64,000 nt of DNA from Flavihumibacter profundi. GTDB lineage: Bacteria > Bacteroidota > Bacteroidia > Chitinophagales > Chitinophagaceae. Shown here piece after piece: positions 1 through 64,000 of this stretch (its first letter is position 1; every line of letters starts with the position of its first letter). The stretch is from assembly GCF_020076305.1 (NCBI RefSeq), contig NZ_JAIQXE010000001.1, positions 1,302,001 through 1,366,000 of the forward strand, given 5' to 3'. Under the pieces are notes generated by a model, which saw only the letters and a program-made list of their open reading frames with translations, searched no databases and was not told where the DNA came from. A program made the translations under genes and the position numbers.

Positions 1-195
1 TTACAATGGCGCAGAACCGGTGTTCCTACATTTGATGTAGGATCAGGATCAGGAAATGGTGGTGTAATACCCATGCGTTTCCAGTATCCGGGTAATGAGT
101 CAACTGCCAATGCCGATAACCTTAATGCTGCTCTTACGAGCCAGTATAGTGGAGCTGATGACATCCATTCAAAAATGTGGCTGATTAAAGATTAA
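1..195 (+). CDS. SusD/RagB family outer-membrane lipoprotein, C-terminal fragment
   Basis: Frame 1 is open from the first base to a TAA at 193-195, giving 64 residues of a protein that starts before the window. The tail has the usual SusD C-terminal pattern: WRRTG near the start, then an 'RFQYPGNE' segment, an asparagine-rich stretch, and a final 'KMWLIKD'. SusD-like proteins are surface glycan- or nutrient-binding lipoproteins that sit on a SusC-type TonB receptor, so a susC homologue probably lies to the left. The family call rests only on the C-terminus. The bidirectional terminator at 221-253 follows directly. Confidence 0.8.
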   Translation, partial: LQWRRTGVPTFDVGSGSGNGGVIPMRFQYPGNESTANADNLNAALTSQYSGADDIHSKMWLIKD

Positions 196-220
196 TTAAA
201 TCCGATCACATTGACCTCAT

Positions 221-253
221 AAAAAAAGAGAGCCCCTAATGGGGCTCTTTTTT
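221..253. terminator. Bidirectional intrinsic terminator
   Basis: A GC-rich stem, AGAGCCCC paired with GGGGCTCT around a TAAT loop, is flanked by an A run on the left and a T run on the right. It can therefore end transcription on both strands. It lies exactly between the convergent susD-like gene, which ends at 195, and the homogentisate dioxygenase gene, whose stop is at 264. Confidence 0.9.
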
Positions 254-263
254 GTGGGATTAA

Positions 264-1421
264 TTATTCGGCCCAACTCATCGTATAGCCCTTATTTTCA
301 ATACCGAGGGCTTCTTTGGTTAATTGAAGCGGATGAAAAGTATCAACCATAACCGCCAATTCGCCGGTCTCCTTTTTTCCAATACTTTTTTGCACAGCAC
401 CTGGGTGTGGCCCATGTGGTATCCCTGCCGGGTGAAGGGTAATCATGCCCCGGGTCACATTTTTGCGGCTCATGAAATCACCATCTACATAATACAACAG
501 TTCATCACTATCGATATTACTGTGGTTATAAGGAGCCGGAATAGCTTCGGGATGGTAATCATACAACCGTGGCACGAATGAACAAACCACGAAATTATTA
601 GCCTCGAATGTCTGGTGCACCGGCGGTGGCTGGTGTATCCTGCCGGTAATGGGCTCAAAATCATGGATACTGAAGGCAAAGGGATAACAGCATCCATCCC
701 ACCCTATTACATCAAATGGATGGTGACCGTAATGTAACCCGTATAAGCGGCCCTGCTTTTTTGTTTTGATGATAAAATCGCCAGTCTTGTCAATAGTCTG
801 CAATTGTTCCGGTGCCCGGATATCGCGTTCGCAAAACGGGGAGTGTTCCAGTAATTGACCGTATTTGCTCTGGTAACGTTTGGGATAACGGATGGGACTA
901 AACGATTCAACAATAAAGAGCCGGTTATTGGGGTTATCAAAATGAAGCTGGTAAATTGTGCCCCGCGGAATAACCAGGTAATCGCCATATGCGAAATGCA
1001 GGGATCCATACATGGTATTCAATACCCCGCTGCCTTCGTGAACGAAAATCATTTCATCGGCATCGGCATTTTTGTAGAAATAGCTGGCCATGCTTTGTTG
1101 CGGTGCGGCAAGTACTATATGGCAATCACTGTTCACAAGAACCGGTTTCCGGCTTTGCAGGAAATCCGCTTCCGGCCCGATATTGAAACCTTCGAAACAC
1201 CTGTGCTGCAGCATTTTTTCTTCTGCCACTACCGGCAATACATCAATGGCCGGATCTGTTGCAATAATTTCAGTGGGCGGGTGGCAATGATACAAAAGGG
1301 AATAATCGTTGGAGAAACCTTCAGTACTGAACAATTGTTCCGAATAAAGTGAACCATCGGGTTTGCGAAACTGGGTATGCCGTTTATGCGGAATACTGCC
1401 CAGGCTATGGTAATGTGGCAT
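264..1421 (-). CDS. hmgA: Homogentisate 1,2-dioxygenase
   Basis: This 385-residue cupin-fold enzyme opens the aromatic ring of homogentisate to maleylacetoacetate in tyrosine and phenylalanine breakdown. The N-terminus 'IPHKRHTQFRKPDGSLY' and the late 'HPAGIPHGPHPG' segment match the shorter bacteroidete form of the family; proteobacterial and animal enzymes are about 440 residues. Histidines and glutamates of the C-terminal cupin are expected to bind the ferrous iron. It starts with ATG and has no signal peptide, so it is cytosolic. It stands alone here: the next tyrosine-catabolism genes are not in the window. It ends at the bidirectional terminator. Confidence 0.9.
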   Translation of the reverse strand: MPHYHSLGSIPHKRHTQFRKPDGSLYSEQLFSTEGFSNDYSLLYHCHPPTEIIATDPAIDVLPVVAEEKMLQHRCFEGFNIGPEADFLQSRKPVLVNSDCHIVLAAPQQSMASYFYKNADADEMIFVHEGSGVLNTMYGSLHFAYGDYLVIPRGTIYQLHFDNPNNRLFIVESFSPIRYPKRYQSKYGQLLEHSPFCERDIRAPEQLQTIDKTGDFIIKTKKQGRLYGLHYGHHPFDVIGWDGCCYPFAFSIHDFEPITGRIHQPPPVHQTFEANNFVVCSFVPRLYDYHPEAIPAPYNHSNIDSDELLYYVDGDFMSRKNVTRGMITLHPAGIPHGPHPGAVQKSIGKKETGELAVMVDTFHPLQLTKEALGIENKGYTMSWAE

Positions 1422-1477
1422 AAAATAATCGTTACATGAAAGTACAAAATCCTATTTTGCCAAACTGAAAAACAGAT

Positions 1478-1987
1478 ATGACCAAAATTGGCTTGTTATC
1501 AGATACACATGGCTGGCTTGATGAAAATATCTTCAGGCACCTGGGGCATTGTGATGAAATCTGGCATGCCGGTGATTTTGGCACTATCGCCATTGCCCAC
1601 CAGCTGGAAGAAAGAACGGGGCACAAAATCAAGGGCGTTTATGGCAATATTGACGGTTATGATGTGCGCAGTGTTTATCCCGAAGAACTTGTTTTCACCT
1701 GTGAACAGGTGAAGGTTTTCATAAAACATATCGGCGGCTACCCCGGTCGATATGCACCAGGGGTCAGGGCCAGGCTGGTGACTGAAAAAGCCGGCCTCTT
1801 TATTTCGGGGCATTCCCATATCCTGAAGGTCCAGTTTGATCCGGCCTTGCAGTGCCTGCATATGAATCCGGGTGCTGCCGGCAAACAGGGCTGGCATAAG
1901 GTGCGCACCCTGATCCGTTTTGTTATTGATGGTACAGAAATGAAGGACTGTGAAGTGGTGGAGCTGGGGGGAAGGGGTGAGCAGTAA
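1478..1987 (+). CDS. YfcE/MJ0936-type metallophosphoesterase
   Basis: This 169-residue calcineurin-like phosphoesterase has all the short-family metal motifs in order: SDTHG near residue 8, HAGD, GNIDG and GHSH. Members are cytosolic phosphodiesterases of uncertain natural substrate. It is divergent from hmgA. The last codons, encoding G-E-Q and the TAA, lie inside the left arm of a palindromic repeat (1976-2122), so the element seems to have set the present C-terminus. Confidence 0.88.
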   Translation: MTKIGLLSDTHGWLDENIFRHLGHCDEIWHAGDFGTIAIAHQLEERTGHKIKGVYGNIDGYDVRSVYPEELVFTCEQVKVFIKHIGGYPGRYAPGVRARLVTEKAGLFISGHSHILKVQFDPALQCLHMNPGAAGKQGWHKVRTLIRFVIDGTEMKDCEVVELGGRGEQ

Positions 1988-2122
1988 GCGGTAAGCAGTA
2001 AGCGGTAAATCGTAAGCGGTGAATCATGAATCCTGAATACCAGTATTTTTAAAGATCTGCAGTGCAATTTCGAATCTACCGTTTACCGCTTACCGCTTAC
2101 CGCTTACCGCTTACTGCTCACC
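1976..2122. repeat. Palindromic element built from GTAAGCG-type heptamers
   Basis: The left arm (about 1976-2023) and the right arm (about 2076-2122) are inverted copies. Their outer 21 bases are identical and the rest of each arm matches with few changes. Each arm is a tandem array of a 7-base unit, GTAAGCG on the left and CGCTTAC on the right. About 50 bases of loop separate them. The transcript could fold into a long hairpin. The left arm overlaps the stop codon of the phosphoesterase gene. A shorter stretch of the same heptamers occurs at 63899-63924. Confidence 0.85.
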
Positions 2123-2156
2123 AAAATTCAGTAACTTCCTGTACAAACCTCCAACC

Positions 2157-3290
2157 ATGCCGAACCAACTGCATCGCCGCCTCTGGCTTAAGCAAACTGC
2201 CCTTGCGGCCCTGGGTCTTTCCTTTTCCGCAAGCTCGCTGGGCGGTGAAGATTACCTGCCAAGGGAATTGGGCAGTGAAACCCGCTTATTGAACCTGGGG
2301 TCCAATGAAAATCCATATGGACTGGCGCCGGGTGCTAAAAAAGCAATTGCAGACCTTATCAATACAGCAAACCGCTATGCTTATAATGTTCCGGCAGTGC
2401 AATCTTTTAAGAAGGAGCTTGCAGCTGAATATGGGGTTACGCAAGAACACCTGCTCATCACCGCCGGTTCAGGTGAAGCATTGAATTTGCTGGCCCGGCA
2501 CTACAGTAAAGGCAACCTGGTCAGCGCCTACCCTACTTTTGCCATTTTGCCCAATACCGCCAAAAAAATTGGTGTATCAGTTAAGGAAATACCTCTTGAT
2601 GCGAATAAAGTACATGACCTGGGTGCCATGCTCCAGGCCATTGATGACAATACCACCCACGTTTATGTTTGTAACCCGGCTAATCCGACAAGTACCATTG
2701 TAAAACCCGCCGCATTAAAATCCTTTTGCGAGGAAGCCAGTAAGCATGCGGCAATAACCATTGATGAAGCGTACATTGATTTCCTTGACGCACCCGATAA
2801 CGAATCAATGATCAGCCTGGTGTTGAAAGGCAACAAGAATGTAATTGTTGTGCGGACCTTTTCCAAGATCCATGCGATGGCCGGACTAAGGGTTGGATTT
2901 ATCATCGCCCACCCCGATACTATAAAATCATTGTCGGCCAATTATTTTGGCAACAGTAATTTTTGCGTAGGCGCATTGTCATTGAACGCCGCATTGGCCA
3001 GCTTAAAGGACCCGGAACATCGCGCCAGCTGCAAACAGAAAAATGCAGCGGCGCGTGAATTCACCATAAAATCCTTACAGGAACTGGGATTCAAGCCAAT
3101 ACCCTCTTATACTAATTTTATATTTTTCCCGCTGAAGAATTACTCCGGTGACTTTGCCAAAGACATGCTGGAAAAGGATGTCATCTTAAGGTCCAGTGAA
3201 TTACCCGATGGAAAATGGTGCCGGGTAAGTGTAGGCACAATGGATGAAATGCAAAGTTTCATAAAAATCATGCGGACAGTAAAAGCATAA
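2157..3290 (+). CDS. HisC-like class I/II aminotransferase with a Tat signal
   Basis: This 377-residue PLP enzyme has the HisC/threonine-phosphate decarboxylase layout: NENPYG near residue 52, a CNPANPT motif near 172, DEAY near 203, and 'TFSKIHAMAGLRVG' with the likely PLP lysine K237. Its N-terminus carries twin arginines at residues 7-8 followed by LWLKQ and a hydrophobic stretch to about residue 24, which fits a Tat signal. Export as a folded, cofactor-loaded enzyme is inferred. It is not next to the his genes at 54,737-58,883, so a role outside histidine synthesis is likely, though histidinol-phosphate cannot be excluded as substrate. It is convergent with the next gene, three bases apart. 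Confidence 0.8.
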   Translation: MPNQLHRRLWLKQTALAALGLSFSASSLGGEDYLPRELGSETRLLNLGSNENPYGLAPGAKKAIADLINTANRYAYNVPAVQSFKKELAAEYGVTQEHLLITAGSGEALNLLARHYSKGNLVSAYPTFAILPNTAKKIGVSVKEIPLDANKVHDLGAMLQAIDDNTTHVYVCNPANPTSTIVKPAALKSFCEEASKHAAITIDEAYIDFLDAPDNESMISLVLKGNKNVIVVRTFSKIHAMAGLRVGFIIAHPDTIKSLSANYFGNSNFCVGALSLNAALASLKDPEHRASCKQKNAAAREFTIKSLQELGFKPIPSYTNFIFFPLKNYSGDFAKDMLEKDVILRSSELPDGKWCRVSVGTMDEMQSFIKIMRTVKA

Positions 3291-3293
3291 TCA

Positions 3294-3767
3294 TTAATGC
3301 ATACCCGGGAACCAGGGTCTGCCAATGCCTTCACGGAAAGGCCAGGGCACAGTAAGCAAAATAATGATCAATGCAACCAGCAGCCATCCGAAAGCTTTTT
3401 TATGTTCAGCAGCCCCGGCTGTGGCTGGTTTTCCCTTTCCCCTGCCAATAGTGATAAAAGTTATGGCCAATAACATGCCGAACATGTGTTCAACCGCGAA
3501 AAAGCGGAAAGGAGCATTTTTCATTACTTCCCCAAAACCCATATCCCTTATCTTACTAAAACCAAATTCGCCGGCAAACCATTGGTACAAACCAATGATT
3601 AAGGTGATATGCGCAGAGATCATGAGGAACAAATCGATCTTCCGGTCAGACGCACTATATGAAAGCTTTTGGTTCATGCCTTTATAATGACGCACTATTG
3701 CGAGGACAAGCAGCACCAGGATAATCCAGCGCATCAGGGAATGCAGGTGTAGTAGACCGTTATACAT
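3294..3767 (-). CDS. Four-helix membrane protein, cytochrome b-like
   Basis: The 157-residue product has about four hydrophobic segments and several histidines near membrane boundaries: HLH near the N-terminus, H53 in the second helix, and EH in 'FFAVEHMFG'. This resembles small bacteroidete proteins annotated as cytochrome B, but haem binding is not shown by sequence alone. It sits in the inner membrane, has no partner gene nearby, and is transcribed towards the aminotransferase gene. Confidence 0.6.
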   Translation of the reverse strand: MYNGLLHLHSLMRWIILVLLVLAIVRHYKGMNQKLSYSASDRKIDLFLMISAHITLIIGLYQWFAGEFGFSKIRDMGFGEVMKNAPFRFFAVEHMFGMLLAITFITIGRGKGKPATAGAAEHKKAFGWLLVALIIILLTVPWPFREGIGRPWFPGMH

Positions 3768-3809
3768 ATTTATTATTTATACTTTCTAAATTAATGAATG
3801 CTGAAACCT

Positions 3810-4925
3810 TTACTTACTCTCTACCCAATCTGCCACAAAGATATTGGTATCATGCGTACCACCATTGTTTCTGTTGCTGCAAAATACAATCTTACGGCCA
3901 TCATAGCTAAACATTGCAAATGCATCGAATCCTTTATCGCGGCTGACTTTTACTATATTGCTGCCATCAGGGTCCATCAGGTACAGGTTAAAAGGGAATC
4001 CCCGCTTGTATTCGTGGTTGGAAGCAAATAATATGCGTTTGCTGTCGGGAAGGAATACCGGGGCCCAGTTAGCCTGGCCCAGGTTGGTAACCTGTTTAAC
4101 ATCACTGCCATCAGCATTTGCAGTATAGACTTCCATACGTGTAGGCGCAACCAGGTGTTCAGCCAAAAGATCCTTGAATTCCTTAATTTCTTCGGGAGTA
4201 TCAGGCCGGCTCGCGCGCCAGATTATTTTTTTGCCATCACGGCTGAACCAGGCCCCGCCATCATAGCCAACAGTATGGGTTATACGCTTTTCTTTACCAG
4301 ATTTCAGGTCCATGATATACAACTCAAGGTCACCATCCTTATCACTGGTATAAATCATTTTCTTCCCGTCGGGTGAAAGGGTAGCTTCAGCATCATACCC
4401 TTTTGAATGGGTAAGCTGCTTTATGATCACGCCATTCGTATCAGCCATGAAAATATCATAGGACTCGTACAATGGCCAGATGTAGCGATTACCATATTTG
4501 CTGCGGTCGGGAACCGGGGGACAGGCATCACCGCCGAGATGCGTTGAGGCATAAATAAAATGTTTCCCGTCGGGCAGGAAATAGGCACAGGTTGTACGCC
4601 CTTTACCGCTGCTCACCATTTTAGGCTGGAAGGGCTCATCAGGCTTCGTAGGGACCTTCGCGATGAATATCTGGTCGCAGGGCAGGCCCTCTTTGGGATT
4701 GGTCCGCTGGAAAATAAGGTATTTACTGTCGAAGCTGAAATAAGCTTCAGCATTATCTCCGCCAAATGTCAACTGGCGAAGGTTTTTAAAATGTGTTTCT
4801 TCGGGATAATGAAGGGTATCGGCTATTTGCGGGTAAGCATCGGCCGTTTTGGGGTTACCACTAAAATTAAACCAGCTAAACAAGACCAGGGAAGAAAATC
4901 CCAGCCAATTATTCAATGATACCAT
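3810..4925 (-). CDS. TolB-like beta-propeller protein, secreted
   Basis: This 371-residue protein has a hydrophobic N-terminus followed by repeated PD40/WD40-like blades. Typical phrases are 'SPDGKKMIYTS', 'SRDGKKIIWRAS' and 'SYDGRKIVFCS', each preceded by a segment of the LYIMDLKSG type. The family forms periplasmic propellers related to the C-terminal part of TolB. No peptidase domain follows the propeller. Substrate or partner is unknown. Its promoter region is shared head to head with the TPR lipoprotein gene. Confidence 0.75.
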   Translation of the reverse strand: MVSLNNWLGFSSLVLFSWFNFSGNPKTADAYPQIADTLHYPEETHFKNLRQLTFGGDNAEAYFSFDSKYLIFQRTNPKEGLPCDQIFIAKVPTKPDEPFQPKMVSSGKGRTTCAYFLPDGKHFIYASTHLGGDACPPVPDRSKYGNRYIWPLYESYDIFMADTNGVIIKQLTHSKGYDAEATLSPDGKKMIYTSDKDGDLELYIMDLKSGKEKRITHTVGYDGGAWFSRDGKKIIWRASRPDTPEEIKEFKDLLAEHLVAPTRMEVYTANADGSDVKQVTNLGQANWAPVFLPDSKRILFASNHEYKRGFPFNLYLMDPDGSNIVKVSRDKGFDAFAMFSYDGRKIVFCSNRNNGGTHDTNIFVADWVESK

Positions 4926-4949
4926 AAAATATTACAACTGTTTACCGCG

Positions 4950-4957
4950 CAAATGTA
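4950..4957 (-). promoter_or_regulatory. Bacteroidota -7 box for the TolB-like gene
   Basis: On the minus strand this reads TACATTTG, matching the TAnnTTTG -7 consensus of the Bacteroidota primary sigma factor. It lies about 25 bases upstream of the ATG at 4925. No clear -33 TTTG was found at ideal spacing, so the assignment is moderate. Confidence 0.4.
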
Positions 4958-4967
4958 TTGGTATAAG

Positions 4968-4994
4968 TTGATTTTGCCGAAAACCATAGCTTTG
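4968..4994 (+). promoter_or_regulatory. Bacteroidota promoter for the TPR lipoprotein gene
   Basis: TAGCTTTG at 4987-4994 matches the TAnnTTTG -7 box, and a TTG at 4968-4970 stands 16 bases upstream as a possible -33 element. The ATG is at 4999, only four bases after the box, so the transcript would have almost no leader. Confidence 0.45.
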
Positions 4995-4998
4995 GCAA

Positions 4999-6018
4999 AT
5001 GAAATCATTGTTTGCAGGGGTAATGCTCGTTGTTTTTATGGTTGATTCCGGATGCCGGTCAAGGGATAGTTCATCTTCGGAGAAAACGGCTTCTACCAAT
5101 ATTTTCCAGCAGGCCCAGTTTTCGGGTATATCAGACAGTATAAAGGCCAGTCCCAAAGAACCTGCCCTTTATATCAGGCGGGCAGAAATGCTGAGCCATG
5201 CGGGGGAATATGAACTTGCTTATGCCGACCTTATGCAAGCATGGAACTTAGCACCATCGGAACCGTTGGGAGAACAAAGGGTCAATACCCTTTTTATGAT
5301 GGGCAAAGCACCGGAGGCACAACAGGTATTGAAAGAGCTGATGAGCAAATATGGCAACAATATGAACCTGAAACGGCGAATGGCAGAAGCTTTGCAGCAA
5401 AACAAACAATATGATGAGGCTATACAGACCTATACCGGAATTATCGGGGAAGATTCGCTCGATTTTGAAGCATACCATGAAAGAGCACTGATTTACCTCG
5501 AAAAAAAGGATACAGCAGCGGCCCAAAAAGACCTTGAAAAATCATTTGCCCTGCAACCCCTACAGCTAACGGCCATTACCCTGGCCAACCTTTATGCAGA
5601 ATCAAAAAATCCCAGGGCGCTTGTACTTGCCGACATGATTATTGCCAGGGATTCGGCCAAGGAAATGATAGACCCGGTTTTTATTAAAGGAGTTTATTAC
5701 GCCAATGTAAAAAACTATAATAAAGCACTGGAGCAATTCAGCACCTGCATTGGCATGGACTGGAAATTCCAGGAAGCCTATATTGAAAAAGGGATCATCT
5801 ATTTTGACCAGAAAAACCTGGATGAAGCCCTTAAGCAATTCAAACTTGCTGCAACTGTTTCCAATACATTTCCGGACGCCTATTACTGGCAGGGCCGGTG
5901 TTATGAGCAACTGGGATTGAAGGAAGAAGCCCTGGCCTGCTATACCCGGGCTTATGCGTTAGATAAAAACTTCAAGGAAGCCGTTGAAGCTGCCGCCAGG
6001 GTTAAGTCGAAAAAGTGA
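4999..6018 (+). CDS. TPR-repeat lipoprotein
   Basis: The 339-residue product starts with a lipoprotein signal ending in VDSGC (lipidated C19). A serine-rich linker follows, then about seven tetratricopeptide repeats from residue 45 to the end, with hallmark phrases such as 'PALYIRRAEMLSHAGEYELA' and 'AYYWQGRCYEQLGLKEEA'. TPR lipoproteins act as periplasmic or outer-membrane-attached scaffolds; the partner is unknown. It is 36 bases ahead of rpe on the same strand and may be co-transcribed with it. Confidence 0.85.
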   Translation: MKSLFAGVMLVVFMVDSGCRSRDSSSSEKTASTNIFQQAQFSGISDSIKASPKEPALYIRRAEMLSHAGEYELAYADLMQAWNLAPSEPLGEQRVNTLFMMGKAPEAQQVLKELMSKYGNNMNLKRRMAEALQQNKQYDEAIQTYTGIIGEDSLDFEAYHERALIYLEKKDTAAAQKDLEKSFALQPLQLTAITLANLYAESKNPRALVLADMIIARDSAKEMIDPVFIKGVYYANVKNYNKALEQFSTCIGMDWKFQEAYIEKGIIYFDQKNLDEALKQFKLAATVSNTFPDAYYWQGRCYEQLGLKEEALACYTRAYALDKNFKEAVEAAARVKSKK

Positions 6019-6054
6019 TAAAAAACCATTTTCCCAATTTCCTTATCTTGTATT

Positions 6055-6711
6055 ATGATCATAGCCCCATCCCTTTTAGCTTCGAATTTCCTGGACCTCA
6101 GGGCCGAATGCCGGATGCTGAATGAAAGCGAAGCAGACTGGTTTCACCTTGATGTAATGGATGGTCGTTTTGTGCCTAATATCAGTTATGGCCTGCCGGT
6201 AATTGAACATATCAGGAAAGCAACAAAAAAAATCTGTGACGTTCACCTGATGATTGAGGAACCGGGCAAATATGCAGCGGCTTTTCGCAAAGCAGGGGCA
6301 GATATCCTGACAGTCCATTATGAAGCTTGTCCGCACCTGCACCGGAATATCCAGCAAATAAAGGACCTGGGCATGATGGCTGGTGTTGCGATTAACCCGC
6401 ATACGCCGGTTCAATTTTTGCAGGAAGTGCTGGCGGATATTGACCTGGTATTGGTGATGAGTGTAAATCCCGGGTTTGGCGGCCAAAAATTCATACCCAA
6501 TGCACTTAATAAAATAAAGACCCTGAGGGAACAAATTGATGAACACGGACTGAATGTGAAAATTGAAGTAGATGGCGGGGTTGACCTTGGCAATGCCAGG
6601 GCATTGTATGAAGCAGGCGCCCATGCGTTGGTTGCCGGAAGTGCCGTTTTTCATGCCCCGGACCCGAAAGCAATAATTTCTGCATTGAAGCATATTGACA
6701 AAGAGAATTAA
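6055..6711 (+). CDS. rpe: Ribulose-phosphate 3-epimerase
   Basis: This 218-residue TIM-barrel enzyme interconverts ribulose 5-phosphate and xylulose 5-phosphate in the pentose phosphate pathway. All family motifs are present: 'HLDVMDGRFVPN' (metal histidine and catalytic aspartate), HLMIE, 'VNPGFGGQKF', and 'EVDGGV' with the second catalytic aspartate. Length is normal. A degenerate box, TATCTTG, lies just before the ATG. The TonB receptor gene follows after 37 bases. Confidence 0.96.
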   Translation: MIIAPSLLASNFLDLRAECRMLNESEADWFHLDVMDGRFVPNISYGLPVIEHIRKATKKICDVHLMIEEPGKYAAAFRKAGADILTVHYEACPHLHRNIQQIKDLGMMAGVAINPHTPVQFLQEVLADIDLVLVMSVNPGFGGQKFIPNALNKIKTLREQIDEHGLNVKIEVDGGVDLGNARALYEAGAHALVAGSAVFHAPDPKAIISALKHIDKEN

Positions 6712-6748
6712 TACTTTCCAATCCCCGGTACTACCTAAAGCTGACTGA

Positions 6749-9232
6749 TTGAAACCATTACAAGTAGTTTTGTTTTTTTTGCTGGTTCTTTCTGCCGGTT
6801 CCGTATTCGCCCAAAAAAAGATGGCAACAATCGCAGGAATCGTTGTAGATGAAAATGACCTACCACTGGCAGGTGTTAATATAGTTATACTGGGCAAAAC
6901 GGGCGGCACCCAAACCAATGATTCAGGTCAGTTCCGGATTTCCGTCCAGGCTGAAAAAGCAGTGGCGCTTATATTTTCTTACCAGGGCTACAAATCTTAC
7001 CAAAGAAATTTTTTATTAAGTAACCACGAGGAAGAAATAGTTACGGTCAGGCTGGAAAAAGGCATACAGGAATTAAAGGAAATAACGGTAAGGGATGAAC
7101 GAAGCAGGCGCGAAGCGGGATTAGTAACTGTTAATCCAAGGCAGGCCATCAATATACCCACACCGGGTGGAGGCATAGAAAGCCTCATCAAGGTTTTTAC
7201 AGGTTCCAGTAATGAACTAACCTCAAACTACAGCGTAAGGGGTGGCAGCTATGATGAGAACCTCATTTATGTAAATGATTTTGAGGTTTACCGACCCTAC
7301 CTGGTAAGAAGTGGCCAACAGGAAGGATTGAGTTTCATCAACCCGGAAATGACCCGCAATGTAAATTTTTACAACGGCGGTTTCCAGGCAAAGTATGGCG
7401 ACAAACTATCTTCTGTCCTGGATATACAATACAAAAAGCCGAAGCAATCCGGTGGTTCTGCCTATATTGGTTTGCTGGAACAGGGTCTTGAGCTTGAAGG
7501 AACTGCAGCACATAACCGTTTCAGTTACCTCATAGGTGCCAGGAACCGGAATAACCGCAACCTGCTGGCCAGCCAGGAAACAAAAGGGAGTTATGTTCCT
7601 TCATCTGCAGACCTGCAAGGCCTTTTTACCTGGCAGTTCAATGACCATTGGGCGGTAGAACTCTTTGGCAATTTCTCCCAGACAAAATTCAACCTGAAAC
7701 CAGAATTCAGCCAGCCTTCAAGTTCTGTTTTTTCACCATACTTTACCGCAAACCTGGGCCTGGATATATATTTCAACGGAAGTGAAGAAGACCAGTATAA
7801 GACAAATATGGTTGGGCTGTCGTTGGTGCAACAGGTGCGCAGGGACCTTCGGCTAAAATGGATGGCTTCAAGATTCCGAGATACAGAAAAAGAGTCTATA
7901 GACATTTCCGGTACTTACTTATTCGGGGAAAGGTCTTTCGATGAAACAAAACCCGGATTCGGATCTATAGTAAATCCATTAGGAGCAGGTGAGTTCCTGA
8001 ACTATGCGCGAAACAGTTTAAATATTGATGTCTGGAACCTTTCACACAAGGGATATTATGACCGGGGCAGTCATTATTGGATGTGGGGACTTTCATATGA
8101 CCACCAGCAAATACAGGACCAGCTTCGGGAATTCGAATACCAGGATTCCGCAGGTTATTCCCTACCCTACAGGCCCGGGGAACTCACACTGTTCAGTTCC
8201 CTTAAATCAAATGCCGATATCGGGGCAAACCGTTTCAGTGGGTATTTACAGGACAATATTTCCTTTGGCGACTCAACAGGCGTCGGCCTGCAAGCCGGAA
8301 TAAGGCTTAACTACAATGACCTCAACAGGGAATTGCTGGTATCGCCGCGTATGGGAATTTCCTGGAAACCCATGCACTGGTCAAGGGACATTATATTCAG
8401 GGGTAGTGCCGGTATATACCAGCAGCCGCCATTTTACCGCGAAATGCGCCGCTACGATGGGACGGTGAATGAAGCACTTAAGGCCCAAAAAAGCTGGCAG
8501 GTAAGTGCGGGCATGGATTATAATTTTAAGGCATTTAACAGGGTACTTAAATTAACTACAGAAGCCTATTATAAAAACATGTGGGATGTGGTTCCTTATG
8601 ATATTGACAATGTAAGGCTGCGCTACTATGGTGAAAACAGCGCAAAAGCCTATGCCGCAGGAATTGAAACAAGGTTATTCGGTGAAATCGTGAAAGATGC
8701 GGAAAGCTATCTCAGCCTGGGTTTCATGCGAACCATGGAAAATATTAATAACGACTATTATTATAATTATACGCGCGATAGCCTCAATAATATTACAGAC
8801 AGCAGCCTTACGCAACATGGCTGGCTGAGGAGACCATCAGACCGGTTCATAACGCTGGGTATGTTCTTCCAGGATTATTTATCCACCAATAAAAACTTTA
8901 AGGTTTATCTCAATACCATTTATGGATCAAACCTACCTTACAATATACCTAATAACGTAAAATACCGTAATGCGCTGGTAATAGATCCTTACCTGCGCAT
9001 AGACATCGGGTTTAGTGCCCTGTTGCTGGATAGTGACCAGTCAAAACGAAGGAGCCATAGTCCATTCAGGAATTTTGAAAATATCTGGGCAACCCTTGAG
9101 GTATTTAATATTATTGACCATGCCAATACGATTTCATACCTGCTGGTTAAGGATTTTTCCAATACCACTTATGCCATTCCGAACCGGTTAACCCCAAGGC
9201 TACTGAACCTGAAGCTGGTAGCCCGGTGGTAA
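6749..9232 (+). CDS. TonB-dependent receptor with carboxypeptidase-regulatory-like domain
   Basis: The 827-residue protein begins at a TTG codon. This start is fixed by a clean signal peptide ending near residue 21 (VFAQ); the next Met lies after the cleavage site. A CarboxypepD_reg-like beta-sandwich covers about residues 25-105, a plug domain about 130-235 (including 'YSVRGGSYDENLIYVND'), and the rest is an outer-membrane beta-barrel ending in 'LKLVARW' with a terminal aromatic residue. It imports an unknown ligand using TonB energy. No SusD partner follows, so it is not a standard glycan-uptake pair. Confidence 0.9.
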   Translation: MKPLQVVLFFLLVLSAGSVFAQKKMATIAGIVVDENDLPLAGVNIVILGKTGGTQTNDSGQFRISVQAEKAVALIFSYQGYKSYQRNFLLSNHEEEIVTVRLEKGIQELKEITVRDERSRREAGLVTVNPRQAINIPTPGGGIESLIKVFTGSSNELTSNYSVRGGSYDENLIYVNDFEVYRPYLVRSGQQEGLSFINPEMTRNVNFYNGGFQAKYGDKLSSVLDIQYKKPKQSGGSAYIGLLEQGLELEGTAAHNRFSYLIGARNRNNRNLLASQETKGSYVPSSADLQGLFTWQFNDHWAVELFGNFSQTKFNLKPEFSQPSSSVFSPYFTANLGLDIYFNGSEEDQYKTNMVGLSLVQQVRRDLRLKWMASRFRDTEKESIDISGTYLFGERSFDETKPGFGSIVNPLGAGEFLNYARNSLNIDVWNLSHKGYYDRGSHYWMWGLSYDHQQIQDQLREFEYQDSAGYSLPYRPGELTLFSSLKSNADIGANRFSGYLQDNISFGDSTGVGLQAGIRLNYNDLNRELLVSPRMGISWKPMHWSRDIIFRGSAGIYQQPPFYREMRRYDGTVNEALKAQKSWQVSAGMDYNFKAFNRVLKLTTEAYYKNMWDVVPYDIDNVRLRYYGENSAKAYAAGIETRLFGEIVKDAESYLSLGFMRTMENINNDYYYNYTRDSLNNITDSSLTQHGWLRRPSDRFITLGMFFQDYLSTNKNFKVYLNTIYGSNLPYNIPNNVKYRNALVIDPYLRIDIGFSALLLDSDQSKRRSHSPFRNFENIWATLEVFNIIDHANTISYLLVKDFSNTTYAIPNRLTPRLLNLKLVARW

Positions 9233-9248
9233 TTGATTTTGGGCTCCT

Positions 9249-9256
9249 TATCTTTG
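9249..9256 (+). promoter_or_regulatory. Bacteroidota -7 box for pdxJ
   Basis: TATCTTTG, followed by CGGC, is a good TAnnTTTG box and ends four bases before the pdxJ ATG at 9261. Transcription starting a few bases downstream would give a leaderless or near-leaderless message. The -33 element is not obvious. Confidence 0.5.
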
Positions 9257-9260
9257 CGGC

Positions 9261-9998
9261 ATGACCAAGTTGTCCGTTAATATCAACAAGTTTGCCACCA
9301 TCAGGAACAGCCGGGGTGGTGATAACCCAAGTGTTTTGAAAGCAGCAATAGATGCCCAGCAATTCGGAGCCGACGGGGTAACAGTGCACCCGCGTCCGGA
9401 TGAACGCCATATCCGCTATGCAGATGTACGGGCAATCAGGCCCATTATAACTACAGAATTCAATATTGAGGGCAATTGCAGGGAACAAAAATTTGTTGAC
9501 CTGGTCCTGGAAGTAAAGCCACACCAGGTAACCTTGGTTCCTGATGCCGAAGGACAGATCACTTCAGACCATGGATGGGATACCATTGCCAATAAAGAGT
9601 ACCTGGTTAAGATGATCGGCATATTCAAAGCAGCCGGAATAAGGACCTCCATTTTTGTTGACCCGGTTGCTGAGATGGTGAAAGGCGCGGCAGCTACAGG
9701 CACCGACCGGATTGAGTTGTATACCGAAAGTTACGCCAGGCAATATGCACAGGACCCTGCGGCTGCGGTTGCCCCATATGTTGCAGCCGCGAAGCTGGCG
9801 CATGAACTTGGACTGGGCATCAATGCGGGGCATGACCTTGACCTGCACAACCTGCAATATTTCGCGAAACAGGTGCCCTATTTAGATGAAGTCTCCATTG
9901 GGCACGCCTTAATTTGTGATGCATTGTATTTAGGGTATGAAAATGCCATCCAGTTGTATAAACGGCAATTAAAAGAAGGAAAGGATATTAACCAATAA
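9261..9998 (+). CDS. pdxJ: Pyridoxine 5'-phosphate synthase
   Basis: This 245-residue cytosolic TIM-barrel enzyme condenses 1-deoxyxylulose 5-phosphate with 3-amino-2-oxopropyl phosphate to make pyridoxine 5'-phosphate. Diagnostic motifs are '[16 protein letters not shown]', '[11 protein letters not shown]' with the conserved active-site histidines and arginine, and GINAGHDL near residue 190. Length is normal. The last 11 bases overlap the end of the convergent acetyltransferase gene. The presence of pdxJ fits the DXP-dependent vitamin B6 route. Confidence 0.96.
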
Positions 9999-10572
9999 TA
10001 TCCATTTCAGGAGAAGTATTGGATATTTCCAGGGCCATGTCGTAATTCCAGCCATTGTTTTCGAACCTGCCCAGGGTAGTAAAACCATTTTTTTGGTAAT
10101 ACCATACTGCGCGGTGATTTGATACCTGAACACCACCCCAAAGGATTAACCTCGGCTTCTCAACATGCTTTAACACATCAACGATATAATTTAAAACAGC
10201 TGTTCCTGCACCGGTACCCTGCCAGGCATCTGCCACGGAAGGCGCAAAAGTAAAATCATGCATGGGATCAGGTTGGAAATCATACTGCTGCAAACGGTTC
10301 AGGTCATGATCCAGCAGGCCGACTTTTAAAACAGCATAAGCAATGATTTTCTGCAGGCCTTTTATCCTTGCAATGAATCCCATAAAAGGTGATGGATATT
10401 TGTACAATGCAGATACCGTCTCTTTATCAAATGGATGCGGGCCAAACCTGCTACGGGTTTCAGCGCTTAATGCCGACAGGTAGTTTACCAGTGCTCCGAT
10501 ATCACTGGTTTCATATTGGCCAATTTCAATTTCCTGGCCATTTCGCAGGACAATTGGTTTGCATGCTTTCAT
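9988..10572 (-). CDS. GNAT family N-acetyltransferase
   Basis: The 194-residue protein has a GNAT fold. Strand beta-4 and the acetyl-CoA loop are seen in '[20 protein letters not shown]', followed by '[20 protein letters not shown]', the typical last helix and strand. The substrate cannot be told from sequence. It is expected to be cytosolic. Its 3' end overlaps the end of pdxJ by 11 bases on the opposite strand. Confidence 0.75.
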
Positions 10573-10595
10573 TTCACCAGGTGGTGTTACAAGTG

Positions 10596-11210
10596 TTATT
10601 TTTCAAGTAAAATCCTAAACCTTCCATCAGAAACCGCCACACTATCCCCCATCAGCATCTTTGCATACCCTTTGAATCCACCAACAGCTATACCCGTTTC
10701 ATGCGAATAACTATCAATCGTAACATTAAATACGTGTGGCATCCAGGAGGAAAGGATCTGGTTATTTATGTTGTTATCGTAATACTGCCAGTTTACCCTG
10801 TTCGCCTGGAAATTGTTATTATTAGCATTCAACAATCCGGCGTCAAAAAATGCATCTATAACTAGCCCGCTGTCAATGGCGCAGGCAGAAGGACCAAAAA
10901 AAGTAATCCCGGTTCGTTCATAATTCACATAGGTAGCCGTAATTGTTCCACAAACCAATCTCTTATTTACTATAAAGCTCCAGTAATATGGTGAAAGTTT
11001 TTCGATGCTGTCGCAGCCAGGACAAACGGGAAATTCCAGGCCAATAACGGGAATAGAATCATGGCTATTCAGGGTATCCACAGAAGGAAGGGAATCGATT
11101 ACAGTCCGGGCTTCATAACTATATTCCTTGCTACAGGAAGACATTGCCCAGAACATGCAAGTGAGTAGAATGCCTATTGCACTTATATAAAATATTTTTC
11201 CTGGAGCCAT
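10596..11210 (-). CDS. Hypothetical lipoprotein
   Basis: The 204-residue product has a hydrophobic N-terminus ending in a lipobox, MSSC, so it is predicted to be a cell-envelope lipoprotein. The mature part is rich in serine, asparagine and aromatic residues and has two cysteines in a CPGC motif near residue 75. I do not recognise a family. It sits between the GNAT gene (23 bases away) and the SDR gene on the same strand. Confidence 0.65.
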   Translation of the reverse strand: MAPGKIFYISAIGILLTCMFWAMSSCSKEYSYEARTVIDSLPSVDTLNSHDSIPVIGLEFPVCPGCDSIEKLSPYYWSFIVNKRLVCGTITATYVNYERTGITFFGPSACAIDSGLVIDAFFDAGLLNANNNNFQANRVNWQYYDNNINNQILSSWMPHVFNVTIDSYSHETGIAVGGFKGYAKMLMGDSVAVSDGRFRILLEK

Positions 11211-11278
11211 AGCTATAAATGATTTCCGGAACCACAGTCAATTTACAACCAATTTTTGAGGGTCCGTAGTTCCCTGAC

Positions 11279-12037
11279 TTATAAATTGATCCCACCCGAT
11301 ACTTCGATTCTTTGTCCATTGATCCACCTGGCATCCTCTGTACAGAGAAATGCAACCACACTGCCAATATCGTCGGCCTGACCGACCCTCCCAAGTGGTG
11401 TTTGACTGGTAATGAAGGCTTTCATTTGCGGATTACTCCTAATAGCTGCATTATTGAAATCAGTTTCAGTTGCCCCGGGGGCAACTATATTCGCCCTTAT
11501 CCCCTTTTGCCCCAGCTCCTTTGCCAAATATTTCGTAAACACTTCAACCGCGGCTTTCATAGAAGAATAAATTGAATAGCCGGGAACACAAAAACGGGTA
11601 GTGCCAGACGAAATATTAACAATGCCCCCCTGGTCATTTAAAATAGGCAGGCATTTCTGTGTAAGGAAATAGACTCCTTTAAAGTGGATATGCAATAAGT
11701 GATCAAAAGCTTCTTCTGTAGCCTGCGCAATGGGGATTGTAGCACCTACGCCGGCATTGTTGATGAGGAAATCAAATTTGTCGGTGTTCCAGGTCGATTG
11801 CAAAACAGCTGAAACCTTAGTTACAAATTCATCAAGCAGAGATAATTTGGACATATCCAATGGTAAAACAGCAGCTTTTTGTCCGCCTTTGACAATCTGG
11901 CTGGCTACTTTTTCGGCTTCCTCTTTATTAGTATGGTAGGTTATTATAACATCGATTCCTTTTTTAGCCAGGGAAACAGCCATATCCTTTCCAAGGCCAC
12001 GGCTTGCTCCGGTAACGAGTGCAATTTTTGAAGACAT
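11279..12037 (-). CDS. Short-chain dehydrogenase/reductase (FabG-like)
   Basis: The 252-residue classical SDR has the NAD(P)-binding TGASRGLG at the N-terminus, NNAG near residue 90, and the catalytic serine, tyrosine and lysine in 'NISSGT' and 'YSIYSSMKAA'. It probably reduces a ketone or aldehyde with NADPH. The ATG at 12037 puts the Rossmann strand at the usual distance. An ATG at 12079 would overlap the previous stop in an ATGA pattern and add 14 hydrophobic residues, so it remains a possible alternative. It forms a same-strand run with an FMN reductase and a VOC gene. Confidence 0.85.
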   Translation of the reverse strand: MSSKIALVTGASRGLGKDMAVSLAKKGIDVIITYHTNKEEAEKVASQIVKGGQKAAVLPLDMSKLSLLDEFVTKVSAVLQSTWNTDKFDFLINNAGVGATIPIAQATEEAFDHLLHIHFKGVYFLTQKCLPILNDQGGIVNISSGTTRFCVPGYSIYSSMKAAVEVFTKYLAKELGQKGIRANIVAPGATETDFNNAAIRSNPQMKAFITSQTPLGRVGQADDIGSVVAFLCTEDARWINGQRIEVSGGINL

Positions 12038-12075
12038 TGATTTGTTTTTTAAAATAAACGGAATGACAAATATGA

Positions 12076-12612
12076 TCATCCTGTGTTAATGGTCAGCAAT
12101 AAGGCATTCATCAGGGCTTCAACATCATTCCTTGTTTTTTCATCGGTGAAATCATCTTCGGTATTTAATCGCGTTTGTATAAAGGATATGATCAGATGAA
12201 GTTCAGAAATGTTTTTGCATTCAATCACTTTAAGGGTTTCTAATAAAGCTGCATGGCCAAATCTGCCATCGGTTGAAGCGGTGATCAATGCAGTGATTTT
12301 TTGGGAAAATTCGCCGGAAGATACCGTCCAGTCGATAGCATTTTTCAGAGCACCGGGAACGCCATGGGCATATTCCGGTGTACAAATCAGTACTGCGTCG
12401 GCATTTTTTATATGTTGCCGGAATGCCAATACCTGCGGTGGATGCTCTTCGGGAGGAATACCCGGGTAAAAAACCGGAATAGTACCAATTTCATTAAAGG
12501 GAACTAGGTCAACCCGGTCAGCAAATCGTTGGCTAATCGCTTTTATCAGGCGATGGTTGGTAGAATTATTCCTGGTGCTACCGCAAATAGCAAGGATTTT
12601 TTTCCGGGTCAT
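12076..12612 (-). CDS. NADPH-dependent FMN reductase family flavoprotein
   Basis: This 178-residue flavodoxin-fold protein carries the family's FMN phosphate loop 'CGSTRNNSTN' near residue 10 and the 'PEYAHGVPGALKNAIDW' motif near residue 80. Such enzymes use NAD(P)H to reduce FMN, quinones or azo compounds. It is cytosolic. Its start shares one base with the stop of the upstream VOC gene (TAATG arrangement), so the two are translationally linked. Confidence 0.88.
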   Translation of the reverse strand: MTRKKILAICGSTRNNSTNHRLIKAISQRFADRVDLVPFNEIGTIPVFYPGIPPEEHPPQVLAFRQHIKNADAVLICTPEYAHGVPGALKNAIDWTVSSGEFSQKITALITASTDGRFGHAALLETLKVIECKNISELHLIISFIQTRLNTEDDFTDEKTRNDVEALMNALLLTINTG

Positions 12613-13022
12613 TATTGGAGAATCGGCTTTTGTTGTTTTGGTTCAACCAGGTCCCAAAGATTTCCATACAGGTCTTTGAATACAGCAACCTTGCCAAAAG
12701 GTTCTTCCGTTGGCGGCCGTACAAAAGAAATTCCATTGCCCGTAAAATATTGGTAATCGCGGTCCAGGTTGTCGGTATGCAGGAACAGGAATACACGGCC
12801 ACCGGTCTGGTTTCCAACCCTGCCCGCCTGTTCATCAGTAGCTGCTTTCGCTAAAAGGAGGTTACATCCCCCATCCCCTTTCGGCCCTACAACCACCCAC
12901 CTTTTCGTATCTGTTAAGGCGGTATCCTCAACCAGCTGGAAATTCATTTTTTGGGTATAAAATGCAATAGCCAAATCATAATCATCAACCACAATAGCAA
13001 TAAGCGCTAATTTCTGTTGCAT
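12612..13022 (-). CDS. VOC family protein (glyoxalase/bleomycin-resistance fold)
   Basis: This 136-residue VOC protein has the paired beta-alpha-beta-beta-beta layout, with 'AIVVDDYDLAIAFYTQKM' at the N-terminus and 'VFKDLYGNLWDLVEP' at the C-terminus. The final glutamate is in the usual metal-ligand position. Function within the superfamily is open. The ATG at 13022 gives the normal start; an upstream TTG at 13028 is less likely. It leads the run VOC, FMN reductase, SDR. Confidence 0.82.
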   Translation of the reverse strand: MQQKLALIAIVVDDYDLAIAFYTQKMNFQLVEDTALTDTKRWVVVGPKGDGGCNLLLAKAATDEQAGRVGNQTGGRVFLFLHTDNLDRDYQYFTGNGISFVRPPTEEPFGKVAVFKDLYGNLWDLVEPKQQKPILQ

Positions 13023-13036
13023 AGTCAAAATATAAC

Positions 13037-13810
13037 TCAGGGTAAAAATAACTTGTTTTCGAAATCCAGGACCATATCATTAATACCCGACATTTTACTA
13101 TTTACCTGAACATTCAGGTTTTGCAATAAAAGCTCATTTTCAATACCTGCGCCATTAAAGTTAGTAGCGAACATAAGCAGGTCGTGCCATTCGCCGATCT
13201 GCAGCTGCAAGTTGTATAAGTATTCAACATTCACACGAAGCTGATCTGTACGGCGTTTATTTAATATTTTCAAGGCAGTGAGCAGGTGCCTTATTTTCTT
13301 ACGGTTCTCATGCAAACCTGAATTATGGTAAGTGCCGGAGAAAAACTGGATTTCCGAACTGATCAGGTCATTGCAAAAGGCAACTACAGCATCATTTTTT
13401 ATATCGAAAAGTTTTGTCCTGATTTTCCTTAAAGACTTTCGCAGTTTGCGGATTTTAGTATCAAGGTCAAGCTTGAAAATCAGGACCAGCCTGTCCAACA
13501 GTTCATATTGTTCCCTTTGCAGGGCTTCATCTGTAAAGCCATATTTATTCATCAGGCTGATGTTTAAATCTGCAGTCCTGATTTTCCCGGCTTCCTTAAA
13601 TAACCTTGCAAGGGGTTTACTTTCGATTATCAAATCACTATCTGGTTTGCAGGCATTTACCAGCGACAAAAGTGCATTGACCCTTTTCGTTTTTACCCTG
13701 AACTGGTGCAATTCTTCCACTACACCCCCAGAATTGAATTTTTGTAAATTCTTCTCCAGTGCCAGGGCAATTTTTGTAAGGATCTCTTCCTGTTTTGCAA
13801 TGGTTAGCAT
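13037..13810 (-). CDS. CHAD domain protein
   Basis: The 257-residue protein is alpha-helical and rich in lysine, arginine and histidine. It has the CHAD signature histidines and basic residues, such as 'LHQFRVKTKRVNALLSL' near the start and 'KKIRHLLTALKILNKR' in the second half. CHAD domains bind inorganic polyphosphate, often near polyphosphate kinases or CYTH enzymes; neither is seen here. It is nine bases downstream of the acylase gene's stop and reads the same way. Confidence 0.85.
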   Translation of the reverse strand: MLTIAKQEEILTKIALALEKNLQKFNSGGVVEELHQFRVKTKRVNALLSLVNACKPDSDLIIESKPLARLFKEAGKIRTADLNISLMNKYGFTDEALQREQYELLDRLVLIFKLDLDTKIRKLRKSLRKIRTKLFDIKNDAVVAFCNDLISSEIQFFSGTYHNSGLHENRKKIRHLLTALKILNKRRTDQLRVNVEYLYNLQLQIGEWHDLLMFATNFNGAGIENELLLQNLNVQVNSKMSGINDMVLDFENKLFLP

Positions 13811-13819
13811 ACCGAAATA

Positions 13820-16003
13820 TTAATCACCCGGATGATAGGTCCGTTCTGCGTGCTTCAGGACATCTTCTTTATAAAAAAGAACATCCTTGAATTCCCCTTT
13901 GGAATACATTTCCAGCTGGTCTTTAAAATGCGGGGAGTGTGGGTTTCCACTTTCTCCACCAGCAAGCAATGATTTCGCTTTTACTTTTTTACCAAATTCC
14001 ACCGCACAGATAAAACTATTGCCGTTAACCCCATACCGTTTTACCGTACCCGGGAATTGCCGGCTTACATATGAAGGTAACATACCCCATGTGGAAGAAG
14101 TGAAACCAACGGGTACGCTGGGTTGTGCATCATCAAACTGCAGGTCAATTGCCGGGGATATTCGCTGGAAGCGGTTGATCTCGCCCCAGGGTAACTGCCA
14201 GCGGCCATATTTTATTTGCAGTTCCCGGATCGCACCCAGCAATGGCATTAATAATTCCTGGCTGCTTGCATCAGCTGCAAATAATTTTGTTTTTGCCACC
14301 TGGTCCAGTTCCTCATCCTCTATATCCCTGGTGCGAAAAATTGCCGGCAATATTTTCTGTCCCCATTCAACAGCAAGGGTAGTTGCGATTGATTTTTCAC
14401 CACTATTTAAATCCCATTGCCGGAGAACAGCAATTGGTCCGGCCAGGTAGGCGTATAAAGTATCACCTGGCAAGATATCTTTATCGAATGCTTTAAGCAA
14501 TGCGGGCACCAGCAATTCAAATGCTGCCAGGTGTTTATCGTAGCCCGCCTTTATAAGTTTATCAAGTGTATAGCTTTTCTCCATGCTCAATACCCGGACT
14601 GCATTAATACCCCTGAAATTTTCGCCATCAGGCGCCATATATGCCCTATAGTTCGTTTGAACCGGACTGTTAGTCCCTGCAACCGTAAACGGAGTTGAGT
14701 TACAATTCTGTAACCAGCCGTTTGCAGGATTGAGCAGGTGTACGGTTTCGCTGATCGGATGCAAGCCCTTCCATTCGGTGGCTTTTATGGTACCATCTAC
14801 AGGTTTGCTCCAGTTGAACGACGGGTCCCGGACAGGAATCCTGTTGCCATGCCAGTAACCGATATTTCCGGCGGCATCGGCATAGACCGTGTTATTGGAA
14901 ATATTCCCTTTCAGGTCGAGGGTTTTTTCGAAAGCTGCCAGGCTATTAGCCCTGGTGCGCTGCCAGCATTGTATCAATCCGTTCAACAGGCGATTATCTG
15001 CTTTCATACTCAGGTATTGCCCATTGCGTTTTGCCATAATGGGTCCGTGATGGGTAAACATAGCGGGAATGGTCTTTGATTCCATGACTGACCCGTTTAC
15101 ATACCTGATTACTATTGGTTTTACAGTTACCGGCAACTGTTGTTCATTATATTTGTAGGTCCACCCTTTATCATTTTTACTTAACTGTTCAATATATGAA
15201 TCTGCTGCATCAACAGCGTTTGAAGTATGCATCCATCCGCAGAATTCATTAAAACCCTGGTAGATAAAAAACTGTCCCCAGGTTACTGCACCATATGCAT
15301 TGAGGCCTGTTTCTGAAACCATATGCACTTCCGGGCGAAAATAAAAGCTGACATGCGGGTTGATATACAACATAGCATTGCCCGATGCCGAAATTGATGG
15401 TGAAATGGCAAAACCGTTGGAGCCGGTTGCCTTTTCATCCAGGGGCCCGGCTATTTTAGCGACGGGGGCAGCATCTCCGTAAAAAGCCTTTAATTCATTA
15501 ATGCCGATATCGGCAGTACTAATAGCGCCAATACTTCCGTCTGTCCAAAGCATAGGGTACCAGGGCTGAAAGCGTTTCAGCAGTGCAGGTTTTACAGAAG
15601 GATGTTTGAAAAGATAAAAATTAATGCCATCGGCAAAAGCATTGCATAATTCCTTCAACCAACCCGGGGCATGCTGGTAATCTTTAATGGCAGCAGAAGA
15701 ATCAAGCACCATCCTGATCAGCAGGTCGTCATAAATAGCATCTTTACCTTTAACTTCTGCAAGCCTGCCCAATTTTTCAATATAATTCTGTTCCACACGT
15801 TTAAAATCATCCTCGCACTGTGCATAAAGCAATCCAAATACCGCATCAGCATCGGATTTGCCATAAATATGGGGAATCCCCCAATTGTCGCGGATAATAC
15901 TTACCCGCTGGCTTTGTTTTTCCCATCTGGCAATTTCTTTAGTAGAAAACGATTGTGCGACCAACTGAATGGGCAACAAAAAAAGTAGAATTAAAAAACG
16001 CAT
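13820..16003 (-). CDS. Penicillin acylase family (S45) Ntn-hydrolase
   Basis: The 727-residue precursor has a signal peptide ending near residue 16 (LVAQ), an alpha-chain region starting with 'RDNWGIPHIYGKSDADAVFG', and a probable autocleavage site before S196 in 'ATGSNGFAIS'. S196 would be the nucleophile of the beta chain. The C-terminal 'GMLPSYVSRQFPG' and 'GGESGNPHSPHFKDQ' match the family. These periplasmic enzymes cleave amides such as N-acyl homoserine lactones, cyclic lipopeptides or beta-lactam side chains; the substrate here is unknown. Length is within the family range. Confidence 0.9.
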   Translation of the reverse strand: MRFLILLFLLPIQLVAQSFSTKEIARWEKQSQRVSIIRDNWGIPHIYGKSDADAVFGLLYAQCEDDFKRVEQNYIEKLGRLAEVKGKDAIYDDLLIRMVLDSSAAIKDYQHAPGWLKELCNAFADGINFYLFKHPSVKPALLKRFQPWYPMLWTDGSIGAISTADIGINELKAFYGDAAPVAKIAGPLDEKATGSNGFAISPSISASGNAMLYINPHVSFYFRPEVHMVSETGLNAYGAVTWGQFFIYQGFNEFCGWMHTSNAVDAADSYIEQLSKNDKGWTYKYNEQQLPVTVKPIVIRYVNGSVMESKTIPAMFTHHGPIMAKRNGQYLSMKADNRLLNGLIQCWQRTRANSLAAFEKTLDLKGNISNNTVYADAAGNIGYWHGNRIPVRDPSFNWSKPVDGTIKATEWKGLHPISETVHLLNPANGWLQNCNSTPFTVAGTNSPVQTNYRAYMAPDGENFRGINAVRVLSMEKSYTLDKLIKAGYDKHLAAFELLVPALLKAFDKDILPGDTLYAYLAGPIAVLRQWDLNSGEKSIATTLAVEWGQKILPAIFRTRDIEDEELDQVAKTKLFAADASSQELLMPLLGAIRELQIKYGRWQLPWGEINRFQRISPAIDLQFDDAQPSVPVGFTSSTWGMLPSYVSRQFPGTVKRYGVNGNSFICAVEFGKKVKAKSLLAGGESGNPHSPHFKDQLEMYSKGEFKDVLFYKEDVLKHAERTYHPGD

Positions 16004-16119
16004 ACTTAAAGTTAGTTTGAATAAACGGATAGGCTTCCGGCCATTTCCAAATCTTTACCGGAAGGCGAGGCGGCAACAGTGAATTGAGCTGCAAAGGATT
16101 TTTAAAACAGTTTTAAAAT

Positions 16120-17337
16120 CTATCCATCAACCTGGTCAAGCACAACCTGTAAGCGATCAAAGTTTTGCTCATTGGCATCAACGGCATAAACTTTAACAGC
16201 ATCGCGCACAACTTTATCATCAAATATCATCCGGAAATTAAGCCGGGTATGACCGCCCAGATCTTCAAAACTGGCCGCCAACCTGAATTTTGGCGCATTA
16301 ATATGGTCGAGTATGATTTGAACGGGTTCCTCGATGCTGATAAACCTGCTATGATTCGGATAATCAACGCCATTAGGGCCATGCATCGTAAAAATCCAGT
16401 TACCGCCAGGTATGCAATTGAACTCCCGGAAGGTATTAGTAAAACCTTTGGGACCCCACCAGCGGGCTAATTGTACGGGATCTGTCCAGGCCCGGAACAA
16501 ACGCTCCCTGGGCACTGCAAATATCCTTGTGGACAGAATATCAAAGCTTCCCCCGGTTTCATGTGCAGCAGTATTATCACTCATATTAACCCGATAATGA
16601 GCAAGGGTTTTTTCAGACAACAAGGAAGCTGATTCTTTGTCCAGGTAAATCGTAGCGCCAGGGTGGTTCCTTAATAAACTACCCGGAAGCGAGTTGGAAA
16701 CAGGTCCTTCCAATAGCTCCTTAACGATTCCGGCTTTGTGTAATCCGCTAACAATAAGGAAGATATACCTGGCTTCAAGGATAGTGGCCAGGCCAAGGGT
16801 AAGTCCACCAGTAAGTTCCTGGGGGCGGGTGAAATATTTTTGCCCGACCTGCACGGATTGCGGATCCAGTTCGGCTATATGCGACCGTGAAGCCACATCG
16901 GTTCCGGGTTCATTCATGCCAACATGGCCATTTAAACCCAGTCCCAGTATCACCAGGTCTAATCCGCCGTTATTCGCAATGCAATCTTCCGCTTTTTTGC
17001 ATTCTGCCTGAAGGTCTGCGGACCTGCAATCAAAAAAGGAAATTTTTCCAGCAGCAACCTGCAGCGGGAAAAAAAACTGCTGGTCGAGGTGGTACCGGCA
17101 GGAACCTTCATCCTGTCCATTCATCCCCAACCATTCATCAAGGCCTAAAAAATTATACTTGCCGGCATCCCATTTGCCATCGCCTGACAATTGCACCAGA
17201 CTTTTATATAAACCGGCAGGGCTGTCACCTGAAGCCACACAAACCAATGGGTTTTTTACTGGTGCTAATAATTGCAACCAATCATTTGCAGCAAGGCGGG
17301 ACAACTCGTTATAGGTATCAAATATTTTAATTTCCAT
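16120..17337 (-). CDS. NagB-like deaminase fused to an SRPBCC (AHSA1-type) domain
   Basis: Residues 1-250 are a glucosamine-6-phosphate deaminase/6-phosphogluconolactonase domain: 'VASGDSPAGLY' near 35, 'GLDEWLG' with D67, and 'GLGLNGHVGMNEPG' with H138 and E143. Residues about 262-405 are an SRPBCC/AHSA1 ligand-binding fold starting 'FDILSTRIFAVPRERLFRAW' and including 'ARWWGPKGF'. The junction contains M252 (ATG at 16584). Adding one base to the GGG run just before it (16590-16592) would create a TAA and restore two adjacent genes, so this may be a recent fusion or a sequencing frameshift. It is five bases downstream of the Gfo/Idh gene. Confidence 0.82.
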   Translation of the reverse strand: MEIKIFDTYNELSRLAANDWLQLLAPVKNPLVCVASGDSPAGLYKSLVQLSGDGKWDAGKYNFLGLDEWLGMNGQDEGSCRYHLDQQFFFPLQVAAGKISFFDCRSADLQAECKKAEDCIANNGGLDLVILGLGLNGHVGMNEPGTDVASRSHIAELDPQSVQVGQKYFTRPQELTGGLTLGLATILEARYIFLIVSGLHKAGIVKELLEGPVSNSLPGSLLRNHPGATIYLDKESASLLSEKTLAHYRVNMSDNTAAHETGGSFDILSTRIFAVPRERLFRAWTDPVQLARWWGPKGFTNTFREFNCIPGGNWIFTMHGPNGVDYPNHSRFISIEEPVQIILDHINAPKFRLAASFEDLGGHTRLNFRMIFDDKVVRDAVKVYAVDANEQNFDRLQVVLDQVDG

Positions 17338-17342
17338 ATACT

Positions 17343-18431
17343 TTATTTAGCATTTCCAAGCCATAAGTCGATCGGCCTGTCAACTTTCGGATGAAAGGGT
17401 AACATAATCTTTTTCCCCTGTGCAGCAGACGCATAGGCTGCATATATTATTTCCAGTACAGCGCGGCCGTCTTCACCGGTAACGAGAGGCGTTTTATCTT
17501 TTTGCACGCATTCAATAAAATGTTTCAGTTCATGGGGGTATCCCTGGTTAAAGACTTCTTCATAAATAGTAAAGCTCCATCCAATTGTTGTATCCGCTTT
17601 TTCCATCGCATACCCATAACCGTTCTTACTGTAGGAAACAGCCGCATTGCCCATAAACAGGTCGGCATAGACCACTCCTTCTGTGCCATACACCTCGCAA
17701 CGGTCGTCCATCCCGCCATGTTTGGCCCAGCTGTTTTCCGCAACAGCAGTAACCCCGTTTTCGAATTCAATAATCACCACAGAATTATCCTCACAAACGG
17801 TCTTTCCCTTATGGTACACTGTAGCCATGGTCGCATAAACACTAACCGCTTTGGCGTTATTCAGCATCCACCTGAACCAGGCGATGGCATGGCAACCCAT
17901 ATCCATCAGTACGCCGCCACCGGAGAATTCCTTATTGTAGAACCAGTCGGAATGCGGACCATTATGCTTCTCCCCCTGTTTCAGCATATAAATATTCCCG
18001 ATAGCGCCTTCATTAACCATATGCCTTACCCTTTCATATTTAGGGGCGAAACAAAGCTCTTCGGCGTACATCAGTTTAACACCTGCCGATTTACAGGCAG
18101 CGATCATGGAATCGGCTTCCTCGAGGGTAAGTGCCAGCGGCTTTTCAATAATAATGTGCTTACCGGCGGCAGCCGCTTTAAGGGTAACTGGCGCATGAAG
18201 GAAATTTGGCAGGCAGATATCAACCACTTCGCAACCCGATTCGGCAATTAACCGATCAAGGTTGTCGTACCAATTGGGAATATGGTGCTTTTGGGCAAAG
18301 GCAGCAGCTTTAGCCGGGTCACGGGCGTAAATGGCCACGACTTCCGCTTCCGGGATAAAACGATGATAGCTTTCGATATGGATATCTGCAATAAAACCTG
18401 CACCCAGGATAGCAATCTTTGTTTGCTGCAT
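17343..18431 (-). CDS. Gfo/Idh/MocA family oxidoreductase
   Basis: The 362-residue protein has an N-terminal Rossmann domain ('AILGAGFIADIHIESY'), the EKPLAL motif with the conserved lysine near residue 98, and a C-terminal alpha/beta domain with 'GGGVLMDMGCHAIAWFRWML' carrying the likely catalytic histidine. Such enzymes oxidise or reduce sugars and cyclitols with NAD(P). There is no Tat or signal peptide, so it is cytosolic. It is translated just ahead of the NagB-like fusion with a five-base gap, which suggests amino-sugar or sugar-phosphate chemistry; the substrate is unknown. Confidence 0.9.
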   Translation of the reverse strand: MQQTKIAILGAGFIADIHIESYHRFIPEAEVVAIYARDPAKAAAFAQKHHIPNWYDNLDRLIAESGCEVVDICLPNFLHAPVTLKAAAAGKHIIIEKPLALTLEEADSMIAACKSAGVKLMYAEELCFAPKYERVRHMVNEGAIGNIYMLKQGEKHNGPHSDWFYNKEFSGGGVLMDMGCHAIAWFRWMLNNAKAVSVYATMATVYHKGKTVCEDNSVVIIEFENGVTAVAENSWAKHGGMDDRCEVYGTEGVVYADLFMGNAAVSYSKNGYGYAMEKADTTIGWSFTIYEEVFNQGYPHELKHFIECVQKDKTPLVTGEDGRAVLEIIYAAYASAAQGKKIMLPFHPKVDRPIDLWLGNAK

Positions 18432-18533
18432 TTTTTGCTTAAATATCTGTAAAAATGGCTTTTAAATGACCATTTTTTGGCAAATGGCAACTAATCTGTT
18501 TTCCCGATTGTAATTCAAACAAATAATTCAGCT

Positions 18534-19247
18534 ATGAAAAAGATATTCCTTTTCGCGCTGGTGCTGGCATCAGCAGGTTTAAAGGCGCAGCACCACAAAT
18601 TTGAAGAGTTCATGCCTCAATCTGTACTTGGTATTGGGGTAAGTTTCCAAAATTTTGACGGACTCAATAGTCGTATTGCCAACTATGAACAATACAAACA
18701 ATTAAAGGACCAGACAGGTACTTTACAATTGGGCTGGCTAAAAGAAAGAAAGCGCATAGTATCCGGATTTAATTTAAGTGGCGGTACCGGCCTAAACGGC
18801 AGCCGAGGTACAAAGAGCAGTAATATGCGTTATATTGGCCTTGGCGGTGATATCGGGTACAGCGTAATAAAGAATAAGCAGTCAATGCTTTATCCTTTTG
18901 CGGGGTTAGGGTATCAATGGTACCAGGCTCGTTTCTACAAAGACAATTCTTCTGTGCCCTTTGATGATGTGCTGCAATCACCCAATGTACAGAACGATAT
19001 AAGTGCGCTGGGTTTCAAAAACGAATTCTTTACCTACAGGCTTGGCATTGGGATTATTTTAACATCCCCCAAACACCCTTCCGGCGGAATTGGACTGCAA
19101 GCCGGATATAGCGGCAGTTTCCAGGAAAGGGCCTGGACAGGAAATGATAACCAGACTTTGGGGAATGCTCCTAAAGACGGATTGAGCCAGTTCTTCATCA
19201 GCCTTGTGCTGACGCATAAGCCCATGATGATGATGAAACACCACTAG
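18534..19247 (+). CDS. Putative outer-membrane beta-barrel protein, His/Met-rich tail
   Basis: The 237-residue product has a signal peptide ending near residue 18 (LKAQ) and a mature part with alternating aromatic and glycine-rich strands ('GFNLSGGTGLNGSRG', 'YPFAGLGYQWYQ'), which fits a small beta-barrel. It starts with HHKFEEFM after cleavage and ends in a run of four methionines followed by K-H-H. No specific family is recognised. Its 3' end overlaps the convergent epimerase gene by four bases. Confidence 0.6.
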   Translation: MKKIFLFALVLASAGLKAQHHKFEEFMPQSVLGIGVSFQNFDGLNSRIANYEQYKQLKDQTGTLQLGWLKERKRIVSGFNLSGGTGLNGSRGTKSSNMRYIGLGGDIGYSVIKNKQSMLYPFAGLGYQWYQARFYKDNSSVPFDDVLQSPNVQNDISALGFKNEFFTYRLGIGIILTSPKHPSGGIGLQAGYSGSFQERAWTGNDNQTLGNAPKDGLSQFFISLVLTHKPMMMMKHH

Positions 19248-20281
19248 GCTTTTTTACCGGCGTTTTGCATTTGTTCGACCATATCACGGATACTGGTTTC
19301 GATGGGGGTATAGACTATACCCAGTTCCTGGATACTCCTGCGGTTATCGAATGCAAGGGCAAAACCAACATTCCGGCTGATGAATTTCCCGGTTAATCCA
19401 AAGGCCCAGCCAATAAGGTATAGCATGAACTTTGGTGATTCCATCAGGGGTAGCCTGAATTTGCCAGGGAAGTATTTTTTAACGATGGCGGAAATTTCCA
19501 TAATAGATGCAGAACGTTCGCAAATGATATACCTGCCGTTGGCGGATTCATTTTCGAGGGCAAGTATATGGGCTTTGGCAACATCCCTTACATCTACCAG
19601 CCCGAAATTCAATTTAGGGACGCCGGAGAAGTATTTACCGGAGATGATATTCTTCATGAACTGGAGGCTTTCTGAATCACTTGTTGGTGAAATTGCCGGC
19701 CCCATTACAAAAGCCGGATTTATGACCACCATTTCCCATTGGTTTTGCCCGGCCTCGATTTCCCAGGCAGCTTTTTCAGCCAATGTTTTGGAATACGAAT
19801 AAGGTTGGTGGGAAGCCGAGCTTGTGGTATTAAAGTCCCTTTCCGTAAAGGCAGCCAGCCCCTTGTCCTGCATATCACCATTGTCGCCAAATATGGCCAC
19901 AACACTTGAGGTCAGTACAACTTTCCTGATTGTGCCAGACCTGGTTGCAGCCCCCAATACATTTTTTGTTCCGGCGAGTGCCGGCTCAACCAGTTCCTTT
20001 TCAGGGTCCTTAAACCTGAGGGTAAAAGGCGAGGCTAAATGAAAGAGGGCATCGCAACCCCGGGCGGCCTCGTCAAAAGAACCTTCGCGCAACAGATCAG
20101 CTTCAAAAACTTCCAGTTTGCCGGTTGAAGCCGCTTCCAGTTGCAATAGATGGGCATAACCCGATTGCCTGGTTTTGTTCCTTACTGTAATCCTTACCGT
20201 ATAACCTTTGTCAAGCAATTGTTTTACAACCCAGGAACCAATGAAACCGGTTCCGCCAGTAACAAGTATTTTATTAAACAT
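19244..20281 (-). CDS. NAD-dependent epimerase / dihydroflavonol-4-reductase-like extended SDR
   Basis: The 345-residue extended SDR has the TGGTGFIGSWVV cofactor loop at the N-terminus, a catalytic 'YSYSKTLAEKAAW' motif (YxxxK) near residue 162 and an 'INPAFVMGP' segment after it. It resembles dihydroflavonol reductase-type and aldehyde-reductase SDRs acting on hydroxy-ketones. Cytosolic; no operon partners. Confidence 0.87.
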   Translation of the reverse strand: MFNKILVTGGTGFIGSWVVKQLLDKGYTVRITVRNKTRQSGYAHLLQLEAASTGKLEVFEADLLREGSFDEAARGCDALFHLASPFTLRFKDPEKELVEPALAGTKNVLGAATRSGTIRKVVLTSSVVAIFGDNGDMQDKGLAAFTERDFNTTSSASHQPYSYSKTLAEKAAWEIEAGQNQWEMVVINPAFVMGPAISPTSDSESLQFMKNIISGKYFSGVPKLNFGLVDVRDVAKAHILALENESANGRYIICERSASIMEISAIVKKYFPGKFRLPLMESPKFMLYLIGWAFGLTGKFISRNVGFALAFDNRRSIQELGIVYTPIETSIRDMVEQMQNAGKKA

Positions 20282-20466
20282 GGGCTAAATTTAGCTGTGT
20301 TGTATAAATCTAAATAAATAAGCACCTGACAGAAACAAATGGTAGTTAGTTTTTTTAGGGCAAAAAAATCATGTTACAGGCCAAAACGGCCATAAACAGT
20401 CAAAATAAAAGCGCTAAAATTGGTCAAATTGTAAGAAATTTGCGTTTCCATTATAATTTATATAAA

Positions 20467-21870
20467 ATGAGCAATACCCCCAGTACATTATTTGACAAAG
20501 TTTGGGATGCGCATGTGGTGCGTAGCATAAAAAATGGTCCCGATGTGTTTTTCATCGACCGGCATTTCATCCATGAGGTAACCAGTCCGGTTGCTTTCCT
20601 TGGATTGGAAACCCGCGGATTAACAGTGTTGTTTCCTCAAAAGACATTTGCAACTGCCGACCATAATACACCAACCATCAACCAGCACCTGCCGGTAAAG
20701 GACCCCCTCTCTGCCAACCAGTTAAAAGCGCTGGAAACCAATTCTGCCAAATACGGCATTTCGCATTGGGGATTGGGAAATCCTAAAAATGGTATCGTAC
20801 ATGTAGTTGGCCCGGAGAATGGAATCACGCTCCCCGGCATGACCATTGTTTGCGGAGATTCGCACACCTCTACCCACGGTGCATTTGGCGCGATTGCATT
20901 TGGCATTGGAACCTCGGAAGTGGAGATGGTATTGTCCTCCCAATGTATCATGCAGCCGAAGCCTAAGAAAATGCGCATCAATGTAAATGGTTCCCTTCAA
21001 AAAGGAGTAACCCCAAAAGATGTGGTACTGTATATAATTTCACAGTTAACAGCTGCAGGGGCAACCGGTTATTTTGTGGAATTTGCCGGCGAGGTATTTG
21101 AGAACATGAGTATGGAAGGCCGGATGACTGTTTGTAACATGAGTATCGAAATGGGAGCACGCGGCGGAATGATCGCCCCGGATGAGACCACTTTTAAATA
21201 TATCAACGGCCGTGAGAAAGCGCCAAAAGGCGAAGCCTGGGATAAAGCGCTGACTTACTGGAAGACCTTAAAAACAGATGCCGGTGCAAGTTTTGATAAA
21301 GAGTATACTTATAATGCAGCGGATATTGAACCAATGATCACATTTGGCACCAATCCGGGAATGGGTATCGGTATTTCGAAGCATATTCCTTTATCTGAGC
21401 AAGGCAGTGGAAAAGCGAGCTATGAGAAATCACTCAATTATATGGGCTTCCATGAAGATGATGCCATGCTGGGCAAGAAAGTGGATTATGTATTTGTTGG
21501 CAGTTGTACCAATGGCCGGATTGAAGACTTCCGGGCATTTGCATCTATTGTTAAAGGTCGTAAGAAAGCAGAACATGTTACTGCCTGGATCGTACCCGGT
21601 TCACATATCGTGGAAAAACAGATAAAAGATGAAGGCATCCTGGATATATTAACGGAGGCCGGTTTTCAGCTGCGCCAGCCGGGTTGCAGTGCCTGCCTGG
21701 CTATGAATGATGACAAGATCCCTGCCGGCAAATATGCGGTTAGTACCAGTAACCGGAACTTCGAAGGAAGACAGGGACCCGGTGCAAGGACCATGCTGGC
21801 CAGTCCGCTTGTTGCTGCTGCAGCTGCGGTAACCGGGGTAGTAACAGATCCCAGGGAATTAATGGCATAA
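20467..21870 (+). CDS. leuC: 3-isopropylmalate dehydratase large subunit
   Basis: The 467-residue aconitase-fold subunit isomerises 2-isopropylmalate to 3-isopropylmalate together with LeuD. The 4Fe-4S cysteines are in 'VGSCTNGR' and 'GCSACLA'; '[13 protein letters not shown]' and '[12 protein letters not shown]' are also typical. The ATG at 20467 gives the standard '[12 protein letters not shown]' N-terminus. The longer frame from 20371 would add 32 residues unlike the family and was not used. It is the first gene of leuC-leuD-leuA/cimA-leuB. No leucine-rich leader peptide was seen upstream. Confidence 0.96.
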
Positions 21871-21917
21871 AAAACAGCAGGTAAATTCATTCCAAAACAA
21901 CCCCAACAATTCAAACC

Positions 21918-22514
21918 ATGGCTTACGATAAATTCACAGTGTTGACCAGTACTGCAGTTCCGATGCCCATTGAGAACGTGGATACAGACCAGATCATTCC
22001 TGCGCGCTTCCTGAAAGCAACTGAGCGCAAAGGGTTTGGTGACAACTTATTCCGCGACTGGCGATACAATAACGACGACACACCAAAGAAAGATTTCGTG
22101 TTGAATAATCCCATTTATTCAGGCAAAATACTGGTTGCCGGAAGGAATTTTGGCAGTGGCAGCAGCCGGGAGCATGCTGCATGGGCAATATATGATTATG
22201 GATTCCGCTGCGTGGTGTCCAGCTTTTTTGCAGACATTTTCAAGAATAATTCACTGAATATTGGCATTCTGCCGGTTCAGGTGAGCCCTGAATTCCTGAA
22301 CAAGATATTTACAGCCATTGAAGCTGACCCCAAGGCTGAGCTGGAAGTAAACCTTCCCGCCCAAACGATCACTATATTGGCTACCGGTGAAAAGGAATCC
22401 TTTGATATAAACGATTATAAGAAAGACAACATGACCCACGGGTATGACGATATCGATTACCTGCAGTCTATGAAAGAAGAAATAAGCAGGTTTGCAGCTA
22501 AAAGTCTGTACTAA
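21918..22514 (+). CDS. leuD: 3-isopropylmalate dehydratase small subunit
   Basis: The 198-residue swivelling subunit partners LeuC. Typical motifs are '[15 protein letters not shown]' near residue 18, '[17 protein letters not shown]' near 75, and '[19 protein letters not shown]'. Length is normal. It lies 47 bases after leuC and 19 bases before the synthase gene, in one operon. Confidence 0.96.
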
Positions 22515-22533
22515 CCGTAACCAGTCAACGACA

Positions 22534-24057
22534 ATGCCACATTCAAAGCGATTCATCGAAATTATGGATACCACTCTCCGTGATGGTGAACAAACCAGCG
22601 GAGTATCTTTTTCTGCCTCAGAAAAGCTGACCATTGCCCAACTATTACTGAACGAAGTAAAGGTAGACCGCATTGAAATTGCCTCCGCGAGGGTATCCGA
22701 AGGTGAATTTGATGCTGTAAAGAAAATCACCAAATGGGCAAAGGCGAATGGTTTGCTGCATAAAGTGGAGGTGCTCACTTTTGTAGATGGCGATATATCT
22801 ATACAATGGATGCAAAAGGCCGGCGCTAAAGTGATGAACCTGCTCACTAAAGGTTCATTAAATCATTTAACCCACCAGTTAAAGAAAAAACCGGAAGAGC
22901 ATTTCGCAGATGTTGCAGCAGTTTTGGAATTAGCAATATCGAAGGGACTGGAAGCGAATGTTTACCTGGAAGACTGGAGCAATGGGATGAGGCATTCTCC
23001 CGATTACGTTTTCCAATACCTCGATTTCCTGTGTACCCAGCCTGTAAAGCGTATTATGCTGCCAGACACCCTTGGTGTGCTGACCCCATCTGAAGTGTTT
23101 GAATTTATTTCAGCTACGGTTGACCGTTATCCCGGCATCCATTTTGATTTTCATGCGCATAATGATTATGACCTGGGAACTGCCAATGTACTGGAAGCCG
23201 TAAAAGCCGGTGCACATGGTTTACACCTGACCATAAATGGAATGGGGGAAAGAGCCGGAAACGCTCCCCTGGCGAGCGCCATTGCGGTTTTGAACGATTT
23301 CATGCCGACTGTAAAAACAGGGGTTTCAGAAAAATCGCTGTATACAGTCAGTAAACTGGTGGAAACCTTTTCAGGGTTCCGCATACCCGTGAATAAACCG
23401 ATTGTCGGTGAAAATGTATTTACACAAACAGCAGGCATCCATGCTGATGGCGATAAGAAGAATAATTTGTATTTCAGCGACCTGATGCCAGAACGATTTG
23501 GCCGGCAACGCAAATATGCCCTTGGCAAAACAAGCGGCAAGGCAAATATTGAAAACAACCTTCACCAGTTAGGCATTCAATTGTCAGATGCAGACCTTAA
23601 GAAAGTTACCCAAAGGATTATAGAACTGGGCGACCGGAAGGAAATGGTAACCCAGGCAGACCTGCCCTATATTATTTCGGATGTGCTTGACAGTAATGCC
23701 ATAGAGGAAAAAGTGCGGATTGAAAATTATGTGCTCATGCATGCGAAGAACCTGAACCCTTCGGTGACCCTGCAGATCCATATAGATGGCGAAATATTTG
23801 AGGAGCAGGCGCAGGGCGACGGACAGTATGACGCATTTATGAATGCGCTTAAAAAAGTTTACAAACAAAAGAAGATAGAACTTCCGTTACTGACAGATTA
23901 TGCCGTGCGTATTCCGCCGGGTGGCAAAAGCGATGCCCTTTGTGAAACCATAATTACCTGGAAGCAGGACGGAAAAGAGTTTAAAACCAGGGGACTGGAT
24001 AGTGACCAGACTGTATCGGCGCTTAAGGCAACGCAGAAAATGCTGAACATCATTTAA
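22534..24057 (+). CDS. 2-isopropylmalate synthase / (R)-citramalate synthase family
   Basis: The 507-residue protein has a DRE-TIM metallolyase barrel ('IMDTTLRDGEQTSGVSFS', with the catalytic R-D), metal histidines in 'FDFHAHNDYDLG', 'NGMGERAGNAPLA', and a C-terminal LeuA-type allosteric domain from about residue 385. It condenses acetyl-CoA with 2-oxoisovalerate (leucine) or pyruvate (isoleucine via citramalate). The sequence resembles the CimA-like branch, so the substrate is uncertain, but its place between leuD and leuB favours the leucine route or a dual role. ATG at 22534 was chosen because the frame from 22492 overlaps the end of leuD. Confidence 0.9.
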   Translation: MPHSKRFIEIMDTTLRDGEQTSGVSFSASEKLTIAQLLLNEVKVDRIEIASARVSEGEFDAVKKITKWAKANGLLHKVEVLTFVDGDISIQWMQKAGAKVMNLLTKGSLNHLTHQLKKKPEEHFADVAAVLELAISKGLEANVYLEDWSNGMRHSPDYVFQYLDFLCTQPVKRIMLPDTLGVLTPSEVFEFISATVDRYPGIHFDFHAHNDYDLGTANVLEAVKAGAHGLHLTINGMGERAGNAPLASAIAVLNDFMPTVKTGVSEKSLYTVSKLVETFSGFRIPVNKPIVGENVFTQTAGIHADGDKKNNLYFSDLMPERFGRQRKYALGKTSGKANIENNLHQLGIQLSDADLKKVTQRIIELGDRKEMVTQADLPYIISDVLDSNAIEEKVRIENYVLMHAKNLNPSVTLQIHIDGEIFEEQAQGDGQYDAFMNALKKVYKQKKIELPLLTDYAVRIPPGGKSDALCETIITWKQDGKEFKTRGLDSDQTVSALKATQKMLNII

Positions 24058-24077
24058 AATTCCTTCAATATTATTTA

Positions 24078-25151
24078 ATGGCAACCCAACACATTTTGAT
24101 TGTCCCGGGCGATGGTATCGGGCAGGAAGTTACCGCAGTAGGTAAAAAAGTACTAGACCGTATAGCAGAAAAATTCGGCCATAGCTTCAGCTATGATGAG
24201 GCGCTGATAGGCCATGTGGCCATTGAAGCAACCGGAACTCCCCTCCCCGATGAATCGCTAGAAAAAATGCGCAAATCAGACGCTGTGCTTTTTGGTGCAG
24301 TGGGCCATCCGAAATACGACAATGACCCCTCCGCGAAAGTAAGGCCTGAACAGGGTTTGCTGAAAATGAGGAAAGAACTGGGACTATATGCAAATCTCCG
24401 GCCTATCAAATTATTTGATGAATTGCTGGGTGCCTCAAGTATCAAGCCTGAAATCCTGAAAGGCGCTGATATTTTATTCTTCCGCGAACTGACCGGCGAT
24501 ATTTATTTCGGTGAAAAAGGCCGCAAGAATAATGGTGACACTGCCTATGACGTTGCTGAATACAGCCGTTATGAAGTGGAAAGAATTGGCCGTAAAGCAT
24601 TTAATGCAGCACGTACCAGGAGAAAAAAGTTATGTTCTGTAGATAAAGCCAATGTATTGGAAACATCCCGGCTATGGCGGGAAGTGATCCAGCAGCTTGC
24701 ACAGGAATATCCTGATGTTACAGTAGAACACCAGTTTGTTGATGCTACCGCCATGTTGCTGATAAAAGATCCATGCAGGTTTGATGTGGTGGTAACCGCC
24801 AATTTATTTGGCGATATCCTGACTGATGAAGCCTCTCAGATCGCAGGATCAATGGGCATGCTGGCCAGCGCTTCAATTGGCGATGGTACGGGTGTTTATG
24901 AACCAATCCACGGATCGGCACATGATATTACCGGCAAAGGTGTTGCAAATCCTTTAGCCTCTATTTTGTCAGCTGCTTTATTGCTGGATATCTCCTTTGG
25001 CATGAAAGCAGAATCTGAAGCAGTGATCAATGCTGTAGATAAAGTACTTAAAGCAGGTTTCCGTACCCGGGATATCGCTGATGCACAAACGCCGGCAAAC
25101 ATGTTGTTAGGAACGGCAGCAATGGGCGAAGCAGTATTGAAATTCTTATAG
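24078..25151 (+). CDS. leuB: 3-isopropylmalate dehydrogenase
   Basis: The 357-residue enzyme oxidises and decarboxylates 3-isopropylmalate to 2-oxoisocaproate with NAD. Motifs: 'VPGDGIGQEV' near the N-terminus, 'FGAVGHPKYD', 'RELTGDIYFGEKG' with the substrate arginine, 'VTANLFGDILTDEASQI' with metal aspartates, and 'EPIHGSAHDITGKG' for NAD specificity. It ends the leu operon, 20 bases after the synthase. The convergent DUF4185-like gene ends three bases beyond. Confidence 0.97.
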   Translation: MATQHILIVPGDGIGQEVTAVGKKVLDRIAEKFGHSFSYDEALIGHVAIEATGTPLPDESLEKMRKSDAVLFGAVGHPKYDNDPSAKVRPEQGLLKMRKELGLYANLRPIKLFDELLGASSIKPEILKGADILFFRELTGDIYFGEKGRKNNGDTAYDVAEYSRYEVERIGRKAFNAARTRRKKLCSVDKANVLETSRLWREVIQQLAQEYPDVTVEHQFVDATAMLLIKDPCRFDVVVTANLFGDILTDEASQIAGSMGMLASASIGDGTGVYEPIHGSAHDITGKGVANPLASILSAALLLDISFGMKAESEAVINAVDKVLKAGFRTRDIADAQTPANMLLGTAAMGEAVLKFL

Positions 25152-25154
25152 GTT

Positions 25155-26258
25155 TTATTTTTCGACTATTTTAATCCGTAAGGTTTTAGGGAAATAGATC
25201 GACTGGTTGCTGAGCACTTCATTAAAGTCAAAGCTATTTACATTATAAGTAATGCAAAGCCCATCCCCTTTCTGTTCGGGATGGGCTTTTGCCGCATACA
25301 TAAACGGCTGCTTAATTCCCGGATACTTTGGCTGGTAAAACAAATAGGGTTCCGTCCATTTGCCGCCTAAACTATCCGCCATGCGAAGGCCCAGGCTTGC
25401 TTCACCAAATCCGAAAGACTGCACCTGGATATATTTCTTCAGTTGCTTATCGTAATGAATGGAAAATTCTGTTCCACCAATAAATAATGGCTTTGGTACA
25501 GGATCTTTTTTATTCCTTTTTAGCCAATGACCCTCAATATACCAGTCGGGATTTGTGAGTTTGCCAGCATAAGCCCGTTCTATTGGCCAGCGCAGCAGGT
25601 ACACTTCATGGGTGGCGGGTTCAACGGCCCCGAAGGCATACAGGTATTTATCATCCTTAAGTACAGCAGCAGAACCAACCACCAGTCCATATGTTTCAAC
25701 GCCATCAATATATTTCATCTTCCAGTGAGAAGGACTATCGTGCGGATTATCAACAAGCGCAGCGCTCCAGCCGGCCACTTCAAAACCGAGCCCGGTTTTC
25801 ACTCCATGTATTTTCATAAGGAACACAATCAGCTTATCCCTGATCATACTTCCGTGGCCGATCCAGAACCAGTCCTTTCCCGGTAGATAGAAAAAGTCGC
25901 GGGGCTTGTTTTTTAAGTTACTCCAAAAATATGTTAGTGGAGAAGAATCTATGTTATAGCCCTTTTGAACAGCGATACTATTCCTGATCATCGTTGAAGC
26001 TGTCCTTGACCGGCTTGAATCCTTACAAATAAATCCATCACCAAACAACCAAAGCACATTTCCATTTTCAAGGTCAACGGAAGCTGCGCCGTCAGCTCCA
26101 CGCCAGGCCGGGTCTTTCCGGAAAAACTGGTCAGAAGTACCAGATGTATCAAGGATTATACTGTATTTACCGGTATCGAAATACTGGCCGTAACATATTG
26201 TATTTAATGCACAAAAAAACAATACCAGTAAGGCTGAAGTATGTTTCGGCTTATGCAT
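25155..26258 (-). CDS. Secreted DUF4185/DUF5005-like beta-propeller protein
   Basis: The 367-residue protein has a signal peptide ending near residue 24 (CYGQ) and blade-like repeats: 'GADGAASVDLENGNVLWLFGDGF' in the first blade and 'WTEPYLFYQPKYPG' in a late one. The 'WLFGD' phrase and overall length suggest the five-bladed propeller group related to sugar-acting enzymes, but no catalytic set can be assigned. ATG at 26258 was chosen over a GTG one codon upstream. It is downstream of the cytochrome c lipoprotein gene with an 18-base gap, so the two may be co-transcribed. Confidence 0.6.
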   Translation of the reverse strand: MHKPKHTSALLVLFFCALNTICYGQYFDTGKYSIILDTSGTSDQFFRKDPAWRGADGAASVDLENGNVLWLFGDGFICKDSSRSRTASTMIRNSIAVQKGYNIDSSPLTYFWSNLKNKPRDFFYLPGKDWFWIGHGSMIRDKLIVFLMKIHGVKTGLGFEVAGWSAALVDNPHDSPSHWKMKYIDGVETYGLVVGSAAVLKDDKYLYAFGAVEPATHEVYLLRWPIERAYAGKLTNPDWYIEGHWLKRNKKDPVPKPLFIGGTEFSIHYDKQLKKYIQVQSFGFGEASLGLRMADSLGGKWTEPYLFYQPKYPGIKQPFMYAAKAHPEQKGDGLCITYNVNSFDFNEVLSNQSIYFPKTLRIKIVEK

Positions 26259-26276
26259 CACTAAATGATTATTTTA

Positions 26277-28532
26277 TCATGGCTTTTTTTGATTTTTCTT
26301 CCAGTCGGTAAGTTCATCCAGTGTCCAGGCTGCTTGTCTATCCTTTGTCTTCTCCCGTATTTCCTTTACATCATCTACACTTACAACCCGGGCCTTATTG
26401 CCAAAACTATTCCGTACATAACTAAGTACTGATGCGATATATTCATCGGTATGTTCCTGCTGGGCAGGCATTACGTCGGGATATTTTTTATTATCAACCA
26501 TCCCTTTCAATCCATGCAATACAATGTTGATCAGGATATCTTTATCACCATTTACCCTGGCGGACCCTGCCAATGGCGGTGCAAGCTTTGAAGGAACGCC
26601 CTTACCATCCATACCGTGACAGGTTGCGCACAATTGTTTGAAATTGCTGGCACCATGGAAGACCAGGTCACGATCTTCACCATCCATACGCATCGTAACA
26701 GCCCTTAACTCAGCTAATGATTCATCACCTTCTTCCAGGCTCCTTGATGCTGCTTTTACAAGCAACAAATTATTAGCGTTACTGGCACGCAGTTCTTTTA
26801 ACAAGGCAATTGCCTTTGGATCTTTACTATACCTGAGTGACAGGGCCAATTGAATACGAACCCCTGGTTCCTGGTCATTTTTCAGGTCTTCCAATGCCGC
26901 TAATACTTCTGTATTATTTTTCTGGAGAAAAGATTCACTAATACGAATGGCCGCCTTCCTGATTTCCATATCGTCATCTTTTAATACAGCTAAAAGAGTT
27001 GACGGTTCAATTGCATTAAGCCCTTCAAGGGTCCATAGTGCATGCAGCCTTGAAACCGGCTCCGGTCCTTTTTTCCAGAAGGCCAGTTTCTCGCCTAATG
27101 ATCTTTGTCCCAATGCCAGTTTTTTAAGGGCCGGCACAACAGACTGATCATTATGGATCACCAGTAATTTCTGCGCGTTATCACGCCACCAACCATTTGG
27201 ATGTGACAGATAATTTACCAGCTCTTCATTGGAAGCATCCAGCAATTGCGGTTTGGGGCCTGGTTTGAAGCCATCATGCACCAGACGATAAATCCGGCCC
27301 CGGTTAATATTCAGGTCCAGTTGCTTGCGTTTAATTTGCGGATGGATATAACTATCCGGTTTCGTCCATGCGCTTTCCTGGATGATACCATGATACATAT
27401 CCACTATATACAAACAACCATCCGGGCCTGTTGCTGTATTAACGGGCCTGAAATTCATATCGGACGAAGCCAGGAACTCCCTTTTATCATAGGCGTTTTT
27501 TAATATGGCTTCCCCATTTTCATAAAACATTTTTGCCCTCCGGATCAACCTGCCCACCGGTTCACAAATAAAGAGGTCGCCCTGCAAAGAGGAAGGCAAC
27601 CGGTCTCCGCGATAAACGGACTGGCCACAGGAAGCGGTAAAATGATTCAGGGTACTGTCTGGCCGCAAACGCTCCTGTCCGCCCTGCACATCGGGAGTGC
27701 CAATAATTGGCCAGACTTCATAAAAATCACCAGCAAGTTGGTTATCCAGGTCAAGTTCCCCGTACACCGGATTTTCCTGGAAATTAAGGGCAGGCGTTTC
27801 ACCACCGGCAGAAGAGAAAAACAGCCGGCCATAATTATCATGGGTAAGCCCCCATTGTCCGCCAGGCGGACTGGATAAAGTATCCACCTTCAGTTGGCCA
27901 TTATTGTACCGATACCGGACCGGGTTACTGGTCACATAAATCCAGTTATCAATATTCCAGATGAGTCCGCTTTTCTGGTGTTCCAGGTTAGCATCATCGG
28001 GTGTATCGTTGTGATAGACCTGTGTTTTTTCATCGGCAATGCCATCCCCGTTCTTATCGCGGTAGGCATACATGTTGTAAGTATATGTTTCATTAACAAT
28101 TAACCTGTCATCTAAAGCCAGCATCATTCTTGGCAACACAAGGCTGTCAATATAAATAGTATGCTTGTCCATTGTACCATCACCATCAGTATCTTCCAGC
28201 CTTGTTATGCGGCAAATGGGAAGGCGCTCTCCTGTTCCATTAATGTCCTGCATATAGCTTCGCATTTCTGCAACATACAAACGGCCATTACCATCCCAAA
28301 CAATAGCAACGGGTTCTTGTATGACCGGCTCACTGGCCACAAGTTCAAGGTGGTAACCAGCAGGCAGTTGCATGGTTTTCATGCTTTCCGCTGGTGATAA
28401 ATAGGCTGAAGATGGATTAGGATCGATCTTTTCGGGTCTTGCGGGTGGAATTGCCTCCTGTTGCTGTTGTTTACAGGAAAAAACGACAGCAAGCAATCCA
28501 ACAAGAATGACATTACGAAGAAATAGGTTCAT
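26277..28532 (-). CDS. PVC-type dehydrogenase/propeller lipoprotein with HEAT repeats and cytochrome c domain
   Basis: The 751-residue protein starts with a lipoprotein signal ending in VVFSC (C20). Residues about 60-430 form a sorbosone-dehydrogenase-like six-bladed propeller ('AIVWDGNGRLYVAEMRSY', 'EDTDGDGTMDK', 'GPDGCLYIVDMYHG'). HEAT-like repeats follow at about 440-610, then a c-type cytochrome domain with CATCHG near residue 640 and a distal methionine candidate in 'DVMPAQQ'. It probably passes electrons from a sugar or polyol oxidation in the periplasm. The substrate is unknown. Confidence 0.85.
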   Translation of the reverse strand: MNLFLRNVILVGLLAVVFSCKQQQQEAIPPARPEKIDPNPSSAYLSPAESMKTMQLPAGYHLELVASEPVIQEPVAIVWDGNGRLYVAEMRSYMQDINGTGERLPICRITRLEDTDGDGTMDKHTIYIDSLVLPRMMLALDDRLIVNETYTYNMYAYRDKNGDGIADEKTQVYHNDTPDDANLEHQKSGLIWNIDNWIYVTSNPVRYRYNNGQLKVDTLSSPPGGQWGLTHDNYGRLFFSSAGGETPALNFQENPVYGELDLDNQLAGDFYEVWPIIGTPDVQGGQERLRPDSTLNHFTASCGQSVYRGDRLPSSLQGDLFICEPVGRLIRRAKMFYENGEAILKNAYDKREFLASSDMNFRPVNTATGPDGCLYIVDMYHGIIQESAWTKPDSYIHPQIKRKQLDLNINRGRIYRLVHDGFKPGPKPQLLDASNEELVNYLSHPNGWWRDNAQKLLVIHNDQSVVPALKKLALGQRSLGEKLAFWKKGPEPVSRLHALWTLEGLNAIEPSTLLAVLKDDDMEIRKAAIRISESFLQKNNTEVLAALEDLKNDQEPGVRIQLALSLRYSKDPKAIALLKELRASNANNLLLVKAASRSLEEGDESLAELRAVTMRMDGEDRDLVFHGASNFKQLCATCHGMDGKGVPSKLAPPLAGSARVNGDKDILINIVLHGLKGMVDNKKYPDVMPAQQEHTDEYIASVLSYVRNSFGNKARVVSVDDVKEIREKTKDRQAAWTLDELTDWKKNQKKP

Positions 28533-28583
28533 GATATGCTCAGAAATTTCAGATGAAGATATTATTAAAATCCCTACAAGCGC

Positions 28584-29831
28584 TTAGTGCAAAGAAGTTC
28601 CGGGAAAATGCTTTGCAATAGATTGCGTAATAACCCTTCTATCCTGTTCGGTTTTGGCTAACCTTAATGCATGTTCGAGGTTTTCGATGGATTTGGCTTT
28701 GTTACTATCCATATACAAATGTGCCAGCAGAGAATAATAAAGGTGGCTATGTTTAAGTTGTAATTTCTCTGCTTCAATAATGGCTTCCTGTTTTGAATTA
28801 GCTTTGGAAAGTGCGTAAGTGCGGTTTAATGCGGCAATAGGAGAATATTCCAATTGTAATAACCGGTTGTAAAGTTGTAAAATATTCTCCCATTTATTTA
28901 CTGAGTCTTCTTTTTGTGTATGCCAATAAGCTATAGCCGCTTCCAAATGATACTTTGTCACTTGTTTTCCCCTTGAGGCCTGGTTCAGATAATACTCACC
29001 TTTAGCAATTAATTCCTTATTCCACAGCTTTTCATCCTGTTCTTCGTACAATACAATCTCGCCGTTCTTGTCAATCCTCGCATCGAACCTGGAGGAATGA
29101 AAACACATTAAAGATAACAGGGCATTGGCAGCAGGCGTATTGGTATGCTGATATTCGAGAAGCATCAGATTCAGGCGCATAGCCTCCAAACAAAAATCCT
29201 TGCGTAGTGTAGTATTTTGGGAAGTTGAATAATACCCTTCACTGAAAAGCAGGTATAAAGTGGTAAGCACTGTATCAAGACGGCTGTCAATTTCAGCAGG
29301 CGGAGGCATTTCAATTTTTACTTTGCCGGCTCTTAATTTTTCCTTTGCTCTTTTTAACCTTTTGTAGATGGTTTCTTTGTTCGTCAAAAAGGCATCAGCA
29401 ATTTCTTCAACCCCAAATCCGCAAAGCAGGTTCAGGGAAAGGCCTATCTGGGCCACCGGGGAAATAGCAGGATGGCAAATGGCGAACATCATCTGCAACT
29501 GTGTGTCCCGGATATTTTCATTAGATAAATCAATTTCAATGGGATGCATAGCTGCTTGGGCATATTTCAGTGCAGGTGCAACCTTTGCATTAAACAATTT
29601 GCTGTGTCGAAGAAAATCTATGGCTTTGTTTTTTGAAACACTGTATAACCAGGCGGTTGGATTTTGCGGTATCCCTTTAAGTCCCCAGGTTTCAGCAGCC
29701 TGCAAAAATGTATCGCTTACAATATCTTCGGCAGCGTGCAGGTATTCCATCCCGAACAGCTTGGTCAATACAGCAATTATTTTTCTGTATTCCGTTCTGA
29801 ATAAATGCGGTATGAGTTCATTTTCCTGCAT
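28584..29831 (-). CDS. ECF sigma factor, ECF42-like, with C-terminal helical extension
   Basis: The 415-residue protein has sigma region 2 ('AEDIVSDTFLQAAETW', near 35-50), region 4 with a helix-turn-helix ('GVEEIADAFLTNKETIYKRLKRAKEKL', around 155-180), and a long C-terminal TPR-like part of about 230 residues ('SPIAALNRTYALSKANSKQEA'). This is the layout of ECF42 sigma factors, which use the C-terminal extension for control instead of an anti-sigma factor and are usually encoded beside DGPF proteins. A DGPF/YCII gene lies 40 bases upstream. Confidence 0.9.
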   Translation of the reverse strand: MQENELIPHLFRTEYRKIIAVLTKLFGMEYLHAAEDIVSDTFLQAAETWGLKGIPQNPTAWLYSVSKNKAIDFLRHSKLFNAKVAPALKYAQAAMHPIEIDLSNENIRDTQLQMMFAICHPAISPVAQIGLSLNLLCGFGVEEIADAFLTNKETIYKRLKRAKEKLRAGKVKIEMPPPAEIDSRLDTVLTTLYLLFSEGYYSTSQNTTLRKDFCLEAMRLNLMLLEYQHTNTPAANALLSLMCFHSSRFDARIDKNGEIVLYEEQDEKLWNKELIAKGEYYLNQASRGKQVTKYHLEAAIAYWHTQKEDSVNKWENILQLYNRLLQLEYSPIAALNRTYALSKANSKQEAIIEAEKLQLKHSHLYYSLLAHLYMDSNKAKSIENLEHALRLAKTEQDRRVITQSIAKHFPGTSLH

Positions 29832-29871
29832 AAATAAATGCCCCTGTAAATATACAAGGGCATTCCCTGTT

Positions 29872-30225
29872 TTAATTATCCATTGGGATTATCGTCCTGA
29901 TTTCTACGTTACCGCCAATATTGAGTATGGGACATCCCCTGGAAAGCTCTGCTGCTTCTTCCATGGAATCTGCCTTCAAGATAATATATCCACCGATGGC
30001 CTCTTTGATTTCAACATAGGGTCCATTAGTAATTACGTTATTCGGTTTAATGACCATTCCATCAGCTGCAAGACGGTTTCCCGGATTTGACAATTTATTC
30101 CGTGCAGCTATACTGCCGATCCAATCCTGCCATGGTTTCATCATAGCTTGCATTTGTTCCGGGGATAACGGTGGTTCTTTGCTAACATAATCCCTCCTGA
30201 ATACTAATAAAAATTCGTTCGTCAT
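29872..30225 (-). CDS. YCII-related (DGPF) domain protein
   Basis: The 117-residue protein has the DGPF/YCII ferredoxin-like fold: 'FLLVFRRDYVSKEPPLSPEQ' at the start, 'NGPYVEIKEAIGGYIILKA' in place of the DGPF loop (here N-G-P-Y), and 'AAELSRGCPIL' near the end. DGPF proteins accompany ECF42 sigma factors, and the biochemical role is not established. It sits between the VOC gene (10 bases) and the sigma factor gene (40 bases), all on the minus strand. Confidence 0.88.
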   Translation of the reverse strand: MTNEFLLVFRRDYVSKEPPLSPEQMQAMMKPWQDWIGSIAARNKLSNPGNRLAADGMVIKPNNVITNGPYVEIKEAIGGYIILKADSMEEAAELSRGCPILNIGGNVEIRTIIPMDN

Positions 30226-30235
30226 AGTTTTTGAA

Positions 30236-30619
30236 TTAATGGTTTGAATGTAATGCTACTGTATTGCCTTCAGTATCAGAAAAGAAAGCCATAAAGCCAA
30301 CTTCATCACTGATTTTTGTTTTGGGCATTAAGACTTTCCCTCCTGCCTGTTCCACTTTTCCTAGGGCATTTGCCAAATCAGGATTGCCATTCAGGTAGAT
30401 TTTCGCTCCATCCGCACTTGGTTTATTCATTGGACCCTGCACCAGGGCACCGGAAACTTTTCCGTTCATATCTTCACTGGGGAAAAAAGCCATTTGCATA
30501 CCCATCATTTCCTGCTGGTTCAGTTCTATCCCAAAAATGCTTTCATAGAATTTTTTCGCCCTGGCAATATCTGAAACAGATATTTCAAACCAATTAAGGA
30601 TGTTTTCTTTTGCTGTCAT
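30236..30619 (-). CDS. VOC family protein
   Basis: The 127-residue protein has two VOC modules: 'NWFEISVSDIARAKKFYESIF' opens the first and 'GFMAFFSDTEGNTVALHSNH' closes the second. It resembles the glyoxalase-like proteins often encoded beside DGPF and ECF sigma genes. Substrate unknown, cytosolic. It is the first gene of the VOC-DGPF-ECF42 set. Confidence 0.85.
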   Translation of the reverse strand: MTAKENILNWFEISVSDIARAKKFYESIFGIELNQQEMMGMQMAFFPSEDMNGKVSGALVQGPMNKPSADGAKIYLNGNPDLANALGKVEQAGGKVLMPKTKISDEVGFMAFFSDTEGNTVALHSNH

Positions 30620-30860
30620 TTTTTTAGGTTTAAATAATTAATGAATGTTAATAAGGTTTATGACGAATGGAATTAAAAAGATTGGACAAGCAGGGAAAGT
30701 TATTTTACAGAAATGATTATAAAATTCAGGGTAATTAAGCAGTTCCCCCAAAATATCAGAATCGGTGATTTCGGCTGTTTTTAGGGCTTCAGTCAGTCTG
30801 CCGCGGGCTGCGAATCGACTTTTCATGCCGGGGCCAGGAAGATTTGTTGGTTGGAGAACA

Positions 30861-31438
30861 CTACCCGCACCAGTACAGCCGCGTACCCACAATATTTAAG
30901 CGATCCATCTGCCGATACGGAACCATCGGGCTTAAAGTGACATCGTTAGCGCTAATAACCTTCGCCTTCGGCAGCCCTCGGATATGCTGGTCTCCCAGCT
31001 TTCTTAAGCCAATGGCTTAGTAATGGTCTGTAAGGGCATGTTACCTGCCCAAAAGGCCGGATCCCCGATCAAACGCGGCCAGAGTTTTCCAAATCTTTGA
31101 TTATCGACAAGGTCGAACGCAACCGCAGCCAAGTTCACGTCGGAAAAAACGTGGGAGTCGACCAATCCATGTTCCGGATGGACATACTACCCGAAATGGT
31201 CCTTGTGCCAAAATGCTTTGATTAATGCCTTCGCCAATTTATCCGTGTGGCCTGGCCAGGTTGGGTCGTTGCAGAAACCTCCCCTGTCAGTGTTAATTGA
31301 AAAATAGCCTGGGTAAACTCGCTTCGTAGCAGCAGGAAGAAGGTTCCTGGATATGTGCTGCTCTGTAAACATAAACCCGCCAGAAACGAAACCCATGCCA
31401 ATGATACCGGAATTGCTGAGAAAATGCCTTCGTGATTA
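30861..31438 (-). pseudogene. Decayed gene for a secreted enzyme, possibly a glycosidase
   Basis: One minus-strand frame reads as a coherent protein from 31435 down to about 30990 but is broken by TAG at 31187-31189 and TAA at 31004-31006. It opens with a Tat-like 'SRRHFLSNSGIIGMG' just after a stop, without a usable ATG, and continues with 'CNDPTWPGHTDKLAKAL', 'HPEHGLVDSHVFSDVNLAA' and 'RLIGDPAFWAGNMP'. Coding-like sequence then moves to another frame ('KAKVISANDVTLSPM') ending at a TAG at 30861. So there are at least two nonsense changes and one frameshift. The family is not certain; a six-hairpin glycosidase would suit the neighbouring GH97 gene. The stretch 30620-30860 shows nothing. Confidence 0.6.
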
Positions 31439-31463
31439 TGGACTATTGGGAAAATTCCTGACT

Positions 31464-33467
31464 TTATTGTTCAACTGGAATAAATTTTGCAGCCCAGCCT
31501 CCACCCTGGGCAAGATGAATTGTCAACACATCATTCTGTTTCACTGTTGCCACATTTCTTTTATAATCCATGCCGTTCAAATTTGCATTTAAACCATCCT
31601 GAAATATTTCCACCTGGTAGTCTTTCTTATCTAAAAAATCACACTTTATTTTAAGGGTGCGTTCATCCCAGTTGGTCATAGAACCTACAAACCAGGTATC
31701 GTTTTTCTTCCTTGCAATGGTTATGTATTGGCCGATTTTACTTTCAAGAGGATTAGTTGCATCCCACACAGTAGGTATAGATGCTAAAAAATCAAGACAT
31801 TCTGGTTCTTTATTATAGTTAGTTGGAACATCAACCATGAATTGTAAGGGTGAATAATAGATTACGTACATGGCAAGCTGATGGCATCTTGTACCCTGGC
31901 TCATTGGATGGTCTGCGACAGGGAAATAACTTCGTTTGGAAGCGTTAAACATTGCACCCGGGCCATAATCAAATGGTCCAGAAACTCCTCGCATAAATGG
32001 AATAGTCACATCATGAATTGGATTTGCCCTGAAGTCAGATTTGTCGCTTTCCGAACCCAGAACAGCCTCATAGGTAAGCAGGTTTGGGTACATCCTTGAT
32101 AATCCAGTAGGTTTTGTAGCACCATGGTATTCGAGTACCAGGTGATGACGAGCAGCTTCATCCGCAATTCTAATGTAGTCATTAATTCCTTGCTGATCAT
32201 CACGTTCGAAGAAATCAACTTTCAATCCGCTAACCCCCCATTTTTCAAACATTTCCATATTTTCATCAAGATTTTTATAAAGTGTTCTTGCCACACACCA
32301 CAATATAATTTTCTTGTTTTTTTCTTTTGAATACTTTAATAATTTTTGCAGATCAAGATTCGGATGGATTTTAGAGAAATCAAGCGGGTCACACCACCCA
32401 TAATCGACATTCACAAATTCGATATGGTGCTGAACTGCAAAATCAATATAATATTTATAGGTATCAAAATTAGTTCCGGATTTAAAATCCACACCCGAAA
32501 GAATTACCTCCTGAGGTGTTTCGGGCACCCAAATTGCATCCCACCAATCATTGATTATTTTACCGGGTTTGACCCATGAAAAATCTGTTTCCTTCTTTTG
32601 TTCTGACGCAAGAAGGTACACCAATTCATTTTTCAGTAATTCTTTTTCTGTTTCTGAAATCATGATTACCCGCCAGGGGAAACTTCGCACACCATTGGTC
32701 TTAGCAATGTAATCAGCGTTTTCTTTTATGCTTACAGACCAATAGGTATTTTCAAAATCAAATTTTAATGGATAATGTCTGAACGAACCTTGCAGGTTAT
32801 TTCCTGTAGCCGATAAATACATTCCAGGGTAATCAATCAGGTCTGATTCCGTAATTGATAGCATCGGTCCTTTATCTAACTCAATATTGATGGGTAATAT
32901 GGCAACTCTGCCAGAATCGATTTTAGAAATTGGAAGGTGGAGATAGTTTTCTTCGTATAAATAATCTTCCTTTTTCCCCATAATGAAATAGGCCTTAGGG
33001 TCATTACTGAAATTAAAAGAAGCCTCTTCGTTTTTTATTATTATTTCACTGTTGATATTCGTTAAAAACCGGTACGCTACCCCATTATTATAGGCACGAA
33101 AGCTAACCGAATAATTGTTTTTAAATTTTATAACAAGCTCATTATAATTATCCTGAACTTCGGAATTTGTTCCATAAAATGTATTTATCGTCCTATTTAC
33201 CGTATTGGATTTAAGATTTGAAACCTGTGGTTTTGCACCCAAAACTTCTCCATTATTTAATGTCATGGATATGGAAGAAGGGGTTATCAAAACTTTCCCA
33301 TCACGAAGAACTGAATAACGAATGTTTTCGCTAATGGAAATCTTCATTTCAGTTCTTTTATCAGGAGAAGTCAATGAGATCAATTTGTCGGTTGCATTTG
33401 ATGTCTGGAATGTAAAAAGCAGGAGAAAAATACAGCAAATGGTATTACTCAGATTTGAATTTTTCAT
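31464..33467 (-). CDS. Glycoside hydrolase family 97 (SusB-like) enzyme
   Basis: The 667-residue secreted enzyme has a signal peptide ending near residue 25, an N-terminal GH97 beta-sandwich, a catalytic TIM barrel ('IEFVNVDYGWCDP', 'GVSGLKVDFFERDDQ', 'LVLEYHGATKPTGLSRMYPN') and a C-terminal beta domain. GH97 includes inverting alpha-glucosidases and retaining alpha-galactosidases. The aspartate in 'GLKVDFFERDD' is the position expected for a retaining nucleophile, so the retaining branch is possible but not certain. It acts in the periplasm on oligosaccharides. The decayed gene at 30861-31438 follows on the same strand. Confidence 0.92.
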   Translation of the reverse strand: MKNSNLSNTICCIFLLLFTFQTSNATDKLISLTSPDKRTEMKISISENIRYSVLRDGKVLITPSSISMTLNNGEVLGAKPQVSNLKSNTVNRTINTFYGTNSEVQDNYNELVIKFKNNYSVSFRAYNNGVAYRFLTNINSEIIIKNEEASFNFSNDPKAYFIMGKKEDYLYEENYLHLPISKIDSGRVAILPINIELDKGPMLSITESDLIDYPGMYLSATGNNLQGSFRHYPLKFDFENTYWSVSIKENADYIAKTNGVRSFPWRVIMISETEKELLKNELVYLLASEQKKETDFSWVKPGKIINDWWDAIWVPETPQEVILSGVDFKSGTNFDTYKYYIDFAVQHHIEFVNVDYGWCDPLDFSKIHPNLDLQKLLKYSKEKNKKIILWCVARTLYKNLDENMEMFEKWGVSGLKVDFFERDDQQGINDYIRIADEAARHHLVLEYHGATKPTGLSRMYPNLLTYEAVLGSESDKSDFRANPIHDVTIPFMRGVSGPFDYGPGAMFNASKRSYFPVADHPMSQGTRCHQLAMYVIYYSPLQFMVDVPTNYNKEPECLDFLASIPTVWDATNPLESKIGQYITIARKKNDTWFVGSMTNWDERTLKIKCDFLDKKDYQVEIFQDGLNANLNGMDYKRNVATVKQNDVLTIHLAQGGGWAAKFIPVEQ

Positions 33468-33915
33468 TGAGTACTATTTAGTGTCAAGAAATTTTAATTT
33501 AAAATATGGAATGCTGCATTTTCTTTGCTTTGCCCTATACATATATGACATTGAAAATATAATGCATAAGTTAACAATTAAAAGTCAGATTAATAGTCAG
33601 CCTGATCTGCTTTTCACTGAAGCGAATAGCTCTTATTACAGCGTCTTGCTTTCCCCGTTATGAAATCATCCGGCATTATCTTTTTCCAGGGATACCTAAT
33701 GCAAATAATTTATCAGGAAATTATTTATAAACAGTAAACGAATTATGTATAAAATCATTTAAAATTCCTGGTCCTTGGGGGAAAAAGGCTCGGGTATCGG
33801 GCAAAGAGATGTGTTGTTGCCTGTGACAGGCAAGCTGAGGTGACAACATTGCCAGGCCGCCTGAATAGTGAATTATTCCGGAATGGTTGTTACAAGTTCA
33901 ACATCAGCCGGATGA
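33468..33915. other. Non-coding interval upstream of the GH97 gene
   Basis: These 448 bases hold no convincing gene on either strand. All frames are short or broken, and the only longer frame (33322-33663, plus) runs antisense into the GH97 gene. The interval contains a perfect 17-base palindrome at 33817-33833 and presumably the GH97 promoter, which I could not place. Confidence 0.6.
33817..33833. promoter_or_regulatory. Perfect 7-3-7 palindrome, possible operator
   Basis: TTGCCTG, a three-base centre TGA, then CAGGCAA forms a perfect inverted repeat in otherwise non-coding sequence. No T run follows on either strand, so it is not a normal terminator. It lies about 350 bases upstream of the GH97 start. 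A binding site for a dimeric regulator is possible but unproven. Confidence 0.3.
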
Positions 33916-35079
33916 CTATCTTCCCCCTTGAATTGCTTTATTGATTACTGTTAAAAAGTCGCCCAATTTATCTGGTTCCAGCCATCTTGCCACAACTACG
34001 ATATCGTTTGGCTGGTCTATGACAATATAATTTCCACCAAAGCCATCAGCATAATAAATTTCTGAGGACAGGCCGGCAAATTCCTTGTCCCTATTTGTCC
34101 ACCATAACAATCCATATGATTTATTCGAAGGCGATCCTATACTAACGGCATTTACCCAATTCGATGAAATTACCTGTTGGTTTTTCCATTTTCCGTTTCT
34201 TAAGAATAAGAGTCCAAACCGTGCCTGATCCTGGGCACTAATAAATAAACCGCCGCCAAAATGACCGCCGCCACTTACCGATTGTATCATAATGCCATCG
34301 ATATTTATCCAGGAATTATCATAGCCATACCAGCGCCAGGTAGATGATGCGCCTATAGGATCCATAATTCTTTCTTTTAAAACAACAGGCAGCGGCTTTC
34401 GGAAAACCTGTAAAAGTGAATAAGCCAGCAGGTTCACCCTAACATCATTATACTCGAATTGTGTACCTGGTTCAAGTAGCTTGCGGTTCTTCCAGTCGTC
34501 GATTCCACCTGATTTTGGAGGCCTGTCGGCCCAATCGCATTGTCCAAACAGGCATCCTGACCAGTCTGAACTCTGGTTCAGTAGATGCCTCCAGGTAATC
34601 TTTGAATTGTGTTCACCCTCAAACTGGTCATCCCAAACATAGGATTTCACCTTATCATCTATATTTTGAATCAATTTGCTATCGAAGGCAAGGCCAGCCA
34701 CCGTAGATAGAAAACTTTTTGTTACGCTAAAAGTCATATCCACCCTATTAATATCACCCCATTGCGCAATTATATAGCCATGCCGCAATATAAGTCCGGC
34801 AGGTTTGCCTCTTGGTTTTGTTGGACCAACAATGGTATAATTCGGTTCATTCGCATAGGCCTTCAAGTTAGCAATGCGAAGGTCGTAATCGGTTTTTGTT
34901 TCATGGTTAAGTGCAAATTTAACAGCGCTATCCAGCCAGTGGGCATCAATATTTACTTCTGCAGGCTTTTTTGTTTGCCAGTTTTGATCAGGATAATAAT
35001 CCTGCTGGCAAAAGGCTGAACTGCTATAAAAAAGCACCTGAAATAGCAGTAGTATATTGAGAATTCGATTACATATCAT
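33916..35079 (-). CDS. Serine hydrolase, class C beta-lactamase family
   Basis: The 387-residue protein has a signal peptide ending near residue 24 (AFCQ), the nucleophile motif S118-V-T-K121 in 'TFSVTKSFLSTVAGLA', and a tyrosine motif near Y210 (Y-N-D in place of Y-x-N). 'SGGGHFGGGLFISAQDQARFGLLFL' is typical of the esterase/peptidase branch. It is likely a periplasmic esterase or D-aminopeptidase-like enzyme rather than a true beta-lactamase. A two-base gap separates it from the upstream membrane protein gene. Confidence 0.85.
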   Translation of the reverse strand: MICNRILNILLLFQVLFYSSSAFCQQDYYPDQNWQTKKPAEVNIDAHWLDSAVKFALNHETKTDYDLRIANLKAYANEPNYTIVGPTKPRGKPAGLILRHGYIIAQWGDINRVDMTFSVTKSFLSTVAGLAFDSKLIQNIDDKVKSYVWDDQFEGEHNSKITWRHLLNQSSDWSGCLFGQCDWADRPPKSGGIDDWKNRKLLEPGTQFEYNDVRVNLLAYSLLQVFRKPLPVVLKERIMDPIGASSTWRWYGYDNSWINIDGIMIQSVSGGGHFGGGLFISAQDQARFGLLFLRNGKWKNQQVISSNWVNAVSIGSPSNKSYGLLWWTNRDKEFAGLSSEIYYADGFGGNYIVIDQPNDIVVVARWLEPDKLGDFLTVINKAIQGGR

Positions 35080-35081
35080 AT

Positions 35082-35483
35082 TTAGGTATTAGCATTTTTT
35101 TCTATAGCAGGACTGCGAAATAATATTCTAGCAAATAATACAGCTAAAAGACAGTACCCAAAAGTAATCGCCCAAATAGCAGAAGGCAAATCGTGGTGTC
35201 TGAGTACAGCTTTTAACAAAGCCAGGGAACCAATAGCAAAATGGGTGAAATTGGCCACTGCCAAAGGCCTGTTATAAATACCACCAATAATACTCCCCTT
35301 TGCCATCCAGTTAAGCATAGCAAAAGCAAAGAAAAGGGCGCCTGTTATTTGCAGTAACAAATGAAATATTGGCGAATTATCCACCACCAAAAAATGGCTG
35401 ATTTCTTCAGGGAGAAAACTCAGGCTAATACCGACAACTGCAAGCAGGATTGCACTTAAGGTTAAGATAATTCTAGTGTTCAT
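35082..35483 (-). CDS. Small four-helix inner-membrane protein
   Basis: The 133-residue product has four hydrophobic segments: about 5-24, 40-60, 75-95 and 105-125. It looks like the small DoxX/DUF4345-like membrane proteins common in Bacteroidota, but no defining motif is visible. It lies in a same-strand series with the lipoprotein gene upstream and the serine hydrolase gene two bases downstream, so co-expression is likely. Confidence 0.6.
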   Translation of the reverse strand: MNTRIILTLSAILLAVVGISLSFLPEEISHFLVVDNSPIFHLLLQITGALFFAFAMLNWMAKGSIIGGIYNRPLAVANFTHFAIGSLALLKAVLRHHDLPSAIWAITFGYCLLAVLFARILFRSPAIEKNANT

Positions 35484-35504
35484 TTTTCTTTTTATTCTAA
35501 TTAC

Positions 35505-36212
35505 TCAATTCAGTGCAATGCCTACTATAAATCCTATCCAGGGTTTATTGTTATAAATCCAAACCTTCCTATCGGAACTCAATAAATAATCAAAACCAGT
35601 AGAAATCCCGAAACTCGCCACATCCGTTTCAATGAATCCAGCCAGGCCATATTGTATGATCATGCCATTATATTCATTTGATACCGCATTTCGTGTGGAA
35701 AAAGGACTAACTGTTGCGGTGCCGGGGCCTAAAAAAAAACCAAAATCATAGCCCCTATTAATTACCTCATATTGGCATTTACCCAGTGGATTCATTTTAC
35801 TATTTATATAATAGGTATCATGACGCCATCCTGCATATAAAGCAGCATTAAAATCAACTGTCAGTTGAGCCGGAAGCCCATAAATACCAGGTCGGAATTT
35901 CATCAGGTTGCTGGTAATATCAATATCCAGGCTTTTCTTAATAAACTTCATGGGAAAGTGACAAAGGCTATCAGAAACGGCAAGCGAGATAGTTGCTAAT
36001 ACTTTATTATCCAAAAAGTTTTCAGCAGGTTTATACACCGTAACATTATCACCGGAAACATCAACATACACTTTATCGGTTTTTTTATCGCCGGATTTCA
36101 GGTTATAGTAATTACTATTAAAGCCATGTTTTGATGATTTTTCTACAACGCTACAGGAGTATAGGAAAAAAATGCCTGTAAAAGGAATGATATGTTTAGC
36201 TAATATATGCAT
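35505..36212 (-). CDS. Hypothetical lipoprotein
   Basis: The 235-residue product has a hydrophobic N-terminus ending in a LYSC lipobox (C20). The C-terminal half has alternating glycine and aromatic patterns ('YDFGFFLGPGTATVSPF', 'GLAGFIETDVASFGISTGFDYLL') that resemble outer-membrane barrel strands, and the protein ends in 'WIGFIVGIALN'. No family recognised. It lies 16 bases after the DUF1349-like gene on the same strand. Confidence 0.6.
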   Translation of the reverse strand: MHILAKHIIPFTGIFFLYSCSVVEKSSKHGFNSNYYNLKSGDKKTDKVYVDVSGDNVTVYKPAENFLDNKVLATISLAVSDSLCHFPMKFIKKSLDIDITSNLMKFRPGIYGLPAQLTVDFNAALYAGWRHDTYYINSKMNPLGKCQYEVINRGYDFGFFLGPGTATVSPFSTRNAVSNEYNGMIIQYGLAGFIETDVASFGISTGFDYLLSSDRKVWIYNNKPWIGFIVGIALN

Positions 36213-36228
36213 GAAAGAATGCTGTTTA

Positions 36229-36906
36229 TTATTCGCCCAAATAAGGGTCCTTTATTTTTTTTGCCTGGTATTTCACGTTGGCAATTTTCACTGTGCATTT
36301 CGGACCGGTTGGTGACTGCGCCAGGAAACCCACTTTAAACCCGGGTTTCGCATCAAACTGGAAATGCCTTACCAGGAACCATTTTATACCATCCATGGAA
36401 TAATATAAAGTAATAACATTACCAGCCCTGGCCATTTTATAAAACACTTTATTGGAAGGAATTTCCACAGAATTACAATCATCGGAGAAATCATTGGTCA
36501 CAACGCTCACAACCCTGTGGGCGCCTGTATAATCCTTCTCAAAACAGAACTTGATCCAGTGAACACTATCGCTAATTAATACGATAGCACCACCATCCCA
36601 CTTATAATTGAAGGCATGCTCAATTGATGCGACCAAAACAAAATCGTTATCAGGTTCAAAAAGCAGTTTTGGTGCGTTGTCAGTATTATAGGTAACATTG
36701 GGATCCCTGAACATGTCGGTTTTTTCACCGGCTTCAATAGTCAGGCTGTTGCCGGAAACAGAAAAACGCGCAGGTATGTTGTTCCAGTAAAGTTTATGGG
36801 GAATGGGTGCAAAACTGATAGAATCGGGAACTTGCGCCTTCATATGATCCTGATTAAGCTGGATGAATAAGAATACCACCAAAAATCGGAAGAATTTATT
36901 TTTCAC
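36229..36906 (-). CDS. DUF1349 concanavalin-A-like secreted protein
   Basis: The 225-residue protein starts at GTG (36904-36906), supported by a signal peptide ending near residue 24 (MKAQ). The mature part is a jelly-roll/concanavalin-A-like DUF1349 domain: 'AGEKTDMFRDPN', 'DGGAIVLISDSVHWIKFCFEKD' and 'KVGFLAQSPTG'. The family includes sugar-binding or glucan-acting lectin-like domains. Periplasmic; function unknown. It leads the minus-strand series that ends with the serine hydrolase. Confidence 0.78.
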   Translation of the reverse strand: MKNKFFRFLVVFLFIQLNQDHMKAQVPDSISFAPIPHKLYWNNIPARFSVSGNSLTIEAGEKTDMFRDPNVTYNTDNAPKLLFEPDNDFVLVASIEHAFNYKWDGGAIVLISDSVHWIKFCFEKDYTGAHRVVSVVTNDFSDDCNSVEIPSNKVFYKMARAGNVITLYYSMDGIKWFLVRHFQFDAKPGFKVGFLAQSPTGPKCTVKIANVKYQAKKIKDPYLGE

Positions 36907-37058
36907 GATAATTATTGCATTAATAATTCAATAACATTGCCCTTGGGTAGAAATCCAATTTCAAAACCGAAAATATTTCTTTTTCTCACCATTCAGGGGA
37001 ATACTTTAAAAGGGTAATTGATCTACCTTAACAATGAATTTTTATAAAACCGGAATTA

Positions 37059-38126
37059 ATGGATGCGGATATTTCAGGAACAGCCTTTATACTCAGCGGT
37101 GGACTCTTACAGGAATCGGATGCCAAGACCACCCATGGCCTTTTACGAGGTTCAGAAAGATTTAAAATTACCGCAGTAATTGATCCGAAACATGCCGGGC
37201 GGGATGCAGGAGAAGTGCTGGATGGCCGCCACAGGTCGATCCCTGTAATGGCTACCATTGCAGAAGCCCTGGTTAAATTGCCCAAACCCGATTTTTGCAT
37301 TATTGGTGTGGCAACAGTTGGCGGCGTACTTCCTCCTGCCCTTGCTGATACTGTTCAACTTGCCCTTAAGGAGGGCATCTCTATAGTTAACGGGTTGCAT
37401 GACTACCTGAATGAACGGCCGGAAATGGCAGCATTGGCTGCTGCATCCGGAGCCATCCTGATTGATGTGAGGAAACCCAAAAAAAGGGCCAACCTGCATT
37501 TCTGGACGGCAGAAATTTTCCAAGTCCCTTGCCCCATCATTGCCGTCTTAGGAATGGATTGCGCAATGGGCAAAAGAACAACCGCCCGGTTGATCAGGGA
37601 TGCCTGCAGGAAAGCAGGACTCACCACGGAGATGATCTATACCGGCCAAACTGGCTGGATGCAGGGGAACCGCTATGGTTTTATATTTGATTCAACGCTG
37701 AATGATTTTGTAACCGGTGAACTGGAATACGCCATTCTTTCGGCCTACAAAAATGAAAAAACAGACCTTATTTTACTGGAAGGCCAATCTTCCTTAAGGA
37801 ATCCAAGCGGGCCCTGCGGACCAGAATTCATGGTTTCCGGAAATGCCCGCCATGTGGTTTTAATACATGAGCCCAAGCGGGAATACTTTGACTACGACCA
37901 AAACTGGGGAAGGATTCCTACGGTTGAAAGTGAAATAGAATTAATCAATAAATATGGCTCAACTGTAATAGCACTCGCAATAAATACCACAGGTTGCAGC
38001 GAAGAAGAAGCCAGGAAATTCCAGGCGGAATATGCCCGTCGATCAGGCATTCCAGTTATACTTCCTTTGCAGGACGGTGTGGAAAGCTTATTGCCAGTTT
38101 TGCAGGCCCTGATCCAAAAACACTAA
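37059..38126 (+). CDS. DUF1611 protein, D-glutamate N-acetyltransferase (DgcN)-like
   Basis: The 355-residue protein has a Rossmann-like N-terminal part and a P-loop C-terminal part whose phosphate loop is 'GMDCAMGKRTTA' (165-176). 'LILLEGQSSLRNPSGPCGPEF' is a family hallmark. DUF1611 proteins were recently shown, as DgcN, to N-acetylate D-glutamate, followed by racemisation of N-acetyl-D-glutamate by an enolase-superfamily enzyme, DgcA. Here an enolase-superfamily gene follows after 25 bases and a PLP enzyme after that, which supports a D-amino-acid role. The exact substrate is inferred. Cytosolic. Confidence 0.8.
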   Translation: MDADISGTAFILSGGLLQESDAKTTHGLLRGSERFKITAVIDPKHAGRDAGEVLDGRHRSIPVMATIAEALVKLPKPDFCIIGVATVGGVLPPALADTVQLALKEGISIVNGLHDYLNERPEMAALAAASGAILIDVRKPKKRANLHFWTAEIFQVPCPIIAVLGMDCAMGKRTTARLIRDACRKAGLTTEMIYTGQTGWMQGNRYGFIFDSTLNDFVTGELEYAILSAYKNEKTDLILLEGQSSLRNPSGPCGPEFMVSGNARHVVLIHEPKREYFDYDQNWGRIPTVESEIELINKYGSTVIALAINTTGCSEEEARKFQAEYARRSGIPVILPLQDGVESLLPVLQALIQKH

Positions 38127-38151
38127 CCTTACCCTGAGAGCAGCGCAGATT

Positions 38152-39219
38152 ATGAAAATCAGTAAAATAAATGCTTTCCGTATGAATATGGCCCTTACCA
38201 AGCCATATACAATTGCTTTCGAAACAACTTCATCGGTTGAAAATGTTTTCCTGGAAATAACACTCGACAATGGCATTACGGGTATCGGCGCTGCCAGTCC
38301 ATCTGTTCATGTGATCCGGGAATCAGTTGATGATTGCATTTCTAACCTTCAATCTGACGCAATGCAGCAGTTTGTTGGCCGCGATATCAGGGCCTTCAGG
38401 AAAATGATTATTGAAAGCGAGGCCTTATTCCCAAGGTATTCTGCAACAAGAACAGCCATTGATATCGCATTGCACGATGCATTTGGAAAATTACTGGGCA
38501 TACCCATTGTAGATTTTTATGGCCGCCGGCAACATTCCCTGCCAACATCAGTAACTATTGGCATTATGAATGTTGAAGATACCCTGGCGGAAGCAAGTGC
38601 ATTCAAACAAATGGGATTTACAATACTAAAAATAAAGACAGGCCTTAACCTGGATGAAGATATTGAACGCTGCATAAAAGTCAGGGAGCGATTCGGGGAA
38701 TATTTTAAAATAAGGGTGGATGCCAACCAGGGATATACTGCGCAGCAAACCATTGCCTTTGTGGAAGCCACAAAATCAGTTGTGATTGAACTGGTCGAAC
38801 AACCGATGCCTGTTGGAACAGAAGCGGAAATGCAGCGACTGCCTGAAGCGACCAGGGAATATATTGCCTGTGATGAATCCCTGAAAGATGCACGTTCAGC
38901 ATTATCTTTAGCCCTGCCTCCCAAAACCTGCGGGATATTTAATATCAAGCTGATGAAATGCGGAGGCCTATCAGGCGCTTTTGAAATTGCAACGATTGCA
39001 CGGGCTGCAGGAATTGATTTATTCTGGGGATGTTTTGATGAAAGTATTGTAAGCATTACAGCGGCCCTGCATGCAGCATTGGCTTGTGAGAATACCTGCT
39101 ATCTTGATTTGGATGGCAGCCTGGACCTTGCAGAAGACCTTGTAACCGGCGGATTTATTTTAGAAAATGGTGCCATGCGAACAAGCGATGGCGCTGGTTT
39201 TGGATATAAAAAATTATAA
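38152..39219 (+). CDS. Enolase-superfamily dipeptide epimerase / N-acyl amino acid racemase-like (DgcA-like)
   Basis: The 355-residue protein has the capping domain plus a modified TIM barrel of the muconate-lactonising subgroup. The acid-base lysines are K160 and K162 in 'LKIKTG' and K266 in 'NIKLMKCGG'. Metal ligands are D190 (DAN), E216 (VEQP) and D241 (CDES). This residue set is that of L-Ala-D/L-Glu epimerases. Following a DUF1611 gene, it may instead racemise N-acetyl-D-glutamate as DgcA does. Both are alpha-carbon epimerisations of glutamate derivatives, linking it to peptidoglycan-derived D-amino acids. It is five bases ahead of the next gene. Confidence 0.9.
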   Translation: MKISKINAFRMNMALTKPYTIAFETTSSVENVFLEITLDNGITGIGAASPSVHVIRESVDDCISNLQSDAMQQFVGRDIRAFRKMIIESEALFPRYSATRTAIDIALHDAFGKLLGIPIVDFYGRRQHSLPTSVTIGIMNVEDTLAEASAFKQMGFTILKIKTGLNLDEDIERCIKVRERFGEYFKIRVDANQGYTAQQTIAFVEATKSVVIELVEQPMPVGTEAEMQRLPEATREYIACDESLKDARSALSLALPPKTCGIFNIKLMKCGGLSGAFEIATIARAAGIDLFWGCFDESIVSITAALHAALACENTCYLDLDGSLDLAEDLVTGGFILENGAMRTSDGAGFGYKKL

Positions 39220-39224
39220 GCAGT

Positions 39225-40334
39225 ATGAACTGGTATGAAGCAACAAATATTAACGAGGTAGACTCTCCGGCACTGTTGATCTATCCCGATCGCGTAGCAC
39301 AAAATATTGCCACTATGATTAAATGGGTTGGCGGGGATGCCAGCCGATTGGTGCCCCATGTAAAAACCCATAAAACAAGTGAGATCATTCAAATGCAACT
39401 TGCAGCCGGCATTGAACGATTTAAATGCGCCACCATTGCAGAATTGGAAATGTGCCTTACTGCTGGGGCTAACTGGGTGCTGATGACATACCAGCTTACC
39501 GGCCCTAAAATTGACCGGTTTATCAGGCTTGTACAATTATTCCCGAATGCCAGGATTAGTTCCTTAGTTGACAACCTGCAATCAGCAAAGGTGCTGGCTG
39601 CAGCTTTTGAAAAACAGGGTTTAAAAGGAGAAACCTACCTGGATATAAATAATGGGTTCAACCGGACCGGGCTTTTATTGGATGAATATACATTTCCAGT
39701 TTACCAGGAAATATCCGCCATAAAAAGCCTTGAACTAAAAGGCCTTCATATATATGACGGACATATTCGCAACAATGAAGTAGAGCAGAGAACCCAGCAA
39801 AGTAACCAGTTCTTTGAACCGGTATATTCACTCATGGGTCAAATTACAGCAGCAGGATTTCCTGAGCCGGAAATCATAACCGGAGGCTCCCCAACTTTCA
39901 CGCCTGCGGCAATGCGAAAAAATTTTTATTGCAGTCCGGGTACTACCCTGCTATGGGATTGGGGATATTCGAAGACTGTGCCGGAATTACCGGTACAATG
40001 GGCAGCGGTGCTGTTAACCAGGATCATTTCGAAGCCGAAACCAGGCTATATTACTACTGACCTCGGGCACAAATCCGTAGGGTCAGAAAATCCAATAGAC
40101 AAGCGGGTTTTATTCCTGAACCTTTCCGATTACACCATAAAAATGCAAAGTGAAGAACACCTGGTGGCAGAAGTGAAGGATTGGGATAAACTGGAAGTAG
40201 GTGATGTCCTGTACGGAATACCTTACCATGTATGCCCGACAGTAGCTTTATACGATACCGCCAATATAATACGGGATAACAAGTGGGTGGAAGATTGGTC
40301 GGTTATTGCAAGGAAAAGGAAGATCACCATTTAA
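39225..40334 (+). CDS. D-threonine aldolase/D-serine dehydratase-family PLP enzyme
   Basis: The 369-residue fold-type III enzyme has an alanine-racemase-like N-terminal barrel and a D-serine-dehydratase-like C-terminal domain. The PLP lysine is K47 in 'VPHVKTHKT'; the metal-binding pair is H335-x-C337 in 'YHVCPTVAL'. Members cleave D-threonine-type beta-hydroxy amino acids or dehydrate D-serine or D-3-hydroxyaspartate, using PLP and a divalent metal. It is the third gene of the D-amino-acid trio, and its place next to DgcN/DgcA-like genes is unusual. Cytosolic. Confidence 0.9.
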   Translation: MNWYEATNINEVDSPALLIYPDRVAQNIATMIKWVGGDASRLVPHVKTHKTSEIIQMQLAAGIERFKCATIAELEMCLTAGANWVLMTYQLTGPKIDRFIRLVQLFPNARISSLVDNLQSAKVLAAAFEKQGLKGETYLDINNGFNRTGLLLDEYTFPVYQEISAIKSLELKGLHIYDGHIRNNEVEQRTQQSNQFFEPVYSLMGQITAAGFPEPEIITGGSPTFTPAAMRKNFYCSPGTTLLWDWGYSKTVPELPVQWAAVLLTRIISKPKPGYITTDLGHKSVGSENPIDKRVLFLNLSDYTIKMQSEEHLVAEVKDWDKLEVGDVLYGIPYHVCPTVALYDTANIIRDNKWVEDWSVIARKRKITI

Positions 40335-40350
40335 GGCGGCCAGCAGGTAA

Positions 40351-40746
40351 TCAATGGAACTGATGCCTGAACAAAGGCCGCACTGTAAACCAGGCCAATG
40401 CCGGAAAGAATACCATTGGAACTGCAAGCCCCGGAAATAATTCCGGGAACTTCACTTCCAATGGTAAGCTAATGCTCAACGGAACCATGATACTGGCAAA
40501 GCTGAGGATAGAGAAGATAAAATTAAATACGATCTCTCCTTTGGTTTTCAACCATCTTGTCAGTCCATAATAAATGAATGAAAATACCATACATACTAAA
40601 ACGCTTATCCCAATTATGCTCTTCCAGTTAAGCACGCGGGAATAATCCGTTTCCGTTGCGAAAAAATATATCCTGTTGTATATTATTCCCGCCAAAGCGG
40701 CCAATACACTGGCAACGAAAGCCTGTTGAAATATCTTCTTATACAT
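40351..40746 (-). CDS. Hypothetical four-helix membrane protein
   Basis: From ATG 40746 the product is 131 residues with about four hydrophobic segments ('AFVASVLAALAGIIY', 'SIIGISVLVCMVFSFIYYGL', 'NFIFSILSFASIMVPLSISL', 'VPMVFFPALAWF'). An upstream ATG at 40782 would overlap the yceI-like gene by 29 bases and was rejected. No family assigned. It follows the yceI-like gene after seven bases, so the two are probably co-transcribed. A degraded stretch resembling its C-terminus lies near 41425-41575. Confidence 0.65.
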   Translation of the reverse strand: MYKKIFQQAFVASVLAALAGIIYNRIYFFATETDYSRVLNWKSIIGISVLVCMVFSFIYYGLTRWLKTKGEIVFNFIFSILSFASIMVPLSISLPLEVKFPELFPGLAVPMVFFPALAWFTVRPLFRHQFH

Positions 40747-40753
40747 ATATTTA

Positions 40754-41278
40754 TCAGTTCGTAACAGGAACAGTAATATCAAGGGTGAATTTCTGCGCTC
40801 CGTGGTTTGGCTCAGCGGTATTAATATTATAGTCCATACGGTTTACTTCAAAGCTGCCTTTAAAAGTATTGGCTTCAAATACGAAAGGGATAACCACTTC
40901 TTTCTGGACACCATGCATATCAATTGTACCCTTTGCCTCAAATCCGCTGGCTGTTTTAACTATTGAGGATGAGGTGAATTTAATTACCGGGTACTTTTCG
41001 GCATCAAACCACATGGCGCTTTTGGCATGTGTATTTTTCATCCCATTTCCTGTATTAATTGTCGCCACATCAATGGTAACGTCAAATTTCGAGCCTGCAA
41101 GGTCATTAGGATCAAACTTCACTACACCTTTCAACCCTTTAAATTCACCTGATGGATCACCACCAGAAAATTTAATGGAATAGTTGTCACCGATTTTCCA
41201 GTCCTGTGCCAGTTTCACTGTAAATGCGGAAGCCACAATAAGCAAGGTTGCAGCAAGTGGGTAAATCAATTTTTTCAT
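40754..41278 (-). CDS. YceI-family periplasmic lipid-binding protein
   Basis: The 174-residue protein has a signal peptide (about 1-22) and the YceI lipocalin-like barrel: 'DWKIGDNYSIKFSG', 'GLKGVVKFDPNDLAGSKFDVTIDV', 'HAKSAMWFDAEKYPVIKFTSS' and 'KGTIDMHGVQKEVVIPF'. YceI proteins bind polyisoprenoid or other lipids in the periplasm. The membrane protein gene follows. Confidence 0.93.
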   Translation of the reverse strand: MKKLIYPLAATLLIVASAFTVKLAQDWKIGDNYSIKFSGGDPSGEFKGLKGVVKFDPNDLAGSKFDVTIDVATINTGNGMKNTHAKSAMWFDAEKYPVIKFTSSSIVKTASGFEAKGTIDMHGVQKEVVIPFVFEANTFKGSFEVNRMDYNINTAEPNHGAQKFTLDITVPVTN

Positions 41279-41611
41279 GCCGTAATATTTTAAATAAATA
41301 ATATTGGTACAAACTAATATTTTTTGATTTCACCCTTGCAGAAATGCGGTTAACCCCGACAATTAACAGCCAAATCGGTAAAATTCCGAGATGAAAGGTT
41401 CTGTAAAAAACGGAACTTGCTAAAAATTATTTTTCCGCACTTGCGGGTGAAATGGCAGGTACTTGGGTAATGCGGCAGAACAATACCATTGGAAAAGTTC
41501 AGGGAAGAGCAATCCGGCGGCCGGGTTTGCCGATACCGCCAGGGATGCAGTTCCTGAAATGAACAGCATGAACCCTATCACATATTAGTGTATAGTTGTG
41601 ATTTTTTAAAG
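41279..41611. other. Intergenic region with a possible gene remnant
   Basis: These 333 bases lie between the dinB-like gene and the yceI-like gene. No intact gene is seen. On the minus strand, about 41425-41575, broken frames recall the C-terminus of the membrane protein at 40351-40746: one frame has FPELF and another has a P-M-V-L-F phrase. Both loci share AATACCATTGGAA on the plus strand. This could be a degraded duplicate; the similarity is weak. Confidence 0.3.
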
Positions 41612-42058
41612 TCAGGCATCCAGCAACCTACGGTGGTAATTGATTTGGCCCAGGTGGTACGATAAATGCGTAGCCAGGTGTACCATAAAATATTCAGTGG
41701 ACATTTCCTTCTCAAATACCTTCAAAGGATATTCCTTTTGCAGGTCTTCTTCATTCAACTTATCAAGGGATTCATTAACCATAAGAATTGTGTAGCCAAT
41801 TTTTTTCAGTAATTCACTGCGCGGAATATCTTTTAAAGAAAATTCAAGGTCACGATTCCGCAGATAGTTTGTTTTCCCGATTTCGGCACCGATATAGGTA
41901 TTTAGATTCCCGACCAGGTGCAAACAAAGATTCCCGGCAGAATTGGAAATACTATTATCAACCTTCCAGATAATTGATTCATTGCGATATGCAGAAATTT
42001 CTGCTGTCAATTTATGCAGGTCGCGATTGATAAGTGTCCTGATAATTTCAATCAACAT
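41612..42058 (-). CDS. DinB-like (DUF1572) four-helix protein
   Basis: The 148-residue protein is a four-helix bundle of the DinB/YfiT superfamily. Likely metal histidines are in 'GNLCLHLVGNLN' near residue 50 and 'HLATHLSYHLGQINYHRRLL' at the C-terminus. Members include bacillithiol- and mycothiol-dependent transferases and damage-induced proteins; the substrate is unknown. Cytosolic. Upstream lies a decayed VOC gene. Confidence 0.85.
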   Translation of the reverse strand: MLIEIIRTLINRDLHKLTAEISAYRNESIIWKVDNSISNSAGNLCLHLVGNLNTYIGAEIGKTNYLRNRDLEFSLKDIPRSELLKKIGYTILMVNESLDKLNEEDLQKEYPLKVFEKEMSTEYFMVHLATHLSYHLGQINYHRRLLDA

Positions 42059-42095
42059 ATACTAATCTGATGTTTTGCAAAATAAGTTCATCTAT

Positions 42096-42290
42096 CTACA
42101 AGTCGGCTAACCTCCATTGATGCCCCAGGGTTACCGGACTAAAATTATCATATTCGGGAGATTCACCACCCATCCTAAATCCAGGGGCATCGTTGGAAAG
42201 CATGGCTACAATATCCCATCAGGGCCTTCCAACTGCCTTTTGACTACTCCAAACAGAAAACCATGGAACGAGTTGGGCATTAATGGTCAT
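42096..42290 (-). pseudogene. Decayed VOC (PhnB/glyoxalase-like) gene
   Basis: A minus-strand frame starts with ATG at 42290 and reads 'MTINAQLVPWFSV' with a following 'SSQKAV', the usual opening of PhnB-type VOC proteins. It then hits TGA at about 42219-42221 and continues in the same frame as 'DIVAMLSNDAPGFRMGGESP' and 'EYDNFSPVTLG', the usual middle of the same family. Between the two, the helix region (FYxxAFG) is missing, while an adjacent frame reads 'LEGPDG'. This fits an internal deletion plus a frameshift. The second half of the protein is absent; the frame ends at TAG 42096. Confidence 0.75.
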
Positions 42291-42293
42291 GGC

Positions 42294-43307
42294 TTAATGA
42301 TGGTGCGGTGAATTATGGTAATGCTCCCTCAACAGGTCTTCGCCAAAATCACCATTAAAATCGCGCCACACTTCATGAATATGGTTTGCGTTATTCTGGG
42401 TATTGTCAAACTCAATCAAAAATGATTTTCCCTGTACATGGTAATAATGTGCCTTACCGGGTTGTGTACCACCAGCCCAGGCAAAGCGGATAGCATCAAT
42501 ATCTTCAGCGGTGATCTTTTTCATCCGGTTTTGGGCAATCAATGGAGGCATTGGTAACAGGTAGGTAACAATCAGTTTGTTCAGCAGCACTTTCTGTGCT
42601 GTGGTCATATCCCGTGCCAATATACCATCGGGCTTCAAGGGTCCCACCTGCATGGCATTGGTAGTAAGGATATCGCTGAAAGCCTCTAACTGAATCAGGG
42701 CCTTTTCTTTCTGCGACTGGTCTAATGAATTCACTAATTCAAAACCCAGGTCTTCTTCTTCCTTCAGGAGCCTTGTGCCTTTTTTCGGTCCGTCCTGCAC
42801 GTTAGCAGGATAAACACCAAACAAGACAGGGGCAAATGACAGTTTATCTTTTACTATAGTAAAGTTCAGGGTTATGTGGTGACCCGTAAATTTAAAACCC
42901 CATACACTTTCAATAGCGGGGGTTCCATAAATGGAAATGAAATAATTCTCGGGGATTCGGTTCGGATTATCAGGCTGTAATTCTTTTAATAAATATTCAA
43001 AATCCATTATATTCTTAGTACGGTCATAGCCTTCCTTACTTAAGAAAGCCTGTAACAAGCTATATACTTTTTCTTTCTGGCTGTTTTCCATGTCTTTTAT
43101 CGCAAGACCGGTGCGGCCTAACATGGTAGGCGGAACGTAATGCCATTCGTACCGGTTCATTTCCCCAAAGCGGAAAACAGCTTTGCTCTTTTGCGCATCG
43201 GTAAGGGAATTCACGAAAGCCGCTCCCTGTGCAGAGCCGGAACTGGTGATCTCCTTTTGGGCAAATAAGGCAATAGGCGCTAATAGTAGAAGTAAAAAAA
43301 GTTTCAT
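42294..43307 (-). CDS. DUF3500 secreted protein with His-rich C-terminus
   Basis: The 337-residue protein has a signal peptide ending near residue 16 (LFAQ) and a DUF3500 domain across the rest: 'GEMNRYEWHYVPPTMLGRTGLAIKD' split by short loops, 'WGFKFTGHHITLNFTIV', 'DIDAIRFAWAGGTQPGKAHYYHV' and 'HIHEVWRDFNGDFGEDLLREHY'. It ends in N-S-P-H-H-H. The function of the family is unknown; the many histidines in conserved places suggest a metal site. It is probably periplasmic. Confidence 0.88.
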   Translation of the reverse strand: MKLFLLLLLAPIALFAQKEITSSGSAQGAAFVNSLTDAQKSKAVFRFGEMNRYEWHYVPPTMLGRTGLAIKDMENSQKEKVYSLLQAFLSKEGYDRTKNIMDFEYLLKELQPDNPNRIPENYFISIYGTPAIESVWGFKFTGHHITLNFTIVKDKLSFAPVLFGVYPANVQDGPKKGTRLLKEEEDLGFELVNSLDQSQKEKALIQLEAFSDILTTNAMQVGPLKPDGILARDMTTAQKVLLNKLIVTYLLPMPPLIAQNRMKKITAEDIDAIRFAWAGGTQPGKAHYYHVQGKSFLIEFDNTQNNANHIHEVWRDFNGDFGEDLLREHYHNSPHHH

Positions 43308-43392
43308 GTCGATTAATTATATGGGCTTGCCCTCAATTTATAACTAAAACCTGATTAATGCGGTGAGCTTACCGCCTTTTTGCAAGGGAATT

Positions 43393-43826
43393 TCACCGTT
43401 TCATGGCAATGATGATTCCTTTAGCCCAAACAAATATGGCCGGCTCAAAATCATCCCTTCTTCCAGGCCTGCAACAGGTATTCTGGCTTTTTCTGCTTGG
43501 CCTTCCGGCCAGTTGGGTTGCGGAAGCATATCATCCATTAGATCAGCTTCTACCAGCAACAGCCGTTGGTCGTTGCAAAGGTATTTTTCAGCAATAGCCA
43601 AAAACCGGGAATCATTATCAACTAAAGCCAGGGTTGAATCAGGAGACATTCCATCAAAGATCCAGGATGTGGATAATCCCTTACCTGTTTCCAGTTCCAG
43701 GAATTCACTACCAGCCTTTGCAGCAGTCGGGGTCTTCAGTAAAGAACAGGTGAGAATATCAGAAACCATGGAAAACCATTCAGCTATCGTTGCAGCATCA
43801 ATTTCCAGATAAGATTTTGGTAATAA
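43393..43826 (-). pseudogene. Decayed class I SAM-dependent methyltransferase gene
   Basis: A minus-strand frame open from 43826, just after a TAA and without an ATG at the expected place, reads 'LPKSYLEIDAATIAEWFS', then 'GSEFLELETGKGLSTSW' (SAM loop), 'STLALVDNDSRFLAIAEKYL' and 'RLLLVEADL'. It then jumps directly to 'DDMLPQPNWPEGQAEKA', which in intact relatives lies about 40 residues further on, so the core is deleted. The expected C-terminus 'WAKGIIIAMKR' is found in a different frame ending at TGA 43393-43395. Lost start, deletion and frameshift all point to a pseudogene. Confidence 0.8.
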
Positions 43827-44149
43827 TTACCTTATTTCTTCCTGCATTGGTTGAATGTATTTTCAGACATCATTTTCATGCTGGCTGGTTATTGGTTCTC
43901 AGGCCATATTTGAATTACAGAATATGGTATGGCCAATGCAAGTACCTGTAAATAACAATGCATCTGTTCTTTTAATAGAAACAATTTTCTTAAGATAAAT
44001 AATATACTGAAAAAATCAATATGCCAGCTTTAACATTATGTACTCGCCGCTCTTCCCCTTTTTTTAAGGATACTGCTTATTATTGCATAATTACAGCATG
44101 GGCTATACAAGCACTGCCAATCCATATTTATGACCATATAAAACATATT
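43827..44149. other. Intergenic region without recognisable genes
   Basis: About 320 AT-rich bases between the methyltransferase pseudogene and the YitT gene. No coherent coding sequence, repeat or terminator was found. It presumably holds the YitT promoter. The YitT frame stays open from 44021, but its first 43 codons do not look like the family. Confidence 0.5.
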
Positions 44150-45124
44150 ATGAATCCATTATGGACACAAATAATTATCCGGACAACGCTTAAGCATACC
44201 CCAAAATCAAAAGACGATACATCATATTCCGAGTTTCAGCTGGCCAAGGGATACCGGAATTTTATGATTACCACAAAACACCATATAAAGGATTTCCTCC
44301 TTATTGCAGTGGGAATTTTATCTGCTTCCTTTGGTTTTAAAGGTTTTTTACTGACAAATAAATTCATAGACGGGGGGGCCACCGGCATTTCACTGCTTGT
44401 TTCTGTCTTAACAGATATCCCTTTATACCAGTTAATTATTGCCATTAATATTCCCTTTATTATTCTGGCTTACAAAGTAATGGGAAAACAATTTGCGGTA
44501 AAAACTGCACTGGCTATAGTGGGACTCGCATTATGTGTTGCTACGGTAAGTTTTCCCGATATAACTAAAGACAATTTACTGGTGGCGATATTCGGGGGAT
44601 TTTTCCTTGGTGCCGGCATCGGCCTGTCTGTTCGTGGCGGGGCTGTGATTGACGGCACGGAAGTGCTGGCGATTTACCTTAGCCGCAAATTCGGAACGAC
44701 CATCGGGGATATTATCATACTTATCAATGTGGTCATTTTTTCTGCGGCAGCTTACTTATTGTCTGTTGAAATAGCGCTTTATTCGATGATCACTTATTTA
44801 TCGGCATCCAAAACCCTGGACTTTATCATTGAAGGTATTGAAGAGTATATTGGTGTAACTATCGTTTCTACACATAGTGAAGAAATCAGGGAAATGATCA
44901 TCCACAAATTAGGAAGAGGGGTAACCGTTTATTCTGGAAAAAGAGGATTTGGAAAGAAAGGTGAAACCTTCTATACTGATATTCTTTATACTGTAGTTAC
45001 CCGGCTTGAACTGAATAAGCTGAACACGGAAATTGAAAAAATTGAACCTACGGCATTTGTGGTGATGAACACAGTAAAAGATACGAAAGGCGGAATGATC
45101 AAGAAACGTCGTTTAGCGCATTGA
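44150..45124 (+). CDS. YitT family membrane protein (DUF161 + DUF2179)
   Basis: From ATG 44150 the product is 324 residues. A short cytosolic N-terminus precedes five to six membrane segments: 'LLIAVGILSASFGFKGFLL', 'GGATGISLLVSVLT', 'LIIAINIPFIILAY', a 'GGFFLGAGIGLSVRGGAVIDG' repeat, and 'GDIIILINVVIFSAAAYLL'. A soluble DUF2179 domain follows from about residue 240 ('GVTVYSGKRGFGKKGETFYT'). Function unknown; possibly a small-molecule transporter. ATG 44264 is an alternative start, but the segment before it looks family-like. Confidence 0.87.
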   Translation: MNPLWTQIIIRTTLKHTPKSKDDTSYSEFQLAKGYRNFMITTKHHIKDFLLIAVGILSASFGFKGFLLTNKFIDGGATGISLLVSVLTDIPLYQLIIAINIPFIILAYKVMGKQFAVKTALAIVGLALCVATVSFPDITKDNLLVAIFGGFFLGAGIGLSVRGGAVIDGTEVLAIYLSRKFGTTIGDIIILINVVIFSAAAYLLSVEIALYSMITYLSASKTLDFIIEGIEEYIGVTIVSTHSEEIREMIIHKLGRGVTVYSGKRGFGKKGETFYTDILYTVVTRLELNKLNTEIEKIEPTAFVVMNTVKDTKGGMIKKRRLAH

Positions 45125-45132
45125 TGGATTAG

Positions 45133-45537
45133 TTATTGTTTCTTTAACCTGTATATATCAGTATAATTTACCATCGGCGACCTCGAAAAGGAGATGCTAT
45201 CTCCTTCCCTGTTCAAGGAAAATTGATGGGATAATATAAGTGACCAGTCAAATTCAGCGGTAAATACACAATCATTTACAAAGGAAATAACGCCATTCTG
45301 ATCAAGGCTGTAAGTCCCATGACATAAGGCGGGGTATTTTGCAAATTCACTTTCGCCGGTCCATATACCCCTGGAGAAAGTCAATGTTACTTTTGAAACC
45401 TGGCCGTATCCATTAACCAGCCGCTGAAAAGTACCGGAATATATCCCATCCTCCAATTGAACGGGGCTGGTGTTGTACTTTTTACAGGAAAAAAAAGAAA
45501 TTGCAAGGATTACTGTAAATAACAGAAATCGATTCAT
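45133..45537 (-). CDS. Hypothetical small lipoprotein
   Basis: The 134-residue product has a lipoprotein signal ending in FFSC (C18) and a mature domain of alternating beta strands ('GIYSGTFQRL', 'VSKVTLTFSRGIWTGESEF', 'GTYSLDQNGVISFVNDC'), like small lipocalin-like lipoproteins of Bacteroidota. No specific family recognised. It is convergent with the YitT gene, eight bases apart. Confidence 0.65.
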   Translation of the reverse strand: MNRFLLFTVILAISFFSCKKYNTSPVQLEDGIYSGTFQRLVNGYGQVSKVTLTFSRGIWTGESEFAKYPALCHGTYSLDQNGVISFVNDCVFTAEFDWSLILSHQFSLNREGDSISFSRSPMVNYTDIYRLKKQ

Positions 45538-45590
45538 ACCATCGGTTTATAACCAGACAATTAAATTTCAGCATCCGTTGCACTAAGGCT

Positions 45591-45626
45591 TTTGACATCC
45601 GCTAATTAAAAAAAATATTATCTTTC
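45591..45626 (+). promoter_or_regulatory. Possible promoter of the RND efflux operon
   Basis: TTTG at 45591-45594 and TATCTTTC at 45619-45626 resemble the -33/-7 pair of Bacteroidota, with 24 bases between them and one mismatch in the -7 box (last base C). The leader to the ATG at 45744 would be about 110 bases. Confidence 0.35.
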
Positions 45627-45743
45627 CGGTGTTTTAGTCCGACGGAAAATTATCCGCATTCATTTGAAAGCCTGCATTTTAGGGTTCACCTCCTAATTCA
45701 ACTTCCAATAATTTTATTTTTACTAACAACCAACTGACTGCTC

Positions 45744-46892
45744 ATGTGTCTATATAAGCGATTCTATTTCCCTGGTGCAGGATATTCCCTGCTGGTTTTT
45801 TGGGCAATTTTATCCCATGGTTGTGGTTCAGGCCAGGCCCCCAAACCGGAATCATCGAAAGAGTCAATTGTTTTGCCGGTATTAAAAATCACCCAGGATT
45901 CAGCAACCACATACAAGGATTATACTGCTGCACTTGAAGGCAAAATAAATATTGACATCAGGGCACAGGTGGATGGATATCTTAATGGTATTCTTATTGA
46001 TGAAGGGGCTTATGTGAAAGCCGGCCAGTCCTTATTCAGGATTGACGATAAAGTGTACCGAGAAGAATTGAATACGGCAATAGCCAACCTGCATGTTGCC
46101 GAGGCCCACATGAACGCGGCGCAAATTGAAATTGATAAACTGACCCCCCTTGTGGAAAACAAGGTTATTTCAGATATCCAGCTAAAATCTGCCCAGGCAG
46201 CCTACAATGCAGCCCTGGCATCTGTCGAACAGGGAAAGGCGGCAGTTTCATCAGCCCGGATCAATCTCGGTTTTACATTGATCAAAGCACCGGTAAATGG
46301 CTTTATTGGCAGGATCCCAAAGCGCCTGGGTGGGTTGGTTAGCAGAAATGACCCGCAGGGCCTGACCACCTTATCAGACATAGATTCAATCTATGCTTAT
46401 TTCACCCTCAGTGAATCAGGATTTTTAAGTCTTAACCAGCAAAGAGAGGGCCTTTCAACCCAGGATATGATAAACAAGCTAAGGCCGGTTACCCTGATCC
46501 TGGCAAATGGTACGGCTTACTCCCACAAAGGAAAAATCAATCTTGTTAATGGCCAGTTTGATAAGACAACGGGCAGCATTACCTTACGCGCCACTTTTCC
46601 TAATCCTGAAAAACTGCTTCGGTCGGGCAATACCGGTAAGGTCAGGATGGAAGAGCATATGGATTCTGTTCTTTTGGTTCCCATATCTGCAACGATGGAC
46701 CAGCAGGACAAAATATTTGTGTATCTCTTAGGAGACAGCAACCTGGTTAAACGGCAGTCCATCTCTGTAATGGACAAAGCAGGCACAAGTTATATTGTAA
46801 AGGAAGGGATAAAACCGGGTGATAAAATTGTGACTGAAGGAATGGAAAGACTAACTGAAGGAACACGCATAACTCCAAAACCTGGCCAATAA
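45744..46892 (+). CDS. RND efflux periplasmic adaptor (membrane fusion lipoprotein)
   Basis: The 382-residue adaptor has a lipobox SHGC (C27), a barrel-sandwich lipoyl domain ('IRAQVDGYLNGILIDEGAYVKAGQSL' in pieces near 75-100), an alpha-helical hairpin ('AHMNAAQIEIDKLTPLVENKVIS'), the second half of the lipoyl domain ('FTLIKAPVNGFIGRIPKR') and a beta-barrel/MP domain ending near 370. It links the inner-membrane RND pump to the outer-membrane channel. First gene of a three-gene operon with gaps of five and one bases. Confidence 0.94.
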   Translation: MCLYKRFYFPGAGYSLLVFWAILSHGCGSGQAPKPESSKESIVLPVLKITQDSATTYKDYTAALEGKINIDIRAQVDGYLNGILIDEGAYVKAGQSLFRIDDKVYREELNTAIANLHVAEAHMNAAQIEIDKLTPLVENKVISDIQLKSAQAAYNAALASVEQGKAAVSSARINLGFTLIKAPVNGFIGRIPKRLGGLVSRNDPQGLTTLSDIDSIYAYFTLSESGFLSLNQQREGLSTQDMINKLRPVTLILANGTAYSHKGKINLVNGQFDKTTGSITLRATFPNPEKLLRSGNTGKVRMEEHMDSVLLVPISATMDQQDKIFVYLLGDSNLVKRQSISVMDKAGTSYIVKEGIKPGDKIVTEGMERLTEGTRITPKPGQ

Positions 46893-46897
46893 TCCTT

Positions 46898-49800
46898 ATG
46901 CTGAAAAAAATCATACAAAGACCTGTACTGGCCACAGTCATATCCATCATACTAGTATTGCTGGGGTTAATCGGACTTTTCAATTTACCACTTACACAGT
47001 TCCCTGAAATCGCTCCGCCACAGGTATCAGTAAATGCTTTTTATCCCGGGGGTAATGCAGAAGTGGTATCCCGATCCGTTATTGTACCCCTGGAGGAAGC
47101 CATCAACGGGGTGGAGAATATGACATACATGACCTCTTCCGCCAACAATGACGGATCAGCTTCCATATCGGTGTCCTTTAAACTAGGTACAAATCCTGAC
47201 CAGGCTGCGGTGAATGTCCAGAACAGGGTGGCTCAGGTGACGGGAATTTTACCACCAGAGGTTGTGCAGGCGGGTATTTCCACATCAAAGCAGCTGAACA
47301 GCATGATCATGGTGATGGAAGTTTATAGCGAAAACAACAAGTTATATAATGAAACCTTCCTGCAAAACTATATCAGGATAAATATTTTACCAGAAATCAA
47401 GAGAATACCCGGGGTAGGCAATGCATTTATCTTTGGCGGCAAGGATTATGCTATCAGGGTCTGGCTGAATCCACAGCAGCTGGCAGCATATAACCTTTCC
47501 CCACAGGAAGTCCTTGCTGCTATACAGGACCAGAGTCTTGAAGCGGCCCCTGGAAAATTCGGGGAAAATTCCGCAGAAGCTATGGAATTTGCCATAAAAT
47601 ATAAGGGCAAACTAAATAAAATTGAAGATTTCCAAAGCCTGGTAATTCGATCCAACCCTGATGGTTCTGCACTTTACCTCAGGGACATTGCGCGTATTGA
47701 ATTCGGCGCCGCTTCCTATTCAAATGAAAATAAAGCTGACGGACGGGATGGTGTAGCCATGGGCATTTTCCAGATGGCGGGTTCAAATGCCAATGAGATC
47801 CAGATCGCCATTTCTGCAATGATGGAAAAGGCCGCGCGATCATTCCCCAAAGGGGTTAAATATAATGTGCTATACAGCACGAAAACACAGCTTGATGAAT
47901 CGATCAGCCAGGTGAAGACAACATTGATTGAGGCGTTCCTGCTGGTGTTCATTGTGGTTATCATTTTCCTGCAGGATTTACGATCAACGCTAATACCGGC
48001 CATCGCAGTTCCTGTATCACTGATCGGCACCTTCTTTTTCATGAAGCTGATGGGTTATTCCATTAATATGCTGACCTTATTCGCATTATTACTTGCGATA
48101 GGCATTGTAGTGGATGATGCCATTGTAGTTGTGGAAGCCGTCCATAGTAAAATGGAAAGGAAACATTTGCCTGCGCTGCCTGCCACTGTATCTACCATGG
48201 GCGAAATAACCAATGCTATTATTTCCATTACATTGGTGATGGTTGCAGTATTTTTTCCTGCCGGTTTCCTGGAAGGTTCCACTGGTGTTTTTTACCGGCA
48301 ATTCACCTTTACACTTGCCGTGGCTATCCTGATCTCAGCAGTGAATGCATTAACATTGAGTCCGGCCCTTTGCGCTTTATTGCTAAAGGATAAGCATACC
48401 GAAGAAGGAAGCGAAACAACTGTTGTGCATAAAGGACCCGTGCAGCGTTTCTTTGATGCCTTCAACAACGGATTTAAAGCACTGACCCAAAAATACATCA
48501 GGGGGCTGCATTTCCTTGTCCTGCACAAATGGATCACTTTACTGGGTCTGGCCATTATTACCATTTGCTCGGTGTACCTGATGAGTTCCACACCAAAGGC
48601 ATTTGTACCCAATGAGGACAATAATTTTGTGGTGTTCGGACTCTCACTTCCACCCGGGGCATCATTAAACAGGACGACAAAAACACTGGCAAATGCAACA
48701 GAGCTGCTTAAAGATCAGACAGCCATCAATTCAACGGTAACCATCTCGGGTTTAAATCCATTTGGATTCAATAACAGTTCTTCATTTGCCACAGGATTCA
48801 TTAACCTGAAACCCATTAAAGAAAGGGGAGATATTAAACAGATCGATGACCTGGTCACTCATTTTAATGAGAAATTATCTCCTATCAAGGAAGGGTCTGT
48901 TTTCGCTTTTACCTTTCCAACATTACCCGGATTTGGAAACTTCAATGGACTTGAATTTGTTTTGCAGGACAGGACTGGCGGGAGTTTTAAGAAGTTCGGT
49001 GAAGTTGCGGATCAATTCGTGTCTGACCTGGCCAAAGAAAAACAGATCGGAAGTGCATTAACAACATTTAAAGCAGATTATCCGCAATTGGAAATTGAAG
49101 TAGACAACCTGAAAGCAAAACAAATGGGTGTAAATGTACGTGACCTGATGATGACAGTACAGGCCTATTATGGAAGTATGCAGGCAACGGATTTCAATCT
49201 TTTTGGAAAGTATTACAGGGTTTTTGTTCAGGCTGATATTCCTTACCGGGCTGAACCGGTTTCCCTCGATGGTATATTTATAAAGAATACAAGGGGTGAA
49301 ATGGTTCCAGTAAATTCCATTGTGACACTAAAACATGTTTATGGTCCCGAAACCATTAACCGCTATAACATGTATAATTCCATTTCAGTGAATGCAAGTC
49401 CCAAAGAAGGAGTTAGCACAGGCGATGCAATAAAAGCTGTTGAAGAAGTTGCGGCTAAAAAACTTCCTGTGGGATACAGCTATGAATGGACAGGCCTCAG
49501 CAAAGAAGAAAATGAATCAGGCAACCAGGTGCTGGCCATTTTTGTGATGTCAATAGTATTTGTTTATTTCCTGCTGGCTGCTTTGTACGAAAGTTATATT
49601 CTTCCATTGGCTGTTATCCTGTCTATCCCAACCGGGATTATTGGTGTCTTTTTAGCAATACGGGCTGCCGGCCTGGATAATAATATATATGTCCAGATCG
49701 GCCTGATCATGCTCATTGGGTTACTTTCCAAGAATGCGATATTGATCGTTGAGTTTGCATTGCAACGCAGGAAAGGAGGTCATTCCCTCATAGAAGCGGC

Positions 49801-50110
49801 GCTGGAAGGCGCATCACTCCGATTGCGTCCCATCCTTATGACATCCTTTGCTTTCATAGCCGGTTTAATACCACTAATGAATGTAAAAGGAAGTTCTGCA
49901 AATGGCAACCACTCCGTAAGTATAGGCACAGCGGGAGGCATGATGTCGGGAGTTCTTTTGGGAATTTTCATTGTTCCTGTCCTGTTTATACTATTCCAAA
50001 ACCTGCAGGAGAAAATATCCCCGCCCAGGAAACAACATGAAGAAGCCGATAGCAACCATGCACACCAGCATGTTGAATTAGCCGGAGAACATGACGCGAA
50101 AAACCATTAA
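46898..50110 (+). CDS. RND efflux inner-membrane pump (AcrB/HAE1 type)
   Basis: The 1070-residue permease has 12 membrane segments and two large periplasmic loops. 'RPVLATVISIILVLLGLIG' opens TM1. TM4 carries the proton-relay aspartate pair in 'GIVVDDAIVVVEAVH', and TM10 the matching lysine in 'GLLSKNAILIVEFA'. Motifs at 'NNFVVFGLSLPPGASL' and 'FAFIAGLIPL' are typical of HAE1 pumps. It exports hydrophobic or amphiphilic compounds by proton antiport. A histidine- and acid-rich tail follows TM12. No TetR or two-component regulator is encoded next to it. Confidence 0.96.
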   Translation: MLKKIIQRPVLATVISIILVLLGLIGLFNLPLTQFPEIAPPQVSVNAFYPGGNAEVVSRSVIVPLEEAINGVENMTYMTSSANNDGSASISVSFKLGTNPDQAAVNVQNRVAQVTGILPPEVVQAGISTSKQLNSMIMVMEVYSENNKLYNETFLQNYIRINILPEIKRIPGVGNAFIFGGKDYAIRVWLNPQQLAAYNLSPQEVLAAIQDQSLEAAPGKFGENSAEAMEFAIKYKGKLNKIEDFQSLVIRSNPDGSALYLRDIARIEFGAASYSNENKADGRDGVAMGIFQMAGSNANEIQIAISAMMEKAARSFPKGVKYNVLYSTKTQLDESISQVKTTLIEAFLLVFIVVIIFLQDLRSTLIPAIAVPVSLIGTFFFMKLMGYSINMLTLFALLLAIGIVVDDAIVVVEAVHSKMERKHLPALPATVSTMGEITNAIISITLVMVAVFFPAGFLEGSTGVFYRQFTFTLAVAILISAVNALTLSPALCALLLKDKHTEEGSETTVVHKGPVQRFFDAFNNGFKALTQKYIRGLHFLVLHKWITLLGLAIITICSVYLMSSTPKAFVPNEDNNFVVFGLSLPPGASLNRTTKTLANATELLKDQTAINSTVTISGLNPFGFNNSSSFATGFINLKPIKERGDIKQIDDLVTHFNEKLSPIKEGSVFAFTFPTLPGFGNFNGLEFVLQDRTGGSFKKFGEVADQFVSDLAKEKQIGSALTTFKADYPQLEIEVDNLKAKQMGVNVRDLMMTVQAYYGSMQATDFNLFGKYYRVFVQADIPYRAEPVSLDGIFIKNTRGEMVPVNSIVTLKHVYGPETINRYNMYNSISVNASPKEGVSTGDAIKAVEEVAAKKLPVGYSYEWTGLSKEENESGNQVLAIFVMSIVFVYFLLAALYESYILPLAVILSIPTGIIGVFLAIRAAGLDNNIYVQIGLIMLIGLLSKNAILIVEFALQRRKGGHSLIEAALEGASLRLRPILMTSFAFIAGLIPLMNVKGSSANGNHSVSIGTAGGMMSGVLLGIFIVPVLFILFQNLQEKISPPRKQHEEADSNHAHQHVELAGEHDAKNH

Positions 50111-50111
50111 G

Positions 50112-51503
50112 ATGAACAATTATGTATATATAGCCATGTTGTTGGTTGTTACCAGTGGTTGTACGGTTGGAAAAAAATACACCGAACCTGCCCTGGACCT
50201 GCCTGTCCAATACAGGGATGCCAGGACATCTGCTGATACAGCAAGCCTGGGTGAAACACCTTTACATCAATTTTTTAATGACCCTTTGCTTCAACAATTA
50301 ATAGACAGCACTATAAAAAAGAATTACGACCTGCAACTGGCCATTAAGAATATTGAGATAGCAGACCAACTGATGAAACAGTCAAAGCTCGGATACTGGC
50401 CGGATGTAGATGCACAAATAACAGCAAGCACATCCAGGTTTTCAGACAATAGCCTGAACAGTAATTTAGGTGTGACACATATTGAAAATTATAGTGCAGG
50501 AGTTGGCCTTTCATGGGAAGCCGATATATGGGGCAAGATACGGATGAGGAAACAAGCGGCCTTGTCAACTTACCTGGAAACAGAGGAAGTCAAAAAAGCT
50601 GTGCAAACCAGGTTAGTAGCTGAAGTGGCACAGGGCTACTACAACCTGCTTTCTCTTGACGCACAGCGGGACGTGTCAGAAAAAAACCTGGCCTTAAGGG
50701 ATAGCACACTGCGCATTATAAAGTTACAATATACTTCCGGACAGGTAAATGCGCTTGCTGTGCAGCAGGCTGATGCCCAGAAGCAGGCAGCTGAATTACT
50801 TGTACCAGCCCTTCAAAAAGAAATCACTATCCAGGAAAACGCACTTCGCGTTTTATCAGGGGAGCTTCCATCCGCCATTCAGCTGAGTGCAAAACTCAAT
50901 GATTTTAATGTCCCGGATGAATTCTCCTCAGGGGTACCTGTTGAAATGGTCAAGTACCGGCCTGATGTCAGAGCCTACGAATTAGCATTACAGGCTGCGA
51001 ATTCAAGGGTAGGTATCGCTCAGGCAAACATGTATCCTTCCCTTGTTATAACAGCCAGCGGCGGTTTAAATTCATTAATATTCAGCAGTTGGTTCAGTAT
51101 ACCAGCATCATTATTCGGCCTGTTGAACGGATCTCTGACACAGCCAGTATTTCATCGAAAGGAATTAAAGACGGCACATGAAATAGCGAAAATTGAAAGG
51201 GAAAAGGCCGTCATACAGTTCCGGCAATCTGTCTTGTTTGCTGTTGAAGAAATTTCAAATGCATTAATCAGTGTCGAAAAATTAAAAACCCAAAGCGAGG
51301 TAGCTACAGCCCGTGCTGAAACTTTGCAAAATGTGACACGTAATGCAATGCTTTTATTCAAAAGCGGGATGGCCAATTACCTTGATGTGATCACCGCACA
51401 GGCTACGGCATTACAGAGCCAGTTGGATGTATTAGACACAAAACGGCAGCTATTAAATGCAAACGTAGAACTTTACCGTTCATTGGGAGGTGGTTGGAAA
51501 TAG
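50112..51503 (+). CDS. Outer-membrane efflux channel lipoprotein (OprM/NodT type)
   Basis: From ATG 50112 the 463-residue protein has a lipobox TSGC and the OprM-type sequence: 'YRDARTSADTASLGETPLHQFF' in the equatorial part, 'GVGLSWEADIWGKIRMRKQ' in the first alpha-hairpin, and 'KYRPDVRAYELALQAANSRVGIAQ' in the second. It completes the tripartite pump. An ATG at 50091 would overlap the permease gene by 20 bases; the chosen start follows its stop by one base. Confidence 0.93.
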   Translation: MNNYVYIAMLLVVTSGCTVGKKYTEPALDLPVQYRDARTSADTASLGETPLHQFFNDPLLQQLIDSTIKKNYDLQLAIKNIEIADQLMKQSKLGYWPDVDAQITASTSRFSDNSLNSNLGVTHIENYSAGVGLSWEADIWGKIRMRKQAALSTYLETEEVKKAVQTRLVAEVAQGYYNLLSLDAQRDVSEKNLALRDSTLRIIKLQYTSGQVNALAVQQADAQKQAAELLVPALQKEITIQENALRVLSGELPSAIQLSAKLNDFNVPDEFSSGVPVEMVKYRPDVRAYELALQAANSRVGIAQANMYPSLVITASGGLNSLIFSSWFSIPASLFGLLNGSLTQPVFHRKELKTAHEIAKIEREKAVIQFRQSVLFAVEEISNALISVEKLKTQSEVATARAETLQNVTRNAMLLFKSGMANYLDVITAQATALQSQLDVLDTKRQLLNANVELYRSLGGGWK

Positions 51504-51526
51504 CCGGCGCCAAAACGTTTTTATGA

Positions 51527-51820
51527 TTAAAAGGCGAACCATGGATAAGGTTCGTTAATAAAATTCAAAGCCCTTAAATGACCATCTCCTGGAATTACTT
51601 TAAGTGCAGGTTGGTTAGAGGGATTAGAAGGATATTTCTTACCATCGAATTTTATAATACGGTCTGTTTTGACTTTACCAATCATGACGGGATACCTGGC
51701 AACGGTAAATCCGGTTACCAGGTTACCGTGGTTATCAGGCAATAAAATGCTACAATCGCCGGAGCCAAAGAAATAAGGACCGGTCAGACTATGAAACGTA
51801 TTGGAACCATTACCTTTCAT
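51527..51820 (-). CDS. Small hypothetical protein or gene fragment
   Basis: A 97-residue frame with normal amino-acid composition ('LTGPYFFGSGDCSILLPDN', 'VARYPVMIGKVKTDRIIKFD'). It starts at ATG 51820, though four in-frame coding-like codons precede the ATG directly after a TAG. No signal peptide, no known domain. It could be a short cytosolic protein or the preserved end of a longer lost gene. It ends 23 bases from the convergent efflux channel gene. Confidence 0.4.
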   Translation of the reverse strand: MKGNGSNTFHSLTGPYFFGSGDCSILLPDNHGNLVTGFTVARYPVMIGKVKTDRIIKFDGKKYPSNPSNQPALKVIPGDGHLRALNFINEPYPWFAF

Positions 51821-51898
51821 TTCATCCCAGGTTTTGCATTCCTAAAGTTATTTTTTTAAACGGTTTCTGGTTGTAGCCATGGATACTGGTTGTTCAGT

Positions 51899-52948
51899 TT
51901 AGATGCCGTGCAACTTAACCTTCAGAACCATATCATCAGCAGTAATAAACAGGATATCTTTGGTTTCGTTGAACGCACAATTAGATGCCCTGCGCCCGTA
52001 AATCCGTATTAAAGCCAACAGTTTTCCATCTGGGGAAATGATATTTAAGCCATCAGGACCGGCACTGAAAATATTTCCCCATTTATCAATTTTCATCCCA
52101 TCGGCCCCTTGCTTTACGATAGCTTTCTGTTTGGCCATCGTGCCATCGAATAATATGCCGCCACTTTTTATAGCGCCTTTATCATCGAGTTTATAAGCAT
52201 ACCATCGGGGATGCTGGTCATCACTGCTGGCGACATACAATATCTTTTCATCCAGGGATAGTGCTATGCCATTGGGACGCGAAATAGAATCAATTAACAA
52301 CTGCGTTTTACCATCCGTATTAATTCTATACACCCCTTCAAAATTCAATTCCCTGCTTGGATCCGTTGCACCTTGTGGCAAACCATATATGGGATCAGTA
52401 AAGTAAATATTGCTGTTTTTGTCGGCAACAAGGTCATTCGGACTATTAAACTTCTTTCCTTTATAGTTCGCTGAAATTACAGTAAATACAGGAGCTGGCG
52501 CATCCAGCGAACTATTCAGCCTCGCTACCACCCTGTTGCCCGACTGGCATAACAATAAAGTTCCGTTATTATCTAGTGTAAGACCGTTGGACCCGATTTC
52601 CCCCTCCCTTTTCACAGTATCGGTGTAACCGGATGGGGTTAAAAAAAGTTTGGCTGAATCACCCTCTTTCCATTGAAATATTTTATTCTCCGGCACATCG
52701 GAAAATAACAATACCTGCTTTTGTGCAAGCCAGACGGGACCTTCCGACCAATTGAAATTCCCTGCTATAAATTCTATTTTGGCGGTACTATCGATGGCTG
52801 TCAAAGCGCTGCTATCAAAAATTTCAATATTACCTAATGGTGTAACCGGAGTTGCCAAACTGGCTTCCTTATTTATGACAGGTTTGGTATGGCAACCAAA
52901 ACAGGTAACTATAGCAGCTAGTGAGCAAAATAATATTACATATTTCAT
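51899..52948 (-). CDS. SMP-30/gluconolactonase-like lipoprotein
   Basis: The 349-residue protein has a lipoprotein signal ending near C17/C19 (VTCFGCH) and a six-bladed SMP-30/LRE propeller: 'EGPVWLAQKQVLLFSDVPEN' near the start, 'GLTLDNNGTLLLCQSGNR', 'FNSPNDLVADKNSNIYFTDPIYG' with metal ligands, 'RPNGIALSLDEKILYVAS', and 'GADGMKIDKWGNIFSAGPDG'. Relatives hydrolyse sugar lactones such as gluconolactone in the periplasm using Ca or Zn. It stands 11 bases downstream of the GyrI-like gene. Confidence 0.9.
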   Translation of the reverse strand: MKYVILFCSLAAIVTCFGCHTKPVINKEASLATPVTPLGNIEIFDSSALTAIDSTAKIEFIAGNFNWSEGPVWLAQKQVLLFSDVPENKIFQWKEGDSAKLFLTPSGYTDTVKREGEIGSNGLTLDNNGTLLLCQSGNRVVARLNSSLDAPAPVFTVISANYKGKKFNSPNDLVADKNSNIYFTDPIYGLPQGATDPSRELNFEGVYRINTDGKTQLLIDSISRPNGIALSLDEKILYVASSDDQHPRWYAYKLDDKGAIKSGGILFDGTMAKQKAIVKQGADGMKIDKWGNIFSAGPDGLNIISPDGKLLALIRIYGRRASNCAFNETKDILFITADDMVLKVKLHGI

Positions 52949-52959
52949 ATTTGAAGCTG

Positions 52960-53448
52960 TTATCCTTGTTTGATCTTTATAGGCACCCAGATTTCCTCTT
53001 CTGAATCGGGGTCATTATTCCTGTACTTTTCCCCTAGCACTTCAAAATGCTCCCTGGTATCCAATTCATACTCAGACTGCGGTAACCAGGTCCCGAAAAT
53101 ATACTGCGCTGTACCTGCGAACATATCCGGGGTGCCTTTATAATTAAAAACTGCATACAATCCTCCGGGCAGGTTGTAAGTTTCCATACCATCCGGGATT
53201 TCCTTAAATTCTGAAACTTCAACAACGGCCCATTTTTCGAAAAGAGAATCCGGTATAAAATTATTTTGGCGTGTTGAATAGTCATATACCTGCATACAAA
53301 TTAAATCAGGTCCCAGGCTATGCTTAATTTTTTTCCGTTCCGGCATAAAAGACCGCCAAAGATCAAATGTCCTGTCATTGGAAAGGGACATTTGCAGGTG
53401 TTTCCCCACTAATTTCTTACTGGCAATATCTTCAATCCTGGGTTCCAT
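52960..53448 (-). CDS. GyrI-like / effector-binding domain protein
   Basis: From ATG 53448 the product is 162 residues: 'EPRIEDIASKKLVGKHLQMS' then 'IPDGMETYNLPGGLYAVFNYKG' and 'YELDTREHFEVLGEKY', the typical GyrI/AraC-effector-binding (SOUL-like) fold with the binding-site glutamate in 'HFEVLGE'. There is no DNA-binding domain. Stand-alone members sequester or hydrolyse hydrophobic compounds. An in-frame ATG at 53511 would add 21 unlikely residues. Confidence 0.82.
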   Translation of the reverse strand: MEPRIEDIASKKLVGKHLQMSLSNDRTFDLWRSFMPERKKIKHSLGPDLICMQVYDYSTRQNNFIPDSLFEKWAVVEVSEFKEIPDGMETYNLPGGLYAVFNYKGTPDMFAGTAQYIFGTWLPQSEYELDTREHFEVLGEKYRNNDPDSEEEIWVPIKIKQG

Positions 53449-53570
53449 ATTATAACTTAAATCTACCTTCAATATAGCAAATCCTTTCCTATAAAAATAT
53501 AGCGCTTTCAAAGGGTCCGGATTGAGGTTTTTGGGACCATTACACAGGATATATACATTTCAAACACACA

Positions 53571-53602
53571 ACAATGCCCGCAAAATACTTCGCGGGCATT
53601 GT
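53571..53602 (-). terminator. Hairpin at the end of the trp-his-tlpA operon
   Basis: An 11-base perfect stem, ACAATGCCCGC paired with GCGGGCATTGT, around a ten-base loop. It is located about 40 bases beyond the stop of the TlpA-like gene (53641). The following minus-strand sequence is T-rich but not a solid T run, so strength is uncertain. It may also protect the 3' end of the long transcript. Confidence 0.6.
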
Positions 53603-53640
53603 CCCATCAAGGGTTAAAAAACGGTTTTGCTAATTACGGA

Positions 53641-54723
53641 TTAATTGCATCCCAATAACTCGCAGAGTTTCTGCTGCAAATCCTGGCCTCTAAGGTTTTT
53701 CGCAACAATTACACCATTGGGGTCAATTAATAAATTCTGTGGTATGGTCTGGATTTTATATTTAACAGCAACTTCATTTTGCCAGTATTGCAAATCACTA
53801 ACCTGTGTCCATTTCAACTGATCGTCAGCAATAGCCTTGATCCAGCGGTCGCGGTTATTATCGAGCGATACACCAAGCACTGTAAAATTCTTCTCCCGGA
53901 AACGGTCATACGCAGCCAGCACATTCGGGTTTTCCTGGCGGCAGGGACCACACCAGCTTGCCCAAAAATCAACCAATACATACTTGCCACGGAAGGAAGA
54001 CAGAGCCACCGGTCTGCCACTGGTATCGGCTTGTATAAACTCCAGTGCAGGAGAACCAATACTACCGATCTTTTTCTCTGCGATCCGGTCTGAAAGATAT
54101 TTGCCATAAAAACTGTTCTGCACTTCAGGCGTCATTGCCAGGTAACTTTTCTCCACACGGCCAATATCCTCCACAACCTGCATAATGGTTGCCCACATAA
54201 ATGGTGCAATATTCTGGTCTTTATGTTTCAGTGCGAATGTATCACCTGCGTCTGCCAACTGGCTCACCAGGTTTTTATATGCCTGCATCAGGCTGTCATT
54301 TACGCCGGCCTTATTTGCAGCTTCACTTAGTTGTGCATAATGTTTGAAGAAGGGGTCAAATATCTTTTGAAATTCAACGAAAGAGGCATGCGCGGGGGAA
54401 CCGGTCAGCGCCAGTTGCTGGATCTTGCTGATATCGCCCTGCATCCCAATCTTATTATTATCCAGAAATACCAACCCCTTCTTCCCCCCTGGCACAAAAG
54501 AGATATTGTATAATTTGCTTTCGGGCAACTCACCTTTTAAAATAAAACTGTTTTTATCAGATATGGTGCGGGCAATAGTATCTGTTGGATTATCCGGGTC
54601 TGTCAGGTAAACTTTACTTTTATCGGTAAGTCCTGTTATTGTTCCCTTGATTTCAAATTTTCCCATCTGGCCGAAGCCAATTGCTGGTATACATATCAGT
54701 AATAGGTAATACAATTTTTTCAT
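53641..54723 (-). CDS. TlpA-like thiol-disulfide oxidoreductase with DUF4369
   Basis: The 360-residue protein has a signal peptide ending near residue 19 (GFGQ), an N-terminal DUF4369 domain (about 22-115, 'FEIKGTITGLTDKSKVYL'), a helical linker, and a C-terminal thioredoxin/AhpC-TSA domain with C258-G-P-C261 in 'WASWCGPC' and the cis-proline in 'KIQTIPQNLLIDP'. It reduces or exchanges disulfides in the periplasm, often for cytochrome c maturation. It is 13 bases downstream of hisIE, so it is probably read from the same message. Confidence 0.92.
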   Translation of the reverse strand: MKKLYYLLLICIPAIGFGQMGKFEIKGTITGLTDKSKVYLTDPDNPTDTIARTISDKNSFILKGELPESKLYNISFVPGGKKGLVFLDNNKIGMQGDISKIQQLALTGSPAHASFVEFQKIFDPFFKHYAQLSEAANKAGVNDSLMQAYKNLVSQLADAGDTFALKHKDQNIAPFMWATIMQVVEDIGRVEKSYLAMTPEVQNSFYGKYLSDRIAEKKIGSIGSPALEFIQADTSGRPVALSSFRGKYVLVDFWASWCGPCRQENPNVLAAYDRFREKNFTVLGVSLDNNRDRWIKAIADDQLKWTQVSDLQYWQNEVAVKYKIQTIPQNLLIDPNGVIVAKNLRGQDLQQKLCELLGCN

Positions 54724-54736
54724 GACCAGGTTACGG

Positions 54737-55333
54737 TTATTTAGAATGACGGTCTTTTAAAATATCAATCACATCCTGCAAGCTATAGCCTTTGGCGTTA
54801 AGTAAAAGCAAATAATGAAAAAGAAGGTCAGCTGATTCGTTCAGGAACAATTCGTCATTATTGTCTTTAGCTTCAATCACCATTTCCACTGCTTCTTCAC
54901 CCACTTTCTGTGCCACTTTATTGATGCCACCGGAAAATAACTTTGATACATACGATTGATCCGGGGAAGCCTGTTTGCGTAAGTTGATGATATCCTCCAG
55001 GTAAAAAAGGAAATTCTCGGGGTGGTTCCTTTCGCTCCAGCAGGTATCTGCGCCGGTATGGCAGGTTGGTCCCAGTGGATGCGCCTTAATCAGCAGGGTA
55101 TCGTGGTCACAATCTGAAGCTATAGATTTCACTTCAAGGAAATGTCCACTCTCCTCACCTTTTGTCCATAAACGTTGCTTCGATCTACTGTAAAAAGTCA
55201 CTTTACCCGTAGACTCGGTATGGTTCAGTGCTTCCTGGTTCATGAAGCCCAGCATCAGTACTTTCTGGGTCTGGTTATCCTGCACTATAGCAGGAACCAG
55301 TCCATCCGAAAATTTTGCAAAATCCACTTTCAT
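54737..55333 (-). CDS. hisIE: Bifunctional phosphoribosyl-AMP cyclohydrolase / phosphoribosyl-ATP pyrophosphatase
   Basis: The 198-residue fusion has the HisI domain at 1-100 ('VLMLGFMNQEALNHT', zinc cysteines and aspartates in 'SDCDHDTLL' and 'GPTCHTGADTCW') and the HisE domain at about 108-198 ('INKVAQKVGEEAVEMVIEA', 'ESADLLFHYLLLL'). It performs the second and third steps of histidine synthesis. It lies 28 bases after hisF in the minus-strand supraoperon. Confidence 0.97.
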   Translation of the reverse strand: MKVDFAKFSDGLVPAIVQDNQTQKVLMLGFMNQEALNHTESTGKVTFYSRSKQRLWTKGEESGHFLEVKSIASDCDHDTLLIKAHPLGPTCHTGADTCWSERNHPENFLFYLEDIINLRKQASPDQSYVSKLFSGGINKVAQKVGEEAVEMVIEAKDNNDELFLNESADLLFHYLLLLNAKGYSLQDVIDILKDRHSK

Positions 55334-55361
55334 AGTACAAATTTACAATTATTTCCTCGCC

Positions 55362-56120
55362 TTAAAGCCGCACCCTGATTCCCTTTTGGTGCAGGTATTC
55401 CTTTAAATCGGGTATCCCAATTTCTTTAAAATGGAAAATACTGGCTGCAAGGGCAGCATCAGCATGACCTTGTTCAAAAACATCTACAAAATGCTGCATT
55501 GTGCCGCCGCCCCCACTGGCAATAACGGGAATGGACAGCTTATCTGCAAGCCGCCGGGTGATGTCGATAGCAAATCCCTTCTTGGTGCCATCATGGTTCA
55601 TAGAGGTTAGTAATATCTCCCCGGCACCAAGCGCCACAGCTTCTTCTGCCCATTCCATGCATTTTTTGCCGGTAGGAGTACGTCCGCCGTTCAGGTAAAC
55701 ATACCATTCTCCGTCAGCCTCCTGGCGGGTATCTATAGCCAGTACCACGCACTGGCTGCCGAAGTCTTTTTCGAGTTCTTTCAGTAAATCGGGCCTCTTG
55801 AAAGCAGCGGTATTTACAGAAATTTTATCTGCACCATTCTGCAAAAGCAACCTTACATCTTCAACACTGCTAATGCCACCACCTACTGTAAATGGAATAT
55901 TAATCTGGTGACTGATCCTGTTAACCAATTCACTCAACGTCTTGCGCCGTTCTACCGTAGCGGTAATATCCAGGAAGACCAGTTCATCGGCCCCCTGTTC
56001 AGCATACAGGCGACCCAGTTCAACCGGGTCACCAGCATCTCGCAGGTCTACAAAATTAGTTCCCTTAACTGTCCTGCCATCCTTGATATCCAGGCAGGGT
56101 ATAATTCTTTTAGTTAGCAT
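55362..56120 (-). CDS. hisF: Imidazole glycerol phosphate synthase cyclase subunit
   Basis: The 252-residue TIM barrel has both catalytic aspartates, in '[14 protein letters not shown]' and '[14 protein letters not shown]', and phosphate loops 'VGGGISS' and '[11 protein letters not shown]'. With HisH it makes imidazole glycerol phosphate and AICAR. It is separated from hisH by hisA and a PLP decarboxylase gene. Gap to hisA is 30 bases. Confidence 0.97.
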
Positions 56121-56150
56121 AACATATACATTCTGAACAGGTAAGTGGTT

Positions 56151-56867
56151 TTACCTGAATTGTTGCAGGTCAGCCAAACTGATCCTGTTTTCATAAATAG
56201 CTTTTCCTACAATTGCGCCACTGCAGCCAATTTCAGCCAGTTGCACAAGATCATCCAAACTACTCACGCCACCTGAAGCAATAAACTGCAGTTCCGGAAA
56301 TTCAGCGAGGATATTCTTATACATTGTAAGGGACGGACCTTCCAGTTTTCCATCTTTACTTACATCTGTGCAGAAAACCTGTTGTATTCCATAGCCAATA
56401 TATTTACGCAGGAAATCATAAATCCAGATATCGGTTGTTTCAAGCCATCCTGCTACGGCAATTTTTTCATTCTTCACATCGGCTCCCAACAAAAAACGGT
56501 GCGCACCATACTGCGCTAGCCATTGTACAAACAAATCTTCCGCCTTCACTGCAAGGCTGCCGATTGTTGCCAGGCTGGCACCAGACTCAAATACGATATT
56601 TACATCTTTTTCCTGTTTTATCCCTCCGCCGAAATCGATCACCAGGCTGGTTTTACCGGCAATTGTTTCAAGTACTTTCCAGTTTTTTACTGCACCTGAT
56701 TTTGCACCATCCAGGTCTACCAGGTGCAACCTTTTTAATCCGGCTCCTTCAAATGCTTTGGCCACTTCAAGCGGATGTTCATTGTACACTGTTTTCTGTG
56801 CATAATCACCCTGCGTGAGCCGAACACATTTTCCATCAATAATATCAATAGCGGGAATAATTTCCAT
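56151..56867 (-). CDS. hisA: Phosphoribosylformimino-5-aminoimidazole carboxamide ribotide isomerase
   Basis: The 238-residue TIM barrel isomerises ProFAR to PRFAR. Key motifs: 'IPAIDIIDGKCVRLTQGD' with the first catalytic aspartate, 'DFGGGIK', 'CTDVSKDGKLEGPS' with the second aspartate, and 'ASGGVSSLDDL'. ATG 56867 was chosen; a TTG two codons upstream is less likely. It starts nine bases after the stop of the PLP decarboxylase gene. Confidence 0.96.
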   Translation of the reverse strand: MEIIPAIDIIDGKCVRLTQGDYAQKTVYNEHPLEVAKAFEGAGLKRLHLVDLDGAKSGAVKNWKVLETIAGKTSLVIDFGGGIKQEKDVNIVFESGASLATIGSLAVKAEDLFVQWLAQYGAHRFLLGADVKNEKIAVAGWLETTDIWIYDFLRKYIGYGIQQVFCTDVSKDGKLEGPSLTMYKNILAEFPELQFIASGGVSSLDDLVQLAEIGCSGAIVGKAIYENRISLADLQQFR

Positions 56868-56876
56868 GTTCAATTA

Positions 56877-58289
56877 TTAGGGGTACAATAATTTTTGGAC
56901 TGCTGATTTTATTTCTTCCACAGCAATACCAATGTCTTCCGGATTAGTCCGGTAATTCACCAGGGCCGCCCTGATACAGGATTTCCCGCAATAGCTGGTA
57001 GGTGTCATAAATACTTTCCCGGTTTCGTTTAAACAGTGCAGTAAGTCATCACGATTAATCCTATCAGCAAAATCAGGATTTACGGTAAAGCAAACGGTAT
57101 TTAAACGAACAGGTGCTGCGAGGTGGAAATATCCGGTCCCCAGGAGTGAATCTGCAAGTTGGTTGGCCAGGTTGATAGATTGCTCTACTATCCGGCGGTA
57201 TCCCAATTGGCCGTAGGCCATAAGTGTGAACCATACGGGTAATGCCCTGAAACGACGCGAATTTTCAGGCACAAAATTGAGGTAGCTGAACTGTTCCGCC
57301 GGGTTACCAAGGTAGGGAGCCGCCGAATTCTGGAAACATTGCATCTGTAAGGTTGCATGCTTCCTGCGGGTAAAAATCATTGCGCTGTCATATGGAACAT
57401 TTAGCCATTTGTGAAAATCAATGGTTATACTATCGGCCTGCCCCCAGCCATTAAGCAAATGAGCATGTGCCGGCGAACAAGCGGCAAATGCCCCAAAAGC
57501 AGCATCAATATGTAACCAGAAATTATAGTCCTGGCGTAATTTTGCTATTTCTTCAAAATTATCAAAATCAACCGTATTAACTGTTCCAGCACTGGCAAGC
57601 AGGATAAAAGGTTGTGACGGGTCTGCGGGCAATAGCGTTTTCAGAGCCTCTATTTCCATAGCTTCCCGGCCATGCATAAGCGGTACCTGGATAATTTGTT
57701 TACTGCCCATTCCCAGCATGGCCATAGCCTTGATGGAACTGGAATGGGGAGTACCAGCGTAAACCGGTATATCTGTCCGTAAGCCATCGCGGGCGATATC
57801 AGTTTTATTTTGTTGCCCGTACCATTGCCTTGCAACAGCCAACCCGGTAAAATTAGCCATAGTGGCCCCGGTAACGAATGCCCCCATATAGTGATCGGGA
57901 AGGGAAAAAAGATCCAAAAGCAGGTTTACCACCTGCAATTCAAGCAATGCTGAACAATCCCCGACACCCGTTGTACTTTGGGTATTCTGGTCAAATACAG
58001 TGGTTAACCAATCCCCTGCTATTGAAGCAGGTGTGGTTCCACCAGTAACGAAGCCCCAGTACTTAGGGCCGGATGATGCGACTATATTGGGGAGGAAAAC
58101 CTGTTCAAACAGATGCTGAGTTCCCTTTGCCCCAAGACCTTCCCAGGGCAAAGCAGGCCAGTCAATTTGCGGTTGTATTACAGCGGTAGGCCCTGCATCA
58201 AGATGCTGCAAATAGCGTAAGCTCAGTTGCATAGCTTCCTGCAATATTTCAGGTAACCGGTCAATATCCTGGCGGATGAGTTCTTTCAT
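56877..58289 (-). CDS. PLP-dependent group II decarboxylase-family protein inside the his genes
   Basis: The 470-residue fold-type I enzyme resembles aromatic-L-amino-acid, tyrosine and histidine decarboxylases of the PLP group. H182 in 'GTPHSSSIKA' would stack on the cofactor, D262 in 'LHIDAAFGAF' binds the pyridine nitrogen, and K294 in 'TIDFHKWLNVPYD' is the PLP lysine. Length is normal. It is encoded between hisH (three-base gap) and hisA (nine-base gap). Candidate substrates by context are histidine or tryptophan, which is inference only. An aldolase or lyase activity in this fold is also possible. Confidence 0.88.
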   Translation of the reverse strand: MKELIRQDIDRLPEILQEAMQLSLRYLQHLDAGPTAVIQPQIDWPALPWEGLGAKGTQHLFEQVFLPNIVASSGPKYWGFVTGGTTPASIAGDWLTTVFDQNTQSTTGVGDCSALLELQVVNLLLDLFSLPDHYMGAFVTGATMANFTGLAVARQWYGQQNKTDIARDGLRTDIPVYAGTPHSSSIKAMAMLGMGSKQIIQVPLMHGREAMEIEALKTLLPADPSQPFILLASAGTVNTVDFDNFEEIAKLRQDYNFWLHIDAAFGAFAACSPAHAHLLNGWGQADSITIDFHKWLNVPYDSAMIFTRRKHATLQMQCFQNSAAPYLGNPAEQFSYLNFVPENSRRFRALPVWFTLMAYGQLGYRRIVEQSINLANQLADSLLGTGYFHLAAPVRLNTVCFTVNPDFADRINRDDLLHCLNETGKVFMTPTSYCGKSCIRAALVNYRTNPEDIGIAVEEIKSAVQKLLYP

Positions 58290-58292
58290 CTT

Positions 58293-58883
58293 TTACAGCG
58301 CTATAAAATTTTTAAGAATCTGTTCCCCTACTTTTGCAGATTTTTCAGGGTGGAACTGCACCCCATAAAAATTTTTTGTTTGCAGGGCAGAACTATAGGG
58401 TTGCACATAATCTGTGATGCCAATTGTTTGTTCACCCATAGCGGCATAATAACTGTGTACGAAATAACAATAACTGTTTTCCGGAACATTTGCGAATAAC
58501 GGTGACCGCAATGAACTGATAGTGTTCCAGCCAATCTGGGGCACTTTAATGGTACGGTCTGCCGGGCGGAACAATTTCACCGGTTCATTGAATATTCCCA
58601 GGCAGCGCGTATCATTTTCTTCAGACCATGCACACATTAACTGCATTCCCAGGCAAATTCCCAGTACCGGTTGCTCCAGGTTAATGAGCAATGCATCCAA
58701 TCCCTTTTCACGCAAGTAGCGCATGGCACTGCTGGCTTCGCCCACACCCGGAAAGATCACTTTATCTGCCCGCTGCAAAACAGCATGATCATCCGTTACA
58801 GTGGCGGTTGTGCCAATCCTTTCCAGTGCATACAATACACTTTGGATATTTCCGGCATTATATTTAACAATAGCAAGTTCCAT
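58293..58883 (-). CDS. hisH: Imidazole glycerol phosphate synthase glutaminase subunit
   Basis: The 196-residue class I glutamine amidotransferase supplies ammonia to HisF. The catalytic cysteine is in 'PVLGICLGMQLM', and the histidine-glutamate pair in 'GVQFHPEKS'. 'IVKYNAGNIQSV' at the start is typical. ATG 58883 was preferred; ATG 58892 would add three residues. It is the first his gene after trpA, 32 bases away. Confidence 0.96.
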   Translation of the reverse strand: MELAIVKYNAGNIQSVLYALERIGTTATVTDDHAVLQRADKVIFPGVGEASSAMRYLREKGLDALLINLEQPVLGICLGMQLMCAWSEENDTRCLGIFNEPVKLFRPADRTIKVPQIGWNTISSLRSPLFANVPENSYCYFVHSYYAAMGEQTIGITDYVQPYSSALQTKNFYGVQFHPEKSAKVGEQILKNFIAL

Positions 58884-58915
58884 GTTGATCATTATTTATG
58901 GCCGGCGAACCGACA

Positions 58916-59692
58916 TCAGGAATTTCCTACAACGCTTTGTAAAAAAGATTTCGTGGCAACCTGAAGGTTTTTGCTTCCTTCCAATGCTTTAATAAAAGCC
59001 GATCCTATGATTGCGCCTTGTGCATGTTCACAGGCGGCATCAAAACCAGTTTTATCTTTAATGCCAAAACCAACCAGCACAGGGTTCTGTAAATGAAAAC
59101 CCTTCAGCTTTTTCAGGTAAGCATTTACATCTGTCATATTCTTATTACTTCCTGTTGTGGAGGAAGATGAAACAGCATACAAAAACCCGCCGCTCAACTG
59201 GTCGAGTTTCCGAACCCTTTCTTCTGTAGTTTCCGGTGTTACCAGGAAGATAAAATCCAGTCCAGATTGCCTGATGACAGCACCATATTCCGTTTCAAAT
59301 TCATATTCCGGCAGGTCGGGAAGGATCAGGCCATCTACCCCGACTGCAGCCGCATCTTTACAAAACCTTTCAAATCCATACTGCAGTACCGGGTTCATGT
59401 AGCCCATCAATATAACGGGAACATGTATCCTCTTCCTGAAATCTTTCAATTGTTCAAACAAAACAGTGATGGTCATGCCGTTGTCCAGTGCAACACTGCT
59501 GCTGGCCTGGATTACCGGGCCATCAGCCAGTGGATCGCTGTAAGGCATTCCCAGTTCAATAAGATCTGCCCCGTTTTCCTGTAAGGCTTCCATCACTTCA
59601 AGGGTACTGTTTAATTTCGGGTAACCTGCCGTGCAATAAACATTCAGCACACGGGAAGGTTTTGCTACAAATAATTTTTTGATCCGGCTCAT
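58916..59692 (-). CDS. trpA: Tryptophan synthase alpha subunit
   Basis: The 258-residue TIM barrel cleaves indole-3-glycerol phosphate to indole. The catalytic glutamate is in 'DLIELGMPYSDPLADGP' and the aspartate in 'DGLILPDLPEYE'; 'VGFGIKDKTGFD' and 'GAIIGSAFIKAL' are phosphate-binding. Its start overlaps the end of the GNAT gene by four bases, so translation of the two is coupled. Confidence 0.97.
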   Translation of the reverse strand: MSRIKKLFVAKPSRVLNVYCTAGYPKLNSTLEVMEALQENGADLIELGMPYSDPLADGPVIQASSSVALDNGMTITVLFEQLKDFRKRIHVPVILMGYMNPVLQYGFERFCKDAAAVGVDGLILPDLPEYEFETEYGAVIRQSGLDFIFLVTPETTEERVRKLDQLSGGFLYAVSSSSTTGSNKNMTDVNAYLKKLKGFHLQNPVLVGFGIKDKTGFDAACEHAQGAIIGSAFIKALEGSKNLQVATKSFLQSVVGNS

Positions 59693-60168
59693 AATATTTT
59701 TTCCATTTTTATATCACTGCGTTTATACGCGGAATCCCCAATTGGTATTTCTACAAATCCATATTTTCTATAAAGGTGAATTGCGGATTGTAGTCTGGTA
59801 TGTGAAAACAGTATGATTTTTTCTGCGCCAATGCTTTTTGCAAAAGCAATGGCATGCTCCAATAAACGATGACCTACCTGTCGTCCCTGGAACTTTTCAT
59901 CCACGGCCATCTTGGACAATTCATATTGGCAGTCAGATTTTCTGATGAGCGCATAAGTACCTGCTATATCCGTACCTATCCTGGCAAAAAAGATTGCACC
60001 GCCATCTTCAAGGTAATATTGCTGCGGTTTAGACAGCATTTCAGCATCTATCGGCTCAACTTCAAAATATTTCTGTAGCCATGATTTATTGAGGCGAGCA
60101 AAATCGGGGGCCAGAGACGGTCTGAAGGCGATGATATTTATGTCGGGTAATTCAGGCATATCAGGCAT
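59689..60168 (-). CDS. GNAT acetyltransferase between trpB and trpA
   Basis: The 159-residue GNAT protein has '[24 protein letters not shown]' (beta-4 and the acetyl-CoA loop) near residue 90, and '[30 protein letters not shown]' in pieces at the C-terminus, like small-molecule acetyltransferases of the YhbS/PaiA type. It overlaps the end of trpB by eight bases and the start of trpA by four, so it must be translated from the trp message. Substrate unknown; an amino acid or an amine is possible. Cytosolic. Confidence 0.87.
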
Positions 60169-61366
60169 TCATCATTTCCATTTGTTTCATATAAGTAGCC
60201 AGGTCTTTATCACCACGGCCGCTGAGGCAAAGTACTACCTGGTCAGTTTCATTAAGTTTTAATTGTTTCAGTGCGGCAAAGGCGTGAGCGGTTTCCAATG
60301 CCGGGATAATACCTTCCAGTCGTGCAATCTCAAAAGCGGAACGAAGTGCTTCCTCATCGGTGACATTCAGGAAATGGCCACGGCCAGTCTCGTATAGATG
60401 AGCATGCAGGGGTCCGATGCCGGGATAATCGAGTCCCGCTGAAATGCTGTGCGGTTCTACAACCTGCCCGTCTTCGGTTTGCATCACCAGGCTCTTGCTG
60501 CCGTGTAAGATGCCGGCTTTACCCAGTGCGGTAGTAGCAGCACTGAGCCCACTGTTCACTCCATGCCCGGCTGCTTCAACAGCCACCAATTGCACTGAAA
60601 GCTCATCCAGGAAATGGTAGAAAGCCCCGGCTGCATTACTACCCCCGCCTACGCAGGCGACAACATGGGTTGGCAATTCGCTGCCGGTTTTCTCTTTCAG
60701 CTGCCAGCGGGTTTCTTCACTGATCACGCTTTGGAATCGTGCAACCATATCGGGGTAAGGGTGTGGACCTACAACACTGCCAATGATATAATGTGTATCT
60801 GTCGCATTATTGATCCAGTCTCGGATAGCTTCATTGGTAGCATCTTTCAAGGTTTTGCTACCACTCAAGGCAGGGACTACTGTCGCGCCAAGCATACGCA
60901 TCCTTGCCACGTTAGGTGCCTGACGCTCAATATCTTTTTCCCCCATGTAAACGATGCACTCAATTCCTTTCAATGCACAAACTGTTGCAGTAGCCACACC
61001 ATGCTGCCCTGCGCCGGTTTCCGCAATGATCCGCTTTTTCCCGAGCCGCAATGCCAGTAGTATCTGGCCAATAGTATTATTGATCTTGTGGGCGCCGGTA
61101 TGGCAGAGGTCTTCGCGCTTCAGGTATATATTAGAATGCAATTGCTGGCTAAGCCGTTTGGCATAATATAGCGGGGTCGGACGTCCGACATAATCACGCA
61201 ACAGGTCGCGGAATTCAAGCTGGAAGGCCGGCTCCTGCATAATACTGAGGTAGCGGGTTTGCAACTCCTCTACGTTAGGATGCAGCATTTCGGGGATATA
61301 CGCACCTCCGAATTTGCCATAATAACCCCGTTCATTGGGTCGCTGGTAACTGGTTATTGGTTCCAT
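60161..61366 (-). CDS. trpB: Tryptophan synthase beta subunit
   Basis: The 401-residue PLP enzyme joins indole and serine. Motifs: '[13 protein letters not shown]', the PLP lysine in '[11 protein letters not shown]', '[12 protein letters not shown]', '[11 protein letters not shown]' for the phosphate, and '[11 protein letters not shown]' for the monovalent cation site. ATG 61366 follows the trpF stop by four bases. A GTG at 61381 would overlap trpF by 11 bases and was not preferred. Confidence 0.97.
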
Positions 61367-61370
61367 ATTA

Positions 61371-62006
61371 TTAATTTCCACTTAATGATGAGATAAATTT
61401 ACCCACTTTGCCGAGGTCTTTTACACCAGGACTCGACTCAAACTGGCTGTTAATATCAATAGCAAACAAACCCTTGCCGGCTTCACTGGAAGCGAATTCT
61501 TTCAGGGCTTTTTCATCTGCAGGTTCAATGCCGCCACTTAGAAAATAAGGTTTGCCGATATTGGTATTCTTCAAAATATTCCAGTCAAACTTCTTGCCTG
61601 TCCCGCCATATCCTACGCCCATTGTATCGAACAGGAACATGTCGCAAACATCCAGGTAAGGCTTTATCATCCATTCAATATTATCGTTGTCACTCAGCCT
61701 GAAAGCCTTCACCACTGAAACATAGTCGGCGATTTTTTCACAATACTTCGGTGTTTCATCACCATGTAGTTGCACCATGTGGAGCCTGCACTCATCCACC
61801 ATCTGTATCACTTCGTCGGCTCCGGCATTAACAAAAACACCAACCTTGTTGATATTGTTCTCCTTTTTTAATTGAGTCGTGGTCATATACCGCAAAACGT
61901 ATCGTGGACTTCGCGGATAAAAAATGAATCCTGCAAATGTGGCACCTAGTTTTTCCAACCGGTCAACCTGTTCTAATTGGGTCATACCGCAAACTTTTAC
62001 TCTCAT
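61371..62006 (-). CDS. trpF: Phosphoribosylanthranilate isomerase
   Basis: The 211-residue TIM barrel rearranges phosphoribosylanthranilate to CdRP. The catalytic cysteine is in 'VKVCGMT' and the aspartate in '[16 protein letters not shown]'; '[15 protein letters not shown]' holds a phosphate loop. Length is normal. It is separated from trpC by 61 bases, the largest gap inside the trp part of the operon. Confidence 0.96.
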
Positions 62007-62067
62007 ACAGTGATCGGATTTTAAGTGTTAAATGTTCAAAAACAGTCAGTGTCAGTGACTATGTTAT

Positions 62068-62859
62068 TCATACAGAAACTTTATTTAATTCGTTGACAAA
62101 TTGCTGAAAAGCCAGTCCGGGATCAGGCGCTTTCATAAACAACTCACCAATCAAAAATCCCCTGAACCCATGGTCTTTAAAAATCCGGACATTTTCAACT
62201 TTATCGATACCACTTTCAGCGACTTTAATGGTTTGTGGCGGTAATTGTGCAGCCATGGCCAGGCTCCTGTTTATATCGACTGTAAAAGTCTTTAAATTCC
62301 GGTTATTGATACCAACTACCGGCGTAAAAGCATTCACATGACCCAATTCCTCTTCGCCATGCAATTCCAGCAAAACGCCCAATCCCAGCGCCCTGGCTGT
62401 TTTTGCAAGCCGCTCCACTTCCAACGGAGATAAGCACGAAGCAATGAGCAGGATCACATCTGCGCCCATGGATCTTGATTCAACCAACTGGTATTCATCA
62501 ATAATAAAATCCTTCCTTAGAATAGGGATCTGATTTACCCGTGCAGCTTCGAGGTCAGCAGTACTTCCACCGAAAAACAGTTCATCAGTCAACACCGAAA
62601 TTGCCGATGCCCCGTTAGCTGCATAGGCTGTTGTAACGGCTACCACATCAGCGGTGGCATTGATGATCCCTTTCGAAGGGGAGCGTCTCTTGAACTCGGC
62701 AATGATGCCTGTGCGGGAAACATCCAGCAGGAATTTTTCAAAAGAAATAGTTTCGCGCTTGCAGCCGGATGTTTTCTCGAGAACTGTGATGGGCCGGTTC
62801 GCTTTCCTTTCCGCTACTTCGATTCTTTTTTGGGCTATAATAGTGTCTAAAATATTCAT
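62068..62859 (-). CDS. trpC: Indole-3-glycerol phosphate synthase
   Basis: The 263-residue TIM barrel makes indole-3-glycerol phosphate from CdRP. Motifs: 'GIIAEFKRRSPSKG' with a catalytic lysine, 'LRKDFIIDEYQLVESR' with the second lysine, 'LLELHGEEEL', 'VGINNRNLKTF', and 'VAESGI' for phosphate. It is 11 bases downstream of trpD. Confidence 0.97.
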   Translation of the reverse strand: MNILDTIIAQKRIEVAERKANRPITVLEKTSGCKRETISFEKFLLDVSRTGIIAEFKRRSPSKGIINATADVVAVTTAYAANGASAISVLTDELFFGGSTADLEAARVNQIPILRKDFIIDEYQLVESRSMGADVILLIASCLSPLEVERLAKTARALGLGVLLELHGEEELGHVNAFTPVVGINNRNLKTFTVDINRSLAMAAQLPPQTIKVAESGIDKVENVRIFKDHGFRGFLIGELFMKAPDPGLAFQQFVNELNKVSV

Positions 62860-62870
62860 ATCAACTGCTA

Positions 62871-63863
62871 CTATTGTAATTGGATTAAAATATCTAAACT
62901 GGCCTTGGCTTTGCCGCTCTCAAGACTTTCTACCGCTGCAGAATAAGCGCTTTCATAGCTTGTGTACCTGCCTGTACTTTGCAGGGCCATGGCTGCATTG
63001 GCAATTACCACAGCATTCTGGGCCCAGCTTCCGTTCCCGTCCAGGATCTTCCGGAACAGTTTTGCAGATTCCTCCACGGTATTACCGCCATAAATGTCTG
63101 ACGGGTTCACCATCCTTTTACCAAGTTGCTCGGGAGTGAACAATTGTTCACCGAAATTGGTGATCACTTTTGTATCACTGGTCAGGGAAATTTCATCATA
63201 CCCATCAAGGCTATGGATGATGGTAAACTGCCGGCCGGTTTCTTGCAGAAGGTAATTGTAAATGCGCGCCATCTCAAGGTTGTATACGCCAACCAGCTGG
63301 TAGGCCGGGTCTACTGGATTCACCATGGGACCAAGCATATTAAAAAAAGTCCGCATGCCCAGGTTCTTACGGATAGGACCAACAACTTTTAGTGCAGGAT
63401 GAAATAAAGGTGCATGTAAAAAGCAAATACCGGCCTTATCGATTTCTTTCCTCAGGGCATCATTATTATTCTTGAATTTATAACCCAGTTGCTCCATGAC
63501 GTTGGATGCGCCACTGATAGAGGAAGCACCGTAGTTGCCATGTTTGGCGACTTTTTGCCCCGCACCGGCAACGATAAAACAGGCCAGCGTAGAAATATTA
63601 AAGGTATTCTTGCCGTCGCCCCCGGTTCCAACTATGTCCAGTACTTTATCCCCATCCAGGTTTACCGGCACGCATAATTCGAGCAAAGCATCACGAAAGC
63701 CGTGCAATTCTTCAATCGTTACACTACGCATGAGGTACACCGTCATAAAAGCTGTAATCTCATGTTCATTGTACATGGCCTTTCCGATATTTGTCAAAGC
63801 CTCCCTGGCCATAGCCCTTGACAATGTCTTGTGCTCAAATAAAAACTGCAAAATTTTTTTCAT
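62871..63863 (-). CDS. trpD: Anthranilate phosphoribosyltransferase
   Basis: The 330-residue enzyme transfers phosphoribose to anthranilate. It has the PRPP loop 'IVGTGGDGKNTFNIST' near residue 77, 'KHGNYGASSISGASNVMEQLGYK' in pieces near 107-127, and 'NMLGPMVNP' near 175. Length is normal. About 60 bases separate it from trpG, and that gap contains heptamer repeats like those at 1976-2122. Confidence 0.97.
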   Translation of the reverse strand: MKKILQFLFEHKTLSRAMAREALTNIGKAMYNEHEITAFMTVYLMRSVTIEELHGFRDALLELCVPVNLDGDKVLDIVGTGGDGKNTFNISTLACFIVAGAGQKVAKHGNYGASSISGASNVMEQLGYKFKNNNDALRKEIDKAGICFLHAPLFHPALKVVGPIRKNLGMRTFFNMLGPMVNPVDPAYQLVGVYNLEMARIYNYLLQETGRQFTIIHSLDGYDEISLTSDTKVITNFGEQLFTPEQLGKRMVNPSDIYGGNTVEESAKLFRKILDGNGSWAQNAVVIANAAMALQSTGRYTSYESAYSAAVESLESGKAKASLDILIQLQ

Positions 63864-63898
63864 CTTATTAACTCTGTTTCATCATTAGATGTTGTTCT

Positions 63899-63924
63899 CA
63901 CCGCTTACCGTTTACCTTTCGCTA
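63899..63924. repeat. Short array of ACCGCTT-type heptamers between trpG and trpD
   Basis: The plus strand reads CACCGCTTACCGTTTACC followed by a more diverged unit. This is the same seven-base repeat as in the right arm of the palindromic element at 1976-2122. Only one orientation is present, so no hairpin forms. It starts two bases before the stop of trpG on the other strand. Confidence 0.6.
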
Positions 63925-63925
63925 C

Positions 63926-64000
63926 TTAAGCCCCCAGCCAATTCCGCATCATCTTCTCGCCATCAGGGGTGAGCACGCTTTCCGGGTGAAACTGGACACC
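63926..64000 (-). CDS. trpG: Anthranilate synthase glutaminase subunit, C-terminal fragment
   Basis: The last 24 codons of a minus-strand gene that enters from the right edge. 'GVQFHPESVLTPDG' contains the histidine-glutamate pair of class I glutamine amidotransferases, and 'KMMRNWLGA' is the usual TrpG/PabA ending. It stands directly upstream of trpD, so TrpG of anthranilate synthase is the natural reading. trpE probably lies further right. Confidence 0.88.
   Translation of the reverse strand, partial: GVQFHPESVLTPDGEKMMRNWLGA

Follow-up and report, generated by a model that had tools for sequence, protein, structure and literature searches.

The DgcN-DgcA route for D-glutamate consists of N-acetylation of D-Glu and racemization of N-acetyl-D-Glu. 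The enolase superfamily to which DgcA belongs also contains dipeptide epimerases, among them PDB 3rit/3ro6, which we take to be a Methylococcus capsulatus enzyme acting on L-Arg-D-Lys, and the L-Ala-D/L-Glu epimerases, where B. subtilis R24 is presumably the glutamate-binding residue. The roles of the two catalytic lysines of enolase-superfamily epimerases are set out in PMC5808125. A further family of metal- and PLP-dependent enzymes comprises D-serine dehydratases and D-threonine aldolases. According to PMC4401734, the metal ligands are His and Cys in D-serine dehydratase and His347 and Asp349, with His193 as base, in D-threonine aldolase.

Here we describe three adjacent genes from these families in a 64,000-nucleotide stretch (the window) of the contig NZ_JAIQXE010000001.1 of Flavihumibacter profundi (family Chitinophagaceae). 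The trio is a new combination of known kinds of genes; the genome physically joins a DUF1611-epimerase module to a dehydratase module.

Organization of the Locus

The three reading frames lie on one strand in tight order (Table 1), with 5 bases before the third gene, just as the initial annotation had claimed; 25 bases separate the DUF1611 and epimerase genes. The first frame matched the Pfam families DUF1611 (PF07755; 183.5 bits, cut-off 25) and DUF1611_N (PF17396; 91.1 bits, cut-off 22.6). The second matched MR_MLE_C (PF13378; 141.4 bits) and MR_MLE_N (PF02746; 50 bits), and the third D-ser_dehydrat (PF14031; 61.1 bits) and Ala_racemase_N (PF01168; 58.1 bits), all four above the curated cut-offs. 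The expected active-site residues were found in each alignment, bearing out the earlier statement that all three catalytic sites are intact, and the proposed theme of D-amino acid metabolism is backed by the protein families and by the gene neighborhood. None of the three genes encodes a transporter, a Rid protein, or a peptidase. Scans of the trio for promoters and terminators gave chance-level results only, and base composition offered no usable sign of foreign origin (GC ranks 4, 37, and 28 of 60).

Table 1. Genes of the trio, numbered from the first base of the window
Product	Position	Strand	Length and features
DUF1611 protein	37059..38126	+	355 aa; P-loop and Rossmann-like domains
Enolase-superfamily epimerase, PDB 3rit dipeptide epimerase clade	38152..39219	+	355 aa
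PLP/metal D-serine-dehydratase-type enzyme, H335-x-C337 metal motif	39225..40334	+	369 aa

The DUF1611 Protein Falls Below the DgcN Cut-Off

The DgcN model NF041892 scored the window DUF1611 protein at 124.2 bits against an equivalog cut-off of 480, and the DgcA model NF042940 scored the epimerase at 137 bits against a cut-off of 400. A control pair from the same phylum (L067) passed both cut-offs with 560.9 and 509 bits, respectively. L067 alone was model-scored among the DgcN/DgcA-type loci; L068-L070 carry that label on 76-86% identity to it. The L057 pair and the L081 DUF1611 protein, like the window pair, scored far below the cut-offs. We therefore rejected a DgcN-DgcA identity, given these scores and the separate clade formed by DgcA (below). 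The earlier labels "DgcN-like" and "DgcA-like" hold at the superfamily level; beyond it the equivalog cut-offs are failed widely, and the epimerase groups with 3rit rather than DgcA.

The best PDB matches of the DUF1611 protein were 2g0t (143.7 bits), 2obn (109.1 bits), and 7xrj (93.3 bits). The motifs G165-x-D167-xxx-G171-K172, TGQ (195-197), and EGQ (241-243) are kept in 63 of 63 rows, DgcN-type included, and we take the P-loop, TGQ, and EGQ residues to have active-site roles. A quick, weakly resolved tree (support 88, open forks) placed the DgcN-type rows across a long branch from the window protein; in it the eight further rows from the genus share a clade to which the window protein does not belong.

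The Epimerase Groups with a Dipeptide Epimerase

The closest solved relative of the epimerase is 3rit (332.1 bits over residues 1-351; next best match, 181.7 bits). The two cluster in a phylogenetic tree (support 97/88) from which L073 was left out as a long branch, and the DgcA-type rows (L067, and L068-L070 with 76-82% identity to it) form a separate clade (support 100/100). The residues K160/K162, D190, E216, D241, K266, and D319-x-D321 are invariant in all 11 aligned rows, and the dipeptide-epimerase signature of two catalytic lysines, three metal ligands, and a DxD motif is complete. The roles of the active-site residues beyond the two lysines are presumed. The DxD motif is also present in the DgcA-type rows and hence does not discriminate dipeptide epimerases; as a marker of dipeptide versus N-acyl substrates it was rejected. 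The best NCBIfam model, NF041118 (L-Ala-D/L-Glu epimerase), gave 203.5 bits against a cut-off of 500, and PRK15129 gave 79.8 bits against 343.

The window epimerase differs from 3rit at two positions of note. It has E24 where 3rit and 1jpm have Arg (Glu is found in 15 others of 64 rows), and the active-site-loop residue F295 is shared, among the 64 rows, only with the copy in the same-genus genome G557. At this column all 31 other rows of the 33-row clade have Asn, and 3rit has Met. A search of plasmid records, made with the epimerase only, matched 979 records, all below 60% identity.

The Third Enzyme Has a Dehydratase-Type Metal Site

K47, which we take to be the PLP lysine, H335, and C337 are invariant in 12 of 12 homologue rows. 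The Cys337 column holds Cys in D-serine dehydratase 3anu and Asp in four aligned aldolases. The aldolase His193 column is occupied by Asn183, so the catalytic base is missing. H351A and C353A mutants are named in PDB titles of the 3wqc family. By the His-x-Cys metal site and the absent His193, the third enzyme is predicted to be dehydratase-type, and the aldolase type was rejected. The initial annotation was right about the fold and the metal/PLP family, while its label "D-threonine-aldolase-type" is contradicted by the metal ligands and the missing base.

Overall similarity runs across this division. Profile scores were higher for the aldolases 4v15 (144.8 bits) and 6qkb (143.8 bits) than for chicken D-serine dehydratase (97.7 bits). 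The AlphaFold2 model had a pLDDT of 86.6, and fold comparison did not separate the two types, which share the fold (Z-scores of 36.6 for aldolase 4v15 and 34.6 for D-serine dehydratase 3anv). The BhcC model NF045642 scored 107.2 bits against a cut-off of 690.

The Two Modules Usually Occur Separately

An epimerase gene lies within about 8 kb of the DUF1611 gene at 42 of 58 loci in the phylum and at 7 of 8 in the genus. The two genes share a strand at all 49 loci that have both, and the epimerase match begins -7 to 81 bases past the end of the DUF1611 match at 40 of the 49. A serine hydrolase-amidohydrolase (D-aminoacylase-like) fusion (cluster C4; one member domain-checked, PF00144 + PF07969) adjoins DUF1611 at 7 of 8 genus loci, and an M55 D-aminopeptidase gene is found at the DUF1611 locus L048. 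The full-length fusion was not found in the window genome (best match 159.8 bits, partial). A divergent beta-lactamase-family gene at 33916-35079, considered as a remnant of it, was not among the fusion matches of that genome.

The third gene has other neighbors. At its nearest 80 loci, GntP was found in 39, Rid in 36, and the M19 dipeptidase in 34; at least one of the three was present in 49, all three in 23, and none in 31, with 17 of the 80 loci being shorter than 9 kb. Rid is directly upstream in 29 and M19 directly downstream in 32, one or the other arrangement occurring in 35. The Rid label is at family level (Pfam, 47.0 bits with cut-off 35 and 30.7 bits with cut-off 27.3; NCBIfam Rid, 21.4 bits against 106). 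A Rid gene adjoining a lyase gene fits an enamine-releasing dehydratase. The whole GntP-Rid-dehydratase-M19 cassette is present in G590 and G617. It was not found at the window trio, which has no Rid or M19 flanks in the window; the window genome has a Rid-M19 pair without dehydratase elsewhere (G000:C1:858725-860260).

The refuting observation named by the initial annotation, lack of conservation of the third gene with the pair, was mostly borne out. The third gene was found at 0 of 58 phylum and 0 of 8 same-genus DUF1611 loci, the pair was found at 0 of 80 other third-gene loci, and none of the other genomes examined had the complete order. One same-genus locus (L106, in G557) keeps the epimerase and dehydratase genes adjacent in the same order with the same 5-base gap (74 and 66% identical to the window copies), without DUF1611 and far from the DUF1611 gene of that genome. 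G557, like the window genome, has a Rid-M19 pair elsewhere without a dehydratase.

Discussion

Drawing on the genes, families, active-site residues, neighborhoods, and trees observed directly for the trio, we favor, at about even chances, a D-amino acid clearing or salvage operon formed by a lineage-restricted merger of two usually separate modules. The trio is probably co-transcribed. In the first module, widespread in the phylum, the DUF1611 protein would acylate or aminoacylate a D-amino acid at its amino group, or supply a conjugate of this kind. The epimerase would then invert the configuration at the alpha carbon of this N-acyl-amino acid or dipeptide through a two-lysine, Mg-assisted mechanism, leaving the remaining steps to ordinary L-specific hydrolases. 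In the second module the third enzyme, a putative zinc/PLP D-serine-dehydratase-type lyase, would dehydrate a beta-hydroxy D-amino acid, for which D-Ser and D-Thr are the first candidates. The product would be an enamine, then a 2-oxo acid and ammonia, and the Rid-family protein encoded elsewhere beside the M19 dipeptidase may hydrolyze the enamine/imine.

It is possible, if rather less likely, that the epimerase acts on free L-Xaa-D-Xaa dipeptides derived from the cell wall or from other peptides, that the D-Ser or D-Thr released from them feeds the dehydratase, and that DUF1611 supplies or modifies the dipeptide instead of acetylating one amino acid at its nitrogen. The dipeptide epimerase name of 3rit, the L-Ala-D/L-Glu epimerase model as best NCBIfam match (albeit below its cut-off), and the M19 dipeptidase downstream of the dehydratase at many loci are consistent with this; however, the 3rit substrate is one that we presume, and a second enolase-superfamily epimerase in the genome (C1:1857492; 31% identical, outside the pair-epimerase clade) could handle murein dipeptides.

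Since none of the other genomes examined shares the trio order, the three genes may have come together recently and by accident. That a foreign dehydratase gene merely landed behind the pair, with no pathway in common, seems unlikely to us. The absence of the third gene from all 66 other pair-type DUF1611 loci and of the pair from the third-gene loci fits such an event, as does the dehydratase tree, where the window protein falls with Saprospiraceae-type sequences, apart from the copies of two genus members; but the epimerase-dehydratase adjacency recurs in G557, and every module involved points to D-amino acids. More doubtful still is a dedicated, so far undescribed DUF1611-epimerase-dehydratase route for a beta-hydroxy D-amino acid or conjugate, in which the specificity of the epimerase would have changed (E24, F295) and the epimerase would pass its substrate to the dehydratase or take it from there. 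Least probable is a true DgcN-DgcA route with an added D-threonine aldolase: gene order and superfamilies are those of L067, and DxD does not bar N-acyl substrates, but the window scores (124/480 and 137/400, against 561 and 509 bits for L067), the DgcA-type clade apart from 3rit, and the long branch to the DgcN-type proteins in the quick tree all argue against it.

Pairs of a DUF1611 gene and an epimerase gene occur commonly in Bacteroidota. Those scored, except L067, fall far below the DgcN/DgcA cut-offs, so labeling the D-glutamate route by superfamily only may mislabel genomes. The GntP-Rid-dehydratase-M19 cassette offers a testable role for the His-x-Cys branch of the D-threonine aldolase/D-serine dehydratase family.

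The trio resembles DgcN-DgcA (NF041892, NF042940) in that an enolase-superfamily gene comes directly after DUF1611, and in the common P-loop, TGQ, and EGQ residues, K-x-K motif, metal ligands, and DxD motif; it differs in its low model scores, the clade of its epimerase, and the extra third gene. With 3rit/3ro6 and the L-Ala-D/L-Glu epimerases it shares the 332-bit match and clade (3rit), the catalytic lysines, and DxD; it differs in E24, in F295, and in its DUF1611 and dehydratase partners. The third enzyme has the fold, His-x-Cys site, and PLP lysine of D-serine dehydratase 3anu and D-threo-3-hydroxyaspartate dehydratase 3wqc, and like them lacks His193, but is about 20% identical to them and nearer the aldolases in overall profile score. 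D-Threonine aldolase (4v15, 7dib) and 3-hydroxy-D-aspartate aldolase BhcC (6qkb) match it in fold and overall profile score but have a His-x-Asp metal motif, and their residue in the 193 column is His.

Results

Family assignment and gene order of the trio

The three genes are separated by intergenic gaps of 25 and 5 bases and are flanked on each side by opposite-strand genes (nearest ORFs). All three products matched Pfam families above the curated cut-offs, so the family-level description in the initial annotation was right.

Features of the window and of compared loci
Feature	Location	Strand	Details
DUF1611 gene (first)	37059-38126	+	355 aa; DUF1611_N, DUF1611
Epimerase gene (second)	38152-39219	+	355 aa; MR_MLE N and C
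D-Ser-dehydratase-type gene (third)	39225-40334	+	369 aa; Ala_racemase_N, D-ser_dehydrat
GH97 family glycoside hydrolase	31464-33467		retaining alpha-galactosidase model 707 bits (cut-off 800)
RND-type efflux operon	45744-51503		HlyD, AcrB-family, OEP; downstream of trio
Epimerase-dehydratase genes, G557	L106:8031-10333
Rid-M19 gene pair, own genome (G000:C1)	L210:9714-11264
Rid-M19 gene pair, G557	L211:12438-14033
Second epimerase, own genome	C1:1857492
PLP-lyase-family neighbor loci	L038, L077, L079-L086, L088-L090, L092		14 loci; another branch of the pair

A search for PF07755 in 296 genomes of the phylum gave matches in 63 of them at E ≤ 0.001, in 58 above the cut-off. We compared 58 DUF1611 loci, with ~8 kb per side where the contig allowed and ten weak matches (E > 1e-4) left out. 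At a 50-bit threshold the window's DUF1611 protein was matched in 56 of the 58 loci, the epimerase in 42 and the third gene in none; the corresponding counts for the eight same-genus loci were 8, 7, and 0. Detection of the third gene was checked on the window and L106-L117 as positive controls. Of 394 sampled genomes of the family (E ≤ 0.001), 56 carried DUF1611 and 161 the third gene, and among the matches listed the two lay side by side only in the window. The third gene was also sought in 84,980 species genomes, a collection from which the genome of the window and its closest kin may be absent. Neither DUF1611 nor the epimerase occurred in the best 80 loci of at least 597 stretches; the nearest four (L118-L121, 59% identical) come from short contigs, one (L119) with 361 bases before the gene, and test the pair's absence weakly. 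Outside the window, the three-gene order turned up in none of the genomes examined.

Usual surroundings of the two parts

In seven of the eight genus loci DUF1611 lies near a fusion of a serine hydrolase and a D-aminoacylase-like amidohydrolase (~840 aa; families assigned by Pfam on the L103 copy), on the opposite strand in L099. Elsewhere the direct neighbor of DUF1611 is an M55 D-aminopeptidase (L048) or, in 14 phylum loci out of 58, a PLP lyase-family protein of 340-379 aa (PF00291 for L082). Epimerase position 24 is Glu in 13 of these 14, as in the window.

The best 80 third-gene loci contain a GntP-family transporter (39 loci), a Rid/YjgF-family protein (36), and an M19 dipeptidase (34), with at least one partner in 49 and all three in 23. 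Across Bacteroidota the commonest order is GntP-Rid-dehydratase-M19 (for example L129, L151, and L192). Rid immediately precedes the dehydratase gene in 29 of these 80 loci and M19 immediately follows it in 32; one or the other arrangement holds in 35. ORF calling missed the dehydratase gene in 3 loci. All partners are missing in 31, and 17 of the 80 loci are shorter than 9 kb. Cassette reference proteins scored 496.5 bits for GntP (cut-off 22.5), 165.6 for M19 (26), 47.0 for YjgF (35), and 30.7 for Ribonuc_L-PSP (27.3); the same Rid protein fell below the NCBIfam Rid model (21.4 versus 106.25 bits). A distant match to the hydrolase fusion (22-23% identical) adjoins the dehydratase in three loci. 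No description of the cassette was found in the literature searched, which was partially covered.

Probable origin of the adjacent genes

The congeneric genome G557 carries an epimerase and a dehydratase 74 and 66% identical to those of the window, in the same order and with the same 5-base gap, without DUF1611. Its own DUF1611 locus (L102) keeps the fusion and has no adjacent epimerase; it looks as if a foreign epimerase serves this DUF1611. In both G557 and the window's genome, Rid and M19 genes adjoin each other at another site and lack the dehydratase that separates them in relatives; G590 and G617, the two further congeners compared on this point, carry the complete cassette. In a 90-row tree the window and G557 dehydratases group with three Saprospiraceae and one other Bacteroidetes sequence (100/99), and those of G590 and G617 stand apart, with 100/99 branches in between. 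The tree and these Rid-M19 pairs together make it probable that the resident dehydratase was replaced by a foreign copy, which arrived or was later placed beside the epimerase. A quick DUF1611 tree gave only hints that DUF1611 may have arrived together with them. GC content gave no support for foreign origin.

In G406 (L112), the dehydratase cassette stands ~2 kb away from relatives of the last two RND operon genes (60 and 51% identical), an arrangement that may reflect shared synteny.

Identity of the three enzymes

The first gene had been read as DgcN-like and the second as DgcA-like. The DUF1611 protein scored 124.2 bits against the NCBIfam DgcN equivalog cut-off of 480 (L057, 141.3 and L081, 149.0, also below), whereas the L067 pair of the same phylum cleared both cut-offs (DgcN 560.9, DgcA 509.0). 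The epimerase reached 137 bits for DgcA (cut-off 400), and a 64-row tree sets four DgcA-type rows apart in a clade of their own (100/100). Neither identity is upheld. Residues including Gly-165, Asp-167, Gly-171, Lys-172, Thr-195-Gly-196-Gln-197, and Glu-241-Gly-242-Gln-243 are invariant in all 63 DUF1611 rows, among them four DgcN-type rows (L067, classed by its score, and L068-L070, which are 79-86% identical to it). Since these residues are shared, the window protein may perform chemistry of the DgcN sort on another substrate.

The best solved relative of the epimerase is the dipeptide epimerase 3rit (332.1 bits; runner-up 181.7), with which it groups at 97/88. Its score for the NCBIfam L-Ala-D/L-Glu epimerase was 203.5 bits (cut-off 500). 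Action of the pair on dipeptides is the nearest rival reading and seems to us rather unlikely. The second epimerase of the genome falls outside a 56-row clade (100/99) containing the window epimerase and 3rit. A DxD motif was rejected as a marker because DgcA-type rows also carry it, leaving the substrate class undecided. Residue 24 is Glu in the window (among the 64 rows Glu 17, Lys 16, Arg 7). Position 295 lies in the GC-x-DES loop. Phe occurs there solely in the window and G557 rows, and all 31 others of their 33-row clade have Asn; Phe-295 marks at most one evolutionary event.

A 12-homologue profile of the third enzyme ranked aldolases on top (4v15, 144.8; 6qkb, 143.8; 7dib, 124.0; 7yqa, 116.3 bits) and chicken D-serine dehydratase below them (97.7). 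The metal motif opposes this ranking and points to the dehydratase type: His-335-x-Cys-337 is kept in all 12 homologues, as in the chicken enzyme, whereas aldolases in the alignment have His-x-Asp. A passage of PMC4401734 describes His347, Asp349, and the base His193 in D-threonine aldolase, and His and Cys instead, with His193 absent, in the dehydratase and 3LLX. The His193 column holds Asn-183 in the window enzyme. D-threo-3-Hydroxyaspartate dehydratase, with H351A and C353A mutants in PDB titles, has the same kind of His/Cys pair. The predicted structure (pLDDT 86.6) resembled both types to a similar degree, with Z 36.6 for aldolases and 34.6 for dehydratases. On the motif and Asn-183 we set aside the earlier D-threonine-aldolase typing, although the profile favors it.

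Discussion

We give an even chance to the trio being a D-amino acid-clearing operon joined from two modules, with putative substrates. The first would combine acylation and epimerization, following the general logic of DgcN-DgcA on a different substrate; the second would be a zinc/PLP dehydratase acting on β-hydroxy D-amino acids. The literature searched, with partial coverage, yielded no description of the DUF1611-epimerase pair with the dehydratase. The three families and both modules are already known elsewhere; their combination was complete in one genome and two-thirds present in one more, G557.
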